From positions 62,001 through 126,000 of the forward strand of contig JAQMWT010000361.1 in NCBI GenBank assembly GCA_029834535.1: a DNA stretch of 64,000 nt. Direction: 5' to 3'. How positions within the stretch are numbered: the first letter of the stretch is position 1; each line of letters opens with the position of its first letter. Below are positions 1 through 64,000 of the stretch, piece after piece. The notes beneath the pieces are model-generated. The model saw only the letters and a program-made list of their open reading frames with translations, searched no databases and was not told the DNA's origin. This DNA comes from Chrysophaeum taylorii (Eukaryota > Sar > Pelagophyceae > Pelagomonadales > Pelagomonadaceae). Made by a program: the position numbers and the translations under genes.

Positions 1-3000
1 CCAACAACGTCGACGGGACCACCGTCGCTCTCGCCTCGCGACCACTCTGGGGAATGCTCACGGACGAGGAAGTTTTCACCGATAACCCAAAGCGCAGAGC
101 CAGGCTATGGATCCGGGCTGATGCGAGCGCGATCGTCACTTGCGAGCGACTTTTCTTCGAAGCCTATGAGACCACCGACAATTGTGCCTCATCATCCGAT
201 GGTTCAACGCCGTCCGCTCGAACCACCAAGACAAAGTGGCCGACACGACTGTCGTCATTTCGACTCAACTCGTGCAGGGTCGGGTTGCGAGTGATTGTGG
301 TGAAGAAAACGAGCTCGGGTAATGCGTCGACTTTGCTGCTCCAAGGTGCGACAACATCGTCGATGGCCAGGCGGTCGCCGTATCCTGCGAGTCTCGGCTC
401 TGACGAGCTGAGTGCCGAGCTCGAGGCTCGGATCGGTGGATCTGGAGATCACGTGTCACTCGACGTTCTCAGCGTGCGAGCGAGTGTGCGCCAAGGTGTA
501 AGAAACGAGGATGTCCTGTTCGCGTTTCAAGACGAGGAGGCAGTCATTGGCACTCAAGTCTTCGCGGGAAAGTGTTTGGTGACGATCTTGTCGCCCATGT
601 CTCGCTGTGTCAACAACTCGGCGGCAAAAGCCTTTCTTGCAGCCGGCTTGGCGGCTGCGCAGGCACCGACGACCTCGTCAGCGTGCCATCGCGCTGCACG
701 TGCTGCGCGGATCGCAGCCACGGCACCTTATGGCAAGAAGGCCGCTCACGGGCTCGACATAGTGGCGACCTTCGTCGAAGATCTCTCGAGTCGTCGCACA
801 GTGATGCTGGCTACTCTCCCCGATAGACAGCAATTACGCCCGGGTGAAGTTATTCACGTTGTTCAACGCGAGTCTAAAGAAAAAGTGCATAGTTTGGAGC
901 CCAAGCAGATGCGACCCCATCCAGTGAGCTACGCTGTTGTTTTCAAAGCGCCCAAGCTCGGGCTCACGCTCGGGTCGCGAAGAGGCGAGGATGTTTATAT
1001 TGAGCGAATTGCTTCCGGTCCGGTGCGTTTTTCACAGAGAAACAAGCCAGCGATAACGGTGGTTGTTCGCGCAGAACGGAGCAGCGGCGCGCGCTGCAGG
1101 GATCGTACGTCAGCGTTCTTAGCTCTTCACCAGTATCAAGTGATACTTTTAGGTTCCGGGTGACATCCTCCTTGCCGTAGCCGGGAAACCAGTGGCCAAG
1201 GGCGAGAGATGCCTCGACGTGGCGGGTCGAATTGCAAAGGCCCGTCGTCCACTGACACTCGAATTGCGACGCGCGTCGACGGTGCAGACTGGTGGTGCGG
1301 ACGATGATCACGCGTCCGACTCACCGCAAACTGTAATCGATGACAAGAGTTATGACAATGATCAGACTTCTTTGAACTTTGTCGTGGCAGCCGGCTTTAC
1401 GCTCGTTGTGGCCGATCACGATGAAGATAAGGATGGCTCCCTACGGCTTTCGGTTCGTTGTCAACGTTGAAACGCGACGATGTGCTGAGATCCGCAAACG
1501 TAGGCGCGCCGTTTGGAAGTCACTTTTTTTCCCGGCAAAGGCACCACGGAGACGGCCGTCAGCTTGTTGCAGTTCGACATCCGGCGCGCTGGCGAATGGG
1601 AACCAGCGCTGGAGCCCTGCTTGGTCCGAGTCTCGTCGCGTTCCAAACGCGTTGAGGTCACGATCAACGGCGACGACTCGGTCGATGGTGAGATGGGGGA
1701 CGGCGATTGTTTGTCGCTGCGCGTCAACGTCTCTCTCCCGCTTCTTCGAGCCACCCTTGCGGCGATCGATCTCGCCTCATCCGGGATAGCTGCGGCTGCA
1801 GGCGCATCAGAAGATGTCCCTGTGGTCAGGCATAGTCACGTTGTTCGAGACAACTTTTTCGGTGACGGAGACTCCCGATCACAGTCTGTTGCTGAGGTTG
1901 CTGCATTAAAACATGACAACCTACCTCTCCAAAGCAACAATGCGATGGCGGTCATGCTTCGCGTTGATGCGCTGCGGCTTTCGATCGTCGAAGGCGGCAG
2001 CGAGGATGTCCCGCAGTGCGAGGCACTCGTTCTTACGATCAAAGATGCCATTGCCGAGTACTCAGTGAAAAGAGAGCAACATCGCTGCAACCTCTATATC
2101 GAAGATGCGCAACTCGATTCGTGCGTCGGTGCAAATGCCACGTCTCAATTTCCGCGCAGGCACTCGACACGTCACGGAGGCGCGCCCTTTTTCCCCGTCG
2201 TTATGCGTGCGCGGCCCAAGCGACGCAAGTGCGTTCTCGAAGAGTTATGTCCCATGGACTCGCCCACCTCGCAGGCTCACGGACGTCATCGGTGCGCAGA
2301 CGATATCAAAACGGACGTTCGCAGTTGCGTCGGCGTCGTGGGAGCACATTGCCCACGACGACCACGAGCGCATCGTTGTCGACGACCTGCGCGCGGACTT
2401 GGGAAAAGTCGACATCTACATAGACGAGACGGCGGCGCGTGATGCGCTTGACATGACGGCTCATTTCGTCGACGAATGCTTGCGAGCGCGACGCAAGGAT
2501 GTTGTCGTTGCGAAGGACGAAGTGCTGTCGCGGCGATCATACGTCCTAGAGCGTGTTGAAATTTCGAAAATTGACGCGCGACTGTCGGTTCGTTGGACAT
2601 CAGAGACGGCCTCGAGCAACGATGGTGGCCCTGCGACAGGGTTGGCCAATGGAGCGAAGAACAAAAAGGCACTCGCCGGAGGAGAACCTGGAAGCGTCTC
2701 AAAGAAGCACAACTCACCGTTTGCTGAGGCGGCCAGTAGGCAAACCACACTCTACGCCCAGTCGCTTGCTGCGCAGGCACAACGGGCACCGCGATCACCT
2801 GGTGCATCTTCACTGCCTGCAAAAACAGGCGCGCGAACAATTACGGCAACGCCATTCGGTACGCCGTCGTTTCAAGAAAACTCCAAGTTGCGAGCGTTGC
2901 TTGAGGTGTTCGCAGCCGTTGAGCAGTCAAAAATCACTTTGCCACCGTTACGCGTCCGCGAGCCAACCTCTTTTGCCGATATCAACGAGCTCATGCGCTT

Positions 3001-4378
3001 TGCGCGCGCACACTACTCGCGAGGTGCCGCACGTAACGCGCTCGAAATTGTCGGGAGCTTGCGTGCTATTGGTAACCCGCTTGGCCTCGCCCGCGGAGTT
3101 CTTCAAGGTGTCGAAGATGCCTTGCGCGAACCCGTGCAAGGATTGATCGAAGGTATCGACGAGGACCGGCCCGAGGCGTTTGCGCTCGGTTTGCGCCGTG
3201 GGGCGTCTTCGCTCGTTCGGCACACGGTTGGCGGCACGGCCGACTCGCTCGCCGCCATCACGGGTAATTTTTCTCTCGTGGCTTCTCATCTCGCGTTCGA
3301 TGGCGACTACCGCCGACGTCAGGTTCGGAAGGACGAAAGACGTTCGCAAGGCGCACCGTATGGCGCGCCGCGGAGCAAAGACACCGCGATCATCGAGGGG
3401 CTCGCCAACGGCTTTGACTCTGCCGTCGGCGGCGTTGTCGACGGGGTGACAGGTCTCGTCCAGGCGCCAATTCGCGGTGCCGAACGCGGCGGCGCCGCGG
3501 GCGCCATTCGCGGTGTTGGCCAAGGCGTGCTCGGCCTCGTCGTCAAACCCGTGGTGGGCGTTGCCGATGCTGCGACCGACGTCCTGCGAGGTATTCGGGA
3601 TACGACCGATGCTGATGCCGCGGCAGCCCGACGTCGTGGCGCGAGCTCTAGCTTCACTTCAGGGCCGCCGACCAACGATGCCATCCAAAATCGTGAGGGC
3701 GGCTCGCAACGAGGACGCCCCGGGTCTTATGGGGGACGACCAATCGTCGGCAGAACTGCGAGTAATCGCGGCCTCTCGGCAAAGTCGCCGCACTCGTCAC
3801 CGTCGGGTCTTCAAGCAAATGGCAGGACCGGGTCGACTGAAGATCTAGGCGCTCTCGGCGATGACGCTGAGAGCTTTGACCAGGCGCCGGCGCGCGTTCG
3901 ACCCGTGCGAGCCGTTTACGGTCGCGCGCGCACACTACGGCCTTATTCTCTCCGCGACGCCCGCGCCTCTGCCGCCCTCCGCGCTGCCTGTCACGACGCG
4001 ATTGGAATCGAACCTCCGGGAGTCGACGCGTTTCGAGAGTTTGTAGTTCTCGATGCTGATGGGTCCCTCCTCGTTATCTCTGATGGTGCTATTGCTTTTG
4101 TCCGGCAAAATACTCCCCCTCTCGTCGTAACGCCCCTCACTCAGCTCGTGGGCTGCTCGCTTGAGGAAGACGAACATTGCATGGTCATTCTCGTGGCTCC
4201 GTCGTCTCACGCAATAACGACGACCCCGACAATGCCGGAACGTCACTCTATACCGTACACAGCACCTGGTGTCGGAAGACGAGCTCACGACGCGCTCGCG
4301 GACGTCATCACCCGATCTCGGGACGCGGCTCACCGCAACCTCCAGCGCCGTTCGACAGCTGCTTTGCGCACTACGTAG
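1..4378 (+). CDS. VPS13-type intermembrane lipid transfer protein, C-terminal part (5' end outside window)
   Basis: VPS13 proteins are bridge-like lipid transporters at membrane contact sites. The reading frame is open at the left edge. Suggested exons are 1-1022, 1153-1452, 1504-2128 and 2160-4378; all junctions keep phase and give about 1,387 residues. The glycine-rich C-terminal block around 3040-3640, with repeated amphipathic turns such as IEGLANGFDSAVGGVVDGV and IRGVGQGVLGLVVKPVVGV, is typical of the VPS13 C-terminal helical region. It is followed by RPYSLRDARASAAL, a usual lead into the terminal PH-like domain. The exon 3 segment (GEWEPALEPCLVRV, VNVSLPLLRATLAAI) also fits VPS13. A PDZ-like module (about 940-1270) is assembled across intron 1. 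The 31-nt intron at 2129-2159 is unusually short and could instead be a frameshift. Family is confident; upstream exon structure is less so. Confidence 0.85.
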
Positions 4379-4412
4379 TCGTAGTAGTAGTAGTAGTAGT
4401 AGTAGTAGTATT
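4371..4412. repeat. (GTA)n trinucleotide microsatellite
   Basis: About twelve tandem GTA units lie immediately after the stop codon of the VPS13 gene, in its 3' UTR. Short (TAG/GTA)n and (ATT)n runs flank many genes in this window. Confidence 0.85.
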
Positions 4413-4573
4413 GGAAAAAAAGACACCCCGTCTCGTGTGGTGTCGAAACTCGATGTCGCGAAAGAGAACTAGAGAAGCGCCGTCGTCGAAGTCAGGAGGT
4501 TTATTTTGGGTGGGTGGGGGGTCGCACGAATAGACGACTGCCTCGCGGTATCTACATTGATCATTTCGGTCTG

Positions 4574-4604
4574 CAACTCCCAGGCTCAAAGAGCCAGAAT
4601 AAAA
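4574..4604 (-). repeat. Dispersed hairpin repeat, copy A
   Basis: On the minus strand this reads GGCTCTTTGAGCCTGGGAG followed by TTG. GGCTC-TTT-GAGCC is a perfect 5-bp stem with a 3-nt loop. Related copies lie near 12815, 28191, 58284 and 59704. Confidence 0.65.
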
Positions 4605-4624
4605 ATTTTCGCGGTTCAGTTATA

Positions 4625-5392
4625 TTAGGTTCCGCAAGGCGAAACTGCGGATGGCCTTGTTGTTATTTGTGGTGTCTCGTCGACACGCCTTGGCTCTACC
4701 ACGGTTGGGACATGCCTTTTCGCGTTGGACACAGCCTTGGTGTGCTTCATGATAAGACTCTTCGCACGCTCGTCGTTGAGCATCTGGATGAAGGCAGGCG
4801 TGGTGGGGCGCGCTTCCTTCGCTTCGCGGAGTCGCAGCGCTCTTGTACACGCACTTCTTCGCATTCCCTTCGCCAGCTCGTTCATGAGCTCGAGCCCGCA
4901 CCGCGCGTTAAAGAGGACGCGGTCCATCTCGCGAATGCGCTTCGCCTTGTTCTCGTTGACGAGTACCGTCATCTTCTGCACGTTCACGAGCTGTCGCTCG
5001 AGCGTCCGAATCTTCTCGACGAGCTCCTGTTCGTGCTTTTGCAGTTTTTCTTCCTCGGTCAATGATTCCGTGGCAGGTGGCTCCGCTGGCACTGGCGGCT
5101 CGACGATCGCCCTTGGCATGTGCAGCTTGGATGATGTTCCTAGAAGAGCATTCGCCGCGCGGTACGCGTCGTACAGCGCAGTTTCCTTGGGGCATTTTTT
5201 CTTGGGGCGTCTCATTGCTGAGAGCTGCGGACGCGATGCGCTCCTCAAGAGAGCGTTCTCGGCGTTGCTGCGCAGAGCGTATGGCGAGGGCTTGATCAGG
5301 GTCGAGGCCGACTTGGCTTGGCGCAATCGCTGGTGCATTTTGCTCGCCTCTCCACGGGTCTCCACGCGGTGGTTGCTTGACGGTCGAACCAT
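4625..5392 (-). CDS. Coiled-coil protein of unknown function
   Basis: A 255-residue uninterrupted frame starting at an ATG (5392). The N-terminal 100 residues are basic and low in complexity. Residues about 108-165 (ESLTEEEKLQKHEQELVEKI, then RTLERQLVNVQKM) form a clear heptad-rich coiled coil, followed by a helical tail ending SAVSPCGT. No catalytic motif, signal peptide or membrane segment is visible. It is convergent with VPS13 and divergent from the amino-acid transporter. Its downstream region contains one copy of the dispersed hairpin repeat. The long opposite-strand frame through this gene is a shadow. I do not recognise a family. Confidence 0.7.
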   Translation of the reverse strand: MVRPSSNHRVETRGEASKMHQRLRQAKSASTLIKPSPYALRSNAENALLRSASRPQLSAMRRPKKKCPKETALYDAYRAANALLGTSSKLHMPRAIVEPPVPAEPPATESLTEEEKLQKHEQELVEKIRTLERQLVNVQKMTVLVNENKAKRIREMDRVLFNARCGLELMNELAKGMRRSACTRALRLREAKEARPTTPAFIQMLNDERAKSLIMKHTKAVSNAKRHVPTVVEPRRVDETPQITTRPSAVSPCGT

Positions 5393-5579
5393 ATCTTTTC
5401 AACGGTCGAAACCACTACCACATTCTTTTCCCTTCACCATTAGTAGTAGGGTTATGATTTATTGTCAGGAGCTCTTGCAGTTGCATCATCACCATGTCCA
5501 CCATCCAGAAAGCCTCCTCAGAACGCGTCGGGCTGCGGTCCGCAGGTGCACACAGCTCCCGTCTCGTGCTCATCTCCTC

Positions 5580-7072
5580 ATGATAGGTTATTCGCGCATC
5601 GACGTCCGCGCGACGCCTGCTGACCAGCGGTACGCTCGGTACCACGCGGCGCGCGCCAAAGAAGGCCTCCCAACATGGGTCTGCGCCTGCCTCACCATAA
5701 ATTGCTGCATGGGTTCTGGATTTTTGGCGTTGCCGCGGATCTTCTCGCTCGCGGGATTGGTTCTGAGCTCTGTCGTAATGGTCGTCATGTGCGGCGCAAT
5801 GCAGCTCACGACGTCGTGGGAGACGGAAGCGATGGTGCGCGCCGAAGCGGTGGTCGTGAGACAGCTCGAGCGGGCAGCACCGACGCGCCTTGTTGTCGGG
5901 CCGCGCTCTGCGATCTCGAACCGGAGCTTCGAAGTGACCGAACTTTGCTCGATCTTCGGCGGCGCGAGGCTCCACGGTCTGTACTCGGCCATTTTCTTGT
6001 GTTATCTGTTGAGCACTTCGTGGGCCTACGCCTTTGTCTTCGCCGAGTCGCTCTCGACGGCAGTTCCCTTGTTTGGCTACGATCTCTGTGCGCCCGACGA
6101 CGCGTGCCCGCTTTACCGCGCGTACGCCGTCGTCTTCCTTTGCCTCGCCGTGCCGCTGTCGCTCCTCGAACCAAACGAGCAGGCGACCTTTCAGATCATG
6201 ATGACCTGCTTCCGCTTCGTCGTCGCGCTCGTGATGACACTCACGGCTCTCGTGGAGGCGAAGTCGCCGGGTCTCTTGTTTCGCGACGTCGGCGGCGACG
6301 ACGTCGGGCTCGAGTTTCTGGGCAAGCCGCGAGGCTTGGGCATCCTCCTTCCCGCGGCGATTTTCGCTCTCAACATCAACGGCAATGTTCCGCTCATCGC
6401 CAAGTCGATGCGCGACCGAGAGAACGTCGACATCGCCATCTGTGAGTAGTAGTATGGCGGGTACGGTTTCCTTCCCGCAAACGTTCTTCAGGCTTCGGAC
6501 TTTGGATACCGTGCGTCATGTACATCTTCATCGGAACCTCGGTCGCCGTCGCGTTTGGCGACGCCGTGCCGCGCTCCGCCAACATCGTATGGGAGAACTT
6601 TGCGATGAGCGGCGACGGGCTCGTCGCCCAGACCCTACGGTTTTTCGCGACCGTTGTCGTCTTGTTTCCCGCCGCCGACGTCCTTAGCGTCTTTCCGCTC
6701 AACACAACCGTCGTCGCGAACAACCTCATCGCGATCGTGTATGGGGCCAAGGTCGACAAGTTTCAGCACAACACGACGTTGCGACGCGTCTCTCGCCTCG
6801 TCGTCGCCGTCCCCCCAATCATCGGAGCGTGCCTGTGGTCCAACTTCACACGGATCATCGACTACACCGGTGTCCTCGCCATTTTCATCTCGTGCGTCTT
6901 CCCGCCCGCGCTCTCCATTCTCGGCCGGAGGCTCTGCATGAACGAGTTTGGGGACGCCCGCCTCAACGTCACGCGCTATTCCATCGACGGTGATCGGACG
7001 TGGCCCAAGCTCCTCATTGTCGCGGCCGGCATTACCACGGTTGTCCTGGCCCTCTCGCTCGACGACGATTAG
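5580..7072 (+). CDS. AAAP-family amino-acid transporter (SLC38/TMEM104-like)
   Basis: Two exons, 5580-6441 and 6492-7072, joined by a 50-nt GT-AG intron (donor GTGAGT, acceptor TTCAG). The splice restores the membrane segment as NVDIAICFGLWIPCVMYIF, and the product is about 480 residues. Around ten hydrophobic spans are visible, starting with INCCMGSGFLALPRIF, the conserved first helix of amino acid/auxin permeases, then LSSVVMVVMCGAMQL and later LLPAAIFALNINGNVPLIA. It probably moves neutral amino acids with H+ or Na+ across the plasma or lysosomal/vacuolar membrane; the substrate cannot be read from sequence. An in-frame ATG at 5454 is an alternative start, but homology begins only near residue 30 of the chosen start. 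The long frame upstream is antisense to the coiled-coil gene. Confidence 0.82.
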
Positions 7073-7220
7073 GACCACCAGGACCCCCTCCCCCCTTTAT
7101 TAGGAAACGTCGCCGCCGCTCCTTCGAAGCCATCGCTTGTGTGTATACTACCATCATACCAGTAAGTGCGCGCCCCCTGGATCTACGGACGTCTCGTGCC
7201 GCCGTTCATCATCATCATCA

Positions 7221-7579
7221 TCATGCAACCCAGGTCACGGTCATGAGGTTGGGTGGTTGCGCTTTGTGTGGGAGCGGTTTGTGGACCTTGGCGAGAATGG
7301 ACTTGTCCTTCCCGACCTGCGACATAATATCACGAGCCATACAGAGAGAAGAAACTCACATGAATCTTTACATTATAGTTGGTGCCAGCGACTACTTGGC
7401 TCGAAAAGGACAAGGGTTCAAAGACAGCGAACGTCTCGCCCAGTGCGGCCTCCATCTCGCGCTTGAGCTGCGAAAAATTTTCGACGACGAGGCGTCGGGA
7501 GCACGCGTACCGCCTCGGCGATCTCCCGGACCTCGTCCGTCATCTCGCGATCGTCGCTGAAGCCCCCACAAACTGGCAT
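7221..7579 (-). CDS. Cystatin (stefin-like) cysteine protease inhibitor, three exons
   Basis: Exons 7511-7579, 7360-7467 and 7221-7316 join across two 43-nt GT-AG introns in phase to give 90 residues, the size of a type 1 cystatin. It has all three inhibitory elements: an N-terminal glycine pair (MPVCGGFSD), the first hairpin loop QVVAG (in SSQVVAGTNYNVKIH) and a C-terminal LP loop (VHKPLPHKAQPP). The family blocks papain-like cysteine proteases by wedging these three elements into the active site. There is no signal peptide, so it is probably cytosolic like stefins. It sits tail-to-tail with the amino-acid transporter, and its ATG is about 150 bp from the start of the divergent IQ gene. No single open frame shows it, because each exon is short. 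Confidence 0.88.
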
Positions 7580-7726
7580 GGTCGATCAGTGCTAGACTCT
7601 AGTTTAGAGCGCGCGTCCTTCAATTTCGGACGCCTTGCGTGCAACAATCCTTACCCCCCCCCTTCTGGGATATTCATAGCGCCCCTCGAGCGCCCGGCGT
7701 TTCCTTATCTTCTTCGTGCCGTACGT

Positions 7727-9622
7727 ATGGGGTGCGCACAGCAAACCAGCGGCTGGTGGGAGTTCCGAGCCGAGTTTCTCGAGAGGCTGTTCGCTCCCGA
7801 GAACATGGCCAACGGCTACCCGAAGCTCAACGGCGACGCTCCTCTGAGGCACAAATCAAAAGCAGAAGGGCCGCGTGAGACATTGTCCAGCATGTTTTTG
7901 ACGGAGCTGCCGGCGAAAAACGATATGGTCTCGTTGGCGGAGCTGCCGAAGCACCAGCAGCGGCGCAAGGCTTCGCTCGACAGCCAGATCAAACGACTGA
8001 CCATCCGGCCGCGCGCGACGACACGAATCGAGATGGCGCTCGACGAGCGGGTTCGCATGCTCCAGAAAAACCCCGCGGCGTTTGAGGAATTCGCTAGAGA
8101 AATTCGAAAGCTACGACGTGCGACGGCAAAGATGAGACCAGTTGCGTTGGCGCCCAAGCCCGCGTTTTGCCAGGCTAAACCGGGTTTGGCCTTTCGGCAG
8201 TTCCTCGAACGCCGGCGCGAAATGCGAGAGGCTGTCACACGGCGTAAGCGAGAGATCGAGGAGGCGTCAGGCGCCGACCAGCTCCAACGCTGGCGCGCCA
8301 AGCACCGCCGCGACGCGAAGCGCGCCGTTAGGCGCCTCGAGGCCAAGCTCGCCGCGCGCTGGCTCCGGGTCGTCTCGAGCGTCGTATTCGTCACGGTGAT
8401 GTGGCTCCGAGGCCCGGAGAACCCCACGGTCCGCGATCGGCACGAGTCCATCAGGGCCTCGCTGACAATCCAGTTGATGTGGCGCAGAAAGACGGCTGTG
8501 GCGCGCGGGCGCGTGTTTCGGGAAAATGCGATGACGGTCGCATCTTGGGTCGTCAAACGATGGCGGCTCAAGATGAAGCGCAAGCGCAGGATCGCCGCCG
8601 ATGTGTTGCGCGAGTTTCTCATCGCCATCAAAGAAGGCCGCCTCGCAAGCAAGGCCACCAAGGACTTTTTCAGAGCGACTCGCATCCTGCAACGCTTTGC
8701 GCGCGACTACGTTGCCTGCACCGCAGCTCGTGTGCGCGCGCTCACCGAACTCTGGATCGACATCGAGAATGATCGCTTCCGCAAAGAGAAGGCCGCGATC
8801 AACTCGATCTTCGACGAACAACGCCAAGCCCTGCTCGAAGTGTCCGGCCACGACGCTGGGGGGCACGACGGCCAACCGTTGGCGGACGCTCTGTCGCCCT
8901 CGCCTCCAGATGGCAAAAAGTCGGCAAAGGTGGTCAAGCGCCCCGCGTCGTTGCGGCGAAGTACCACGATGTCGCGTCGCGAGCGCCTCACACAGAATCT
9001 CGATTTGATCGAAGTTGACTACAACACCAAGATCCGCGAACTCAATCGACGCAAGGTCCTCCCGGCGACGCGATACGCTTTGCTCCGTAACCACCTCGCC
9101 GACCTCCGCCGCGAATACAAGCTCAGAACGCCGTGCCCCGCAGACTTGCTACCCGGCGAAGACCCAGGCGCAAAGAGTGAGGCCACCATCGACGATGTTA
9201 GGGCAATGCTCCTCGAAAACCCCACCGCAGCCCGCTTGAGCAGGGCGTCCCGCAGTTCGATCCAGGACAACAAAGACCGCTTCTCTGTTGGCAGCGACGA
9301 CGCTGCCGGGGTTGTTACCACTGCGCTTGTCCCGGCCAGCAACTTGCTCGATTGCGTCCTCACGAAGCTCAGGCCGACGGGGAGACGACGGCGTGCTTGG
9401 ATGCCGCCTGCCAAGTACAAATTCCGCTTGTTTGCGATGGTCGACCGTGACATAATCCTTGACCTCATCTGCCAAGCCGAAGCGAGATGCCTGAGCGAGG
9501 GTGTCAAAGAGGAGGACGCGGCTGAAGAAGAACAACCACCACACAGTAGTAGTTCCGCTCGTGGACCTCCTCCGGACGCAACGGTAGCTACGTGTTTTGT
9601 ATCTTTAAATGTCGACTGCTAA
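7727..9622 (+). CDS. IQ-motif, basic helical protein; possible N-myristoylation
   Basis: A 631-residue frame from ATG 7727. The start MGCAQQTS fits an N-myristoylation signal with an adjacent palmitoylatable cysteine (inference). The protein is very rich in Arg/Lys/Ala helices. IQ-like calmodulin-binding segments include LTIQLMWRRKTAVARGR, ILQRFARDYVACTAAR and RRFRE-type repeats between about residues 240 and 370. A charged linker (GGHDGQPLADALSPSPPDGK) follows near residue 390. The last six residues and the stop codon come from a dispersed repeat inserted at 9604, so the true C-terminus may differ. The frame is also open upstream to 7379, where it overlaps the opposite-strand cystatin. Exact function is unknown; it may be a calmodulin-regulated scaffold. 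Confidence 0.65.
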   Translation: MGCAQQTSGWWEFRAEFLERLFAPENMANGYPKLNGDAPLRHKSKAEGPRETLSSMFLTELPAKNDMVSLAELPKHQQRRKASLDSQIKRLTIRPRATTRIEMALDERVRMLQKNPAAFEEFAREIRKLRRATAKMRPVALAPKPAFCQAKPGLAFRQFLERRREMREAVTRRKREIEEASGADQLQRWRAKHRRDAKRAVRRLEAKLAARWLRVVSSVVFVTVMWLRGPENPTVRDRHESIRASLTIQLMWRRKTAVARGRVFRENAMTVASWVVKRWRLKMKRKRRIAADVLREFLIAIKEGRLASKATKDFFRATRILQRFARDYVACTAARVRALTELWIDIENDRFRKEKAAINSIFDEQRQALLEVSGHDAGGHDGQPLADALSPSPPDGKKSAKVVKRPASLRRSTTMSRRERLTQNLDLIEVDYNTKIRELNRRKVLPATRYALLRNHLADLRREYKLRTPCPADLLPGEDPGAKSEATIDDVRAMLLENPTAARLSRASRSSIQDNKDRFSVGSDDAAGVVTTALVPASNLLDCVLTKLRPTGRRRRAWMPPAKYKFRLFAMVDRDIILDLICQAEARCLSEGVKEEDAAEEEQPPHSSSSARGPPPDATVATCFVSLNVDC

Positions 9623-9642
9623 GAGGGGGGGGGTGTGTGGGG
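9604..9642 (-). repeat. Short 3'-anchored retroposed repeat, copy 3 (very short)
   Basis: Plus-strand TTTAAATGTCGACTGCTAAG is identical to the conserved end of the copies at 13111-13393 and 16557-16668. Only about 40 bp remain, up to the GGGGTGTGTGG tract. No clean target-site duplication was found. Confidence 0.6.
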
Positions 9643-10007
9643 TGTAGGTCATTAGACGCTTTTGTGGCAGTCCAATGTTTCATCTGAAATTACAACGCAA
9701 AACCATTCATTCATCCACGTATAATCATTCTCGCGTCAAATTATGTTATTAATACGTTGCCACTGTGGTAAGAAGGGTAATATGAGCTATGTCGAGTCGT
9801 GCAATAAAGGGAACATAATATTTATCCGGACATACAACATAAACATGACATAGTTGATGTGGCTAAATAGCTAACTATAGGCAAGCCCAGTCATGGGGCA
9901 TAGGCTAATCCCAGCAGCGTGTCGCATTGTGCAGAAAATAGATCACGTCGTCGAGTAATGGATGCGATGGGAGGAAGCTCCATGCAAGGGAGTATCGCGG
10001 TCGTTCA
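9623..10007. other. AT-rich intergenic stretch, no gene seen
   Basis: After the repeat scrap the sequence turns clearly AT-rich (for example the stretch around 9690-9880) between two GC-rich genes. It contains AATAAA-like signals, for example around 9804, that could serve polyadenylation of the flanking IQ gene. No coding potential was recognised. Confidence 0.5.
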
Positions 10008-11266
10008 TCATCTTCGTCGGGAAGAGGCGGCGGCGTCGTTGTCCCGAGAAGGAGGAGGCCGGGCGAGGCCGTTCGCCCGACTCAAGGAGTCGCCCAAAAC
10101 CAAGAGCGCAGAGGCACCCAGAAGTGTGGCGAGTCCTGCGAAGGCACAGTCGAGGCCAGGCACTTCCTTGGCATAGGCGTCGGCGATGAGGCCGAGGAGA
10201 AAAGGAGCGACAACGTAGGTCGCGTCGGCAAAGGCACGGGGAAGCGCGAGGGTGGTGGCGACGTCGTCGTCGGCGCCTGCCAGGAGCTGCGCGATAGCCG
10301 TAAGCGCGGGTCCCTGGACGGCGACGGCGGCGGACCAGAGAGCGACGAGCGCGGTGAACGCGTCGGAGCCTCCCGCGCCGCAGGCGGTCGGGACGAGCAC
10401 GAGGGCAAGGCCGGCAACGAGGCCGGAGCCCAGCGCGGTCGCTCTCGCGCCAGCCCGGTCGATCAGGAGGCCGCCAACGGGCGCGGCAACAAGGCCCGAG
10501 ATGGCGGCGATCGAGAGGACGAGGCCGGCCGCCGCGGGAGACCCGTCGTAGAGCCGCGCCGCGAGGAGCGGGACGCTGGCAATCTTGGCCGCGAAGCCGA
10601 AGCGCACCCCGCACTCGCAGGCGCACAGGGCGCGCCAGCGGTCGTCGCCAAGGAGGCGCGGCCAGACGCGATCGTCGCTGTTAATGGTGGCGACGACTTT
10701 GGGCGCCGTCTCGGGGAGTGGGGCGTAGAGCGCGAGCGCACAGAGCGCGGCGACACTGACGCATAGAAAGTTTGCGCGGATGCCGAACTCTTCCGTGACG
10801 ACGCCGCCGACGCGCGCGCCGATGGCGATGCCCAACGCGGCGATCGTCTGCTGCGCGGCGAGCGCGCGGCCGCGGAGCGCCGGGACACGATTAGCCATGT
10901 CGGCGAGCATTCCCCGCTCGCCCGCCTCGCTGACGCTCCGCCCGATCCCCAGCAACACTCTCGACGCCCCGAGCGTCGCAAAGTCCCCGGCGACGGCCGT
11001 GCCGTAGTCTGCGACGGCGATCAGGCCCATTCCCCACATCATCGGACGCTTGCGCCCGGCGTCGGCAGCGCGCCCCGCGACGCGCGACACCGCGACCATC
11101 GCCGCCGCCGGCGCCGCGATCACCACGCCCGAGCTCGCCGAGCTGAGGCCAATCGCCGACGCGTACAGCGGGATAGCGGGAATCACGGCGCCGACGCCAG
11201 TGTACAGAACCAGCTGCGCGCTCATCAGGAGCCCGAACGGAATCCACTCGACTTCCCCCTCTTTGT

Positions 11267-11299
<33 letters not shown>

Positions 11300-11390
11300 A
11301 GACCACCACGCGACGCCGGACGAAGGATCGAGGCGGGGGGGCCAAGGCCGTCACGGCGGCGCCCGCGACGAAGATGACCGCACACCTCAT
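10008..11390 (-). CDS. Major facilitator superfamily transporter
   Basis: A 460-residue frame from ATG 11390. Residues 1-40 hold a hydrophobic leader (MRCAVIFVAGAAVTALAPP) and a basic, serine-rich segment, which could be an ER signal plus plastid transit peptide (inference). The Ser run is coded by a CTG/CAG repeat on the plus strand. About twelve membrane spans follow. MFS signatures are seen in loop 2-3 (GRAADAGRKRPMMWGMG) and helix 5 (GARVGGVVTEEFGIRANF). The second half repeats the pattern (GGLLIDRAGARATALG). It resembles drug/H+ antiporter-like MFS members; the substrate is unknown. It is divergent from NOP16 with only 40 bp between the start codons. An upstream in-frame extension to 11609 overlaps NOP16 and is rejected. 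Confidence 0.82.
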
Positions 11391-11430
11391 GGAATAAAAC
11401 CCAGGGTTTGGATTACAATTCCAGAGGAAG
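11391..11430. promoter_or_regulatory. 40-bp divergent promoter with palindrome AAACCCAGGGTTT
   Basis: The only DNA between the MFS and NOP16 start codons. It contains the perfect inverted repeat AAACCC-A-GGGTTT (11397-11409), overlapping AGGGTTTGGATTA (11403-11415). A near-identical motif, AGGGTTTAGATTA, sits in the 47-bp divergent promoter at 32543-32555. It resembles the telo-box of plant growth-related promoters. A shared regulatory role is inferred. Confidence 0.5.
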
Positions 11431-11981
11431 ATGGTCAAGCACTCGCGTCGCCGGGCGACGCGACCAGTCGTGACGCGGAAGAGCAGTACCCAAAAAAAGT
11501 TCTTCAAGAAGACGCCGCACAATGATGCCGATGTCGCGAAGGTCGGCGATGGTCTTGCACCGCAGATGGTCCGTCGCAGGTCTGGAACCAGCGAAAGTCG
11601 CGCAACCACAACATGCGAACCTTGGGCTTGGCGTGCGACGTCAACAAACTCTCGTGCGTGTCACCGCACCCGCATTCTTTGCCATCGACACGCAGGCGGG
11701 CGACCACGGAACCCAAGCTCGCGATATTCGAGGTACCGCAGCCAGAGGATCTCGAAAAGGTCGGGACAAACGCCCGGAGAAACCCCCTCGCCGAGGAAAA
11801 GCAACGATACATCGCAAAACTCATCGCCAAGCACGGCGAGGATTTCGATGCGATGGCGCGGGACATCAAGCGCAACGTCCAGCAATTCACGGCAACCAGA
11901 CTCCGAAACATGACTGCCAAGTTTCTTCGCCTCGACGACAAGCACCGCGCCGTTCCCATCCCCGCCCGGTTGAGAGGATAA
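11431..11981 (+). CDS. NOP16: Nucleolar protein 16 (NOP16), ribosome biogenesis
   Basis: Three exons, 11431-11541, 11580-11653 and 11696-11981, with introns of 38 and 42 nt that keep phase. The product is about 156 residues, near the family length. The basic N-terminus (MVKHSRRRATRP) is followed across the first splice by KVWNQRKSRNHNMRTLGLA and DVNKLS, matching the conserved W-(D/N)-(K/Q)-R-K-S block of NOP16. The C-terminus IAKLIAKHGEDFDAMARDIK, then NVQQFTATRLRNM, is the strongest family signature. NOP16 acts in 60S pre-ribosome assembly in the nucleolus. Its telo-box-like promoter motif would fit a ribosome-biogenesis gene. The second intron is a multiple of three, so retention would also stay in frame. 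Confidence 0.9.
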
Positions 11982-12814
11982 TAATCTTCGGCGCGTCGTA
12001 TCGCCGCGCGTCGGCTACCCTGGGGATGTCGTTCTGCGAAATTGTCTTGAGTGTGATGGTCTCTCATGTTGTTGATTTAGTACAAGGAGAAGGACGCACG
12101 TGCCCTTTTTCAAGCAAACACCGCTGGACGGTTCACGACCAGGTAGATGCGCCCTGGTTGCGCGTTTTGGGGCTAGACCATGTTCTGCGTCACAGGTGAG
12201 AAGCAATGCGCTACGCAGGCGTCCAAGCCGCGTCTGATTTCCGACATGGCCGTATCGTAGTCGTCAATGGTGCCGGCATGGTTCTTGGTCAGTCATGTTG
12301 AAAAGGGTGCCGACGAGGCGCGGTCCCTATCATAAAAATAAGGTGCTATTGGATTATTGCGCCCGTGGTGGTCGTGTACTTAAGATTTTTTTACGTTGGA
12401 ACCACGATTCACTTTCATTCGCCCCCTTCTCCATGCTCGGTTGGTACTACTTTGGACACTCTTGATGATGATGATGATGGTGATTGCAATCTTGCTAGTT
12501 GTAGCGCATTGAATGAGCCCCTTGCAATCTCGGGGATCTGGAAAACACGTGAAGTTAGATGCGTGCCTTCGTACTGGCGTTGAAAGAGTTCTCGAGGAGG
12601 GTCGAGTTGAGTGTCTGTTGTGCGTGGGCGGGATTCTGCCAAACGCCCGAGCGATCTGGCGGCTGATGCGGATAAGAGTGTGAGCCACCAAGTGCGGCAA
12701 GGTCGATCTGCATCCACAGTGTTAAATCCGAGATTAGCGTGATGATGCTATGCGGTCGACGTTATTGATTCTTGGAGTTGCGCGCCATATGAATTTAATT
12801 AACTTGTAGCATTA

Positions 12815-12850
12815 TGGCTCTTTGAGCTTGGGAGTTGTTAACCATAATGA
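12815..12850 (+). repeat. Dispersed hairpin repeat, copy B
   Basis: Reads GGCTCTTTGAGCTTGGGAG then TTGTTAACCATAATGA. It shares the stem-loop and the following ACCATAAT box with copy C at 28191. One stem base has changed to allow a G-T pair. Confidence 0.65.
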
Positions 12851-13096
12851 TTACAAGTGCGAGCGGCTCCAGCTACAAGAAGAGAAGTCTGTGCCTGGAG
12901 GTAATGATTCTTGTCTTCGAAAACCGGAAGGTCCGGATCATTGTCGCCGCGACCTGGTGTGGATTTGTTGATTCGCGGATTAAACTTCTGTGGGGGTACG
13001 TGATGTTTGTTTATTAGCTAATTGTGATTCTCCGAGAATAAAGCATGCTTCGGATGTGGATAGGTTTTTAGTTTGTTTCGACCTCTGGTACCGAGG

Positions 13097-13407
13097 GACA
13101 TCACAGGCTGACCTCTCTCACCCATGTCGCCGCCTCGGGGAACCCCACCCAGGCCGCCCGATCCCAGCAGGTCGTCACCCTTCGTCGCACATACGTCCGG
13201 CGGCAGCATGCGTACGACCTACGGGCGGGGCCCGTCCTCTCTTCGCCTGCCCCACGCCTCGGCGATGACCCCGACTAGGTCCCGCGTACTTATCTCCGCC
13301 CGTCAGGCACATCCCTCATACCCCACAAACCCACCCACATCCTTCATGCTCCCCACACACACCCCCCTCTTAGCAGTCGACATTTTTTTTAAAGACATCA
13401 CAGGCTG
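13097..13407 (+). mobile_element. Short retroposed element, copy 1, with 14-bp target-site duplication
   Basis: The 283-bp insert (13111-13393) is flanked by perfect direct repeats gacatcacaggctg at 13097-13110 and 13394-13407. It ends CTCTTAGCAGTCGACAT then an eight-base T run and AAA. Other copies share this end but stop at different points on the other side (112 bp at 16557, about 40 bp at 9604, about 210 bp diverged at 56715). A conserved 3' end, variable 5' truncation and 14-15 bp duplications fit target-primed reverse transcription by a LINE or SINE. No coding capacity is visible. The perfect duplication suggests recent insertion. Confidence 0.8.
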
Positions 13408-13499
13408 CGTCTGGGGTTATTATAACCATCTCCACATGGAGGACGGCGCCTAACACGCTTGCTCCCTGCGGCGGCCCCGGCCGTCCCGGAGTGAGACGG

Positions 13500-13740
13500 T
13501 GCCTGCTCTCCTCCCGGGCTGGCCGGTTAGCACCCGGAAAGTCCGCGCTGGGATGGGGTTCGCTCGGTTCTGCAGAACGCGACTGACAGACTCGATTGTT
13601 CACGGACCAACGCGTCCGCGGCCTGCGACGCTTTTGCACGACCTCGCACAAGACCGCGCGCAGTGGCGGTCCACCATCAACAAGTCCGTCCTCGTCCCTC
13701 GCCTCTGCCCCAACAGCGTGATTTCCCTCAGTGATTCCGT
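13500..13740 (+). mobile_element. LINE reverse-transcriptase C-terminal scrap (possible)
   Basis: The plus frame 13499-13789 contains LLHDLAQDRAQWRSTI, preceded by a proline/arginine-rich RPRPATLL. A D-R-x-x-W-R block at the end of the protein is characteristic of non-LTR retrotransposon ORF2 C-termini. Upstream domains are not found, so this is a 5'-truncated remnant if the assignment is right. It lies about 100 bp beyond the short retroposed element but is not clearly part of it. Confidence 0.4.
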
Positions 13741-14101
13741 TCCGACTCCTGCCGGTCCGGCCTGGCTCCCATGCTCGGGAGAGATCTGAAGTTAGTTAGT
13801 TAGTCCCCACATTTCACCCTGTTCTATGCCTATCCCCCCCCCCCACCATGACTGGTTGTTCAAGTTGGCGCGCGTGTGGGAACCGGGAACTGCCGCGGAG
13901 GCATGGTAAAGCTTATATGCACACTCTCTCGCTCTGGGGGCGCAACTTGAGTATACGACGCCGCGGGGCGCCAGGCTTTCCCGGGCATTCTCAGAATATG
14001 GCTGCAGAGGCGCTAGATAGAAAGGGCGTAATAACAATCGTGGGTAGCGGGGTGCGCGGATTTTGGGCTTTGTTGATTTTGGCTTGTTGAGAGGCAAACC
14101 C

Positions 14102-14380
14102 TCAGTCAAATAGCTTTTGGACGGCCGTCAGGACCCAAAGAATAAGGACGTAAGCGTACCAGGGTTGGCCGAAGAGCATCGAGCGGAGGGTCCACGGGAG
14201 GTCGTCGTCCTCCTCGAAGGTGTAGCAGTCGTCCTGTTTTGCGAGGTGTACGTGGCAGGTTCCGGTGGGCGTCGCCTCCAAACGGATTTCGTCGGGAACA
14301 CCGCAGATTTGACAGCTGGCGACGTCGAGTTGCCTCGCGACGCCCGCGCAGACAAAGAGCAACAGGACGACGGGGCGCAT
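14102..14380 (-). CDS. Small membrane protein with signal peptide, unknown
   Basis: A 92-residue frame. Residues 1-16 (MRPVVLLLFVCAGVAR) are a signal peptide. The lumenal part has four cysteines in the order CQIC, C, C. An acidic patch (FEEDDDLPW) precedes a C-terminal membrane span (AYVLILWVLTAVQKLF). The layout suggests a small type I membrane protein of the secretory pathway with paired disulfides or a CxxC redox/metal site. It is divergent from the multi-TM gene at 14641. No family was recognised. Confidence 0.6.
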   Translation of the reverse strand: MRPVVLLLFVCAGVARQLDVASCQICGVPDEIRLEATPTGTCHVHLAKQDDCYTFEEDDDLPWTLRSMLFGQPWYAYVLILWVLTAVQKLFD

Positions 14381-14640
14381 GGCGCGACGGCCCGATGAGG
14401 CTTAATTAATAACCCTGGTACCCCTACCCAAAGAGTTTATTATATAGGTCTGGTTCTTAATGATGTATAAGGATTTAAACGTGACTGTTATACATGTATA
14501 AGGTTTTTAAAGGTCGAGTCGTAAGAGTTAATGTAAGGTTTACTCTACCAGGTAAGGAAAACCCGCACGAAGGTTATAATAACAACCGCTAAACCGGTAC
14601 ATAGGAGTGACCGAAGAGAATTGGAGTCGAGTGAAGGGGT

Positions 14641-15882
14641 ATGTATTCGACGCCCGGCGAAGGGTGGTCGTCGCAAAACGCGCCGGCGTTGCCGCGACGC
14701 GTACGGATCAAGGAAACGGTCGATGAGTTGGGTGGCGAGGAGGCGTCGCGGTTGCCGAGCCTCCAAGGGCCGAAATCGGCGTCGAGTTCATCTTCTAGCG
14801 GTCAGACTCTCAACGCGAGCACGAACGTGATGCTGCTGTATCGGCTGCACAACTTGCAACACATGAGCCTGGCTAACTTTTCGTTGGGCTTGCTGGCGTT
14901 GTCGTACGCGGCGACTTGCGTCGTTTTGCTCGTGCTCAACGTCGGCGACAATAACGACGAGGACTGCGGCGATCCCGAGGACGTCAGGACGCCTCGGTGC
15001 GGGTCGACGGTGAGCGAGCAGACGCTCCACCGGCTGGAGTTTTGGGCGGGGTTTAGCTTCACGCTCGTGACGGCGTTCTCGCTCATGTTCACGCCCAAAG
15101 CGGTATCGCACATCTACGAGAATCCTGTGATTCTGAAACTCGTGTTGCTATTCCAGATCGTGCTCGCGTTGATCCCGGCCTTGTTGGTGACCGCCAACTT
15201 GGAGGTCTACGAGCGCCCGAGCCACGAGCTCGAGTACCTCAACGAGCTCACGATCGCCTTCGTCGATCTTATTTTATTCGCCTCGCTCGTCCGCGAAGAC
15301 GACGACGAAGACGACGAAGAGAACCCAAAGCTCTTCGCCCCGAGCAACAGCGTAGAACTCGAGGACTTCGGCGCGAGGGGGATGCCTCGGGGTGGCGCAA
15401 CGCTGTTTCCCGTCATCGCGTGCATCATCGCCGGAGTTCAGATGGCCGTCTACAACTCGGGCAGATGGATCGACGGCGCCGAGAAGCTCGCCCACTATTT
15501 CGAATTCACCTTTGGGATCATCTCCGCCTTCGTCACGTTTTGGTTCTGCATGGACAACCGCTTCGCTTGCGACTCGGAAATCATGGAAATTTTGTACGGA
15601 ACGCACCGCGACTGTCTCAACTGCACGCTCCAGTGCAAGGAACTCGAGGACTACCGCGTCGCCACCAATGTCAGCAGGCGCAGACCATCCATCGTTCAAA
15701 CCATCCGCCGCAAATTTGCCCGCTCATTCTCCAGTGTCTCCGACGGCGCCGCCCTCGACTCCCGCCGCCACCTCATGGAGGCCGAGCTCGCTCGTTCTAG
15801 CAACGTCGCGCCTGAGCAAACTCCGGGCCAGGCCGGCTACGACGCCTGCTGCTCCACTACGCGGAATACCATCAATTCCTGA
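14641..15882 (+). CDS. Six-TM membrane protein of unknown function
   Basis: A 413-residue frame from ATG 14641. The N-terminal 60 residues are polar with a serine run. Six hydrophobic spans follow at about residues 80-100, 127-148, 163-187, 203-222, 250-270 and 286-310. An acidic loop (REDDDEDDEENPK) lies between spans 4 and 5, and a cysteine-containing segment (MDNRFACDSEIME, LNCTLQCKE) follows span 6. The cytosolic tail is basic and serine-rich (RRRPSIVQTIRRKFARSF). It is probably a plasma- or endomembrane protein; transport or sensor roles cannot be decided. Confidence 0.65.
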   Translation: MYSTPGEGWSSQNAPALPRRVRIKETVDELGGEEASRLPSLQGPKSASSSSSSGQTLNASTNVMLLYRLHNLQHMSLANFSLGLLALSYAATCVVLLVLNVGDNNDEDCGDPEDVRTPRCGSTVSEQTLHRLEFWAGFSFTLVTAFSLMFTPKAVSHIYENPVILKLVLLFQIVLALIPALLVTANLEVYERPSHELEYLNELTIAFVDLILFASLVREDDDEDDEENPKLFAPSNSVELEDFGARGMPRGGATLFPVIACIIAGVQMAVYNSGRWIDGAEKLAHYFEFTFGIISAFVTFWFCMDNRFACDSEIMEILYGTHRDCLNCTLQCKELEDYRVATNVSRRRPSIVQTIRRKFARSFSSVSDGAALDSRRHLMEAELARSSNVAPEQTPGQAGYDACCSTTRNTINS

Positions 15883-16182
15883 TTTGCCTCAGCCGATTTT
15901 TTTTTCGACACCATCTTGAGACGACCCGGCGGTTTGGACCTCCACAGCAACAGCACCAGCTGCATCATCAAGGTGGTCCAGCTGATGAATTTTTCTTCTT
16001 GACGTATGCGCCTTTGGCTGTTAATATTTGCGCATTCAGTTATTATTATTACTCTCTCTTACCCCCCCCCCCCTCCCTCTCCTGCTCAGACGCGCTGCAG
16101 CAGTCCTCTTCGCTCTCGCGGAGCCGACCCCGCTGAGAGCAGATCGGCCTTTGGTTCATGATCAGACAGACGGCGCTTGTGT

Positions 16183-16255
16183 AACCCTGCATACGTCGGC
16201 CCTTTTTTTTGACGGGTCCATACCTTGATTGCGCGTCCGGCGACCTTGGAGCCTT
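16183..16255. repeat. Dispersed 70-bp repeat, copy 1
   Basis: Shares aaCCCTGCATACGT, TTTTGAC, TCC, TTGA and CCGGCGACCTTGGAGC, in that order and spacing, with 19731-19798. On the minus strand both copies can be read as a related peptide (KVAGR, then TYAG), so a decayed transposon ORF is possible. Confidence 0.55.
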
Positions 16256-16320
16256 CGTTCGTCGTTCTAGGGACGGTGCTGTGATGAGAAGAGAGTCTAA
16301 AGGGGAAAATCCCCGTTCCC

Positions 16321-16405
16321 GCGGTTTCCTCTTCCCTGCGGATTCCTCTTCCCCACGATTTTCTCTTCAAAACGGTTTCCCCTTCCCCGCGATTTCCTCT
16401 TCCCC
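16321..16405. repeat. Tandem array, five 17-bp units
   Basis: Units at 16321, 16338, 16355, 16372 and 16389 follow the pattern GCGGTTTCCTCTTCCCC with one to five changes each. Pyrimidine-rich; no coding role seen. Confidence 0.85.
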
Positions 16406-16541
16406 TCTTCAACGCTAACATTCTTCCTCAACCCTCATGTCAAAGATTTTGCTGTCGTTGATACTCCATAACGTTCGTTGATTAGTGATGACGAGTCGTG
16501 GAGGATGAGCGAGATCGTGTGTGTGAGAGGAGCATGAAGGA

Positions 16542-16683
16542 TGTGGGTTGTTTGTCTTTAAATGTCGACTGCTAAGAGGGGGGTGTGTGTGGGGAGCATG
16601 AAGGGTGTGGGTGGGTTTGTGGGGTAAGAGGGATGTGCCTGACGGGCGGAGATAAGTACCCGAGACATTGTGGGTTGTTTGTC
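16542..16683 (-). mobile_element. Short retroposed element, copy 2, with 15-bp target-site duplication
   Basis: The 112-bp insert 16557-16668 is flanked by tgtgggttgtttgtc at 16542-16556 and 16669-16683. It is in opposite orientation to copy 1 and ends where copy 1 has GAGATAAGTAC, so it is truncated at its 5' side. The left flank (about 16515-16555, GGAGCATGAAGGATGTGGGT) itself matches the inside of the element, so this copy appears to have landed in an older copy. Confidence 0.75.
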
Positions 16684-16721
16684 GACCGATTTAGGGTAAG
16701 GATCATGTAGGCCCGCGAGCC

Positions 16722-17286
16722 AGGCATTGATCCTCCAAGCCGTCTACGGCGACCTCGCAGACTATTTCCACGACCCGCGGCGGCTCTTTCAGCGCGCTAT
16801 TCTCACGCCCCGTCGAAACGATGTTGTCGATGCTGACAACGCGCGCATGACCGCGGCCTTTTTTTCCCGGAGACGAGGCGTCGGAGTTCTTTTCGGCCGA
16901 CTAGGTTGGGTCGGAAGCCGACGCCTCGCTCTTTACAGTCGAGTTTTCAACTCCCTGAGAACCAACGGCATGCTGACTTTGAGCGCGAGCTTAAGGTCTT
17001 CGCAACCTTGACCCGTCCTACGGCCACTGCAACGGTACCAGATACATGATCGATCGTGTCGTTGTCACCGAGGCTCCTCCAACCTGTATCCCTTAAGGCC
17101 CGCCTACGCCAAACGATCAACAAGAGCCAGGGCCAGACGCCCCGCGAGGTCGGCGTCCTCTTGCCCAAGCCCGTTTTCTGCCACGTCCAGCTCTACGTGG
17201 CTCTCTGTCGATCGGCAACCCCGCGGAAAAACTCATCTGGGTCGGCGACTCCACCCTACCCCACACGTGCTGCGCAATACCGATAA
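16722..17286 (+). mobile_element. Helitron-type Pif1 helicase relic (RepHel C-terminal part)
   Basis: Three collinear pieces match the end of Helitron RepHel helicases: AVYGDLADYFHDPRRLF then QRAILTPRRNDVVDA (frame from 16727); a decayed middle with SLRTNGMLTLSASLR and LRNLDPSYGHCNGTRYMI; and TINKSQGQTPREVGVLLPKP then VFCHVQLYVALCR (near 17113-17215). In intact elements these correspond to helicase motifs V-VI, with INKSQGQT and QLYVALSR. The pieces lie in different frames with stops between them, so the gene is broken and lacks the Rep and N-terminal helicase parts. Helitrons are rolling-circle DNA transposons. No termini were recognised. Confidence 0.85.
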
Positions 17287-17316
17287 GCCCCCTCCCGGCG
17301 TCTACACGCGCACTGT

Positions 17317-17392
17317 AGGTGAACTTACTGGGACCAGGTGAACTTACTGGAACCAGGTGAACTTACTGGAACCAGGTGAACTTACTGGGGTT
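17317..17392. repeat. Tandem array, four 19-bp units
   Basis: AGGTGAACTTACTGGAACC-type units at 17317, 17336, 17355 and 17374. Degenerate units continue at 17406-17450. The combination 'ttactggggtt agagattgggact aggtgaac' recurs at 17579-17622, suggesting a larger duplication of about 200 bp. Confidence 0.9.
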
Positions 17393-17745
17393 AGAGATTG
17401 GGACTAGGTGAACTTTGTGACCAGATGACCTTCCTGGGTCCAAGCGAGCCTACTGGGGTTTTTAGAGTAAACTCAAAGGATAGCAGCGTGTGCGGATCAA
17501 AGCAGCTTAGATTGGCGGGGGTGACGGCGACGAGTTCAAAGGAGAGTGGATGTGAGCACGAGTGGGTTTACGCCGAATTTACTGGGGTTAGAGATTGGGA
17601 CTAGGTGAACTTACTGGCCTGCACTTGTTTCATCATTAGGGTGATGAGGCCTAGATAAACCCCAAAAAAAACGGTTCTTCAAGATCTCCAAGTGAGAAAA
17701 GACATGGTGCGCGCCAAAAAAAACCCTAAAGAATAGGGTAAGCCT

Positions 17746-18483
17746 ATGCGCGTGGTTGTCGTCGACGAACACCATGATGTGCTGCCGTGGATCCACCTGG
17801 GCCTGCGACGCGGGCTTGGGGTGTTCGAGCTCGTCCACTACGACGCCCACCCCGACCTCGGTGGGCTCGCAGTTCCGTTTCAGCCGCGCGCGCTCATCGA
17901 CGCCCTGGATGAGTCTGAATATGGTATCTCCGAGTGGATACTTCCCTTAGTTTACTGCGGCCACGTCCAACGGATGCAATGGGTGCGGCCCTCGTTTGCC
18001 CGACAGCTTGCAGATGGTATCTACGAGATGCGTGTTGGGTCGAACGGCGGTTTGAAAGTGGATTGCGACGAAAATTATTTCAAAATCGACGGTTGCTATT
18101 CGCCGCGTTTAGAAAATCCGAAAGAATTTCGCCTTGACGTGGGTCTCGAACCCTCAGAGCCCGAAGGGGCGTGGGTCCTCGACGTCTGCCTCGACTATTT
18201 CGCCTGCGAAAATCCGATTGGAGAGGACCCGCGCTGCGGCGAATTGCCAGTCGGCGGAGCGAGGACGGCTGCCGAAATTGCACCAATCCGCCTCCCGAAG
18301 ACCAAACCCCGCCTCGTCACCGTCGCGAGATCCGTCGGCTACACGCCCCCCCACCTCGCCGACGACATTCAGACCACTCTCTTGCGGGCGATCGAGGCGG
18401 CCTACGGCCCCTTTACGCTGCACCTCGATCTTGAGGGCACCGGACCCCCCGATTCCATCGTTCGCCACTTCCTCCGTGTCTAG
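17746..18483 (+). CDS. UPF0489 family protein (C5orf22-like)
   Basis: A complete 245-residue frame. The N-terminus VVVVDEHHDVLPWIHLGLR, the HYDAHPDLGG motif, the block SEWILPLVYCGHVQRMQWV and WVLDVCLDYFACENP match the conserved motifs of UPF0489/C5orf22 proteins. The clustered His/Asp residues (EHHD, DAHPD, LDYF) resemble the metal-binding motifs of the arginase/deacetylase fold, so a metal-dependent hydrolase is possible but unproven. It is shorter than the animal homologue. The ATG follows an AT-rich leader with inverted CCCTAAAGAATAGGG. Confidence 0.85.
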   Translation: MRVVVVDEHHDVLPWIHLGLRRGLGVFELVHYDAHPDLGGLAVPFQPRALIDALDESEYGISEWILPLVYCGHVQRMQWVRPSFARQLADGIYEMRVGSNGGLKVDCDENYFKIDGCYSPRLENPKEFRLDVGLEPSEPEGAWVLDVCLDYFACENPIGEDPRCGELPVGGARTAAEIAPIRLPKTKPRLVTVARSVGYTPPHLADDIQTTLLRAIEAAYGPFTLHLDLEGTGPPDSIVRHFLRV

Positions 18484-18721
18484 TAGAGACATTTATTATT
18501 ATCGCGGGCTCCTTCATCTAGGCGCAAAATGGGTGAGCGCAGAGGGGGGGGGGGGCAGGCAGAATGGAGCAAAGACCACCACAAAAGACGGCGCAGAAAG
18601 ACCGGGGACAGCAGAAGCAATAAGGAAGAGAAAAGAGAGTCGACAGCAAAAAAGTGCGCAGGAAAAGAGCAAATTGGCAGATTAAGGGAGCAAATTGTAC
18701 AGCCAGGGGAAGAAGGGCGGA

Positions 18722-18728
18722 TATAAAA
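18722..18728 (+). promoter_or_regulatory. TATA-box-like element
   Basis: TATAAAA in the context GGATATAAAAGGC, at a plausible distance from the ATG at 18780. Confidence 0.35.
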
Positions 18729-18779
18729 GGCAAAGCAGAAGGACAAAGGGGCGTTTCGGAAAGAAGAACGCCGACGATT

Positions 18780-19130
18780 ATGGACGTTCCCTGGCGGGCG
18801 CACTTGATACTGCTCGCCGCGGCGACCATGTAAAGCGGGCACAACGTATTGCTCGCGGATACCACGATCTACGTGAACGCGACCGAAGTTGTCGCCGTCC
18901 CGGTGTTGCAGGCCGAAGCAGAAAAGAAGTGGCCCGACGACTGGCGAAGGTTCGCCGTACTCGGGTCAATCCTGGGCGCATTCCAGCTGTTCTTCGCTGT
19001 CGCCCCGATAGACGATGAAATGGCGGCGAATTTGCAGTGCGTCGAGCCGACGGAGACGGCCGCAATCATCAGCGCGCTCGCCGCTTCCGAACCTTGCTCC
19101 GTGCACACAAGGTCACGTCCACCCCAATGA
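18780..19130 (+). CDS. Doubtful small membrane protein
   Basis: A signal-like start MDVPWRAHLILLAAATM follows the TATA box at 18722. The direct frame meets a stop at once, but a GT-AG intron at 18830-18949 would join it in phase to FAVLGSILGAFQLFFAVAPI, giving about 76 residues with one or two hydrophobic spans. An in-frame reading without splicing would make it a pseudogene. No family recognised. Confidence 0.25.
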
Positions 19131-19730
19131 AGTTTATGCAGACAACAGATGTATCAAGAAGAAAACACGCGAAAATGGCGCTAGGACAATGGTTGCAGCA
19201 CCATGTCATACTTCCCAAACAGACCACTATATTGTGTTTTGTTCCCGGAGAAGCGCCAAATGACAGTCGAGACAACACAGGGTTATCACATGTCATCAGC
19301 GTTAACGGCACAATCAACAAGGATGGCAAGAAGCTCCGCCGGCAAAAGACCGCGCACAAAGTTGAATGCGTGCAAGAAGGGTCATCGGCACCCACCCCAC
19401 ACTGACCAAGTGCCGCAATGCCATCAGCAAGATGCTGGAAGGACTCAACAAAGGTTAGATGGTCAGGTGTTTTGCGGCGTTCAATCGGGGTGGCCACGCG
19501 CCCGCAGCTTGTGCGGTTTAGATGCCCATATGACCTCAGCGCGTTACGCAGAGAGAGTTCAAGGGCGGTGAGTGAGTGACTCGCAAAGCAAAAGGGCAGA
19601 GGCGAGGGGTAATAGGGTCGATCATGGCGACAACAGCGCCACCCTCACCTCTGGACACGGATCCGTCGCTGGCCACGTCGGTGCGTCTGTCTGTATCTGT
19701 CGTCCGTTTGTTACCTTTGAGCCTAAACCC

Positions 19731-19798
19731 TGCATACGTGTACCGTTTTGACAAGTCCTTCGCTTGAACTCGGCCGGCGACTTTGGGAGCTAAGCAAA
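19731..19798. repeat. Dispersed 70-bp repeat, copy 2
   Basis: Collinear with 16183-16255 through aaCCCTGCATACGT, TTTTGAC and CCGGCGACTTTGGGAGC. It lies just upstream of the first exon of the armadillo-repeat gene. Confidence 0.55.
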
Positions 19799-19845
19799 GC
19801 CGGCCCGAGGAGAAAGAATGCGAACCATGGGCTGAGAATCTCAAA

Positions 19846-22800
19846 ATGGAAACGCACGCGATGAGCGCGTACGAAAGTCGGCAGTCGGTGCAAGAGGCGT
19901 TCGAAGACGCTGCGCTTCGCCGGCGACGACGCGAGGTCGAGCTCAAGCGTCTCCAAGTGGAGGACGCCAAACTCGAGTAATAAATGAGCCCCTCTTGAAT
20001 GAATCAAGCAGATGGATGACTGCGTGTACATTTTCGCGCAGGCTCGAACGCGCGCAGCTGCAGCAGTCCCGCTCCAGACCGCGAGGGCGCGGGACCGGCG
20101 GTGGACCCAGCGGCCACAAGTTCCATCATCCGCTCCCGCCGGGCGCTGGCCGCGGTGGGTCGGGCCCCAAGCCCGGTGCGGCGCGGAAGCAGCGCCGCGG
20201 CCAGGGGTCGCTCGAGCGGCGGCGCGAGGCGAGAGCGGCGGCTCGAGAGGCCGCCCTCGCGCAAAACGCCGTCGGCGAGGACTCGCTCGCCGCGCGTCAC
20301 AACTTGCGATCTCCTTCGGCCCCGAGCGTCCTGGTCCCCACGGTGCGTTTCGGGCTGTTTTCGCCGCTGCGCACGACCGCTCTCCAGGCCCCGCCGTTCG
20401 AGCCGGCCTCCGTCCGACAGCGGCAGGGCGACTTGTTTACCGGCAGCCCGCTACTGCACGGGGGGCATCAACTGAGGGGAACTTCGGTGGGCGATGCCGC
20501 CGCGGCAAAGTCAAGCAGGCCAGCCGAGGCGCCACAGATTCCTGGCGACACGCAGCGCGCCAAGTACGTCGAATCGACTAACATCGGCCTAACACGCGCC
20601 TGCAGGGGCACGGCGGCGTTTCACGCGTTGTACAGCCATGTCGCTGAGCGCCAGCCGACCAACGGTCGCGTCGAAGACAGCAAGCGGGGACCGGACCACG
20701 TGTCTCAGATGGGCTCGGCAAGGTGGGCGGGCTGGACGATGATCTGCGACATGCTGAACGACTCGGAGCCCTCGAACCGCGCGTCGGCTGTCAACACGTT
20801 GCGGGTGATGACGAACGACCAAAAACGCCTGCCCGGAGAGGTCAACCTCCCCGTGAATCATGAGTCCAACGACGTCGCGGCCTGGAATTCGAGCCAAGCG
20901 CTTTTGAACAACGTCTATTCGCCAACAGACCACGAAGACGACGCCAACGAGCCGGGGTTTCAAACCAGATATCATCACGCCGACGCGGGCGATTCGTCGT
21001 CCCCAGAGTGGCAGCTCTGGTGGCATCAACTCTACGAGCAGCAGCGCCAGGATGCCGCGGCACAGCGCGACGAAGCCTGCCAGGCCGTCCTTGAACACGG
21101 CGCCGTCGGCCAGCTTGTTGGGTTGTTGAACCCCGAGGAGCGCGTCGAGACACAGATTGCCGCGGCACACGTCCTCCGAAACGTGGTGTCCCACGCGGCC
21201 CGGCAACCCGATGCCAGTCACGGTTGCGAAGGTTCGATTGAACCGACCGTGCACGGTGCTGCTGCGTCGGCCACCGCCGCCGGCGGCGCTTGCGACACTG
21301 CCGCCGGCGCCAGAGGCGAGCACACCATCGAGACTGACGACGTGGTGCAGCGCGAGAGTTTGTCCTCGTTCGGAGCGCACGGTCTTACGTTCGGCGGCGA
21401 GGAGGGCGTGCGGGTGATCATGGAGGAGGCGGACGTCGTCCGACCAATCATCGATCTGCTCGAGAGCGAGGATGCTGTCGTTCGTTCGTCGGCTCTCGGC
21501 ACCGTCTCCGAGCTCGCGCACGCATCTGAGGAAGCGCGCCAGCATTTCTTCCAAGAGCCCGCTCTACTCTCGCGTCTGCTCAACGTCGTCGAGCAGGCGC
21601 CTATCGTTGTGGCCCAGACAGCAGGGGCTGCCGAAGAAGGGTCGACCTGTGAAGAGGCGCAGGAGGAAGAAGAAGAAGGAGCAGAACAACAGTTCGACGT
21701 CTATAATAACTTTACTGCTGCTGCCGTTGCTCCTATTACCGAATCGTCGTCGTCGGACCCAAGAACCGATGCCGGTGAACCCGTACCTACGTATTCGAGG
21801 GCCCCGCCCGGTCTCGTTGCTCCAATTCAGTACGTCGAAGATGAGAGCCCTAAAGCTCGCGCAGACGTGTCTTGTGATCGCGTATCTGAACCAGCGCCTG
21901 CTGGGAACGATGACGTGCCATCAAGCGTCGGGTTAACGGATGAGAGCATGACGCGCGCGCAGCGCGCATGCGAGGCCGACGCGCCCCGTGCGAACGAGTT
22001 GGATTATGCCGCCATGGTGGAGACGACGGCTGCTCATGCTGACCGAGCACAAGCCATGGGTGTCCTCAAACTGATGCTCGACGAGGAAGAGTCGGCCCAG
22101 CGCGTTCGCGATGCGATCGAGAAGCGGCCTGGCGTCGTCGAGTCAATTGTGCATGTTGCTACGCAAGCGCTCCCGCCCGGCGAGGAAGCTGCGCTGCTGC
22201 GTTCGGGCTTTGATCCGGGACCGCCGCTTGCCCTCCGAGAGGCACACGCCGTGCGTGCCGCGAACGACGCACTCCTTGGTCTTGGTGGGAATTCACGGGA
22301 GGTGGCAGCGACAGCTGTCGTTCAGCTGTTGGAGCAGCAGGCTGATGAACAGCCTGGGTCCTCGAATCAGCGCAGTACGAGCGATGTGATGGACGACAAC
22401 GACAAGCATTCGCGCCCCGCGCGCCTACTGGCTGGCACAGTTCCGCCGGAGGATGACCGATTCAGTACGAACGAGGACGAATCGATCATCGGAAACTACA
22501 ACAATCGAGGAGGTACCGACACCGCTCACGACGACGAAGATGAGGACCTCGAGGAATGTGACGATTACGACGACCTCGATGAGCACCACCTTGAGGGCGA
22601 AGGCGATCATATGATGTCACCGCCTGGCTTGGCCACGAGCCCTCCGCCCGAAACCCATCCAGCCGATCCGGCTTACTTGGAAACAAATCGCCATCGACGA
22701 CGCCGGCAGCTGGCTGCTATGGCTACTTTGCGTAACCTTGTCACGACGCCGGACCCCACAGCAGACGAAGAACCGGAGCAGCACGTTCCCGACGGCGTGT

Positions 22801-24887
22801 CGCTTCGCGCGGTCCGCAATGCCGGTGGCGTGGATGCCGTCGTCTCGCTGTTGGGGCATGAAGATCCATTGACTCAGGCGAGCGCGTCGCTCACATTGCG
22901 AGCACTTGTCAAGGCCGACGACAAAACGAAACGTCACGCAAAGCATGTGCGGCGAAAACGCCGTGTCGAGAGCGGCACCGCCTCGTCGGATGAAGGCGAT
23001 GATCACACTGCTGCGAGCCCTTACGATTTGTTGGATGCGCAGCATACGCCACCGGGTGACATAGTAGCGGCATCGTCGTCGGACCTACTGTGCGACGCTC
23101 GCGAGAGCGACCAGCAGACACCAGATGGCCACGCAACAACAGCAGACAATGGCTGCGGCATTGTGGGTCCGATGCCTGAGTTGTTACCCAAGGATGAGAC
23201 TCCTTCCCTGGACGATGGCGCAGAAGCGCATGTCCCCCCAGAAGAGACCGACGGCGGGTCGCTGCGCGCCGAGCTCGTGGAGAACGAACTTGCAATTCCT
23301 CGCCTAGTCTCGGTCCTCTCGCGCGGAAAAGAACAGCCAGCAGCAGCCGTACAAGCTGCTGCAGCGCTCGTTGCGCTCGTCGCCGACGGCTCCGAGGCCT
23401 CTTCCGAAGACCGTGACAACCCCCAGTTATCCGACGCTAAACGGGATCTTTCCAGTCCAACATTTGCGGTTCCCGGAACAGCGCAATCAAAAGACGAACC
23501 GCTTTTCATTCCCGCGGCCGTTGAGGAGCGCGACGACGTATACTCGGATTATGACGTGTGCAACGGCGCGGCTCAAAGTAAGCGGGAGAGTTATGAAGGC
23601 GCTGGTTTATCGTCCTCCACCGAAGACTCGACTTATAGTGCAACATGCAACAACAAGCCCCGACAAGAACACATGCTTATCAAGCAGCAGCTCAGGCACG
23701 CCATAGAGAGCGATAGCTCGGTGATCCCTGCGATTGTCGAGCTGCTCCAGGACACGCTCGAAGCCGGATCTGGCGCGAGTGGGGTGGCTCGCAACTTAGC
23801 GGAGACCCTCCGAGCGATCGCGGCCTCAGATCTTGTCAACCAGATGCGCATCCGTGATGCTGGTGGCGTCCGACCTCTCATGGCTGTCTTGGCGCAGGCG
23901 CAGCAGGATGACCTCGCTTCGCGGAAGACAGGTGACGTCGCCGAGGTCAAGAGCAACGCGGAGGTTGCCTCAGCCAGCGCTCCTGATAGCAGCAACCAAC
24001 ACCACCAGCAGCAGGAGGTGTTTGTCTCCAGTCACGAGGCAGACTTTGGTGTGCCGGAACAACTCCCAGAGGCTCCTCTGGCATCATCTACGGAGTCACA
24101 GCAAGAACACGGCGACTACGACGAAGCGGTGCTCGCAATGCCTGTTAGGGACGAGGATGCGGCGATGCACCGAACGTTGACTCATAGTGTGAGCGCGTCG
24201 AACCCGGGGAAACTTCTTGGTGAAGCCTGGCTGACAACAGAACACCCCCACGCTCTGGATAACATTAAGAGTGTTGGACCGCAGTACCCATCGACCCTGG
24301 CGTTCGCCGAGCCACCCGCGCGCACTGCGGCGCAGCGCGCAAAGCGCTACAGCGTTGACGACATCGCTGTTCGGCTCAACAGCGATAGCGATCATACTTT
24401 CGGCTATGCGAGCCATCACAGGAGAATAGTTTCGCAGCCGATGGGGTTTCGTCGCTGGTTTGCTACGCACTCAGTAAATAAATCGATGCAAGAGCGTGCC
24501 GATGCCATACAGCGAGATTTAGCAAAAATCGACACGATGCTTCATGCCCTGCGTGCTGAGGAGAAAGAACTTCTGCAGTTCATGGGGAACGCGGAACCTG
24601 TTTCCGATCGCTGCGTCTTTCGCCGAAGCCTCAGCTCTCGTCTGCCGGTAGTGGACGAGTCCCATCACGAGGAAGACCCTATCACTCGGTACGATCTCCT
24701 CCAGCGCGAACTCGAATACGCGCTCAGCCTTCGGGGCAACCTACAAAGAGAACGTGCGCTGCATGCCTCGTTCAAGAAAAATAATACCAGACACGAAAAC
24801 GTGCAGCGAGATGCGAACGCCATGGCAGAGCTGCACCTCCTTGAGTCCACTTTTAAGGTCCTCGGTGAAATTTCGAAAACTAAATGA
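19846..24887 (+). CDS. Large armadillo-repeat protein with C-terminal coiled coil
   Basis: Exon 1 (19846-19976, coiled-coil start LRRRRREVELKRLQVEDA) splices in phase over a 65-nt intron (donor GTAATA, acceptor GCGCAG) to exon 2 (20042-24887), continuing the helix as KLELERAQLQQ; 1,658 residues. ARM-like repeats are scattered rather than contiguous: AVGQLVGLLNPEERVETQIA; VRPIIDLLESEDAVVRSSAL; GGVDAVVSLLGHEDPLTQAS; IPRLVSVLSRGKEQPAAAVQ; VIPAIVELLQDTLEAG and GGVRPLMAVLAQ. Long acidic and serine-rich disordered linkers separate them. The last 150 residues contain a coiled coil (MQERADAIQRDLAKIDTML). ARM proteins are protein-binding scaffolds; partners are unknown. If exon 1 is not used, translation could begin at ATG 20016. 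Confidence 0.75.
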
Positions 24888-26959
24888 AGTGAGTGACTCT
24901 CGCTTCCCAGATGTGATCCGCTCTCTCCCAGGGCTGCGCCTACCGCCACAGCCCATATGTGTGCTTGCTTTATCGCGCGCCTCTGCATTTACTTCTCCTT
25001 TTACTCCTGGTTTGTAGCCGCCTCCCTTGCAGTTTTGTTCGGCATTTGCGCAGCTGGAGTGCCCTGGGCCTTGACACAGGCCGCACAACGGCGCACTCAC
25101 CTCCGTACCTGCCCTCAGTGACGGATATCCTGATGATCACCCTAATGCAAACTTGTACATCGCCCCAGGGGAGACCAGTAGTAGATGACCATGCCATCTC
25201 ATTGACGCCCCTCTAAGTTCTCTAAGAACGGCGAGCATCATCATTGGTTTTTCTTAAGTTTGCCTCCTTAGCCAGGACGGATGTGGTAGAGTCGAGGTCC
25301 AAGTCGCGAGACAGAGAGCGTTAGGTGGATCTCGCCAATGTAGGGCTGGGCACAAGCGCGTGGCTCTCCCTATGTGGCCATCGTCCCGACAACAGTTCTC
25401 ATGAGCGGCGTAGTTCCCACTTTCTATTCCCACAACGTGCATGGGCACAGAGCGCTGTACAGGCGGCCCGATAACAAAATTTACCTTTTTTTTTTTTGCG
25501 AGGCATACCGGACAGCCCCCGACACCGGCGAGGCCGCCGATGCGCCCAAAGACGGCCCCAACACACCCAACACCCTACCCGGGGTAACTAGTGCTCCGGC
25601 CCGTACGAGTTTCGACGGGCTCTGGCTCGACGGCCCCAGGCCCACGATACCGAAAACTACACGGTAGGAGAGGCACTCTGTAGTAGCCTCAATACGAGAA
25701 GAGACCCAGCCAAAGCAGGGCAGTCGCGCCAGTGAGTCGAGGGACGTCCAGTGGGAGTCAGGTCGTCCGTCGGAGCAAGGTGAAAGTCGAGGTGGTCGAC
25801 CTAGTCGGCGTCCGCAGGACCATCGTCGGCGTCACCGTCGTCGTCTTCATCGTCCGCACCATCGGCGGCCGCCGCCTCGCGCTCCTGCACGCACCGCTTG
25901 TTCTTGCAAAGCCACTTCTTCAGGTCGTTGCAAATATCGCACCGATTGAGGCGGCTCGCATCGCAAGTATCTGAGCCGATCGGTATGTTCTTGCAGACGC
26001 AGCCATGCTTGCATCTGGTCCATGCGGCCAGGAGCCGCGCGTAGAGTTGGTTCTCTCGGCGCGCGCTTGGGAGCGAGCCTCTGCGCGCTGGCTCTTGGCC
26101 TCCGCCTCCTCAGCGCGGGAAGCCTCCTTGCGCTTGCCGAGAATAGTCGACAGCTTGGCTGAACCGTCGCCGTCGGTGACCCGGATCTTGGAGACATCTT
26201 TCTTGCGAGTCGACTTCGCCACCTCTAAGATGCCGGCGTCCTTGGGGTCGACCTCACGCTCGGACTGATGATGGCCTCGGCCTGCTGAACTTTGACTTGA
26301 GGTACTCGACCGAATACTTCTCGACGCCCTCGGGAAACTTGGTGGTCAGGTCGAACTTGGGCTTCTAGCCGACTGGGGGCGGCAAGTGCATGACGAACTT
26401 GGAGCGATCGACATTCTCCGGCGCCAGGTGCGTCTGCTCGATGCCTACCTTGCTCAAGGAGTTGATGCGATCTGTGGGGGTGCTCAAAAACCTGCTCAAG
26501 ATACTCGATGCCCTCGAAATGCTCCTAAACCATCTCGTCGCAGTTCACCGCGGCGCTTGGGTGAGCTGGTTTAGCGCCGCGGTGTAGAAGCCGAGGAAGA
26601 ACTTGTCCGAGGGCATCTTGCCCCATAAAAAGTCGCTTTCTCATGCGCAAGGTGAATCGAATGATTGCGTGTCAGGAAATGCGGAGGTAGACGCTGCGGA
26701 CAACGTCCGCGTGCACTCCAAAAACACGGTGACCGGGCCTCGCGGTCAGGATTTGGCGCCGCGAAGGCGCCGTGCAAAGGCACAGATTGAAAGCGATGAG
26801 CGTGCTGAGGAGAAACGGGCTGCCGAAGAAAAGGCGGATGCAGCCAAGAAGAGAAGGACTTTTTTTGATCCGAGGAAACGACCCCCAAGGCGATGCACCA
26901 GACGGACCCTCGTCGCGGCGCCGTGTCGATGATGGAGAGCGTGATGTTGTCGACGACGA

Positions 26960-27015
26960 GAAGATGCCGGACGTAGAGATGTCCAACGGAAGATGCCGGA
27001 CGTAGAGATGTCCGG
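26960..27015. repeat. Tandem duplication of about 29 bp
   Basis: AGATGCCGGACGTAGAGATG followed by TCC appears twice, starting at about 26962 and 26991. Confidence 0.8.
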
Positions 27016-28190
27016 GCCTGCTCCTGGGCGTGCGGCACCCTGCTAGATTGGCGTCGACCAGCGCGAGGGTGCGAGTGACATGTGAGGCCTCTGCGCCTTC
27101 GACTTACGTGAGTACACAGCTCTGACGTCGGGTTTTGTAACGATGGGACGGAATCGCGAAGGCGTTGTCCCGGGCGACTCCTTGCGCGGATGGACGATCA
27201 TGCATTGGTCAGCTGTCGGCAGCAACGCCCGCCTGTTGTGTCAAGCAAATTTTGTCAGTCCTACGGGCGTCGCTCCAAGCCGGCCTTCGGGCTCCCATTC
27301 GCGAAGGTAGCTCTACCTTACTCCACACGTCCGAAACCCAGTTGTCGAGCAACCGGCACCTGAAGCGTCAATCAACGACGAATATGCGGCACAGAGTACT
27401 CTTGTTGCCGACGATGTTGATCCGTCGCTGAACGTCGAGCCCGCCGACACGAATTTTGTTCTTTCACCCGCGCCTGTTCTTCGAGGGCCGCTCTCCCAGC
27501 GCCGCGCCCTCGTTCCCGAAATCATGCTTATCCGCGTGCGACCTGTCGTCGACACGGCTCTCAAGCCGGCTTCGACTCGGGTAGACGTGCAACCGCTGCC
27601 CCAACGTCCCGACCAGGCAAACGCCAACACTAAGAAAGATCATCGTTGTCGCCGTCGCGGTCACTCGAAACAGAGCGACCTGATCGCCGCTGGCAAGCAC
27701 GGAAAGCGTGTCACGAGAACTTCGGCAGCCTACTGTCGAGTGGAGATATCTCAAAATGAGCCAGGCTACCCGAAGCCTGGTTATGAGCCCTTAGATATTG
27801 CTTTGTTTCATCCTTGCGTTTTTCGCGTCGACTATGAGTGGAGAAGGCTCTGGAGATCGAAATCCGTCCTCGACCTGTCGGCCTCATAGACATACGGTTG
27901 TCCGGCAAAAAAGGGCCTCCGTGTAACTTAAAAAATGGGGTACCGCCAAATTAATCAAGAGTATAGCTCCCAGAAAGCGGGCTACTTTCGCCTCGACTCA
28001 TTCCTGCACTGCGTTTTGGACGACGTCTGACGAAACAATCATAATATCTCTCGCCTAGTCATATTATTTTTCGTGGTGGATCAAATCTAACTATAAGTTA
28101 TGCGCCACTCTCTCATCATCACCATCATCATCTTCGTATTCTGCTTTACTTCCCTTCTTGCGCGTTTCCACCTAGCTCTTTGCGCCTGCC

Positions 28191-28230
28191 GCTCTTCTTT
28201 TCTGAGCCTGGGAGTTGCTTACCATAATAA
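28191..28230 (+). repeat. Dispersed hairpin repeat, copy C
   Basis: GCTCTTCTTTTCTGAGCC then TGGGAGTTGCTTACCATAAT. The stem is kept (GCTC/GAGC) although the loop has grown to nine bases. Confidence 0.65.
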
Positions 28231-28329
28231 TAACAACAAGCTCAGTTTGTTTCTTATAATATTGTACTCTCGCCCGCAAGGCTCTTAGCAAGGTTTGGGG
28301 TCGCCAGGCTGATCTCGTGGTCGTAAGCA

Positions 28330-29918
28330 CTATTGGCCATCATCGTCAGAATCATCGCTGCTGTCATCGTCGCTATCGTCACCTTCATCATCGTCATCGT
28401 CCTTGGCATCCTCGTTGTGTTGGTGCGACTCACTGTCTTCATCGTCGTCATCGCTATCGTCGTCAGAATCATCGTCGCTATCGTCGTCTGAATCATCATT
28501 ACTATCGTGGTCGTCGTCTTTTGAAACGAAATCAACGCCCGCTGCCTCTGCTGCGGCCAGAATATCTGGAGCAATCTTTTGCGTGGTCGCCTCGCAGGGC
28601 ATGGTGAATTCAACGTCAGCAGCAGCGGCAGCAGCGAGTACATCGGCAGCCAAGCCCTGATGAATCGTGCCCACTTTGATCGCGGGCGCTTGGCATGGAA
28701 CAGCAGCATTTGTTCGTGCTGCTGCGCGGACGACAGCACCATCGTCGTCGTCGTCGTCGCTGCCCTCTGAAGAGTCAGGCTTCTGCTCTGAATTCTCGAG
28801 AGCAGTCTTTTTCCGGGTCGATTCGGTCGCCACATCGAGTTGTCGCTTCGCCTGGAGAAGCATGCCTTCGACGCACGCGGGACACAATTCCCCTCACCTT
28901 GCCCTCCTTGTCAAAAATTCGTGCTTTGGTGTTGAGCATGTGTGCGACGGCGGCGCCTGATTCCAAATTTCTTCTTTGAGAAAACATTTCGAAGGAGGAG
29001 GAGGAGAGACGCACAAAGCGCGTGACAGGCGGACGCTCGCTCGTCGCGTCCGTCGTTCGCGCGCGCAGACGCAAATATGGCTTCTACGTCCACGGAGGAA
29101 GGATCGTCGACGTCCGCATGCTTCCTCGCCGCACTAAGCGTTGCCAACAACAATTGTTTGAGGAAGAACGGATCATAACGCGCGCGCGAATCGAGCTGCT
29201 TTTGCGCCTGAAGCAGGACGCTCAAACGGCGCGGCGCCGATCTTACCCGAAGGCGGCTGACGTGCTCTCTGACGCGCTCCTCGTGCGTGCGCACGACGCT
29301 CGCAAAGGAATCGGCGATGAGCGACGCCTCCATTGTCAGATTCAGCACTTTGCAGATAGAGTCCGCCCCCTTTGGTCCGGCGTAAGCGATGCGAGTACGA
29401 CCACCGCGAGAAGATCCGCGACCGCGAGAAGATCCGCGACCGCGACCGCCGCGGCTTTCACGTTGGCTCGTTGCGCGGCCACCGCGACGCCGCTGCAACC
29501 CGTTATTGCCTTCCGAACGACGCTCGCGCGCCTTGGGTCGACTGTCATTGCCGCGTCGGCGTCCATTAGAACGACCTTGACCCGCTCGCGATTCAACAAC
29601 TAGCCCGCCGAGCTTGAGCGGCGGCGGAACGAGAGGCGGGAGCTGCGGCGGCCAAGTGAAGACCTCATGATTTTGAGGCGGTGGAGGAGAGGGCTGTCGG
29701 CGAGCGCTGTCAAGAAGGCTGGACGCTGATGGCAGCGTCGCGCGGTCGTTCGGTGGTGCGCTGGTTGCGGTGCGGACTTCTTGCGGGGGCGTTGGAGGCG
29801 GAGCCTGCGGCGCTTTCTGCGATGCTGCGCGAGCCATCCATGGCACAGGATCGTACTCCGCGGGCTGTTTGCGCTCCGTATGTTGCGCCGTGCGCAGACG
29901 CTGCAAGAAGGACTCCAT
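28330..29918 (-). CDS. RGG-rich protein with helical core and acidic tail
   Basis: Five exons joined by four short GT-AG introns give one continuous frame of 464 residues: 29247-29918, 29135-29207, 29015-29083, 28898-28956 and 28330-28851 (introns 39, 51, 58 and 46 nt, all phases matching). Residues 1-110 are Pro-rich. Residues about 115-180 form an RGG/RG box (GGRGRGSSRGRGSSRGG), typical of RNA-binding and condensate-forming proteins. A helical core follows (EASLIADSFASVVRTHEERV, then FFLKQLLLATLKAIFASAR and CAAVAHMLNTKARIFDKEGK). The C-terminal 60 residues are a DDDS-repeat acidic tail. This pattern suggests a nuclear or nucleolar RNA-associated protein. Family not identified. An AT-rich TATATAAATA lies only about 10 bp upstream, so translation may begin at a later Met. 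Confidence 0.6.
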
Positions 29919-30674
29919 CGCGGATATTTATATATGATGCTAGTAGTAGGGTTTTGAGACTGACTGACTGACTGACTGACTGACTCTTATCCCGAAATCA
30001 TTTGGTAGGGTCGGATAAGAAAACGAGACTAGCCCGCGCCGCAACGACGGGTCCTACAACGCGTGGGCTTTTTCCTTTTTTTGCGTGCGTGCGGGGACGA
30101 AAGGATGCCGACTTCACTATGGGGACTAGTTCCATCGCGACGATCTCGCGGCGTGGCGGCACATACTGCTTGAGTACAAATGAACATAGCTCAGCGATCC
30201 GTTGAGTATGTCTTAGTACAAACTGAAACATAGTTAACGGCTCGTAAGAACTTTCTTATCCGACCCTGCATTTGGGCGTCGCGTGTGGCGGGCTTCTTCT
30301 CAACGAGGCCGACGCGCGTCGCAGGATAGTGGAACTTTCCGGAGATAGTATCTTTCCGCTCATGTTAATGAGCCCGATCAAAAACAAACAACTTCGCCGA
30401 CGCCGAAATCACACCCGGGAGGGTCGGCTGCGGCAACACGCATACTGTGCTGAAAAGGTTCGTCGGGGTGATCACCGAGGCGCGCACAAGGCGGGCAGCA
30501 CCGCCAGTAGTGCAGCGTGCTGTCCCGAGGGGGTGGGGGTATTTATTACACGGCGGGGGTAGTGGAGTCTTAGAGGGTTCGCTCGAGAGGACGACGTTGG
30601 TTGCTCGCGAGGGCCATTAGCGCAGCGAAGGGAAGGCAGTCCGCCTGTCCAACGAAACGTGTCGCGGATGATCA
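29919..30674. other. Intergenic stretch with a (GACT)n run and a MITE
   Basis: A (GACT)7 microsatellite occupies about 29959-29986, then a MITE at 30006-30268. From 30276 to 30674 no gene is supported; short frames on both strands lack motifs. Confidence 0.6.
29999..30275. mobile_element. MITE-like non-autonomous DNA transposon, intact ends
   Basis: A 263-bp element (30006-30268) has 16-bp perfect terminal inverted repeats AGGGTCGGATAAGAAA (30007-30022) and TTTCTTATCCGACCCT (30252-30267), extended by one mismatched base (T/G). It is flanked by the 7-bp direct repeat catttgg at 29999-30005 and 30269-30275. No transposase is encoded. Ends of the form YAGGG with a 7-8 bp duplication are compatible with the hAT superfamily, but that placement is tentative. 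The perfect ends imply recent movement. A 77-codon minus-strand frame that runs from 29998 to 30231 is not considered a gene. Confidence 0.82.
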
Positions 30675-32513
30675 TTAACGTTGCCGCTGACCCGAGGTAT
30701 TTTTTTGCGCCGGCTTTGGCTTTGGCTTTGGCTTTGGCTTTGCCTCTGGCTTTGCCTTTGGCTTTGCCTCTGGCTTTGCCTCTGGCTTTGCCTCTGGCTT
30801 TGGCTCTACCTTTGGCTTTGGCTCTGGCGCTGGCGGCTCGTGGTGATTATGGTCCTGTGGCCTCCTCGCGCCAAAGGCACCGAAGACGTGATGGTCGTCG
30901 ACATCGCGGTGGCGCAAATCAAAGAAGTGACCCTCGGTCGAGAAGAGGACGTGCTCCACGGGGACGCAGCGCGTACGATCGCAGGCGGGCGGGAGGTCGG
31001 CCTGGTTGAGGGGCGCGGGGCACTGGAGGTCGTGGTTTTGGTGGGCGTTGTTGGAGGCCGTGCCATTCGGGGCGGGATGGTACCATTTTTGGCAGTCGGG
31101 CGGTTGCGCGCAGAAGAAGGAGACGCGGTGCTCGGGCAACAAGGAGAGGTCCATGAGGAGAAAGAGGTACTTGAGGGTTTCGGCGAAGAAGTAGGAGTCC
31201 ATGCGGTCGTCGAGGCGGTGCGTGGTGGCGTCGGCGATGGCGGCGAAGCCGCAGGGAACTCGCGATATGTTTTGGAGCGCGTAGACGAGCTCGCGGCCGA
31301 CGACGAGGTAGTGCGCGTCTCCCGTGGCGAGGTAGAGGTGAAACGCAGACTCGGCGAGCTCGGGTCTCAAGGGTGCGTCGCGGGCGTAGTTAATGGGTTT
31401 CATGAGGTCTACGTCGTAGAGCTCGGGGAGCGCTCTGTATCTGCGCCAGAGCGCCCAGAAGCTGGCGAAGGATCGTCGGGCGCCGTCGACGTCGCCTACC
31501 AAAACGAGGAGGGCCGGCCAGAAGGCCTGGAGGGCCGAGACGCGGGAGGCGACGAGATCCCCCGAGTCCTTGTTGACCATCGCGTTCCACTCGAGGCCGT
31601 CGCCCTTGGAACGGTATCTGGTCTCGTTGATGGCGGCCGCGAGCGCTTGATCGGAAGCGATCGCGAGATCGCCGTCGTCGAAATAGACGGCCGCCTTGAC
31701 GAGGTACTCGTAGAACGAATCGACGCCGGCGCCGATACCCGTGTGGTGCTCGAGCCACTTGCCCGTGTGCGTGTGGACCGTCGCGCCGACTAAATTTCGC
31801 TTGGAGCGTCGAGCCCAGAGGGCGGAAACGGCCTCGCGCGCGGCTTTCTCGAATCTATCGTCGTTGGCGAGGCGGGAGAGACGTCCGAGTTCGAGAAGGA
31901 GCGTGCCGGCGGCCGCGGCGCAGGTCTTCCGCGATTCCTTTTTGTCGACGCCGTGGCGGAGGTTGACGCGGTGCGCGGGAATGCCCGTGGGCGTCTGAAA
32001 GGCGGGAAGGAGGCGTCGCCCGAGGTCCACGGCGAGGGCGAGGAGCGCCGTCGAGAGGTCCGTCGTGCTCCGGCGGCGCGTCGTGCGGTTCACAACGCGC
32101 GGCTCCGAGACGAGGTAGTGGAGCGACAACAGCCCGCCCAAGACGCGGATGGTCGCCTCGAACGTCGACACCGTTACGTCGCGATCGAACGAGAGCTCGG
32201 AAACGACAGTCTCGACGGACTCGAAGAACCGCTCGTAGTTCCCCATCACGGCGAGCGTGTCGGCCGCGTCGACGAGGGTCATCATGTACCCCCCGAGCGA
32301 ATCGTCGAGGGTCCCGCGCTCGCGGCGGTCCCACCTTCGCGGAACGCACGACAGGGGCATCAGCTCGTCGTGGGGAAAGGCGTGGATCATGTAGGATGCG
32401 AAGGCGTGCTCGTGCATCTCGAGGGTCTCGTCGCGCAGCAGGAGCCGCTGCGAGTACGACACCCCATCGCCCGTCCCCAACAAGAGGAGGAAAGGGAGCA
32501 CCAGCAGCACCAT
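30675..32513 (-). CDS. GH47 alpha-mannosidase, EDEM type (ER quality control)
   Basis: A 612-residue frame with a signal peptide (MVLLVLPFLLLLGTGDG). EDEM-class GH47 proteins trim mannose from misfolded glycoproteins in the ER and commit them to degradation. Family blocks run in order: FASYMIHAFPHDELMPLSC, LGGYMMTLVDAADTLAVMG, the catalytic-domain block STFEATIRVLGGLLSLHYL, LLPAFQTPTGIPAHRVNLRH, KWLEHHTGIGAGVDSFYEYL and the closing RMDSYFFAETLKYLFLLMD. The acidic residues of DEL and of the E-rich blocks expected for activity are present. The C-terminal 50 residues are a KPEAKPEAKP repeat, coded by a GGCTTT-type tandem repeat (30710-30835). It is divergent from the NDUFAF7-like gene with 47 bp between starts. 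Confidence 0.93.
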   Translation of the reverse strand: MVLLVLPFLLLLGTGDGVSYSQRLLLRDETLEMHEHAFASYMIHAFPHDELMPLSCVPRRWDRRERGTLDDSLGGYMMTLVDAADTLAVMGNYERFFESVETVVSELSFDRDVTVSTFEATIRVLGGLLSLHYLVSEPRVVNRTTRRRSTTDLSTALLALAVDLGRRLLPAFQTPTGIPAHRVNLRHGVDKKESRKTCAAAAGTLLLELGRLSRLANDDRFEKAAREAVSALWARRSKRNLVGATVHTHTGKWLEHHTGIGAGVDSFYEYLVKAAVYFDDGDLAIASDQALAAAINETRYRSKGDGLEWNAMVNKDSGDLVASRVSALQAFWPALLVLVGDVDGARRSFASFWALWRRYRALPELYDVDLMKPINYARDAPLRPELAESAFHLYLATGDAHYLVVGRELVYALQNISRVPCGFAAIADATTHRLDDRMDSYFFAETLKYLFLLMDLSLLPEHRVSFFCAQPPDCQKWYHPAPNGTASNNAHQNHDLQCPAPLNQADLPPACDRTRCVPVEHVLFSTEGHFFDLRHRDVDDHHVFGAFGARRPQDHNHHEPPAPEPKPKVEPKPEAKPEAKPEAKPKAKPEAKPKPKPKPKPAQKNTSGQRQR

Positions 32514-32560
32514 ATGGATATTATGATGATGACGCAGATCAGAGGGTTTAGATTATTATT
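32514..32560. promoter_or_regulatory. 47-bp divergent promoter with AGGGTTTAGATTA
   Basis: This is all the DNA between the GH47 and methyltransferase start codons. It carries AGGGTTTAGATTA at 32543-32555, twelve of thirteen bases identical to the motif in the MFS/NOP16 divergent promoter. Confidence 0.45.
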
Positions 32561-33811
32561 ATGGGAAAACGACGGCTGGTGCGCGATGTGATCGGTGAGG
32601 CGCTTGCCGCGCCGGTGACGGGGTATTTTTGCCGCGACGTGAGCCCGGTGTCGCGGCTCGGGGAACGGCTCGAGTTCGCGGCGATGGCCGGAGAGCGGGA
32701 GTACAAGCAGGCGGTCGCCTCGGCGTACGCTGCGGGGACCGGACATTTCCTGACCCCGAGCGAACTCTTCGCGCCGTGGTATTCGCAGGGTATCGCGCGC
32801 TGGATCCTCGACCATCACCACGAACCCTTGAGAATCGTCGAGTTCGGCGGTGGCTCGGGCGCGAACGCGAAGCACCTCCTAGACTTTGTTCGCGCGACCG
32901 CGCCCGACGTCTACGCGCGAGCCGAGTACCTCAGCGTCGACGTCTCGGCGACCATGGTTGCGGCGGCGCGCGACTTGGTTGGACACCCTGGCGTCTTCGA
33001 GGCCGCCGTCGCCGACGCTTCGGGTGACTGGTCGCATTTGGTACTCCCCCGAGGGACCCCCGCCGTCGTTCTTGCCCTCGAACTTCTCGACAATCTCGTC
33101 CACGACAAGCTCCGGTGGACGCGCGATGAGTCGTGTTGGGTGCCGACGGGGCAAATCGAGGTGCTCGGCGAGCGCGAAGAGGTCGAGCGCCCCCTCGAGG
33201 ACGAGTGGATCCGCCTCGCCGCCGACGTCGTCCGGCGGCGCGGCGGACCGCCCGTACGTAACCCTAGCCTCTGGTTCTTTCGCCGCCGTCACGTCGTCGA
33301 CCACTTCGTGCCGACCGGCGCCCTCCAGTTCTTTGCGAATTTGAGGGACCACCTCCCGAACCACAGCCTCTTCCTGGCCGACTTCGACGAGCTTCCCAAA
33401 TGGTCCCTTTTCGACCCCGACCTCAACAGTCCCCTCGTCGCCGCCCCGAACAACCGCGATCTTCCATCTTACCTCGATGCGAGGGCCGGCGAGGCCGATA
33501 TTTTCTTCGCCACCGACTTCTCCTGGCTCAGGGACGCCTACGCCACCATATTATCTCCGGACGACGACGACGACGATTATGACGATGATGATGATGATGG
33601 TGGTGGTGGTCACCTCCACACCTGCAAGTCCTCGGTCTTCTTTGCGCCCTATGCGGCGCCCTGCGGGACGCGCTCGGGCTACAACCCGCTCTTGTCCGAC
33701 TTTACCAACACGGCCGTACTATTTATTATTGGTCCACCACGAAAGCGTTTTTATAAGTTCGTTCCCCCCCCCCGCGAGGAGGTTGTTTATTTATTACAAC
33801 GTTCAAGTTGA
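32561..33811 (+). CDS. MidA/NDUFAF7-like SAM-dependent methyltransferase
   Basis: A 416-residue frame from ATG 32561. Family features in order: YFCRDVSPVSRLG-like start, GHFLTPSELFAPWYSQGIAR, the SAM-binding motif I RIVEFGGGSGANAKHLL, the acidic motif II SVDVSATMVAAAR, LALELLDNLVHDKLRW, and the ending GYNPLLSDFTNTAVLF. NDUFAF7 methylates an arginine of a complex I subunit in mitochondria and is needed for complex I assembly. A clear mitochondrial presequence is not obvious, and the sequence is divergent in the insertion at residues 325-360 (Asp-rich, coded by a GAC/GAT repeat), so a paralogue with another substrate is possible. Confidence 0.78.
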   Translation: MGKRRLVRDVIGEALAAPVTGYFCRDVSPVSRLGERLEFAAMAGEREYKQAVASAYAAGTGHFLTPSELFAPWYSQGIARWILDHHHEPLRIVEFGGGSGANAKHLLDFVRATAPDVYARAEYLSVDVSATMVAAARDLVGHPGVFEAAVADASGDWSHLVLPRGTPAVVLALELLDNLVHDKLRWTRDESCWVPTGQIEVLGEREEVERPLEDEWIRLAADVVRRRGGPPVRNPSLWFFRRRHVVDHFVPTGALQFFANLRDHLPNHSLFLADFDELPKWSLFDPDLNSPLVAAPNNRDLPSYLDARAGEADIFFATDFSWLRDAYATILSPDDDDDDYDDDDDDGGGGHLHTCKSSVFFAPYAAPCGTRSGYNPLLSDFTNTAVLFIIGPPRKRFYKFVPPPREEVVYLLQRSS

Positions 33812-33859
33812 GGCGGACCCACTGCTTCGCGCAACAAGTAGAAGAAGATCTACTACTAC

Positions 33860-35326
33860 ATGAACAAGAAGAAGATTGGAGGAGGTGGAAGAACAATCTT
33901 TTTCTTGTTCTTTGCCGTCTCGTGTGACGGCCTCCTCCCCGTGCCCCGAATCGTGCCGGGGGGATCCCAAACAACGAGGAGGATTCGCGCACCCACTACT
34001 ACTAGCAGCAGCGAGGAAACCTCCCGGGTAAGAGAACCGCTCATGTCCGGGGACCGCGGCAGGTTACTGGGGGCCCTCGTGCTCATCTACACGTCGAACC
34101 AGTGGTGCCGGTCGCTGCTATTCTCGACGGTAAACTTCGAGTCGAGCGATCCGTACCGGTTCATGAACGCCGACGTGGGTCTCACCGCGTCGCAGTACGC
34201 GACGCTCGGGACGCTCGCATTCAACGTACTCTTTTCGGCCGCGAGCCTCGTCGCCGGCGCGGCCGTCGACGCCTTGGACGCCCGCGTCCTCTCGGCGGCG
34301 GCCTGTCTCGTCTGGTCGTTCGCGACGGTCGCGCTCGGCCAGATGCACTCGTTCGGCGGCGTCGCCGCGTGCCGCGCGGCGCAGGGCCTCGCGATGGCCG
34401 CGACCGCGCCCGCGGGCTACGCCCTTCTGGCGCGCGCCTTCGACCCTTCGCGCCTCGCGAGTGCCAACGCGGCCTACGCGTCGGCCGTGAGCGTCGGCGG
34501 CGCGCTCGCGTCGGCGTCCGTCGTCCTCGACGAGCGCCTCGGCTGGCGCAACACCTTCGCCGTCGCCGGCGTCGTCGGCGCGGCGATCGCCGCCCTCGCC
34601 GCCCTCGTTTTCGCGCGCGTCCCGGTCGCGGCGCCGCCCGAGACCCGCGGCGCCGACAAAGATTCCGCGACGCGCGACGCGGTCACTTTCCCGCCCGCGG
34701 CGATTGCCATCCTCGTGACGACGGCCGTCCGCTTCTGCGCGGGATTCGCCATCGCCGTCTGGGCCCTTCCCTGCCTCCGCGCGACCTTTCCCGACCGCGC
34801 GACCGATCTCGGCCTCGCGTATGCGCTCGTCGTCGCTGCCTGCGGTTCGGCGTCGGCGCTCCTCGGCGGCCGACTCGCCGACGCCTGCGCCCGCCTCCAG
34901 ACCTCGCTCCCCTGGCCCTTCTCGCGCCACGCCAACGCCGCGCGCGCCATCGTCCCCGCCCTCGGTTCCCTCCTCGCGGCCCCCCTCTGGTACGCGGCGC
35001 TCGCGACCCCCTACTTCTCTATAGCCATCGCCTTCCTCGCCCTCGAGTTCCTCGTCGCCGAGAGCTGGATCGGCCCCGCGACCGCCCTTCTCGCGACCGA
35101 GGTCCCCCCCGCCTCCCGCGGCCTCGCCCAGGGCATCTTCACCTCCCTCACCCTCGTCGGCAACGCGGCCCCCATCGCCATCGGGGCGGCCCTCTCGCGC
35201 CACCTCGTCGACGACCTCACCACCCTCCTCGCCGCGGTCGTCGTCCTCGCCTACCTCGCTTCCGCCGCGGGCTTCGTCACCATCGCCTCTCTCCTCAAAG
35301 AGCCCCCCACCACAAAGGCCGACTAG
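33860..35326 (+). CDS. Major facilitator superfamily transporter
   Basis: A 488-residue frame from ATG 33860. A hydrophobic leader (TIFFLFFAVSCDGLL) and a basic Thr/Ser-rich stretch precede the first transmembrane helix at about residue 70, so targeting by signal plus transit peptide is possible. Twelve Ala-rich spans follow. MFS hallmarks include the YFMNADVGLTASQYA-like helix 1-2 region, the loop 2-3 segment AGAAVDALDARVLSA, and EVPPASRGLAQGIFTSLTL near the end, which resembles sugar-phosphate/organic-anion and spinster-type MFS members. The high GC content creates long shadow frames on both strands. The substrate is not predictable. Confidence 0.82.
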   Translation: MNKKKIGGGGRTIFFLFFAVSCDGLLPVPRIVPGGSQTTRRIRAPTTTSSSEETSRVREPLMSGDRGRLLGALVLIYTSNQWCRSLLFSTVNFESSDPYRFMNADVGLTASQYATLGTLAFNVLFSAASLVAGAAVDALDARVLSAAACLVWSFATVALGQMHSFGGVAACRAAQGLAMAATAPAGYALLARAFDPSRLASANAAYASAVSVGGALASASVVLDERLGWRNTFAVAGVVGAAIAALAALVFARVPVAAPPETRGADKDSATRDAVTFPPAAIAILVTTAVRFCAGFAIAVWALPCLRATFPDRATDLGLAYALVVAACGSASALLGGRLADACARLQTSLPWPFSRHANAARAIVPALGSLLAAPLWYAALATPYFSIAIAFLALEFLVAESWIGPATALLATEVPPASRGLAQGIFTSLTLVGNAAPIAIGAALSRHLVDDLTTLLAAVVVLAYLASAAGFVTIASLLKEPPTTKAD

Positions 35327-35395
35327 TAGGAGGAGAGGGAGTATTATTATTAGGGTTTTTCTTTCTTTCATTCTTCCTCCTGAAGGGTTCGATTG

Positions 35396-36364
35396 ATGAG
35401 TGGAGACCGTCGTCGTCGCCTGCGACCGCAGCGCGGAGAACCTTCCTCAAAAAAGACGTGGGAATCGGTTTCAGACGAGGACTTGGTGCTTCCAGTGCCC
35501 GAGGAGGAGGAGGAGGAGGAGGAGGAGGGGGTTTACGAGGCGTCGTACGACGAGGGCGAGGGCGCGTACGCAATATCGGATGAAGGAGAAACGGAGCTGA
35601 CGGCGGCGCTCGTGGTGCCACCACCGGGGGTCGAGGTTGGCGAGCTGGCGAGCGGGAGCGAGATCGAAGCGCTGTGCGCCCGCGGCGCGCGGCACGCCCT
35701 CGTTAGTAGAGACGAGGCGATACGAACGGTCGACGGCGAAGCCTGGGTCGTGGCGCGGTTTGCCGACGAGGTCGAAGGCGCGTCGAGCGCCGCGCTCTGG
35801 CGCGCCGCGAGGTCGCGGTCCTCCTGCGCCGCCGTGCGCGACCTCAAAAAGCTCGCGAGCGAGGCGTCGCGTCCGCCGGCTTGGAAAGCCGACCTCGCGC
35901 GCGAGCTCGACGACCTCGCGGCAGGCTGCGCCGCGCGTTCTAAGCGCCTCGACGGCCTTCGCGTTGCGAGGGAGGCCTTCGAGCACCGCCTCGAGACCGC
36001 CCGCGCGGCTCTCGCCGACGAGCCTCCCTCGTCGGAGAAAGCGCGAGCCGCCGTCGCCGCCGAGCGCCAGGTTCGCCGCCGCTTGCGCCAGATCGACGAC
36101 CTCATCCTCGGCTTGGGGGAGCGCGACGACCACCGCCACCTCCTCGACTCCATCCTCGCGATGATCCTCCTGCGCCACCACCGACCCCCCGCCGTCTCCG
36201 AGGAAGCGCACTGCCGCTGGCTCCTCGACACCCACGACCGCCTCGTCCAGGCGTGGCGCGCGGACCTCGGCCTCCTCCCCGTCCCCGAAGATGCCATCCG
36301 CCCCGCACAAGTCCCGCCCCTCCCCAAAAAAAACGTCCCCCCCGACGAGACGCGGAGTAGTTAG
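35396..36364 (+). CDS. Acidic/coiled-coil protein of unknown function
   Basis: A 322-residue frame from ATG 35396. Residues 20-75 are strongly acidic with a run of nine Glu coded by a GAG repeat. Residues 130-270 are Ala/Arg/Leu-rich helices with heptad character (LDGLRVAREAFEHRLETARA, then QVRRRLRQIDDLILGLG). There is no signal, membrane segment or catalytic motif. It lies 69 bp downstream of the MFS gene, on the same strand, with a TTATTAGGGTTTTT leader. Unrecognised family. Confidence 0.6.
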   Translation: MSGDRRRRLRPQRGEPSSKKTWESVSDEDLVLPVPEEEEEEEEEGVYEASYDEGEGAYAISDEGETELTAALVVPPPGVEVGELASGSEIEALCARGARHALVSRDEAIRTVDGEAWVVARFADEVEGASSAALWRAARSRSSCAAVRDLKKLASEASRPPAWKADLARELDDLAAGCAARSKRLDGLRVAREAFEHRLETARAALADEPPSSEKARAAVAAERQVRRRLRQIDDLILGLGERDDHRHLLDSILAMILLRHHRPPAVSEEAHCRWLLDTHDRLVQAWRADLGLLPVPEDAIRPAQVPPLPKKNVPPDETRSS

Positions 36365-36441
36365 GGTGTGAGTCCTTGATTTTATTTTATATTCCTACAA
36401 GAGAGAGCTCGCCCACTCGTCGTCGTCCTCATATCATCATC

Positions 36442-37271
36442 ATGGAGGGGGTCATGGGCGAAGACCACCAGGCGCTAGAGCAATTCACGCTGTTGGCCAA
36501 GTCGCTCAAGGGTCGCGCAGTGGTGGGGATCATCCAGCAGACGTTGTCGTCGAAGCGCGTTTTTGTGTTCGGCGAGCTGCTCGCGATGCCTAACGTTCAG
36601 GCCCTTCGCGAAACAGAGCACGCGCCGTACCTTTTGCTCCTCGAGTTGTTCGCCTACGGGCGCTACTCGCAGTACCGGTCGACCGAGGGCCTCCCCGAGC
36701 TCAACCCCCAACAGACGCTCAAGCTTCGCCAGCTCTCGATCGTGTCGATCGCGCGCGAACGCGAGGTCGTCCCCTACGCTCTCCTGCACGACGAGCTCGA
36801 CGTCGCCGACGTCCGCAACCTCGAGGACGTCATCATCGAAACCATCTACGCTGGCCTCGTCTCGGGAAAGATGGACCAGAAGTCCAAGCTCTTCCGCGTC
36901 GCCCGCGCCGCCGCCCGCGACGTCGCGGTCGAGGACGTCCCCGCCATGGCCGCCAAGCTCAAGCAGTGGGCCGAGACGGCCGACAAGCTCGTGGCGGCCC
37001 TCGACCAAAACCGCCAGCTCGGCACCCAGATGCGCCAGGAAAAAAAGGATCGCGCCGCCGCCCTCGAGTCCACCGTCCAGGAGCTCAAGAAAAACCTCAA
37101 GGACTCGGCCGACCACACGGTATCTTTATCCTTCTTCGCGCGCCCGGAACTATACTGTCGCAGGTTGCTCCTGATCGTCTCGGCGCCGCGAGCTACGACG
37201 GCATGGATCTCGAGAGACCCAAGCGCCGCGGCAAGCGCTCCCGTATGCCTTTCGGCCGCGGCCGCGACTGA
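36442..37271 (+). CDS. CSN7: COP9 signalosome subunit 7 (PCI domain)
   Basis: Two exons, 36442-37119 and 37164-37271, across a 44-nt intron (donor GTATCT, acceptor GTCGCAG, phase 0); 261 residues. The helical repeat and winged-helix PCI domain occupies residues about 5-165. Characteristic segments are FVFGELLAMPNVQAL, LLLLELFAYGRYSQY, LKLRQLSIVSIARE, VVPYALLHDELDVADVRNLE and VIIETIYAGLVSGKMDQKS, which match CSN7. The C-terminal tail after the splice is basic (RPKRRGKRSRMPFGRGRD). The COP9 signalosome removes NEDD8 from cullin E3 ligases; CSN7 is a structural PCI subunit. Reading through the intron would give an unrelated tail. Confidence 0.92.
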
Positions 37272-37362
37272 GCTGCCCTCCCGGGCCGCCGAAAGAAAAA
37301 CAAAGCGCCATATTTATTTATTACTGATAGATTGATTTGTAATATCCCGTCCGCGATGTTAT

Positions 37363-37418
37363 CTAAGGCACATCATCTTGCGACCAGGCGTGGTCCGTCC
37401 GCGACGCGTGGTCGCACT

Positions 37419-37456
<38 letters not shown>

Positions 37457-38442
37457 GCGACGAGTCGGCGGTGCTCGTCGATGGCAGATCTAATGGCGTA
37501 GTTTGGGACGAGGTGCTTCGAGTCCAAGGGCAGGCCAGTTTTGGGCGAGGTGTCGTGCGCGACGAGCCAGTGCGCTATCGCGCGTCTTTCGTAGGTATGG
37601 CCGTCGGAGCAGGTGACGGGGTCCTGGAGGAGTTCCCTCGTGATCGAGCATATGAAAGCGTCCGGGAGCTTGACGGCAGCCACGAGAAGTTTTTCGCGGT
37701 AGCGCGCGATGCGTCGCGCGGCGGCCGCGACGTCGTCCTCGAGGGCGGCGAGCTCGTCAACAGACATGCCGTGGAGGTCGTAACCCTGGCGTTGCTTCAA
37801 TTCGGCTCGAAGGCGGTCGCACTCGGCGCCGAGGCGATCGGCGGTGGCGCGCGCGGCGAGGAGGTCGTCCAAGAGCTGCGTCGACTGCGTCTCGAGCCCC
37901 GCGACTCGCCGTCGATCAGCGTCGCGACCGGCCTTCTCCTCGCGCAACGACCGACGCGCTGCTTCGAGCTGCAGCACAAACGTTCGTTGAGGCTCCTCGG
38001 GGTGCTTGCGCTGCGTCATGGGAAGCGCCGGAAGAACAGTGGCTTCGCGATGGCGCGCGGCGAGCGATCGGAGGTGGCAGACGATCTCGCCGTAGCCCGC
38101 CGCGGCCGCTGCCTCGAACGCCGTCTCGCCTCGCGCGTCGGTCGCGTCGACGTCGGCGCCCGCGTCAATCAGTAGCTTGCACAGCGCCTCGTCACCCCGT
38201 CGGCAGCACACGTGCAGGGGATCGCCCTTGCTAACGTCGCTGCCGTGCGCCAGTAGCAGCGACACGATTTCCTCGTGGCCCTGGCGACACGCGGCGACCA
38301 GTGCGGTGTCGCCTTCGGCCGACACCCACTCCACGCTCGCGCCGATGGCAAGCAACGATTCCACTTCTTCGTACCCCCCGCCCTTGGCTGCGGCCCACAA
38401 AAACGACTCCTTCATACGCTCCAGCTGTTGCTTTGCCAAATC
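37363..38442 (-). CDS. Ankyrin-repeat U-box E3 ubiquitin ligase
   Basis: The start is taken at ATG 38442 (MDLAKQQLERM), with an alternative at 38475; about 359 residues. Three ankyrin repeats lie at about residues 15-110 (GDTALVAACRQGHEEIVSLL; GDPLHVCCRRGDEALCKLLI; GETAFEAAAAAGYGEIVCHL). A central coiled coil follows (LREEKAGRDADRRRVAGLET). The U-box at about 265-335 has PDAFICSITRELLQDPVTC, then SDGHTYERRAIAHWL and the closing LVPNYAIRSAI. U-boxes recruit E2 enzymes without zinc. Substrate binding is presumably by the ankyrins. The C-terminus has an Ala run coded by a GGC repeat. Its 5' side faces the SDR gene across a promoter with CCCTAAACCCTC. Confidence 0.9.
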
Positions 38443-38528
38443 CATTTGTGTGGCGCTAATACACTGTTTCAACACTCAAACCCTTATGCGACGACGAACG
38501 AACGACACCAGAGCAATAATATAAGTTG

Positions 38529-38545
38529 TAATTCCCTAAACCCTC
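38529..38545. promoter_or_regulatory. Telo-box-like motif in divergent promoter
   Basis: AATTCCCTAAACCCTC between the U-box and SDR genes; the reverse strand reads GAGGGTTTAGGGAATT, matching the AGGGTTT-(A/G)-G...ATTA pattern of the promoters at 11403 and 32543. Confidence 0.4.
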
Positions 38546-38609
38546 AAGTAATAATGACCTCTTAGCTTTTTACTCCCCCCTTACCCTCTTTGAGCATCGC
38601 ATCGCATCC

Positions 38610-39503
38610 ATGAGCATCTCGGAGCTCTACCAACCGCTGGACATCTCGGGGTGGACCGTGTTGATCACCGGTGCGTCGTCGGGATTCGGATGGGCTGCGG
38701 CGTGGCGGTTCGCCGAACTTGGATGCAAGCTCGTCCTCGTCGCCCGCCGCACTGACCGGCTTCGCGAGCTCGCCGCCGAAATCTGCACCAAGTACAAGGA
38801 AGCCAGGGTGCACTGCGCGCCCCTCGACGTGTGCGACGTCGACAAGATCGAGTCCCTGCCGTTCATGCTGCCCCCAGAGTTCGCGCAGGTTGACATCCTC
38901 GTCAACAACGCGGGCCTCGCTCTGGGAAAGCTCCCCGTCCAGGACAACGTCACGGCCAACGTTCTTACGATGATGCAGACCAACGTCTCGTCCCTCATCG
39001 TCGCCACGGCCACCTTTTCCAAGGGGATGGTCGCGCGCGGTCGCGGCCACATCATAAACATCGGCTCGATTGCGGGCCACGAAGCCTACGCTAACGGTTC
39101 GTATTCGTGGATTTGATTTCGCGGCAGCGTCGTGACCTTTACCGCAGGGAGCGTGTACTGCGCTACCAAGCACGCCGTCACCGCCTTCACGACCGCCGCG
39201 CGCCACGACCTCGTCGGTACGCCCGTCCGCGTCACCTGCATCTCCCCCGGCTTCGCCGAGACCGAGTTTTCTCTCGTCCGCTTTGGCAACGACACCGACA
39301 AAGCCGCCGCCGTTTACTCGAACCTAGTCTCGCTTTCCGCGAAAGACATTGCAGACCAAATAGTCTATGTTGCGACGCGCCCGGCCCACGTCCAGATCGC
39401 CGACATCATTTGCTGGCCGACAAACCAGGCTGGAGCCACGAACATTGCGCGAGTTGGACCATCCCTCGGGGCGCCTTCCCCCGACAGCAGCGGCTCCAAA
39501 TAA
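38610..39503 (+). CDS. Short-chain dehydrogenase/reductase, YdfG/YMR226C-like
   Basis: Exons 38610-39096 and 39148-39503 joined over a 51-nt intron; 280 residues. Motifs: cofactor site TGASSGFGWAAAWRFAELG, ARRTDRL after the second strand (Arg-Arg suggests NADP preference), NNAGLALG, NIGSIAGHEAY and the catalytic YCATKHAV (Tyr-x-x-x-Lys), the latter restored by the splice (ANG-SVYCATK). The block ISPGFAETEFSLVRF and the ending VQIADIICWPTNQAG are diagnostic of the NADP-dependent serine/3-hydroxy acid dehydrogenases (E. coli YdfG, yeast YMR226C). It is probably cytosolic. The frame without splicing ends within a few codons. Confidence 0.92.
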
Positions 39504-39634
39504 TAATTCCTTGCACGCGACGAAAGAATCAAAAATCCAAGTCCCCTTCCCTTTTGTTGCCAAGTGCGCCTCTTTTTTCGGAAGAAACCACCTCCGAAAA
39601 GCAACGAGCTCTCGGCATCATTTCCTTCGCATTT

Positions 39635-39679
<45 letters not shown>

Positions 39680-40040
39680 CGGCTGGTTATAATTATTATT
39701 TCTACAAGTATCACGCTTCGCATCCCGCCTTCTCCACGCGACCGCCTGCTCCTCTCGGGCGGCCGCAATAATGATTACACTATCGCTTGATGCGCGTTTT
39801 TTTGTCGCGCGAAGCTTGAATATATATACGTCGATGATGAGGAAGAGGAGGTCTCACCTCATCTCATTTCGTGGGAGGAGGTGCGGTCGACGGCACGCTG
39901 CGCAGGAGAAGAGTTGAGCGTGGGGATACAAACAAACAAACAAACAAAAAGGCGGGCGTGGCGGTAGTAGTAGTAGTATGGGCAAAAAGAAAAAGAATTC
40001 CCAGCAGCAAAAATAAAGGTCATGATCATCATCATCATCA
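39504..40040. other. Intergenic region between convergent genes; (CAG)n repeat
   Basis: A (CAG)n run at about 39637-39675, an ATATATATAC element near 39820, (AAAC)n near 39928-39949 and (GTA)n near 39965. No gene is supported. This is probably the 3' UTRs of the SDR and RING-CH genes. Confidence 0.6.
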
Positions 40041-41258
40041 TCAAACGGGAGACGAGGTCGCGGGTGGGTCGGGCGCGGCGAGGTTGTCGGGTCGGGAAAT
40101 GGCGGAACGCCAGAGGTCGGGACCGGCGTTGTCGAGGTCGTCGAGGTTGGCGGAGGAGAGGGCCCAGGAGTGCTTGGTGATTTCGGCGATGAGCTGGTTG
40201 CTGGACCAGACAGCAACGCCGGCCCAGCAGTAGCACTTGGCCGTCCAGCGGTAGTCGGCGCAGAAGAGGCGGGCGCAAGCGACGAGGTCGGGGACGGAAC
40301 CGACGAAGGCGCGGCGCGAGGGCCCGAGGTCTCGCCAGGGCTCGATGTCGCCGACGGCCTCGCGGAGGGCGTCGAGGTCGTCGAGCACGGGGGGTGCCGC
40401 GGCTTGGGGCGGTCTCTTTAGGACGAGGAGACCGAGGGGCGTGTCCGAGTGGACCGGTCCGCCGCGAAAGGCCGAAACGTCGACGCCGAGGGCCCGGAGC
40501 TGGCGGAGCGCGCGGTTCGCGCGGACGGCCTCGTCGTCCTCGTCCTCTTCGTGCTGGCGGCGGAGCGCGAGCGCCGCCGACCGCAGCCACGAGAGGCGTC
40601 GCGTCGGCGCGTCGGAGTCGGCCTCGTCCTCGAGACCGGCGCCCAAGTTCGTCGCCGGTCGCGTCAGATTACCGGCGACGACGACGTCCGAGCCGTCGGA
40701 GGCTTCGCGCTCGCCGACGTACAGAACGAGGAAGGCCCCGCGGTGCCAGTGGCGCAGGCCGCGCGCGCGCACGACGGCCGCGATCAGACTCCGAACGGTC
40801 GACGACGACTGGTGCTCGACCTGACCCTCCGACGGCGTCGTCAAAAGCCCGCGGAGCCGCGAGATGCGCGAGGCGATCACTTCGCGCGGCGCGGCCTCGA
40901 CGGGCCGCGGCTCGGCGGCGTCGAACAGCCGAGCCCGCGACTCGGTCTGCAACACGAGACCGCCCGCGACCATCGACACCCGCAGCCGCCCCTCGAGCTC
41001 AGAGCTCAGCCGCTCGGCGGGCACCTGGTACCGCCGCGCCGTCCGCACGCGCCGCAAAAACAGCGACCGCACCACAGCCGGCGCCGGTGTCGACCACGAA
41101 GCTCCGCACACCCCGCATCGCTTCCGCCCGCGCCCTTCGCGACGCCAGCGCTCGAGGCAGCTCTCGTGCACCCACTTGGCGCTCCCGCTGCACGAACACG
41201 GCGCCACCATGCCCTCATCATCATACTCGAGGCAGAACCGGCACTGCCGGGAACTCAT
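40041..41258 (-). CDS. RING-CH (MARCH-type) domain fused to a YqgE/AlgH (UPF0301) domain
   Basis: A 405-residue single frame from ATG 41258. Residues 5-52 form a C4HC3 RING-CH finger: CRFCLEYDDEGMVAPCSCSG, then WVHESCLERW and CGVCGASW. From about residue 165 an AlgH/UPF0301 domain is visible: HRGAFLVLYVGE (first strand), FRGGPVHSDTPLGLLVL (the GGPV core) and CYCWAGVAVWSSNQLIAEIT then HSWAL (the conserved gxxxWxxxQLxxEI...W end). An acidic insert (QHEEDEDDEAV) lies in between. RING-CH proteins are normally E3 ligases at membranes, but no membrane span is seen here. AlgH has no settled activity. The combination is unusual; the frame has no splice sites needed at the domain boundary. Confidence 0.85.
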   Translation of the reverse strand: MSSRQCRFCLEYDDEGMVAPCSCSGSAKWVHESCLERWRREGRGRKRCGVCGASWSTPAPAVVRSLFLRRVRTARRYQVPAERLSSELEGRLRVSMVAGGLVLQTESRARLFDAAEPRPVEAAPREVIASRISRLRGLLTTPSEGQVEHQSSSTVRSLIAAVVRARGLRHWHRGAFLVLYVGEREASDGSDVVVAGNLTRPATNLGAGLEDEADSDAPTRRLSWLRSAALALRRQHEEDEDDEAVRANRALRQLRALGVDVSAFRGGPVHSDTPLGLLVLKRPPQAAAPPVLDDLDALREAVGDIEPWRDLGPSRRAFVGSVPDLVACARLFCADYRWTAKCYCWAGVAVWSSNQLIAEITKHSWALSSANLDDLDNAGPDLWRSAISRPDNLAAPDPPATSSPV

Positions 41259-41430
41259 CCTCGCGCCTCGGGTGACGTTCTTGATGATGCACGCGCCTTC
41301 GGACCCCGGGTGGGTGGGTGGGTACCCCCCCCTTTAATGACCCCACCACAAATGTCGATCGATCGAAGAATCCCCCCCTCCCCCTCTCAAATCCGCACCG
41401 GACCTAACGACGTTGAATCTTCGTTGCAAG

Positions 41431-42003
41431 ATGTGCCTCGTGACACTTCTCCTCGCATCATCATCACGGTGCCTCGCCGTGCAGCTGAGCCCCCAGTTAG
41501 CGCAGGCGCGCGCCGCCCTCGCGCAAGCTCTTGTTGATGCGCCTCCCGCCGTTGGGAGGCGCGAGCTCTTGGGCGGCAGCGCCGCCGCCCTCGCCCTCGC
41601 GCGAGTCGCTGCCGTAGACGCCTCGGGCGGCGCTACCGCCGGTGGCGCGTACCTGCTCCGGGCCAAGGAACGCTACAACGCGCGCGTCGTCGCGGGCGCG
41701 AAGGACTTCCGCGCCCTCAAGGCCTCCGTCGATGGCGGCGACGCGACCGCGATGACCGATTTCTTCGCGGGCGACTCCTTCGAGGACCTCTGCGCCGCCG
41801 GCTTCTTGCTCTCCAACGCCTTCAGGATTAACTCGACCCAAAACCCTGACAAAATCTTCCAGGTCCAAAAGTTCAAAGCCTTCAAGAAAGAGGCCGACAC
41901 CGTCACGGCCGCCCTCAAGAAAAAAAAAATACCCGACGCGACCGCCGCCTACGCCCGGGCTTCGGCCGCTCTCGACGACTACATGAACGCCGTCGGACTC
42001 TAG
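41431..42003 (+). CDS. Thylakoid-lumen protein, PsbQ/Psb31-like (photosystem II extrinsic)
   Basis: A 190-residue frame from ATG 41431. Residues 1-16 (MCLVTLLLASSSRCLA) are an ER-type signal peptide. Residues about 45-68 (GRRELLGGSAAALALARVAA) are a twin-arginine thylakoid signal. The mature part (about 120 residues) is four amphipathic helices: AKERYNARVVAGAKDFRALK, MTDFFAGDSFEDLCAAGFLL, FQVQKFKAFKKEADTVTAAL and DATAAYARASAALDDYMNAV. This four-helix form and size fit PsbQ-like and Psb31 extrinsic subunits of photosystem II in secondary-plastid algae. It is the clearest evidence that the organism is photosynthetic. The exact subfamily is uncertain. Confidence 0.8.
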   Translation: MCLVTLLLASSSRCLAVQLSPQLAQARAALAQALVDAPPAVGRRELLGGSAAALALARVAAVDASGGATAGGAYLLRAKERYNARVVAGAKDFRALKASVDGGDATAMTDFFAGDSFEDLCAAGFLLSNAFRINSTQNPDKIFQVQKFKAFKKEADTVTAALKKKKIPDATAAYARASAALDDYMNAVGL

Positions 42004-42604
42004 ACACAGCTTCCTTCCTGTTTTTTGTTCTCGCGACGACGTTGTTTCCGGTCGGGGGGAGGTCCTCGGTGGACTCGGAGGTACGCGCGCGCGTCACGAG
42101 GTACGCAACTGTATCGGTCGTCGAAGAAACGGCGGGAGCGCGGATGTCTGTCTGTCTGTCTGTCTGTCTCAGGCTGCCTGTCCACGATGAGGAGGCCTGT
42201 CTGTCCCCGCGGCGTCGTCGTCGTTGTCGTCGTCGTCGTCGAGGTGATCGGTTGGACCAAGATGGCGTCGTCACTCGGACCGGAACGAAGCAGCGAAGAG
42301 GACGCCCGAACGGATCGGCGCGGACCGTGGAAATAGAAACGCGTATCTAGCTAGCTCTCCCGACGGACGGGACCTTGCCACCGCGGTTCCTTGATGGTGC
42401 GCGGCACGAGCGGCGATCGAGTCCAAGCCGCCGTCGCGATGGAATTGCGCCGGTGCTTCCTTTCACCACGTCGGCCGAACGGGACATCGCATGCCTCCCG
42501 ATCACGTTCACTTCGGGCCGCGCGGGTTGTTCGTCGTCGCGACGACGTCCGTGGAAGCAGCGCCGCGAATCCCGTAGTCGAACGCCACGCAAGGGTAAGT
42601 ATTG
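42004..42604. other. Intergenic stretch with (CTGT)n and (GTC)n microsatellites
   Basis: (TGTC)n at about 42144-42169 and (GTC)n at about 42214-42241. A strong GTAAGT donor-like site at 42597 may indicate a 5' leader intron of the next gene. No coding sequence is supported. Confidence 0.5.
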
Positions 42605-43849
42605 ATGACGAGTCCAGGACCCCAATGGCGTCGTCGTTCGGCCACCACGTTTTTGTTGGCTGTTGCGCCAACCCGCGGGCGAGTCATGGTGAGCTCAATG
42701 GTGTTCGAGGCGCCGCCAACGATCATGGCCATCGTGAAAAACCTCGTGCAGTTCACGCAGGAAGGCACGCCGATCGTAATCCACGTCTCGAGCGGCGTGC
42801 ACGCCTTCGATGTTGTCGAGGAGCAGCTCGGCAACGCCCGATTCTCCCCAAGGGTGTACCTTAACCCCCGACGCCTAGCGACGGCGCACGGCGCGGGCAC
42901 GATCCTGCTGGGTCACGTGCTCAACGCCGAGTACGCGGCGCGCGGCCTGGGCCTGGAGGAAATCGAGTACTGCGCAGTCATGGCCTCAGCATCCAGATTC
43001 TTCCTGCCCGGTATCGAGAGATGGGTCGCCGCGGGACAATTTTCCAAGGTCGCGCCCCGCGTCCCCTGGCTCGAGCATTACTGCGAGGACGGAGGCAGAC
43101 GCGCCTCCGGAGGCAAGGACGGCGGGCTCCACGCGTGGTACTTCAACGCGAGCTTTTTCGACAAACGCGACAAGTGCATTACCGGTTTTTCTGGGCACGA
43201 GGGCATGTTTTTCCCGATGCACGTCTTCCTCGCTTTCATTGACTGGGCGCGACGCACGCGAACCGAAGACAACGCGACGATTGAGCAAAGACTTTTCGAA
43301 CAGCGCGGCGCATTCGGTGGCTTTGGATTCGAGGAGGTCTACCTCCAGACTTTTATTCTCGCCAATTTTAGGACCGACTACGACCGACATCATGCTGGCG
43401 GCAGGATATCGCAGCATTGGCCGCCGAGAGCTGGTCGCGTCGGCGCCCTCGACGTCCTCGCGTATCGCCTCGCTCGCAACACCTCGCAAACCCCAATGCC
43501 GCTCGCCATCAAAAGATGGAGTGGCCTCCCGCACGATAATGCGTTCGTTGAGTGCCTCGGACGCGCCGACGAGTCCTCGATGTCGCTCGCGCCGCGCGCA
43601 AATTCCAACGACGACAGCCCGTTGTTGGCGTACGCCCCACCTCTGCCCGTGCTGCAACTCCAGCTAAACACGCTCGCCTGTCTCAACGAGACGAACTTTA
43701 ACCTCGACCAGAACTTGCGTGGGAACATCAAATCCGACCAAAAGCAACTCACCTCGATCCTTGGCTCGAGAGATGCCTTCCCGAGTCTGAGGGCACTTTA
43801 CGGCCAGGTCCGCGAGTGGGTAGCCAACCAGACGCGCCGGTCTTTCTGA
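42605..43849 (+). CDS. Putative type II membrane glycosyltransferase-like protein
   Basis: A 414-residue frame from ATG 42605. A short hydrophobic segment (TTFLLAVAPT, residues 15-24) could be a signal anchor. The body starts MVFEAPPTIMAIVKNLVQF and contains GTPIVIHVSSGVHAFDVVEE, YLNPRRLATAHGAGTILLGH and YCAVMASASRFFLPGIERWV, a layout that resembles core-2/I-branching (GT14-type) and related glycosyltransferases, where a short 'did-you-see' strand is followed by an acceptor loop. The C-terminal region keeps ISQHWPPRAG and a final helix ending WVANQTRRSF. There is no clear DXD. The family assignment is tentative; the gene itself looks real. Confidence 0.55.
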   Translation: MTSPGPQWRRRSATTFLLAVAPTRGRVMVSSMVFEAPPTIMAIVKNLVQFTQEGTPIVIHVSSGVHAFDVVEEQLGNARFSPRVYLNPRRLATAHGAGTILLGHVLNAEYAARGLGLEEIEYCAVMASASRFFLPGIERWVAAGQFSKVAPRVPWLEHYCEDGGRRASGGKDGGLHAWYFNASFFDKRDKCITGFSGHEGMFFPMHVFLAFIDWARRTRTEDNATIEQRLFEQRGAFGGFGFEEVYLQTFILANFRTDYDRHHAGGRISQHWPPRAGRVGALDVLAYRLARNTSQTPMPLAIKRWSGLPHDNAFVECLGRADESSMSLAPRANSNDDSPLLAYAPPLPVLQLQLNTLACLNETNFNLDQNLRGNIKSDQKQLTSILGSRDAFPSLRALYGQVREWVANQTRRSF

Positions 43850-44359
43850 TATTTATTTATACATTAACGATGTCGCGCGAAACCAAAAGGGACTGCCAAT
43901 CCTTTGCACTCACTCCCAACCGCTGTTGTGGAGAAACGTCGTGGAGAAACCTGCTTTGCGTCACTGTATGCTCCTCCTCATGTGGACATTTGTGCCGGCC
44001 TCCCTGCTTGCAATGGCGCCTTTGGTGGACCTGTAAAACGGCGACTAACTCCAGGGATATAATTAATAAGGTGGCTGTCAAGGTGTTGTTGCAAGAAACT
44101 TTGATGGACGCCTTCCTGGACCTTGTTGTCCCTCTCATAGCGCAGCGCTGATCATGACTGGCGAAGGGATGGACGTGCGCAATGTTGCTGATGCACACCC
44201 CCCTTGCAACTGCGACGTTCCTTTTCCGCGCCTCATCATCGTCATCCACTGCGGACGCACGCGTATTGACCGCCAAAAAGCGCTAGCCTAACCGTCCTTA
44301 TTAGGTAGGGTAAGTATAGACGAGTAGGATAGGGTCAACGATCAAGATACTAAAAAAAA
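43850..44359. other. Intergenic stretch, no gene seen
   Basis: Short overlapping frames lack motifs. Direct GGGTAAG-like leaders and an A-run occur immediately before the giant gene's ATG. Confidence 0.5.
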
Positions 44360-47300
44360 ATGGCGGCCGATGTGCTAGACCTGGCTGGGACGCCGCTCAC
44401 GGACGCGGCATTCCGGGGGCTCGTGCACCGCGGAGTGCGCGAGCTACGGATCGACCGCACAGGTCTCACGGACGTGGCAATGCGCATCATCTCCAAGAGC
44501 GACATGCGGCTCGAGATCATGTCCGCGACGCATCTGCCGATCACTGATCTCGGGGCGTCAGCCGTCGTGCGCACCAGTGTCTCGTCTGAAAACTCCAATC
44601 AGTGACTCTCGCATCTAGGTGCGCTCCATGCCGCTTCGCGAACTCGACTTGTCGTACTGCGCACGTCTGGGGGGGGAGGTGTTCAGCAAGGTACGCGGGC
44701 TGCGGGCGGTTGCGCTTGGGGGCTTGCCTCGTGTCGACGACGACGTGTTCGCGGATCTTCTGGCGAACAATGATCTCCAAAAGCTTGAGCTGCGGGACGC
44801 CGCAGTGACTGACCGGTCTGCGCGCGCGTTGACGTCGACCAAGCTCGCGTGGGGCCGCAAGCGCCGAGAGCTGCGCCTCACCGAGCTCACGATCGAGAGG
44901 TGCGCTAAGATCACCGACGTTTTCGTCGAGCGCCTCGCCAAATGCCCTCTAGTTCGCGTCACGCTGCGCGACGTGGAGGTGCGAGGGTTGGGCTGGCTCA
45001 AACGCGTCGAGTTCCTCGACGCGAGCCGGACGGCGGTGAGCGATTTGCGCGGCCTGCCCAAGACACTTCGCGCGTTAGACGTGTCCGAGTGCAAGATCAC
45101 GCAATTCATCGAGTGCCGAGATCTTCGCTCGTTTAAGGCCAACAAGACCACATTGAGAGACCCAATCGCCCTCGCGTCGAACCCGCTTCGCGAACTCTCG
45201 CTGAGCCGCTGCCCGCTGTCCGACAAGTGCGCGGTTCTTTTGGTGAGACGACTCCGCCGTCTCCGGCGCCTCGATCTCTCATTCTCTATATCGTCAAGAG
45301 TTCTGCGGGAAATCGCTACTTTGACGTGCCTTGAGTTTTTGGATGTTTCGGGCATCGTTGATGAGGCGGCGGTACAGCTGCCGAGAGTGCGAGAATTACG
45401 AGCCACTGATTGCAATTTGAACTCGGCGGAACTACCGTGTGAAATTGTAGACGTTTCAAGATCGCGCGTAGGGACGGCGACGGCTTTGAAACTTGTCGAG
45501 AAAAATCTTGAGAAAATCACCTTGACGGGGTGTCCCATCGACTTTGAAAAGGTGCGCGAGAGGGTCACGGAGCATCCGTTTCTGTCGATGATCGAGCCGA
45601 CCGTTGTTGGGCGCTCTGCCGAGAATCAAATGGCTCTCGACGAGTGGCGGGAGAAGATGCGCCACAGAGCCGCGATCGTCATCGGAGGTTTTTTTGCTAC
45701 GTTCTTCAAGTCGCCAGCGGAGGAGGAGCCTGAGCCTGACGACGAGCCTGCTGTCGAAGGAGGAGAAGACGTGCCTCCCGAGATCCCAAAGGTGCAGAGG
45801 ACACTGCCGGACGTCGGAAGACCGGAGGTGCGGTCGTGCGAGCCGCTCGAACAGCCGACTCTCGCTCCCGTGATCCCAAAATCGTTTCTGCTGCTCAAAA
45901 TATTCCGGAAGTGGCAGGCTTACAAACGGGAGCTCCCATGGGCTGCCGCGGACGCGCTCTTTAAGCGACGAAGACGACCATTGTTCGCTTTGTGGAAACG
46001 CCACGCCAAGCTAGCTGTGCGGAGACGCCGACGGCTCGTCGCCGTGTTCCTTCAATGCGTCAGCGCGGAGTCGTACTGCGGCGAGCTGCGAGTAAAGGCA
46101 GAGCTCGCGGAGCGTCACTTCCGACGAAAGAAGCTGCGTCAGCACTGGCCATTAGCGATTGTTGGACCCAACAGATACGTCCTTGCCCTCGCGGCGATCC
46201 GCCGGCGACGATCTGCCGCTCTGGTCCCGCGAGTTTTTGAGGCCTTCTGCATCTACAGACTCCACAGAATCCACCAGCGCCGTAGGAGCCACATCCCAAC
46301 AGGGCCGCGATTTGCTGTGCGACGCATCCACCGCGTCGCCGTGATGCGAATCCGCGAGCGGAGAGCGTCCGAGATCGCCGACGAGTTTTGGAGCGAGAGA
46401 CGGCTAACGTTGGCACCACTCTCGAGATGGCGTCTCGTGCGAAAGCACCTCAGACCAGCCATGGCTCTGGCCGAGGACCACTACGAGACCTCGTTGCAAC
46501 TCCGATTTGAGCGAAGCTGGCCGGCTTGGTTGGCCGTACTCGATCGCGCTCGGAAAAGAGCACGGCTACGTCGAAGCCAGCAGGCAGTCGAAACCAGCGT
46601 GCTCTTGTTGTTGTTGTTGTTGTTGTTGTGACGAAGTCGTCTTTGTAGATGTGAGTGAAAAAGAGCTCGCAGAAATCATCAATCTCGCGACAGGTAAAAG
46701 ATCTCGCGAGGCATCGGTTCGCAATGCGGTCTTTGTGGCGGTTCCGGAGTGGGCTGCTCAGCGCGCGCGCCGAGCGGGTCGTCATTGCTGTGTTGCTCTC
46801 GGTGGCAACGGAGGTGGCCGGGACGATTGGCCTCACGGCGTCCATCGTGACGCAGAGAGAGGCAATTTTGGCTTCGGTGGCCGCTGCGAGGGCTCGAGTG
46901 ACACTGAGCCTCGGCGAACGGCGCGACTTTTCGTTAGAGCAGTGGGAGCGGAGCGCTGACGAATGCATTCTCACGCAACGTGCTGCTCTACGGCTGCAGA
47001 CAGCGTACCGAAGGGCACGCGACGCGCGTCTGGTCGAAGAGTATCGTGCGTGGCGGGACTTTGCAGTTTTGGTGCTCCAAAAGAACGTCCGACGATGGTT
47101 CGCTCAACGGCAACTCTTTAAACTTCGGCGGCACCGGGTCCTTCGGGAGACAGTCACAGCCGAAAACGAGCGGCTCGCGATGGAATCCGAGGAAGAAGAA
47201 ACTCGAGAGTTTCTTTATTTGGAGATAATGTGGCGCCGCGTCGAGAACCTCGTCCGCCGAAAATTGGCTTGGAAGCGAACCGCAACGCTCCGGGCGGAAA

Positions 47301-50300
47301 TCACCAAACACAAACAGCGAGCGTTTCTTACCAAAAGAGGCGCAGACATCGAGGAGATGCAGCGCCGCGAGCAACAAAGAGCGTTGGACGAAATTCGAGA
47401 GACTGAGGCTGCGTTGGCCATTCAGCGGCGCTTTCGAGGCGCGGTCGGGCGACGAAGGTTCAGGAACAAGCTGCACGTGCAATTGGACGCGCTCGCAGCC
47501 ATACGATGCCAGACGGCGTACAGAGCGGCGATGGGCCGCAGGAAGGCTGCGGCAATGCGGCGGACGATCGCGGCGCAACAATACTTTCGAGCGAACCGAC
47601 GAGTGCAAGGCGCCGTGTTGCGGTTGCTCGGAAAGAAACAACGAAAAACGCAACGCGAACTGCTGCGAGTGTTGGTCCCACTCGGGCTAGATCCTTTGTC
47701 GTTTACATTATCGCTCAAAGCGCAGCTCCGCGATCTTCGCGCCGATATGCTGCGGAAACCTGTGCCGCCCGTCGATTGCGGCGATCCCGTCCAACACCGC
47801 TCTGGAAAAACGGCGTTCCTTGTGGCGATCGACAAGTCAATCCCGGAAAACCCCGTGGCCGAGCTGACTTTTGATGATGACGGCGGGCGTTCGTCCGTGC
47901 CCGTCGATGCGTTAGTCAAGTTCGAGCGAGCAGCCAAGCGCAAGATTCGCATATTTTCGGCCGCGGACAGGGCGGCGTTAAAAATACAATTGCTTGCGCG
48001 CCGCCGACAGGCGATGCGACGCGTAGCGAGACACAGATATGCCTTTTGGCGAGATTCCCACGCCAAACGGCGCGTCCTTTTGGCCGTGTTGACTTCGTTT
48101 GACGCGTTGCAACACGACGCCGTTCGCGTGCTTCGTCGGTTGCACGGACTCCGATTGGAGCATTTTGATTTGCCAATTGTCCCTTCGGCCTTTGCCAAAG
48201 TTCAAAGAGATAAGCGGCTCGAGCGCCAGATCAAAGCCGAGCTCAAACTACGCGCGCACTTACGGGCGAAGCGAGTCCGACATTTGCGGAAAGGTGCCCG
48301 CCCGAACAACGCCGTCAAAAAGGCGCTCTTCGGGACCCAAACAATGACGACCGTGAGAGACAGCGAGGCCGACGAACGCGACTGGGCGCGATTCCTCAAC
48401 GCAGCGCCTCCGGCGCGCCAGATGCGAACTCGCTGGGCACCACCGTTTCTCCATGCACATTTTCTCTTTGGCGCGGACGCCGTGCTCGCTTTGGCCGTCC
48501 GCAAGAAGCTTGCTACGGCTGCGACGAGCGTCCGCGCCAAGCCGATTGATATCTCCACGCAGTTTGGAAGATCTCCACACCTTCGTGTTCGCGAGGTCGC
48601 GTTTTACCACGGCACTTGGCCCGAGGGCGAAGGATTCCTCGAATTTCTCGACGGCTACGGCTGCGAAGAGGAAAAAACTCTTCGAGTCCGCATCATCCGT
48701 GCCCAAGACCTCCGCGCCAGCGATTTGTCCACGAGCGACCCCTACGTCCGAATAAAGTGCAACGGACGGACCTTCCGCTCGAGGACCAAGCTCCGGACGT
48801 TGAATCCAGTGTACGACGAAGTCTTCGAAGTGGACGTGAGCGACCCCAAGGAGCGCCTCGTGTTGGAACTTTGGGATTGGGACAAGTTTTCTGCTGACGA
48901 CTACCTCGGTAGCGCACAGATCCAGCTCGGGGCGATGGACCTCACGGCGCCAAGGCGATTTTGGATATACCTCGGGTGCGTACGTGTTTTCGTGTGCGTT
49001 TTTTTTTGGACGTCAAACGCGTGTGTTTTTGGACGTCGCAACTCCCGGTACTGGGACACAATGAGGGAATTAAATTTGTGTCTTCCCTTCGAATGATGCC
49101 ACGGTCTCTGTCTCGAGAAGTGCATCGGCAGCTTAACAACAGTGCCTGATCGCAAAAGAAAAAACAACAACAATATTCGTGTACTTTAAGTCGCGTTGAC
49201 AATGCAGACAAATGATAGGACCAGCAACAAGTCCGACGCACATAACTATAGTGCCCTTGATGATGGTCGCGCTTGCACACATTTGATCAGTCTGTCGTGT
49301 CGACGAACGGCTGGCAAACAAAAGTAACGAATTTATTGTTTCAAGTGGTTGCATCATAATCTCTGCTCTCTTGTAACTCTCTCCCTAGGGGACTGATGAT
49401 CCCACGTTTGTGTGTGTGTCTTTGTTTTTTTGTTTGTTTTTTTGTTTGTTTGTTTGTTTGCTATCAGAAGTCTTGTCTCACAGACTGGGGTTGGATGACC
49501 GATGACCTCAGGTACTACCCTTCGCGAGGGCAGCAGACGCACGACAGAGGAGCATTGGAGATAGAATTGCAGTGGATGGAGAAAATGAGTGCCGAGGATC
49601 TTGACCTGCGCAGAATGCGAAGACGGGCAGCCTTGCGATTGGAGACCTGGGCCCGCGGCCGCTTGGCCGTCATCCAGCGGCGTGCCTTGGAAAGGTCGCA
49701 CAGAACAGCGTTAAATTTCATTTTCGAGTCGGCTTCTACAATTCAAACGACTTGGCGGGCACTGATGTCGAGGAGATTCGTGAAGAAAGTGCGCGTCCAA
49801 CGACGAGCCGCGCTGCGGCTCCAGGCACTGTGCCGTCGGAAGCTCGCCTTTTTGGATTTGCAGGAGCTTCGTAAGCGGTTTCACGCAGCACTGACGATCC
49901 AGAGGATTCGGGGGGCAAGGCTGCTGGCCGCCCGACTGCGGCTCGTACGATGGATTGAGGAGACGTATGCCGCGTTGGTTATTCAAGCGTTCTCGCGCTC
50001 GCGCGTACGGCGGCCACGCGCTCGAAAAGGGCCTTTAGATTGGTTGGCATGGTACGGGCGTGATTTTTTGTATGGCTCCAAGCGACTTCGTCGTATCTGC
50101 CACAGAGCGATGCGGGTCCTTCTGAATACAGGAGGGAGAGTACGGACAGTCTATGGTCATGCTATCGTGATAAGCGTCAACAGATTCATCACGGTGATTT
50201 TGCTGCAGACGACGCTTGAGAGAACGACGAGGGCCGAGCGTGCGGAGAGACTCGCAACCGCGCCAAGACACACTGCCGTTCTCAGACCGGCGAGCCTCTT

Positions 50301-53300
50301 GACCAAGGTAACTATCCTCGAGAAAGTCGTGATGCTCCAGTGCCTCTTCAGATTCACCAAGGCCTGCCGACACGTGTTCTGTCTGTTCGAAGAGCACCGC
50401 GCCGCGCGACGCGTCCAGCGGATCGCGCGGAGGCGATTAGGCCAGAAAGGCAGAGCTGCGATTAAGATACAGACGCGAGTCCGCGTCGATTTAGGGCGCA
50501 AAGCGCTCCGAGAGCTGCGAAAAGAAGTTGCCGCAGCCGTAAAACTCCAGTTGAAACATCGCCAGCGGCTCGCTCTGCGACGTCTCGAGGACAAGCGATT
50601 GGCTGGATGCACTGCCTGCCTGTGTTCGTCTGAATACTTTCCGGCGTCTCTGACGCTGGAGAGCAAAGGCTTCTGGAGTTCGAGTCGACCCAACAAACAG
50701 TGGATCGTGTACGACATGCAGGACCCAACATGCATCGGCGTGTGCGATTTGATCTGCCCAGACAACACGACTGCTCCGCGATTTGTAACGATCGACGTCA
50801 GCGATTCTGCGACCGGATCATTCGAGACGCTTCTATCTGCCGAGCTTTGTGCCCCGCGGAGCCTTTCCGAGCTTCGGGTGCTCGAGAAAAACGCCGTCGG
50901 CCACAGGCTTCAACTCCCGCTGACGCTAAGGAGATTTTGGCGACTTTCATTTTTGAGAAACTGGGGGAGCACGGAGTGCGTCGCTCTCAGTCGAGTGCGG
51001 TGGCTTGTAGCCAAGGAGTTCTCGCCAAATATCCTGCGACATCCCGACTCACTTTTTGTCGAGGGACCGCAAGTCGGGGGTTGGGTGCAATTCGAGTTGT
51101 CGATCGACGCGTTCGCGTGGCCGCCGCCCGAGTTTGAATGGTTTCGAGACGGCCACCCTGTGGGAAAAGGTGCCACCCTCAACGTAAAAAGCCGCGTGCT
51201 TCGGAGCGCGGAGACTAAGAAGTTTAGATGCCCACACTGCCGAAAAGTTAACAGAGACGTGCCGAAAAACGTTTACCGCACCCTTTGCATGAACTGTCAG
51301 ACTGTCTTCAACTGGCCAGAAGTGACCTACAAGGAGCCTATTGACGATGGCGAGATCAGCCGACTAAAGCGTCAGCTCGAGCGCGAGAAGGAGGACTATG
51401 CGAGTCTCGAGCTCCAGTTGCGATTGCAGAATAAACCAATCCCCGATCGGGACCTTTCGCTCGAAAAAATGATTCAGCAAAAGGAAGAAGAGAAAAAGCG
51501 GCGAATATTTGAAGCGCTTAAGGAGCCGCGGCTGCTCGAATATGACTGCGAGGGAGTGTATACCTGCCACGTGTCAAACATGCGCCGAACGATTCGACGA
51601 ACTGTTATTTCGGAGCCGGCAGCCATATTGGTCGGCGACCCCCCGCCCTTGAAGACAAAAGTCGTGAGTGACTTCAGGCCGAAACCGCACCGTCGAAGAA
51701 AACACTTCGAAAGGTACGTGTCAGTACACGGTTTTTTTCGCCGAGGTGTCGTCTCGGGAGAAGTTATCCTTCGCTACGCGTCGGGCGACACTTACTGCGG
51801 GCCTATAGTCCCCGAGAAATTGCTCGACCATATGGGAGTATCGCGTCCAGGAGCAGACCACTGGGGCTTGTGGATCATGCCGGATGGCACGAGGTACGAA
51901 GGAGCGACTGTGGACAACCATTTCGATACGAGGAGAATAGTCGGTGACTTTCGGGTAACGACGACGACAGAAGTCTACGACGGCCAGATCGTCGACGGCA
52001 AACGCCACGGCTTCGGAGAGTGAGTGCTTGTGTGTGGTTGTTGTGCGCTGCCTTGGATAATAATAGCACCGGTGTGCTGCTCGCGAAGTATCAGGCGCAG
52101 CGGTGAAACGCTTGAGTCGCTGTCGCGAAGTATCAGGCGCAGCGGTGAAACGCTTGAGTCGCTGTCGCGACTTTCATTGCGGTGCACGCGATTGTCTCGA
52201 GATAGGAACGAAACGCGCGATCATTGCTTGAACAGATGTATTTGTTGTGCTGTATGCAATGAACTCGCGCGATCACTGGAACATAGGTGTCGGTATCCGG
52301 ACGGATCTTTGTACAGTGGGGAGTGGCACCAAGGCCTTCGACAGGGCTTCGGTCGATTGGAAGGATCTTCAGTCTACGAAGGAGACTGGGATAGGGACGC
52401 GATCCACGGCCAGGGGACGTGGCATTGGAGGGATGGCTCTTCGTATTGCGGTGAAGCGGTGCACGGGATTCGGCAGGGAGTGGGCGTCTATGTGTCAGAG
52501 AAGCACGACGTGTTCATCGGCGAGTTCGCTGACAATCAGATGCATGGGAAAGGAGTTTTATCATACCACGACGGCTCCCGTTTTGAGGGCGAGCTTTCGA
52601 TGAATAGCCGCATTACTGGCGTTTTCACTGACATCCACGGGGTCCGTTACTTTGGAACCTACAGAGACGGGGTCCGCCACGGCGAGTTTCTGGTTCGGAG
52701 ACCGGTGGGCGACGCAGACGAGATTCAACAAGGCTTGTGGGAGAACGGGGAGTTTATCGAGTGGACGACGCTCCCGTTGAATCCGATCGCGACAGAACAG
52801 TTCTGTTCCGTGTTTGAAAATGAGGAAGAATATGATGGAGTTTATGCGCTAATGGTCGCGACCAGAGTTGATTCTGCGCGTATTGCCGTCGGAAAGCTGT
52901 CTCCGCAGCACGCAGAAATTTTCACGCGTACGCGCGCGTGTGTGTGTGTGCCACTACGCGTGTTGTGAAGTGTGTGTGACACTCGCGTGAACCAACCACG
53001 CAGGTTGCCCGCCGATTGCCGTTGTTGCCGCCAGGGGTGCAACCGGACCATCCGAGGGTGGTGCCTATCGTAAAAAGGATTCGCCGGGAAGGTGGGAATC
53101 TTGTGGCGAAGGATACGTACGAAGAGGCGAAGGCCGAACTGCTGCGTATCGAGCCCGAACTTGCAGAGGTCGCGACAGCGATGCGAGCGGCACGCGCGGA
53201 AATCGAACGTCACAGCGACTTTGTCAGCGAGAAAGAACGAATAGTGAGTGGTTGTGATCTGGAGATTTCAACGCTGGAAAAGAAGAAGCGACTCGTCGAA

Positions 53301-55900
53301 GCCAAAATTTCGAAATTCTGGGATACGGAGAAAGCGCGGACGACGTTCGAAGCAGAGTCCTCAATTCACTCGGATTGTCGTCTGTGTCTATGTGTGTGTG
53401 ACCTTTTTCGTAATTCCTGTCTTGTCGCGCCGCCTGGGCGCGCCACGCACGGGGCGGGGCGCGTGTTTCGAGCGTCGCGTTTAAGAGTTCCCGGCGGTCT
53501 GTGTCTTGAGCTCGACCACAGGTTCGACGCGATTGTGGCAGAAATCGAGGAGGTGCCTGTCAGAGATTTTTTTGTCATTCGGTACTTCCCCGAACCGCCG
53601 CCGTTGCTCGAGAAAATTATGCGCGCAACGTGTGGTGTTTTGGGCGAGCCCGAATCGTGGAAATCGGCGCAGCTTTTGCTGTCTGCGAGCCAGCAAAATG
53701 CAGACGCGGGTGACAAAGAAGCACTACTTGCTTCCTACGAAGTAAAGCTCAAGCACAAGCTTCAAAATTACGACGTCTGGAATGCTGATCTGGATGCCCA
53801 CAGACGAGTCGCCGGAATTTTGGTAGATCCGCGATTTTCATCGACGCACCATCACGTAACATCCTACGGCGTTGTGCCGCCGCTCTTGGTGCGGCTCGTA
53901 AGAGCTGCCCACGCCTACGTCCTCCGGTCCAAGGCCATAAAAGAAACGAAACTTCAGTTGGAGGAGATCCAGAACGCGCTGCAAAACGCCGAGCTTCGGC
54001 GGAGCGAAGCAATCACGGAATCGGAACAAACAACCCTGCGGTACGAAGCGAAGAAGCGAGAACTCCACGAAACGGAAAGCACTGGACGAAGAACGGAGCG
54101 ACGCGTCGAGAAAGTTAGGGAACTTGTGCTACAGTGCGAAGCCATGATCGAAGAATACAGATCCGACTCGGAAACCGAGGAGGATTACTACAAGGCGATC
54201 GACAAGCCGGACGTCTTGGCAACAACTTTGGACGTCGTGTGCAGAACTGTCGAAAGATTCTCCACCAAGGCTAAGCTCGTCGGAGTGGCATTTGGTTTGG
54301 ATCTGGACGAAGATAAGCTCGAGGCACAGAAGGCGATCCAAGCCGCCAAAGAGAGAATTCCAGTGGGTCACTTTTCATTGATGGAGTTTGCGAGGCACAC
54401 CGTAATGAGCAGTGTCAGCATCATCAGAATTTTGTTGTCGTGGCACTCGCGGGCGTGTCGTAGGCACCACCAGCCTATGTCTCAAATAGGACCCAACAAC
54501 TCATTGATGCAGTGTGTGTGGTCGCGTTTATGACGTGCTCTTTGTAGGTCTCGTGGCTTCGAAAGCAGATCATCGGAAACTCGGAGTACTCTGGTGGAAA
54601 GTTAAGTTTACAGCAGTCGTTCGACCCTACGCCGGCCGTCGAAATCATATGCAACGCGCTCAAAAATTACTGGCTCCCGGGAATCGATCTCGCCTTTGTC
54701 GACGTCTTGGTGCGCCATTTGTGGCTCGAAGAGGCGCGCGTCGCTGGCCGGAAAGCCGCGGTCGAAGCGTGGAATGCTGCGTTCGAGGATCCAGCTTCCA
54801 TGGCAGTAAATGCTCGCACGAATTGGGTCATGTCTTCGAGTGCGCGGCGAGAAGCTGCCATCTGGGCTGAAGAACACCCTGTCGAAATCGTCGCTGCCGA
54901 GGCAGCCATCGCCGAAGCATTTGAAGCGGAGCACGAACCGACGGACGAGGGCGTGGCGCGCGCCGCATTGAGGATCCGCGACGACAGGGAGTTGGGTCCG
55001 GATGCCGTGTGCGGCGCGACGGTTTGGTGCAAGCTGCATCCCGAGTGGGTAGAAGCTGTGATGGACGACGAGTTCGACCTCGCGGCGGACTTCGAAGAAG
55101 AGCAGGCGACGCCTGCTTTAGCTGCCGCGCGGATTCTGGCCGGAATAACGGAAGACTTCGAGGACGATGACGGCAGGGACGCGCACAAGGCACGAGCCTG
55201 GGCGAATTCGCACATTGAGGAGCTCCGCGAAGCGGAGCAACAACTCGGTGACGAACTCGCGTCAAAGTTCGAGGAATTATTTTCTGAAGACGCGGCTGCA
55301 AAGGCGGTGCGCTCAATCGAGCCTGGCACTCCAGCGAGATTCCGCGCGGCCGGGCGTGCGTGGCGCGCGCGGCACCAACGCGAATTCAATGACGCGATGG
55401 AAGAGCGCGTCGCTCAACGCGAATTGGAGGACCAAGACAATGCGTCTCAGATCGCCAGACTGAGAAAGAGGCTAGAAGAGAGACGGAAAATCGCGCAGCA
55501 GAGAGTAACGGCGAGAAACGCCCAGCTCGCGAGGGCCGACGAGAGGCTGCGAGTGGAACTCCAAGCCGCTAACGAAACAGAAAGACGTGGTGCGGAAGGC
55601 GACATAGATAGCCTCAAGGCCGAGTGTGTGCAACTACTGGAGTACCGAGTTTCTACCCATGCGCTCAAACTCCAGCACTGCGAAGAGCGACTCTGGTTTG
55701 TCCAAAGCGACAGGGCGTACCTCGTCTGCGCCGTGCCTTCTGCTCGCCCGTCGGACATCAGCGCCACCATTCAAAAACAGAAGATCCAGCACCTCCGTCT
55801 TCTTGACGCGCACCAAGCGGCATTCGCGGCCCAGCAAGCCACACTCCAACACCTTCGGACGCAGCTCAACGACCTCCACAACTTCACTCTAGACTGCTAG
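44360..55900 (+). CDS. Giant LRR-IQ-C2-Ig-MORN-coiled-coil protein, eight exons
   Basis: Suggested exons 44360-44566, 44619-46598, 46694-48975, 49512-52019, 52287-52941, 53004-53383, 53522-54401 and 54548-55900 keep phase throughout (about 3,414 residues; the exon 5/6 border is approximate). Order: leucine-rich repeats (about 1-400; RELDLSYCARLGG); basic IQ-type helices (400-1350; LAIQRRFRGAVGRRRFR); a C2 domain (about 1385-1490; TLRVRIIRAQDLRASDLS, then SDPYVRIKC with the Ca-binding Asp); more IQ (to 1900); an Ig-like fold split by a zinc ribbon (about 2005-2195); seven or eight MORN repeats (2235-2490; YPDGSLYSGEWHQGLRQGFG); long coiled coils to the end. The family mix is typical of cytoskeletal or flagellar scaffolds. 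It could be two or three genes; the in-phase splices argue for one. Confidence 0.7.
52088..52175. repeat. Tandem duplication of about 42 bp inside an intron
   Basis: CGCGAAGTATCAGGCGCAGC and the following CGCTTGAGTCGCTG appear twice in tandem, within the intron joining the first two MORN exons of the giant gene. Both copies are identical, suggesting a recent event. Confidence 0.9.
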
Positions 55901-57013
55901 AGCAGCTCGTAGTATCGTAAGGTAGCTCCAGATGACGAGATAGATCTGAAATAAGAACAAACCCTCCGAGCACCAAGAGTTTGTCGCTCTTGCGACACTT
56001 CCCGCGGCCCGGCGCGAGGAATGCGGCGCTGTAATTAGCGTCAGGTGTTCCAAGGGTGCGCTCGCCGTTCGCCGACTCTCGGAGAAAAGAATTCAATCCA
56101 CCAAGTTTTGAGGCGGCCTCGATGGCGGCGGCGACTTGCGATCGCGCGAAGCTTCTCTAGTCGAGTTGGTCCTCCGGCGCAAATCTTCGTCTGGTACCCA
56201 TAAATTATACTTTGCTACATTCAGAGCGACAGTGTTGATCTCAATGGCCAGCTTGGCTTTTATGTTGTGCACTGTCCATGCGACAGTTCCTGGTTCGAGA
56301 TATACACGTAGATAAGCAGGGCCGTTGCTGCCTGGATATTCCAGCGCCCGACCATGAAGTACCATCGCCCCGAGCACCCAGACAGACACTCTGGAGTTAT
56401 TTTGAGTTCGTGAGCTTGATTAACCCTGGTGCACAGCCCACCACAGTATCGCACGCAAGTTGTTCGTTTTCTGGTGGCATCTCCCCTGCGCGCTCATTTT
56501 TTACTGCTACATCCATAGCCGTCATGTGCCCGCACCGCCGATCGTGCCATGCGTACTTATCACCTGGTCAACTGCCGACATCTCGGTGGTAGTTTATAAA
56601 CGTCGAACTCCCACCATGGAGTCGCATTGCGCACGCACCAAAATTTTTACTATATAAAAAGCGTATCTCTGCGGACATAGAAGACGCGCAACACGAGTTT
56701 AATTGAGGGAATCCCCTCTCAGGGCCCGCCCTCTCTTCGCCTGCCCCGCGGCGATGACTCCGACTAGGCCCCGCCTTTCAGGCATCCCTCATGTCTTCGC
56801 ACAACCCCCAAAGCCCCAGAGCGAGAATCCTCCGCCTTTCCGGCACCCATTCACGTCTCCACACAACCCGCCAAAAAAGCCTCTCAACACCCGCACCCCT
56901 CCTCTTAGCAGTCGACTTTCCAACCCCCCCCCCTTTCAAGAGGCCAACGATCCCCTCGATATGTATTAACCCGGAAAAAACTCCAAAAAAAAGGAGCACA
57001 CAAGCGCGCATCG
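55901..57013. other. Intergenic stretch with an old copy of the short retroposed element
   Basis: No gene is supported. 56715-56925 holds a diverged copy of the element (see separate entry). The remainder contains only short frames. Confidence 0.55.
56715..56925 (+). mobile_element. Short retroposed element, copy 4 (old, diverged)
   Basis: Shares CCTCTCTTCGCCTGCCCC, GGCGATGACTCCGACTAGG and the terminal CCTCTTAGCAGTCGAC with copy 1 at 13230-13386, in the same order, with many changes between. No clear target duplication remains. Confidence 0.65.
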
Positions 57014-58111
57014 TCACTCGCGCGGTTGTGAGGGCGATGCAGGCCACTTTTCTTCGTCAAAGCGGGAAGAAGAAGAAGAAGAAGAAGGGAGATCGGGGGG
57101 CATCGTAGTTGGAGGGAGCCAGCGCGCAAAGTGGAGTTGCGCGGTCGGTACTTCCTCGACCGAGGCAAGGAAATACCAGGTCTTGACGATTGGATCCCAT
57201 CGCGCGCCCTTTGCCTTAGCATCCTCTTTTTCCGAGTACGGGCAGTTGAGGTCTATTCGCACGAGCGTGCCGGACGGGACCTGGATGCCTCCCTTGGCGA
57301 CGTCGTCGTCGTCGGTTGCGTTTTGGGGGGATGGCCGGAGAACGCCGGTTGCCCAATCGATGGGTTCGAGATGTCGTTTCTCGAGCTCGATGTTGGCCTT
57401 GGTGAAATGGCCTGACCCAAAAAAGCCGCGTCGCGCCGAGAGCGGGCTCGGGTGCGGGGCTTCGAGCGCGATTGTCGTCGAGGCAGCGTCGAGGAGGCCG
57501 CCGACTTTCTTGCGCGCGTGGGCGCCCCAGAGCAGAAAGATGACGCCGCGCGGCACGAGCGCGGCGACGACCGCGTCGCTGAACTCTTCCCAGCCGCGGT
57601 CCTTATGGCTCGTCGGCTGGCCGGCTCTCACGGTGAGCAACGTGTTAAGAAGCAAGACGCCTCGCGAAGCCCACGGCGACAGGTCCCCGGCGTCGTCGTC
57701 GCGCTCGGGCAAGCTGAGGTCTCGCCGGAGCTCCTTGAGAATGTTGCGAAGTGACGGCGGCGTTGGGCACTCGCCAGCGACGGAGAACGCGAGACCGTCC
57801 GCTTGCCCCGGGCCGTGGTACGGGTCCTGGCCGACGATGACGACGCGAACGTCGTCAAAGTCAACCTCCCGCAGCGCCCGCAGCGTCCGGTCCGGCGGTG
57901 GGTACACCGTGTGCGCCGCGCGCTCCTTCGCGACAAATGCGCGCAGCGCGGCGTGTCGTTCCGTCGACAGCTCTTCCGCGAGCACTGACGACCACTTGGG
58001 CGGCAAACCCCACTCGTCTACGGCGGCGCCGTGTCGGACGACGTTCTGGCTTCGAAGAATGGGAGCCAGCAGCACCGAGCTCCGCCTCGCGAACGACAGC
58101 AACTTGCGCAT
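57014..58111 (-). CDS. UNG: Uracil-DNA glycosylase with C-terminal DUF5710-like extension
   Basis: A 365-residue frame. The N-terminal 30 residues (MRKLLSFARRSSVLLAPIL) look like an organelle presequence. Family 1 UDG motifs: catalytic GQDPYHG at residues 94-100, GVLLLNTLLTVRAG, WEEFSDAVV, IFLLWGAHAR and the DNA-binding HPSPLSA at 220-226. The enzyme removes uracil from DNA as the first step of base-excision repair. After the UDG core (ending near 255) comes VRIDLNCPYSEKEDAKAKGA followed by RWDPIVKTWYF (about 284-314), which fits the small DUF5710 module found in DNA-processing proteins. The tail ends with a Ser run (GAA/GAAG repeat on the plus strand). A 470-codon opposite frame is a shadow. 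Confidence 0.93.
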   Translation of the reverse strand: MRKLLSFARRSSVLLAPILRSQNVVRHGAAVDEWGLPPKWSSVLAEELSTERHAALRAFVAKERAAHTVYPPPDRTLRALREVDFDDVRVVIVGQDPYHGPGQADGLAFSVAGECPTPPSLRNILKELRRDLSLPERDDDAGDLSPWASRGVLLLNTLLTVRAGQPTSHKDRGWEEFSDAVVAALVPRGVIFLLWGAHARKKVGGLLDAASTTIALEAPHPSPLSARRGFFGSGHFTKANIELEKRHLEPIDWATGVLRPSPQNATDDDDVAKGGIQVPSGTLVRIDLNCPYSEKEDAKAKGARWDPIVKTWYFLASVEEVPTAQLHFARWLPPTTMPPDLPSSSSSSSRFDEEKWPASPSQPRE

Positions 58112-58283
58112 CGGTACGTGTCGCTTACCCCCTATAGCGAGGATAGCTGGGGCGGCACGAAAAGCGCCGTCGTCTAGTCCACGACAGGCACCGAAGCGTG
58201 TGAAGAAAGGCCGCTACACTACCCCCCGGCCGTCGCAAATTAGGACCCCAGTACGCCACGGATACTCAGCCACTTGCGCTTTA

Positions 58284-58320
58284 TTCTTCTGGCTCTGCCA
58301 GCCTGGAGGTTGGTTTTCAG
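58284..58320 (+). repeat. Dispersed hairpin repeat, copy E
   Basis: TTCTGGCTCTGCCAGCCTGG then AGGTTGG; the stem survives as TGGC-TCT-GCCA. It lies in the GT32 3' UTR on the opposite strand. Confidence 0.5.
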
Positions 58321-58349
58321 TAGGATTCGTAGAAGACTCAGTGAATCTC

Positions 58350-59556
58350 CTAGAGTTCCCCGTCCGGCGGGTCCCACGTCGTGCGCCGAGCGTGGCGCCG
58401 TCGCGGGACCTCCTCTCCAGGTTCGTCGTCGCCGAGGTAGTTGTGGAAGAAGGTCGGTCGCCAGGCTGTGTCGAACTCGTGGTGGAAGAGGACGCGATCT
58501 TGCCTAGCGGAGGACCACGACTCGGGGAGAAAAAGCCAACGACGCACCATCGCTCCTGGAGGTGCCCGCAGCCTCGGCTGCGAAAAAAGCAGTAGGGCAT
58601 GACGAGGACGTCGGCGCCGACTTGAGAGACGACGTCCCAGGTCGAAGCGTCGTCGGCGCGCTCACCCGCGGCTTCCCGAAGTGCGCGAAGGGACGCGGGG
58701 GGGCTGGCGGGCGTCGCGCGTTTCGCGTAGGACAAGAGCGCGTCGCCTAGCATGGCCGGGCCCGTGAGGTCGAGGACCGGAACGGAGCCTCCTTTGGCGC
58801 AAAACACTCCACGCGTGCCACGACACCGGTCGGCGAACGCACGCCTCTCGATAAACCGCAGGACTCGATCCGAGGCCTCGAGAAGAGCGGCCAGCGCGAG
58901 CGCGTGGCGCGGAGCACATGCCACGGCCCAGTTGAGCGGGGACGACGGCTCGTCTTTGACGGCACCCTCCCACGCCAGCAAGCAGGACGGCGTCCTCGCG
59001 AGGGTCGGAAGACTATCGACGTCGTCGAGACACGCGACGTCGGCGTCCAGCCACCAGCCGCCGACGAGCCACAGGAGTGCGAGCCGTGCCATGTCAGCGC
59101 GCGCGACTGGCACGTCCTGCATCGCGTCCGTCGCGCGGCGGATCTTGGCCGCGCCCGTCAAGTTCGCGGCCAAGCTCAAGGCGCCGTCGATGCCCGAGTC
59201 GTCGTAGTAGAACGTTTTGTACCCCGGGTTGACTGCTGCGCACTTCAGCTGGTTCCGGGCAACGCGCGTCGCCCGAGCGTTGTGCACGAGCACCGAAGCA
59301 TTTTCGAGCTCGCGGGCGCCGTACTTGTGACTTCCTGCGAGGGGAGCTCACCGACGTTCGACACAGGACACTTGCGATGGAGGATGCGAGGGATGCCGCC
59401 CTGCGAGACGCTATACGAGCAAGCATCTTGATTATCAGTCCGCCACACCGGCCGCCCTCGCTCCAGCGATGCTCTATTGTCGAGCTCGCTGAACTCCAAC
59501 CGGCTGCACGCTCGGTCGTCACCAACGGCGCTCGCGAGGATCAAGAGTAGTATCAT
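58350..59556 (-). CDS. GT32 glycosyltransferase (OCH1-like), three exons
   Basis: Exons 59352-59556, 58548-59334 and 58350-58503. The second intron (58504-58547) is 44 nt. The first (59335-59351) is only 17 nt but has GTGAGC...CGCAG and is the only removal that keeps the frame. About 381 residues. A signal peptide or anchor (MILLLILASAVG) precedes GGIPRILHRKC, ENASVLVHNA, NPGYKTFYYDDSGID and the DXD motif GGWWLDADVACLDDVDSLP of the GT32 'Gly-transf-sug' domain; the ending RVLFHHEFDTAWRPTFFHNY lies after the last splice. Such enzymes transfer hexose from a nucleotide sugar in the Golgi lumen. It lies near a nucleotide-sugar transporter. Without splicing the C-terminus would be a random Ser/Thr tail. 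Confidence 0.82.
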
Positions 59557-60595
59557 TCTTACCCCCGATCGGATCTTCACAGTCGTCGCCACTGGCAAAC
59601 GGTGCTTGTTGGGCCGGATTATCCACCTCGCGAGCATACACAAATGAAACTAAGGAGGTAGTAAGCCTCGCGGCCGTCGTCCCGTTTGTCGTCTTTCTTC
59701 GCGATTCTGGCTCTTTCAGCCTGGGAATTGATTTCCGTAAGTTTATGGGCACTAAGTTTGGCAATCTTGCTGCACGGATCAAAACATGTTTAGGATGTGA
59801 TGTATCGTGCTGCTGCGACGGCTTCGTAGCATTGTCTTCCGCAGTCTCTCTGTGCTCCTTTTGTTCGCCGGCCTCCTCATCTCCTGCTCCTTCGTCGAGT
59901 CGACATGTAAACCACTGTCTCCTTGACTCGCCTTTTTTTTTCTTCTTTCGCTCGCACCTACTCTTCTCCGTCCTGTAGTCTCTCCGTGCGATCTCTTCTT
60001 CTGCATTGCCATTTTTTATATTTCCCAGCTTCATGTTTCATCGCCCTCAACTTTTCATCGCCCTCAACTTTTATTTCCTTCTTGCTGCCATAAAAACAAC
60101 AATAATGACAAGACCACTCCGCGGCCTTCCTCCTTCTGAGACTATTGGAGGAGCCGAGAAGCTGCTTGCCACAATATAAAACAAAAGAAACACCCATGGG
60201 GCAGGAGGAGCCCAAGCAAAAGAAGCCAGTTAATTATCAAAAGAGGCGATTGCAAAAGGTGGGCGGGGAGGAGAGCACTGGAATTGTACCTATAACAAGT
60301 ATCCGAGTTCGAGTGTCTACAAGTATGACGAGGGGAGCACAGGGGACGGAGAAGCGAACGATGGTATGGTGGCGATCACAGACGCCCGGCGACTAGCATC
60401 GCGGCACGACTTTAGTAGTAGCCAGGACGCGCGCTCAGGCAGCAGGAGCATCGAAGGCGCGTTAGTGACCGCGGAGAAAATATACTAACGTGGGGACAGA
60501 GATGATGGCATGCGACGACGGCGACGAAAGATGGTCCCATCACTGCAATTCTCCCAGAGCTGCCGTTGCCCCGCGAAAAGAAAGCGAATACTACG
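59557..60595. other. Intergenic stretch with repeat copy D
   Basis: Pyrimidine-rich tracts (59930-60080), a 17-bp tandem pair (TTTCATCGCCCTCAACT at about 60037-60070) and the hairpin repeat. No gene supported. Confidence 0.5.
59704..59740 (+). repeat. Dispersed hairpin repeat, copy D
   Basis: ATTCTGGCTCTTTCAGCCTG then GGAATTGATTTCC. The stem GGCT/AGCC is kept with a five-base loop. Confidence 0.6.
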
Positions 60596-61752
60596 TTAGA
60601 CCTTGCCCGGGCTGTCCGCGAGGGATGGTGGTGCGCTTGGTTTTGCCTGGCGCTCGGCCTTGTCGCGCTGGGCGCACTGCTGGTACGCGACCGAAGAAAC
60701 GATGCAGATGACTATCGAAAACTGGGCGTAGAGGGATGCGTGGTGATTCCAAACTAAGACGTTCATCAAGATTGTCGCGAGCTTGCAGGCGACTCCAAGC
60801 ACGGTGAACTGCGTCGCCGAAATCGCAGAACGAGTTCCCCATCCCGCGAAGGAGATGCCCGTCCCGAGGACACACGACAAGAACAGGGGGAGCACGGCGC
60901 TGATGGTTGGCTCTGGAGACGTCCGCGACAGAGGGGTCGCTTTGGGTATCAAGCCAGCGACGCGCGCGATTTCTGTAAATTCGCCGGTACAGATCGACGC
61001 GAACGGAAAGATGAAGAGCGCGATCGTATTTTGGTACAGGACGAGTCCCCACGTGCTTAGCCCGATAGTCGAGGTGATGTGCTTGGCGTAGACCATCTCG
61101 GTCACGATGACGACGAGGTAGACGGCCGCCCATACGTAGCCGGCGACGTTGAAGTTTGTGTCGTCGTAGGCATACGTCGCCGCGCCGATCGCGATCATGA
61201 CCAAGCATATCACCGTCCGTAAGCTTGGCATCGGCTCGCGCCGAATGATCGTGTCGACGCAAGCGACCAGCAGCGGCGCGAGCGACCGGAACGCGACGAA
61301 CGTCTCGACCGTCGAGTACTGGAGAACCTTTCCGTTGGTGAAGATCGCGAGGTAGAAAATTATGTTGATGGGCGCCATCCTGACCAGTTTGTCCTTTTCG
61401 AGCGGCCTAAGGGCGCGGGTCTTCTGAATAGCGACGAAAGTTCTCGAGACCGCACTCGACTGTGAGAACATCGAGCTTGCCGAGCACGTAAACGAAAAGC
61501 GCCGTCGCCTGCGTGCGTCGACCTCGGCCCGCACATACGTCTCATGGGCCGCACCAGAAACTGGCAGGCCGTCACGACCCCTGGGAATGGCACCCACAAG
61601 ATAGCCCATTTGTTGACGATCGAGAGGGACGACGAGCACGACGCGTAGAGAACCACGAGCGCTACGACTCGCTCCGGCGAGCTTTTGTCCGGATTTCCGC
61701 GGGTCACCTCAGCGGTAAGCGGTACGCCTTTCGCCCCCATGGTCCTTGTCAT
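60596..61752 (-). CDS. Nucleotide-sugar transporter (SLC35, VRG4/GDP-mannose-type)
   Basis: Exons 61555-61752, 61461-61508 and 60596-61423 with introns of 46 and 37 nt, all phase 0; 357 residues. The splices rebuild membrane helices: ILWVPFPGVVTACQFL joins ATALFVYVLGKLDVLT and then KTRALRPLEKDKLVRMAPIN. About ten spans follow, with the family pattern VLQYSTVETFVAFRSLAPLL and a GALLL-type helix region, and LYQNTIALFIFPFASI. SLC35 proteins exchange nucleotide sugars for the nucleoside monophosphate across Golgi or ER membranes. The layout is closest to GDP-mannose (VRG4) and related transporters; the substrate is not proven. Start chosen at ATG 61752; a 61740 ATG is also possible. Confidence 0.85.
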
Positions 61753-64000
61753 CAACAAGCGGCAAAACGCGTTACCAAGTTTTTCGTCTGGCGATCCGTT
61801 CAACGGGTCGGGCGTTAGATAATAATCAAGGACCTTCTTTTGTGACAATTTGTACCGCGCTGCTCCACGACATCCTCGCGCGCCCCAAGGATGTGGCCGA
61901 CTTCCAGCAGTTAATTGCGCAGACGGAGAGCGAAGATGCTCTCTAATCGAAGTGAGGGTGCCTCTGGATGGCGATCGATAAACACAACAAGCTTTTTTTT
62001 TTTTATGATCTGCGACTCCAACGATGACAAAACCGACGACGACCAGCTAGCTCCCGCGCAAGCTGAAGTCCCAGCATTTCACGACAGACTTTTTCCAGCG
62101 ACGGCAAGGCAAAGCAGCACGGGATCATGGCATGCCTCGTCGCAAACCTCCAGCGCGAAGTAAACGCAGCCAAATCCAAGACTATCTTCTCTGACGATTT
62201 CCAGAGGTGCGTTGTCTTTGCTCGTGTCGTGCAATGGACTCAGATCCTCCCGCTTCATCACCAAACCCAGCACGTTGACACAAATTTCGACCACTCACCC
62301 GCCGGCATGGAAAATTCGGCGAGATTCGGCGGACAGACGCTGCAAGGGTGACATCGCGAACTCGCCGCGAGAAAGTCGCGGCAGTCCTGAGTCGCACGTG
62401 GAACCGAAGCGAGGAAGCACCTTGAATTTAGTCCGGCCGAATTGGCAAGCCAGCGTGAGGGATCATCAGCCAACGACATCAGCAGCAGCAATGTCATCAT
62501 CATCATCATCATAGGGAGAATGGCATTTGGGCATACTCCAACTACCGTGGACACAGAAACGGCCTTAAGGCACCATCGGCATCACCCCTCTTACCGCATG
62601 AAACCACGACCTTGGGAGTTGCGAAAAGTATAATCCCCTTACAAGAAGATTTCGCGACAGTCGTCTTGCTCTCCGGGAACACTACCGGATACGTCTCGGA
62701 AAGCACTATTTGAATTAATGGCTGCTGCTAGATTTTTCTAGCTGCAATTGTAGAAAAACTATCATTAATATGACATTATTGTTGTTTTTTTGTTTAATAA
62801 AGTTTCTAGCCTATTTGCTTTAGGAACACAAAATATTTGCGAGGGAACAAATGTTAAATGTTTTCCGACACCAGTTGGTTTTCGGCACTTCCTTCACACT
62901 TGGACCCACCCAGATTTTGAGTTGTCGAGCGAAGGGATCACCGGGCCGTTGTTGGGGAAGCTTTGCGACGTGGCTGGCGCCGGAAGCATGGCGAGAAAGG
63001 CCTTGGCAGCCGTGGATCGGGCGCGAGTGGTGCCGCAGCCCATCGCGCAAGCCGCGAGGTGGACTAGGCCGTGGGCTGCTTGCGAAGAAGCAGAAGGTGG
63101 TGGACAAGGTGGACAAGATGCTCCGCAAGCGCAAGGCAGATGACGAGACGGGCGACTCGGAGCACATAGGCCTCTGGTAAAAGTCTTAGCTAGCGGAACA
63201 AGCAATCCCGCAATCGGTACGGCTGCCTCATGAGTGTACCCACGAGTACGCCGACCACCTCGATTGAGAGAAGCAGGACACACACGACAAGGTCGCCTAG
63301 GTGGATGCCAGAAAAAAGAAATTCAGGGGAAACCGTCATTCCGGCGGTCCGGACGTCGGAGGCCAACCTCGCCGCGGGCCGGCACGCCGTCCAAGCTAAG
63401 CTCGCCGTTAAGAACTTGAAGGCAATTATTGTCTAACCGCCGGCAACCCAAAGGCCAAGAACAACACCAAGGATGTCGAAGACCAAAATCCCCTCCTCGA
63501 AGTCGAAGTCCGCATCGCCCTCCGAACACATCGCCAACTCGCAGTGCTCGCCGGCGCCCGCGCCCCGATCGCAAATCACCACCGACTGCTCCTACGATCG
63601 AGACGAAAAATGCCTACTGCGTCGACTACGACGCCGACATCCTCGATACCACCTCCGATGACGATGGCTCCGTTCTCTGCCCCTGTTAATTCGGAGCCGT
63701 ATAGCCCGAATCGGGTCCTGTTGGTTTTTGATATCTGGGCGGCGAACGGTCGCCGTTGGGACGATCCCCCCGCGACACCCATGCGCGTCCAATCGTCGTT
63801 GCCGTCACGGCACAAGAAAGGAACACGCCAGGGCGTCGCTCCCGGTGGCCAGGGTAGGGTCACTGGGTCAGGGACGCGGGCATTGCAGCGCGCCCTTCCC
63901 CGTCTGGATTTGAACAGTTTTTGGTGTCGAAAGCCACTGCAACCCACTCGAAGTAAAATCGATTTCACAAAGGGGCACGACAATGGTCTTAGCACAAATA
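61753..64000. other. Gene-poor end of window
   Basis: No gene is supported. A plus frame ending at 61946 carries the helical peptide ALLHDILARPKDVADFQQLI, which might be a real exon or relic. 62500-62515 is a (CAT)n run. 62690-62820 is AT-rich. Further frames at 62790-63180 and 63430-63690 are low in complexity (Lys/Ala or Ser/Pro/Arg) without motifs. Confidence 0.45.

Follow-up and report, generated by a model that had tools for sequence, protein, structure and literature searches.

A putative Ig-like domain interrupted in its E-F turn by a predicted zinc ribbon and helical hairpin, within a scaffold-like protein of Chrysophaeum taylorii

Few protein folds are as common as the Ig fold, which usually varies mainly by the length of its loops, and many Ig domains do without the cysteine pair of strands B and F. 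The hybrid domain of integrin beta is an Ig-type sandwich whose insert is a large extracellular beta-I domain of another family, and it is not known to carry a zinc ribbon or a helical hairpin. That the hybrid domain carries an inserted beta-I domain, as an excerpt of one published account describes, makes it a likeness for the arrangement reported here, in that a beta-sandwich domain is interrupted by a whole inserted module (PMC9856412). In the literature library searched, nothing relevant turned up on Ig domains into which a zinc ribbon or finger has been inserted: one paper met there deals with TRIM proteins, and the passages found in others concern different proteins.

The pieces of the domain that we describe resemble two characterized families. 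From I-set Ig domains (PF07679; titin, Robo and VEGF receptors) we recognize the B-C-E and F motifs, the core Trp, the G-x-Y-x-C-x-V-x-N pattern and a G-strand-like end; unlike in those domains, Ile replaces the B-strand Cys, the Asp of D-x-G-x-Y is out of register as judged by eye, the E-F turn holds a 116-residue insert and the Pfam cut-off is missed. With the MJ0042 and Zn_ribbon_4 C4 ribbons (PF13717, TIGR02098) it shares two CxxC pairs 15 residues apart and short predicted strands, whereas here the putative ribbon is embedded in a different domain, with a helical hairpin after it, and the curated ribbon cut-offs are all missed.

The window that we analysed is a stretch of 64,000 nucleotides, and the Ig-like region lies in a giant gene on its forward strand. 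GT-AG introns, recognized by eye, give the window a eukaryotic look and are present in this gene too. The features are as follows, with AF2 denoting AlphaFold2 and Ig rows the natural Ig domains supplied to one of its two runs.

About 44.6-55.9 kb, + strand: giant scaffold-like gene, its extent taken from an earlier note on this DNA and from the run of open frames
48677-48967, + strand: C2 domain of the same giant gene (Pfam E 7.6e-24)
49360-52023, + strand: open frame of 887 aa with no internal stop, a single exon of the giant gene, holding the entire Ig region
50602-51030, + strand: tentative discoidin-like (F5/8 type C) region immediately upstream of the Ig domain (Pfam match over part of the model)
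51082-51195, + strand: Ig-like first half (Pfam I-set match, 24-domain profile, AF2 strands with Ig rows)
51082-51102, 51130-51147, 51154-51168 and 51175-51195, + strand: predicted strands B, C (with the core Trp), C' and E of the first half (AF2 with Ig rows)
51196-51543, + strand: 116-residue insert separating strand E from strand F (limits as in the AF2 model; exon-like codon score)
51220-51318, + strand: predicted C4 zinc ribbon (CxxC pairs; Zn_ribbon_4 below cut-off)
51346-51522, + strand: predicted two-helix hairpin, with helix 1 at 51346-51426, a turn, and helix 2 at 51457-51522 (AF2)
51544-51633, + strand: Ig-like second half (24-domain profile, alignments, AF2 with Ig rows)
51544-51579, then up to 51633, + strand: parts of the second half, namely the F strand DCEGVYTCHVSN and the G strand region up to AAILV (alignments, AF2 with Ig rows)
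52024-52965, + strand: MORN-repeat frame of the same giant gene (Pfam E 1.4e-19)

The 5' part and the last bases of frame 49360-52023 are probably intron, as is the first part of the MORN frame; by eye, a donor GTGAGT stands near 52020 and an acceptor near 52286. Within this probable intron, at 52085-52165, a stretch of about 40 bases stands in two tandem copies (by eye), and far upstream, at 46605-46631, a TTG repeat ends the LRR frame with a leucine run just before the stop and is perhaps intron.

The earlier note had proposed, from the letters of the sequence, two halves of an I-set domain separated by about 120 residues with a C4 ribbon and a charged coiled coil. All the motifs that it named are in place within frame 49360-52023: PPPEFEWFRDG at 51121-51153, GATLNV at 51169-51186, CPHC at 51229-51240 and CMNC at 51286-51297 with a spacer of 15 residues, and the F-strand stretch listed above.

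I-set is the best Pfam Ig model for the first half and matches 34 residues, all in the first half, with E 0.0012 and 19.4 bits against a cut-off of 23.7 when a 247-aa stretch was searched; on the full 887-aa frame the match has E 0.024, again below the curated cut-off. The best PDB sequence matches of the first half are Ig domains. A PDB sequence search with the 247-aa stretch gave 29 listed matches at E <=10, and the best of these, a titin construct at 3e-4, is a sum over repeated domains with weak single stretches; it counts little alone because the PDB is rich in Ig domains. The second half by itself matched nothing in the Pfam models or the PDB sequences.

We therefore relied on two custom profiles, both run without filters and with each half scored separately. 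The first was built from 155 bacterial and viral Ig domain hits at 45 loci (L003-L047), with redundancy kept. T4 Hoc had been considered as a possible Ig seed and was dropped as being without the usual cysteine motif. With this profile the scores of the isolated halves were reached by 0/5000 shuffles (first half) and 2/5000 shuffles (second half), and in the whole 887-aa frame the first half ranked only fifth, and the two-part score second, among hits in the window's 618 stop-to-stop frames with a length of 60 aa or more. The second profile, of I-set type, was built from 24 Ig domains in five PDB chains, and residue shuffles reached its scores in 1/20000 cases for the first half and 0/20000 for the second; since the stretch and its cut points were picked after the motifs had been seen, neither set of shuffle tests is blind, and the window-wide ranking with the second profile is least affected. 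In that ranking the halves are the two best domain hits among the 618 frames (6.6 and 4.4 bits, the next being 3.7), and no other frame in the window scores like them. The register is correct, the first half corresponding to profile positions 3-35 and the second to 52-62, with the core Trp of strand C and the Y-x-C of strand F where the profile has them. At the level of sequence, these matches show two separated stretches that correspond, in order, to the region of strands B, C and E and to that of strand F in a single I-set profile, and both proposed halves, including the cysteine strand of the second, are borne out to that extent.

Alignment with natural Ig domains gives the same picture. 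Three MAFFT alignments were made: the first with 13 of 15 loci (L003-L017, omitting L011 and L015 as partial matches), the second with 28 of 50 loci (L003-L017 and L048-L082), and the third with 13 of those 50, chosen last as the cleanest rows. Each opens a long gap after strand E and before strand F, in or beside the connecting turn, and matches GVYTCHVSN to the F strand and SEPAAILV to the G strand; in the 28-locus alignment the last part of strand F and the FG turn aligned less cleanly. The Cys of the F strand is present, and with Ile at the B-strand position there is no B-F cysteine pair; by eye, one or both of these cysteines are missing in 11 of the 13 Ig rows of the first alignment.

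Structure prediction, which the earlier note had proposed as a check, gave Ig-like strands with the ribbon between them when the input included an alignment with Ig domains, but not from the single sequence. From the single sequence (219 aa) AlphaFold2 returned a mean pLDDT of 45.5, with the Ig halves mostly below 30, the ribbon region at about 40-52 and confident helices at residues 109-135 and 146-166 (blocks of about 81-93). In the second run the 13 Ig domains of the third MAFFT alignment were supplied as rows, an input biased towards Ig, and the model (mean pLDDT 71.4, pTM 0.43) runs through strands B, C, C' and E into the ribbon and hairpin and on to strands F and G. Its first half consists of strands 21-27, 37-42, 45-49 and 52-58, its insert of ribbon strands and helices 109-135 and 146-167, and its second half of strands 175-186, 193-196 and 200-204. 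As the rows are themselves Ig domains, part of the strand pairing comes from the input. The hairpin reaches about 81-94 pLDDT for each block of ten residues, whether or not alignment rows were given. The second model shows that both halves can be threaded onto a single sandwich from which the insert loops out; it does not show that they have to be.

A Foldseek search with the model built on Ig rows returned 299 PDB matches at E <=10 and none of the 299 at 0.001; among the 50 matches listed, most are titled as Ig domains or antibody fragments, with exceptions that include 4r5o (three rows) and 6e57. For the second Ig domain of MALT1 (3bfo, 85 residues) the alignment spans 185 columns (TM 0.62 by target length, probability 0.99), and for the first Ig domain of Robo1 (2v9t, 107 residues) it spans 204 (TM 0.52, probability 0.60). 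As the columns outnumber the target residues, these alignments bridge a long stretch of the query, as the insert would predict; the rmsd of 17-18 means that the overall superposition is poor.

The strongest competing explanation takes only the first half as Ig, a remnant, with EGVYTCHVSN as a chance look-alike and the region as a series of independent pieces: half an Ig domain, a ribbon, a hairpin and a linker. The silence of Pfam and the PDB on the second half fits this, as do the failure of single-sequence AlphaFold2 to build a sandwich and a second-half profile match that spans only 11 residues. Yet a chance look-alike should not score at a level that so few shuffles reach with either profile, its profile position would have no reason to continue from that of the first half, and the G-strand-like SEPAAILV sits at the expected place for a G strand. 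We consider the remnant unlikely. The most reasonable explanation, and the best reading that the profile, alignment and structure evidence support, is that a C4 ribbon and a helical hairpin split an Ig-like domain. We infer with good support that the halves form one Ig beta sandwich in which the short E-F connection is replaced by ribbon and hairpin, and we regard this architecture by itself as quite probable. The hairpin brings both its ends to one place, as insertion into a turn needs, and the sandwich can therefore still close.

A further possibility is that the insert is an optional in-frame intron (an exitron) whose removal from some or all transcripts leaves a plain Ig domain. The earlier note had dismissed a splicing artefact on the ground that everything lies in one frame, an argument that is insufficient by itself. 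Among 117-codon stretches sampled from the window (+ strand, any frame), 22% are open, whether by chance or for another reason; 17 in-frame GT..AG pairs whose lengths are multiples of three flank the insert (51184-51522 is one), and introns of this type occur elsewhere in the giant gene, by eye near 52020-52286. Codon usage, however, speaks for the note's conclusion. With exon and non-coding sets assigned by the analyst, the insert scores 0.284 bits per codon; the mean over 1971 overlapping exon stretches of the giant gene is 0.294, and the highest of 1075 overlapping non-coding stretches reaches -0.083. Because the insert's score is at the exon mean and above the non-coding maximum we read it as coding. 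In a separate codon scoring the insert is best of six frames in this frame (0.336); the first half scores 0.156 and the second half (51541-51660) only -0.023, yet the best of its six frames. The candidate acceptors inspected, moreover, come after purine-rich DNA, and the insert translates into a recognisable ribbon and hairpin. Optional splicing aside, the insert is coding, and we think it very unlikely that it is an exitron.

Within the insert of the interrupted Ig-like domain, the proposed C4 ribbon and the approximate distance between the halves hold up: 116 residues lie between the halves, and CPHC-x15-CMNC supplies two CxxC pairs together with short predicted ribbon strands. Zn_ribbon_4, run on 46 aa, matches with E 3.4e-4 and 20.9 bits, below its cut-off of 30.3, and NCBIfam gave weak matches only, with its ribbon models below cut-off. 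The profile searches of Ig and ribbon families proposed in the earlier note found matches in both, I-set and Zn_ribbon_4, but both below curated cut-offs. The proposed charged coiled coil is present as a helical region, which AlphaFold2 resolves into two helices joined by a turn; the hairpin stretch alone (51343-51540) has no Pfam match. That CPHC, the active-site motif of DsbA, might belong to a thioredoxin/DsbA-like domain instead is suggested by Pfam Thioredoxin_4 (E 4.1e-5, 24.3 bits, above the cut-off of 23.2, on a 117-aa excerpt), but this reading is scarcely credible, as the match drops below cut-off in longer context (20.8 and 16.2 bits), falls best on the linker and the unmatched hairpin after the ribbon, leaves the second CxxC to a C4 ribbon that Zn_ribbon_4 also matches, and meets predicted short strands and two long helices rather than the order of a thioredoxin fold.

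LRRs in the giant gene reach a best Pfam E of 5.2e-9, the IQ motifs are recognized by eye and by a weak Pfam match (E 0.085), and the coiled-coil end was seen by eye only. The F5_F8_type_C match at 50602-51030 has E 0.024 and 15.2 bits against a cut-off of 28.2, and RFWRLSFLRNWGST resembles, by eye, the end of this discoidin-like domain. Read from these sequence matches, the domain order may be LRR-IQ-C2-IQ-discoidin-Ig[ribbon-hairpin]-MORN-coiled coil. IQ, C2 and MORN are modules of cytosolic kinds, and since LRR, IQ, C2 and MORN accompany an Ig domain that has no core disulphide, we take that domain to be intracellular. We infer that it would lie within a calmodulin-, calcium- and membrane-linked scaffold, perhaps one of the flagellar or cortical apparatus. 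The architecture with an arm-like insert, a zinc ribbon and helical hairpin in the E-F turn of the Ig domain, seems to us reasonably likely.

As to what such an arm might do, the Ig sandwich would serve as a rigid mount, the arm would be fixed at its base by zinc, and the charged hairpin would project sideways as a docking rod able to pair with a helical partner or another copy. We offer this docking function, drawn from the predicted parts, tentatively. The arrangement may be common in its own lineage. A bolder proposal, which we also hold to be doubtful though possible, is that it represents a lineage-wide family of intracellular eukaryotic Ig domains with a ribbon-plus-hairpin arm in the E-F turn, in which the sandwich would be the mount for a laterally projecting docking rod on a calmodulin- and membrane-linked scaffold, an elaboration of Ig undescribed before. 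If the insertion is as described, a new docking part would have been built, unusually, from a very common fold, and the case would show how an Ig sandwich tolerates in its E-F turn a large module with its own metal site and helical arm. It would also provide a clear evolutionary marker among eukaryotic scaffold proteins, and would imply that split Ig domains of protists can escape profile searches; here Pfam saw one half, below cut-off.

Relatives were sought in viral contigs with the frame or with its Ig, insert and MORN parts and the IQ/C2 exon, and also in genome contigs and by tblastn in a phage collection; none was found, which says little as these are not eukaryotic genomes.

Elsewhere, Rfam at its gathering threshold gave nothing across the whole window. 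ARAGORN placed a tRNA-Trp at 11538-11622 on the minus strand, within an MFS transporter frame (10011-11660, minus strand), and this call is probably spurious. At 57017-58213, on the minus strand, a Uracil-DNA glycosylase superfamily domain (E 7e-16) and DUF5710 (E 1e-11) share one frame, a pairing that is unfamiliar to us.
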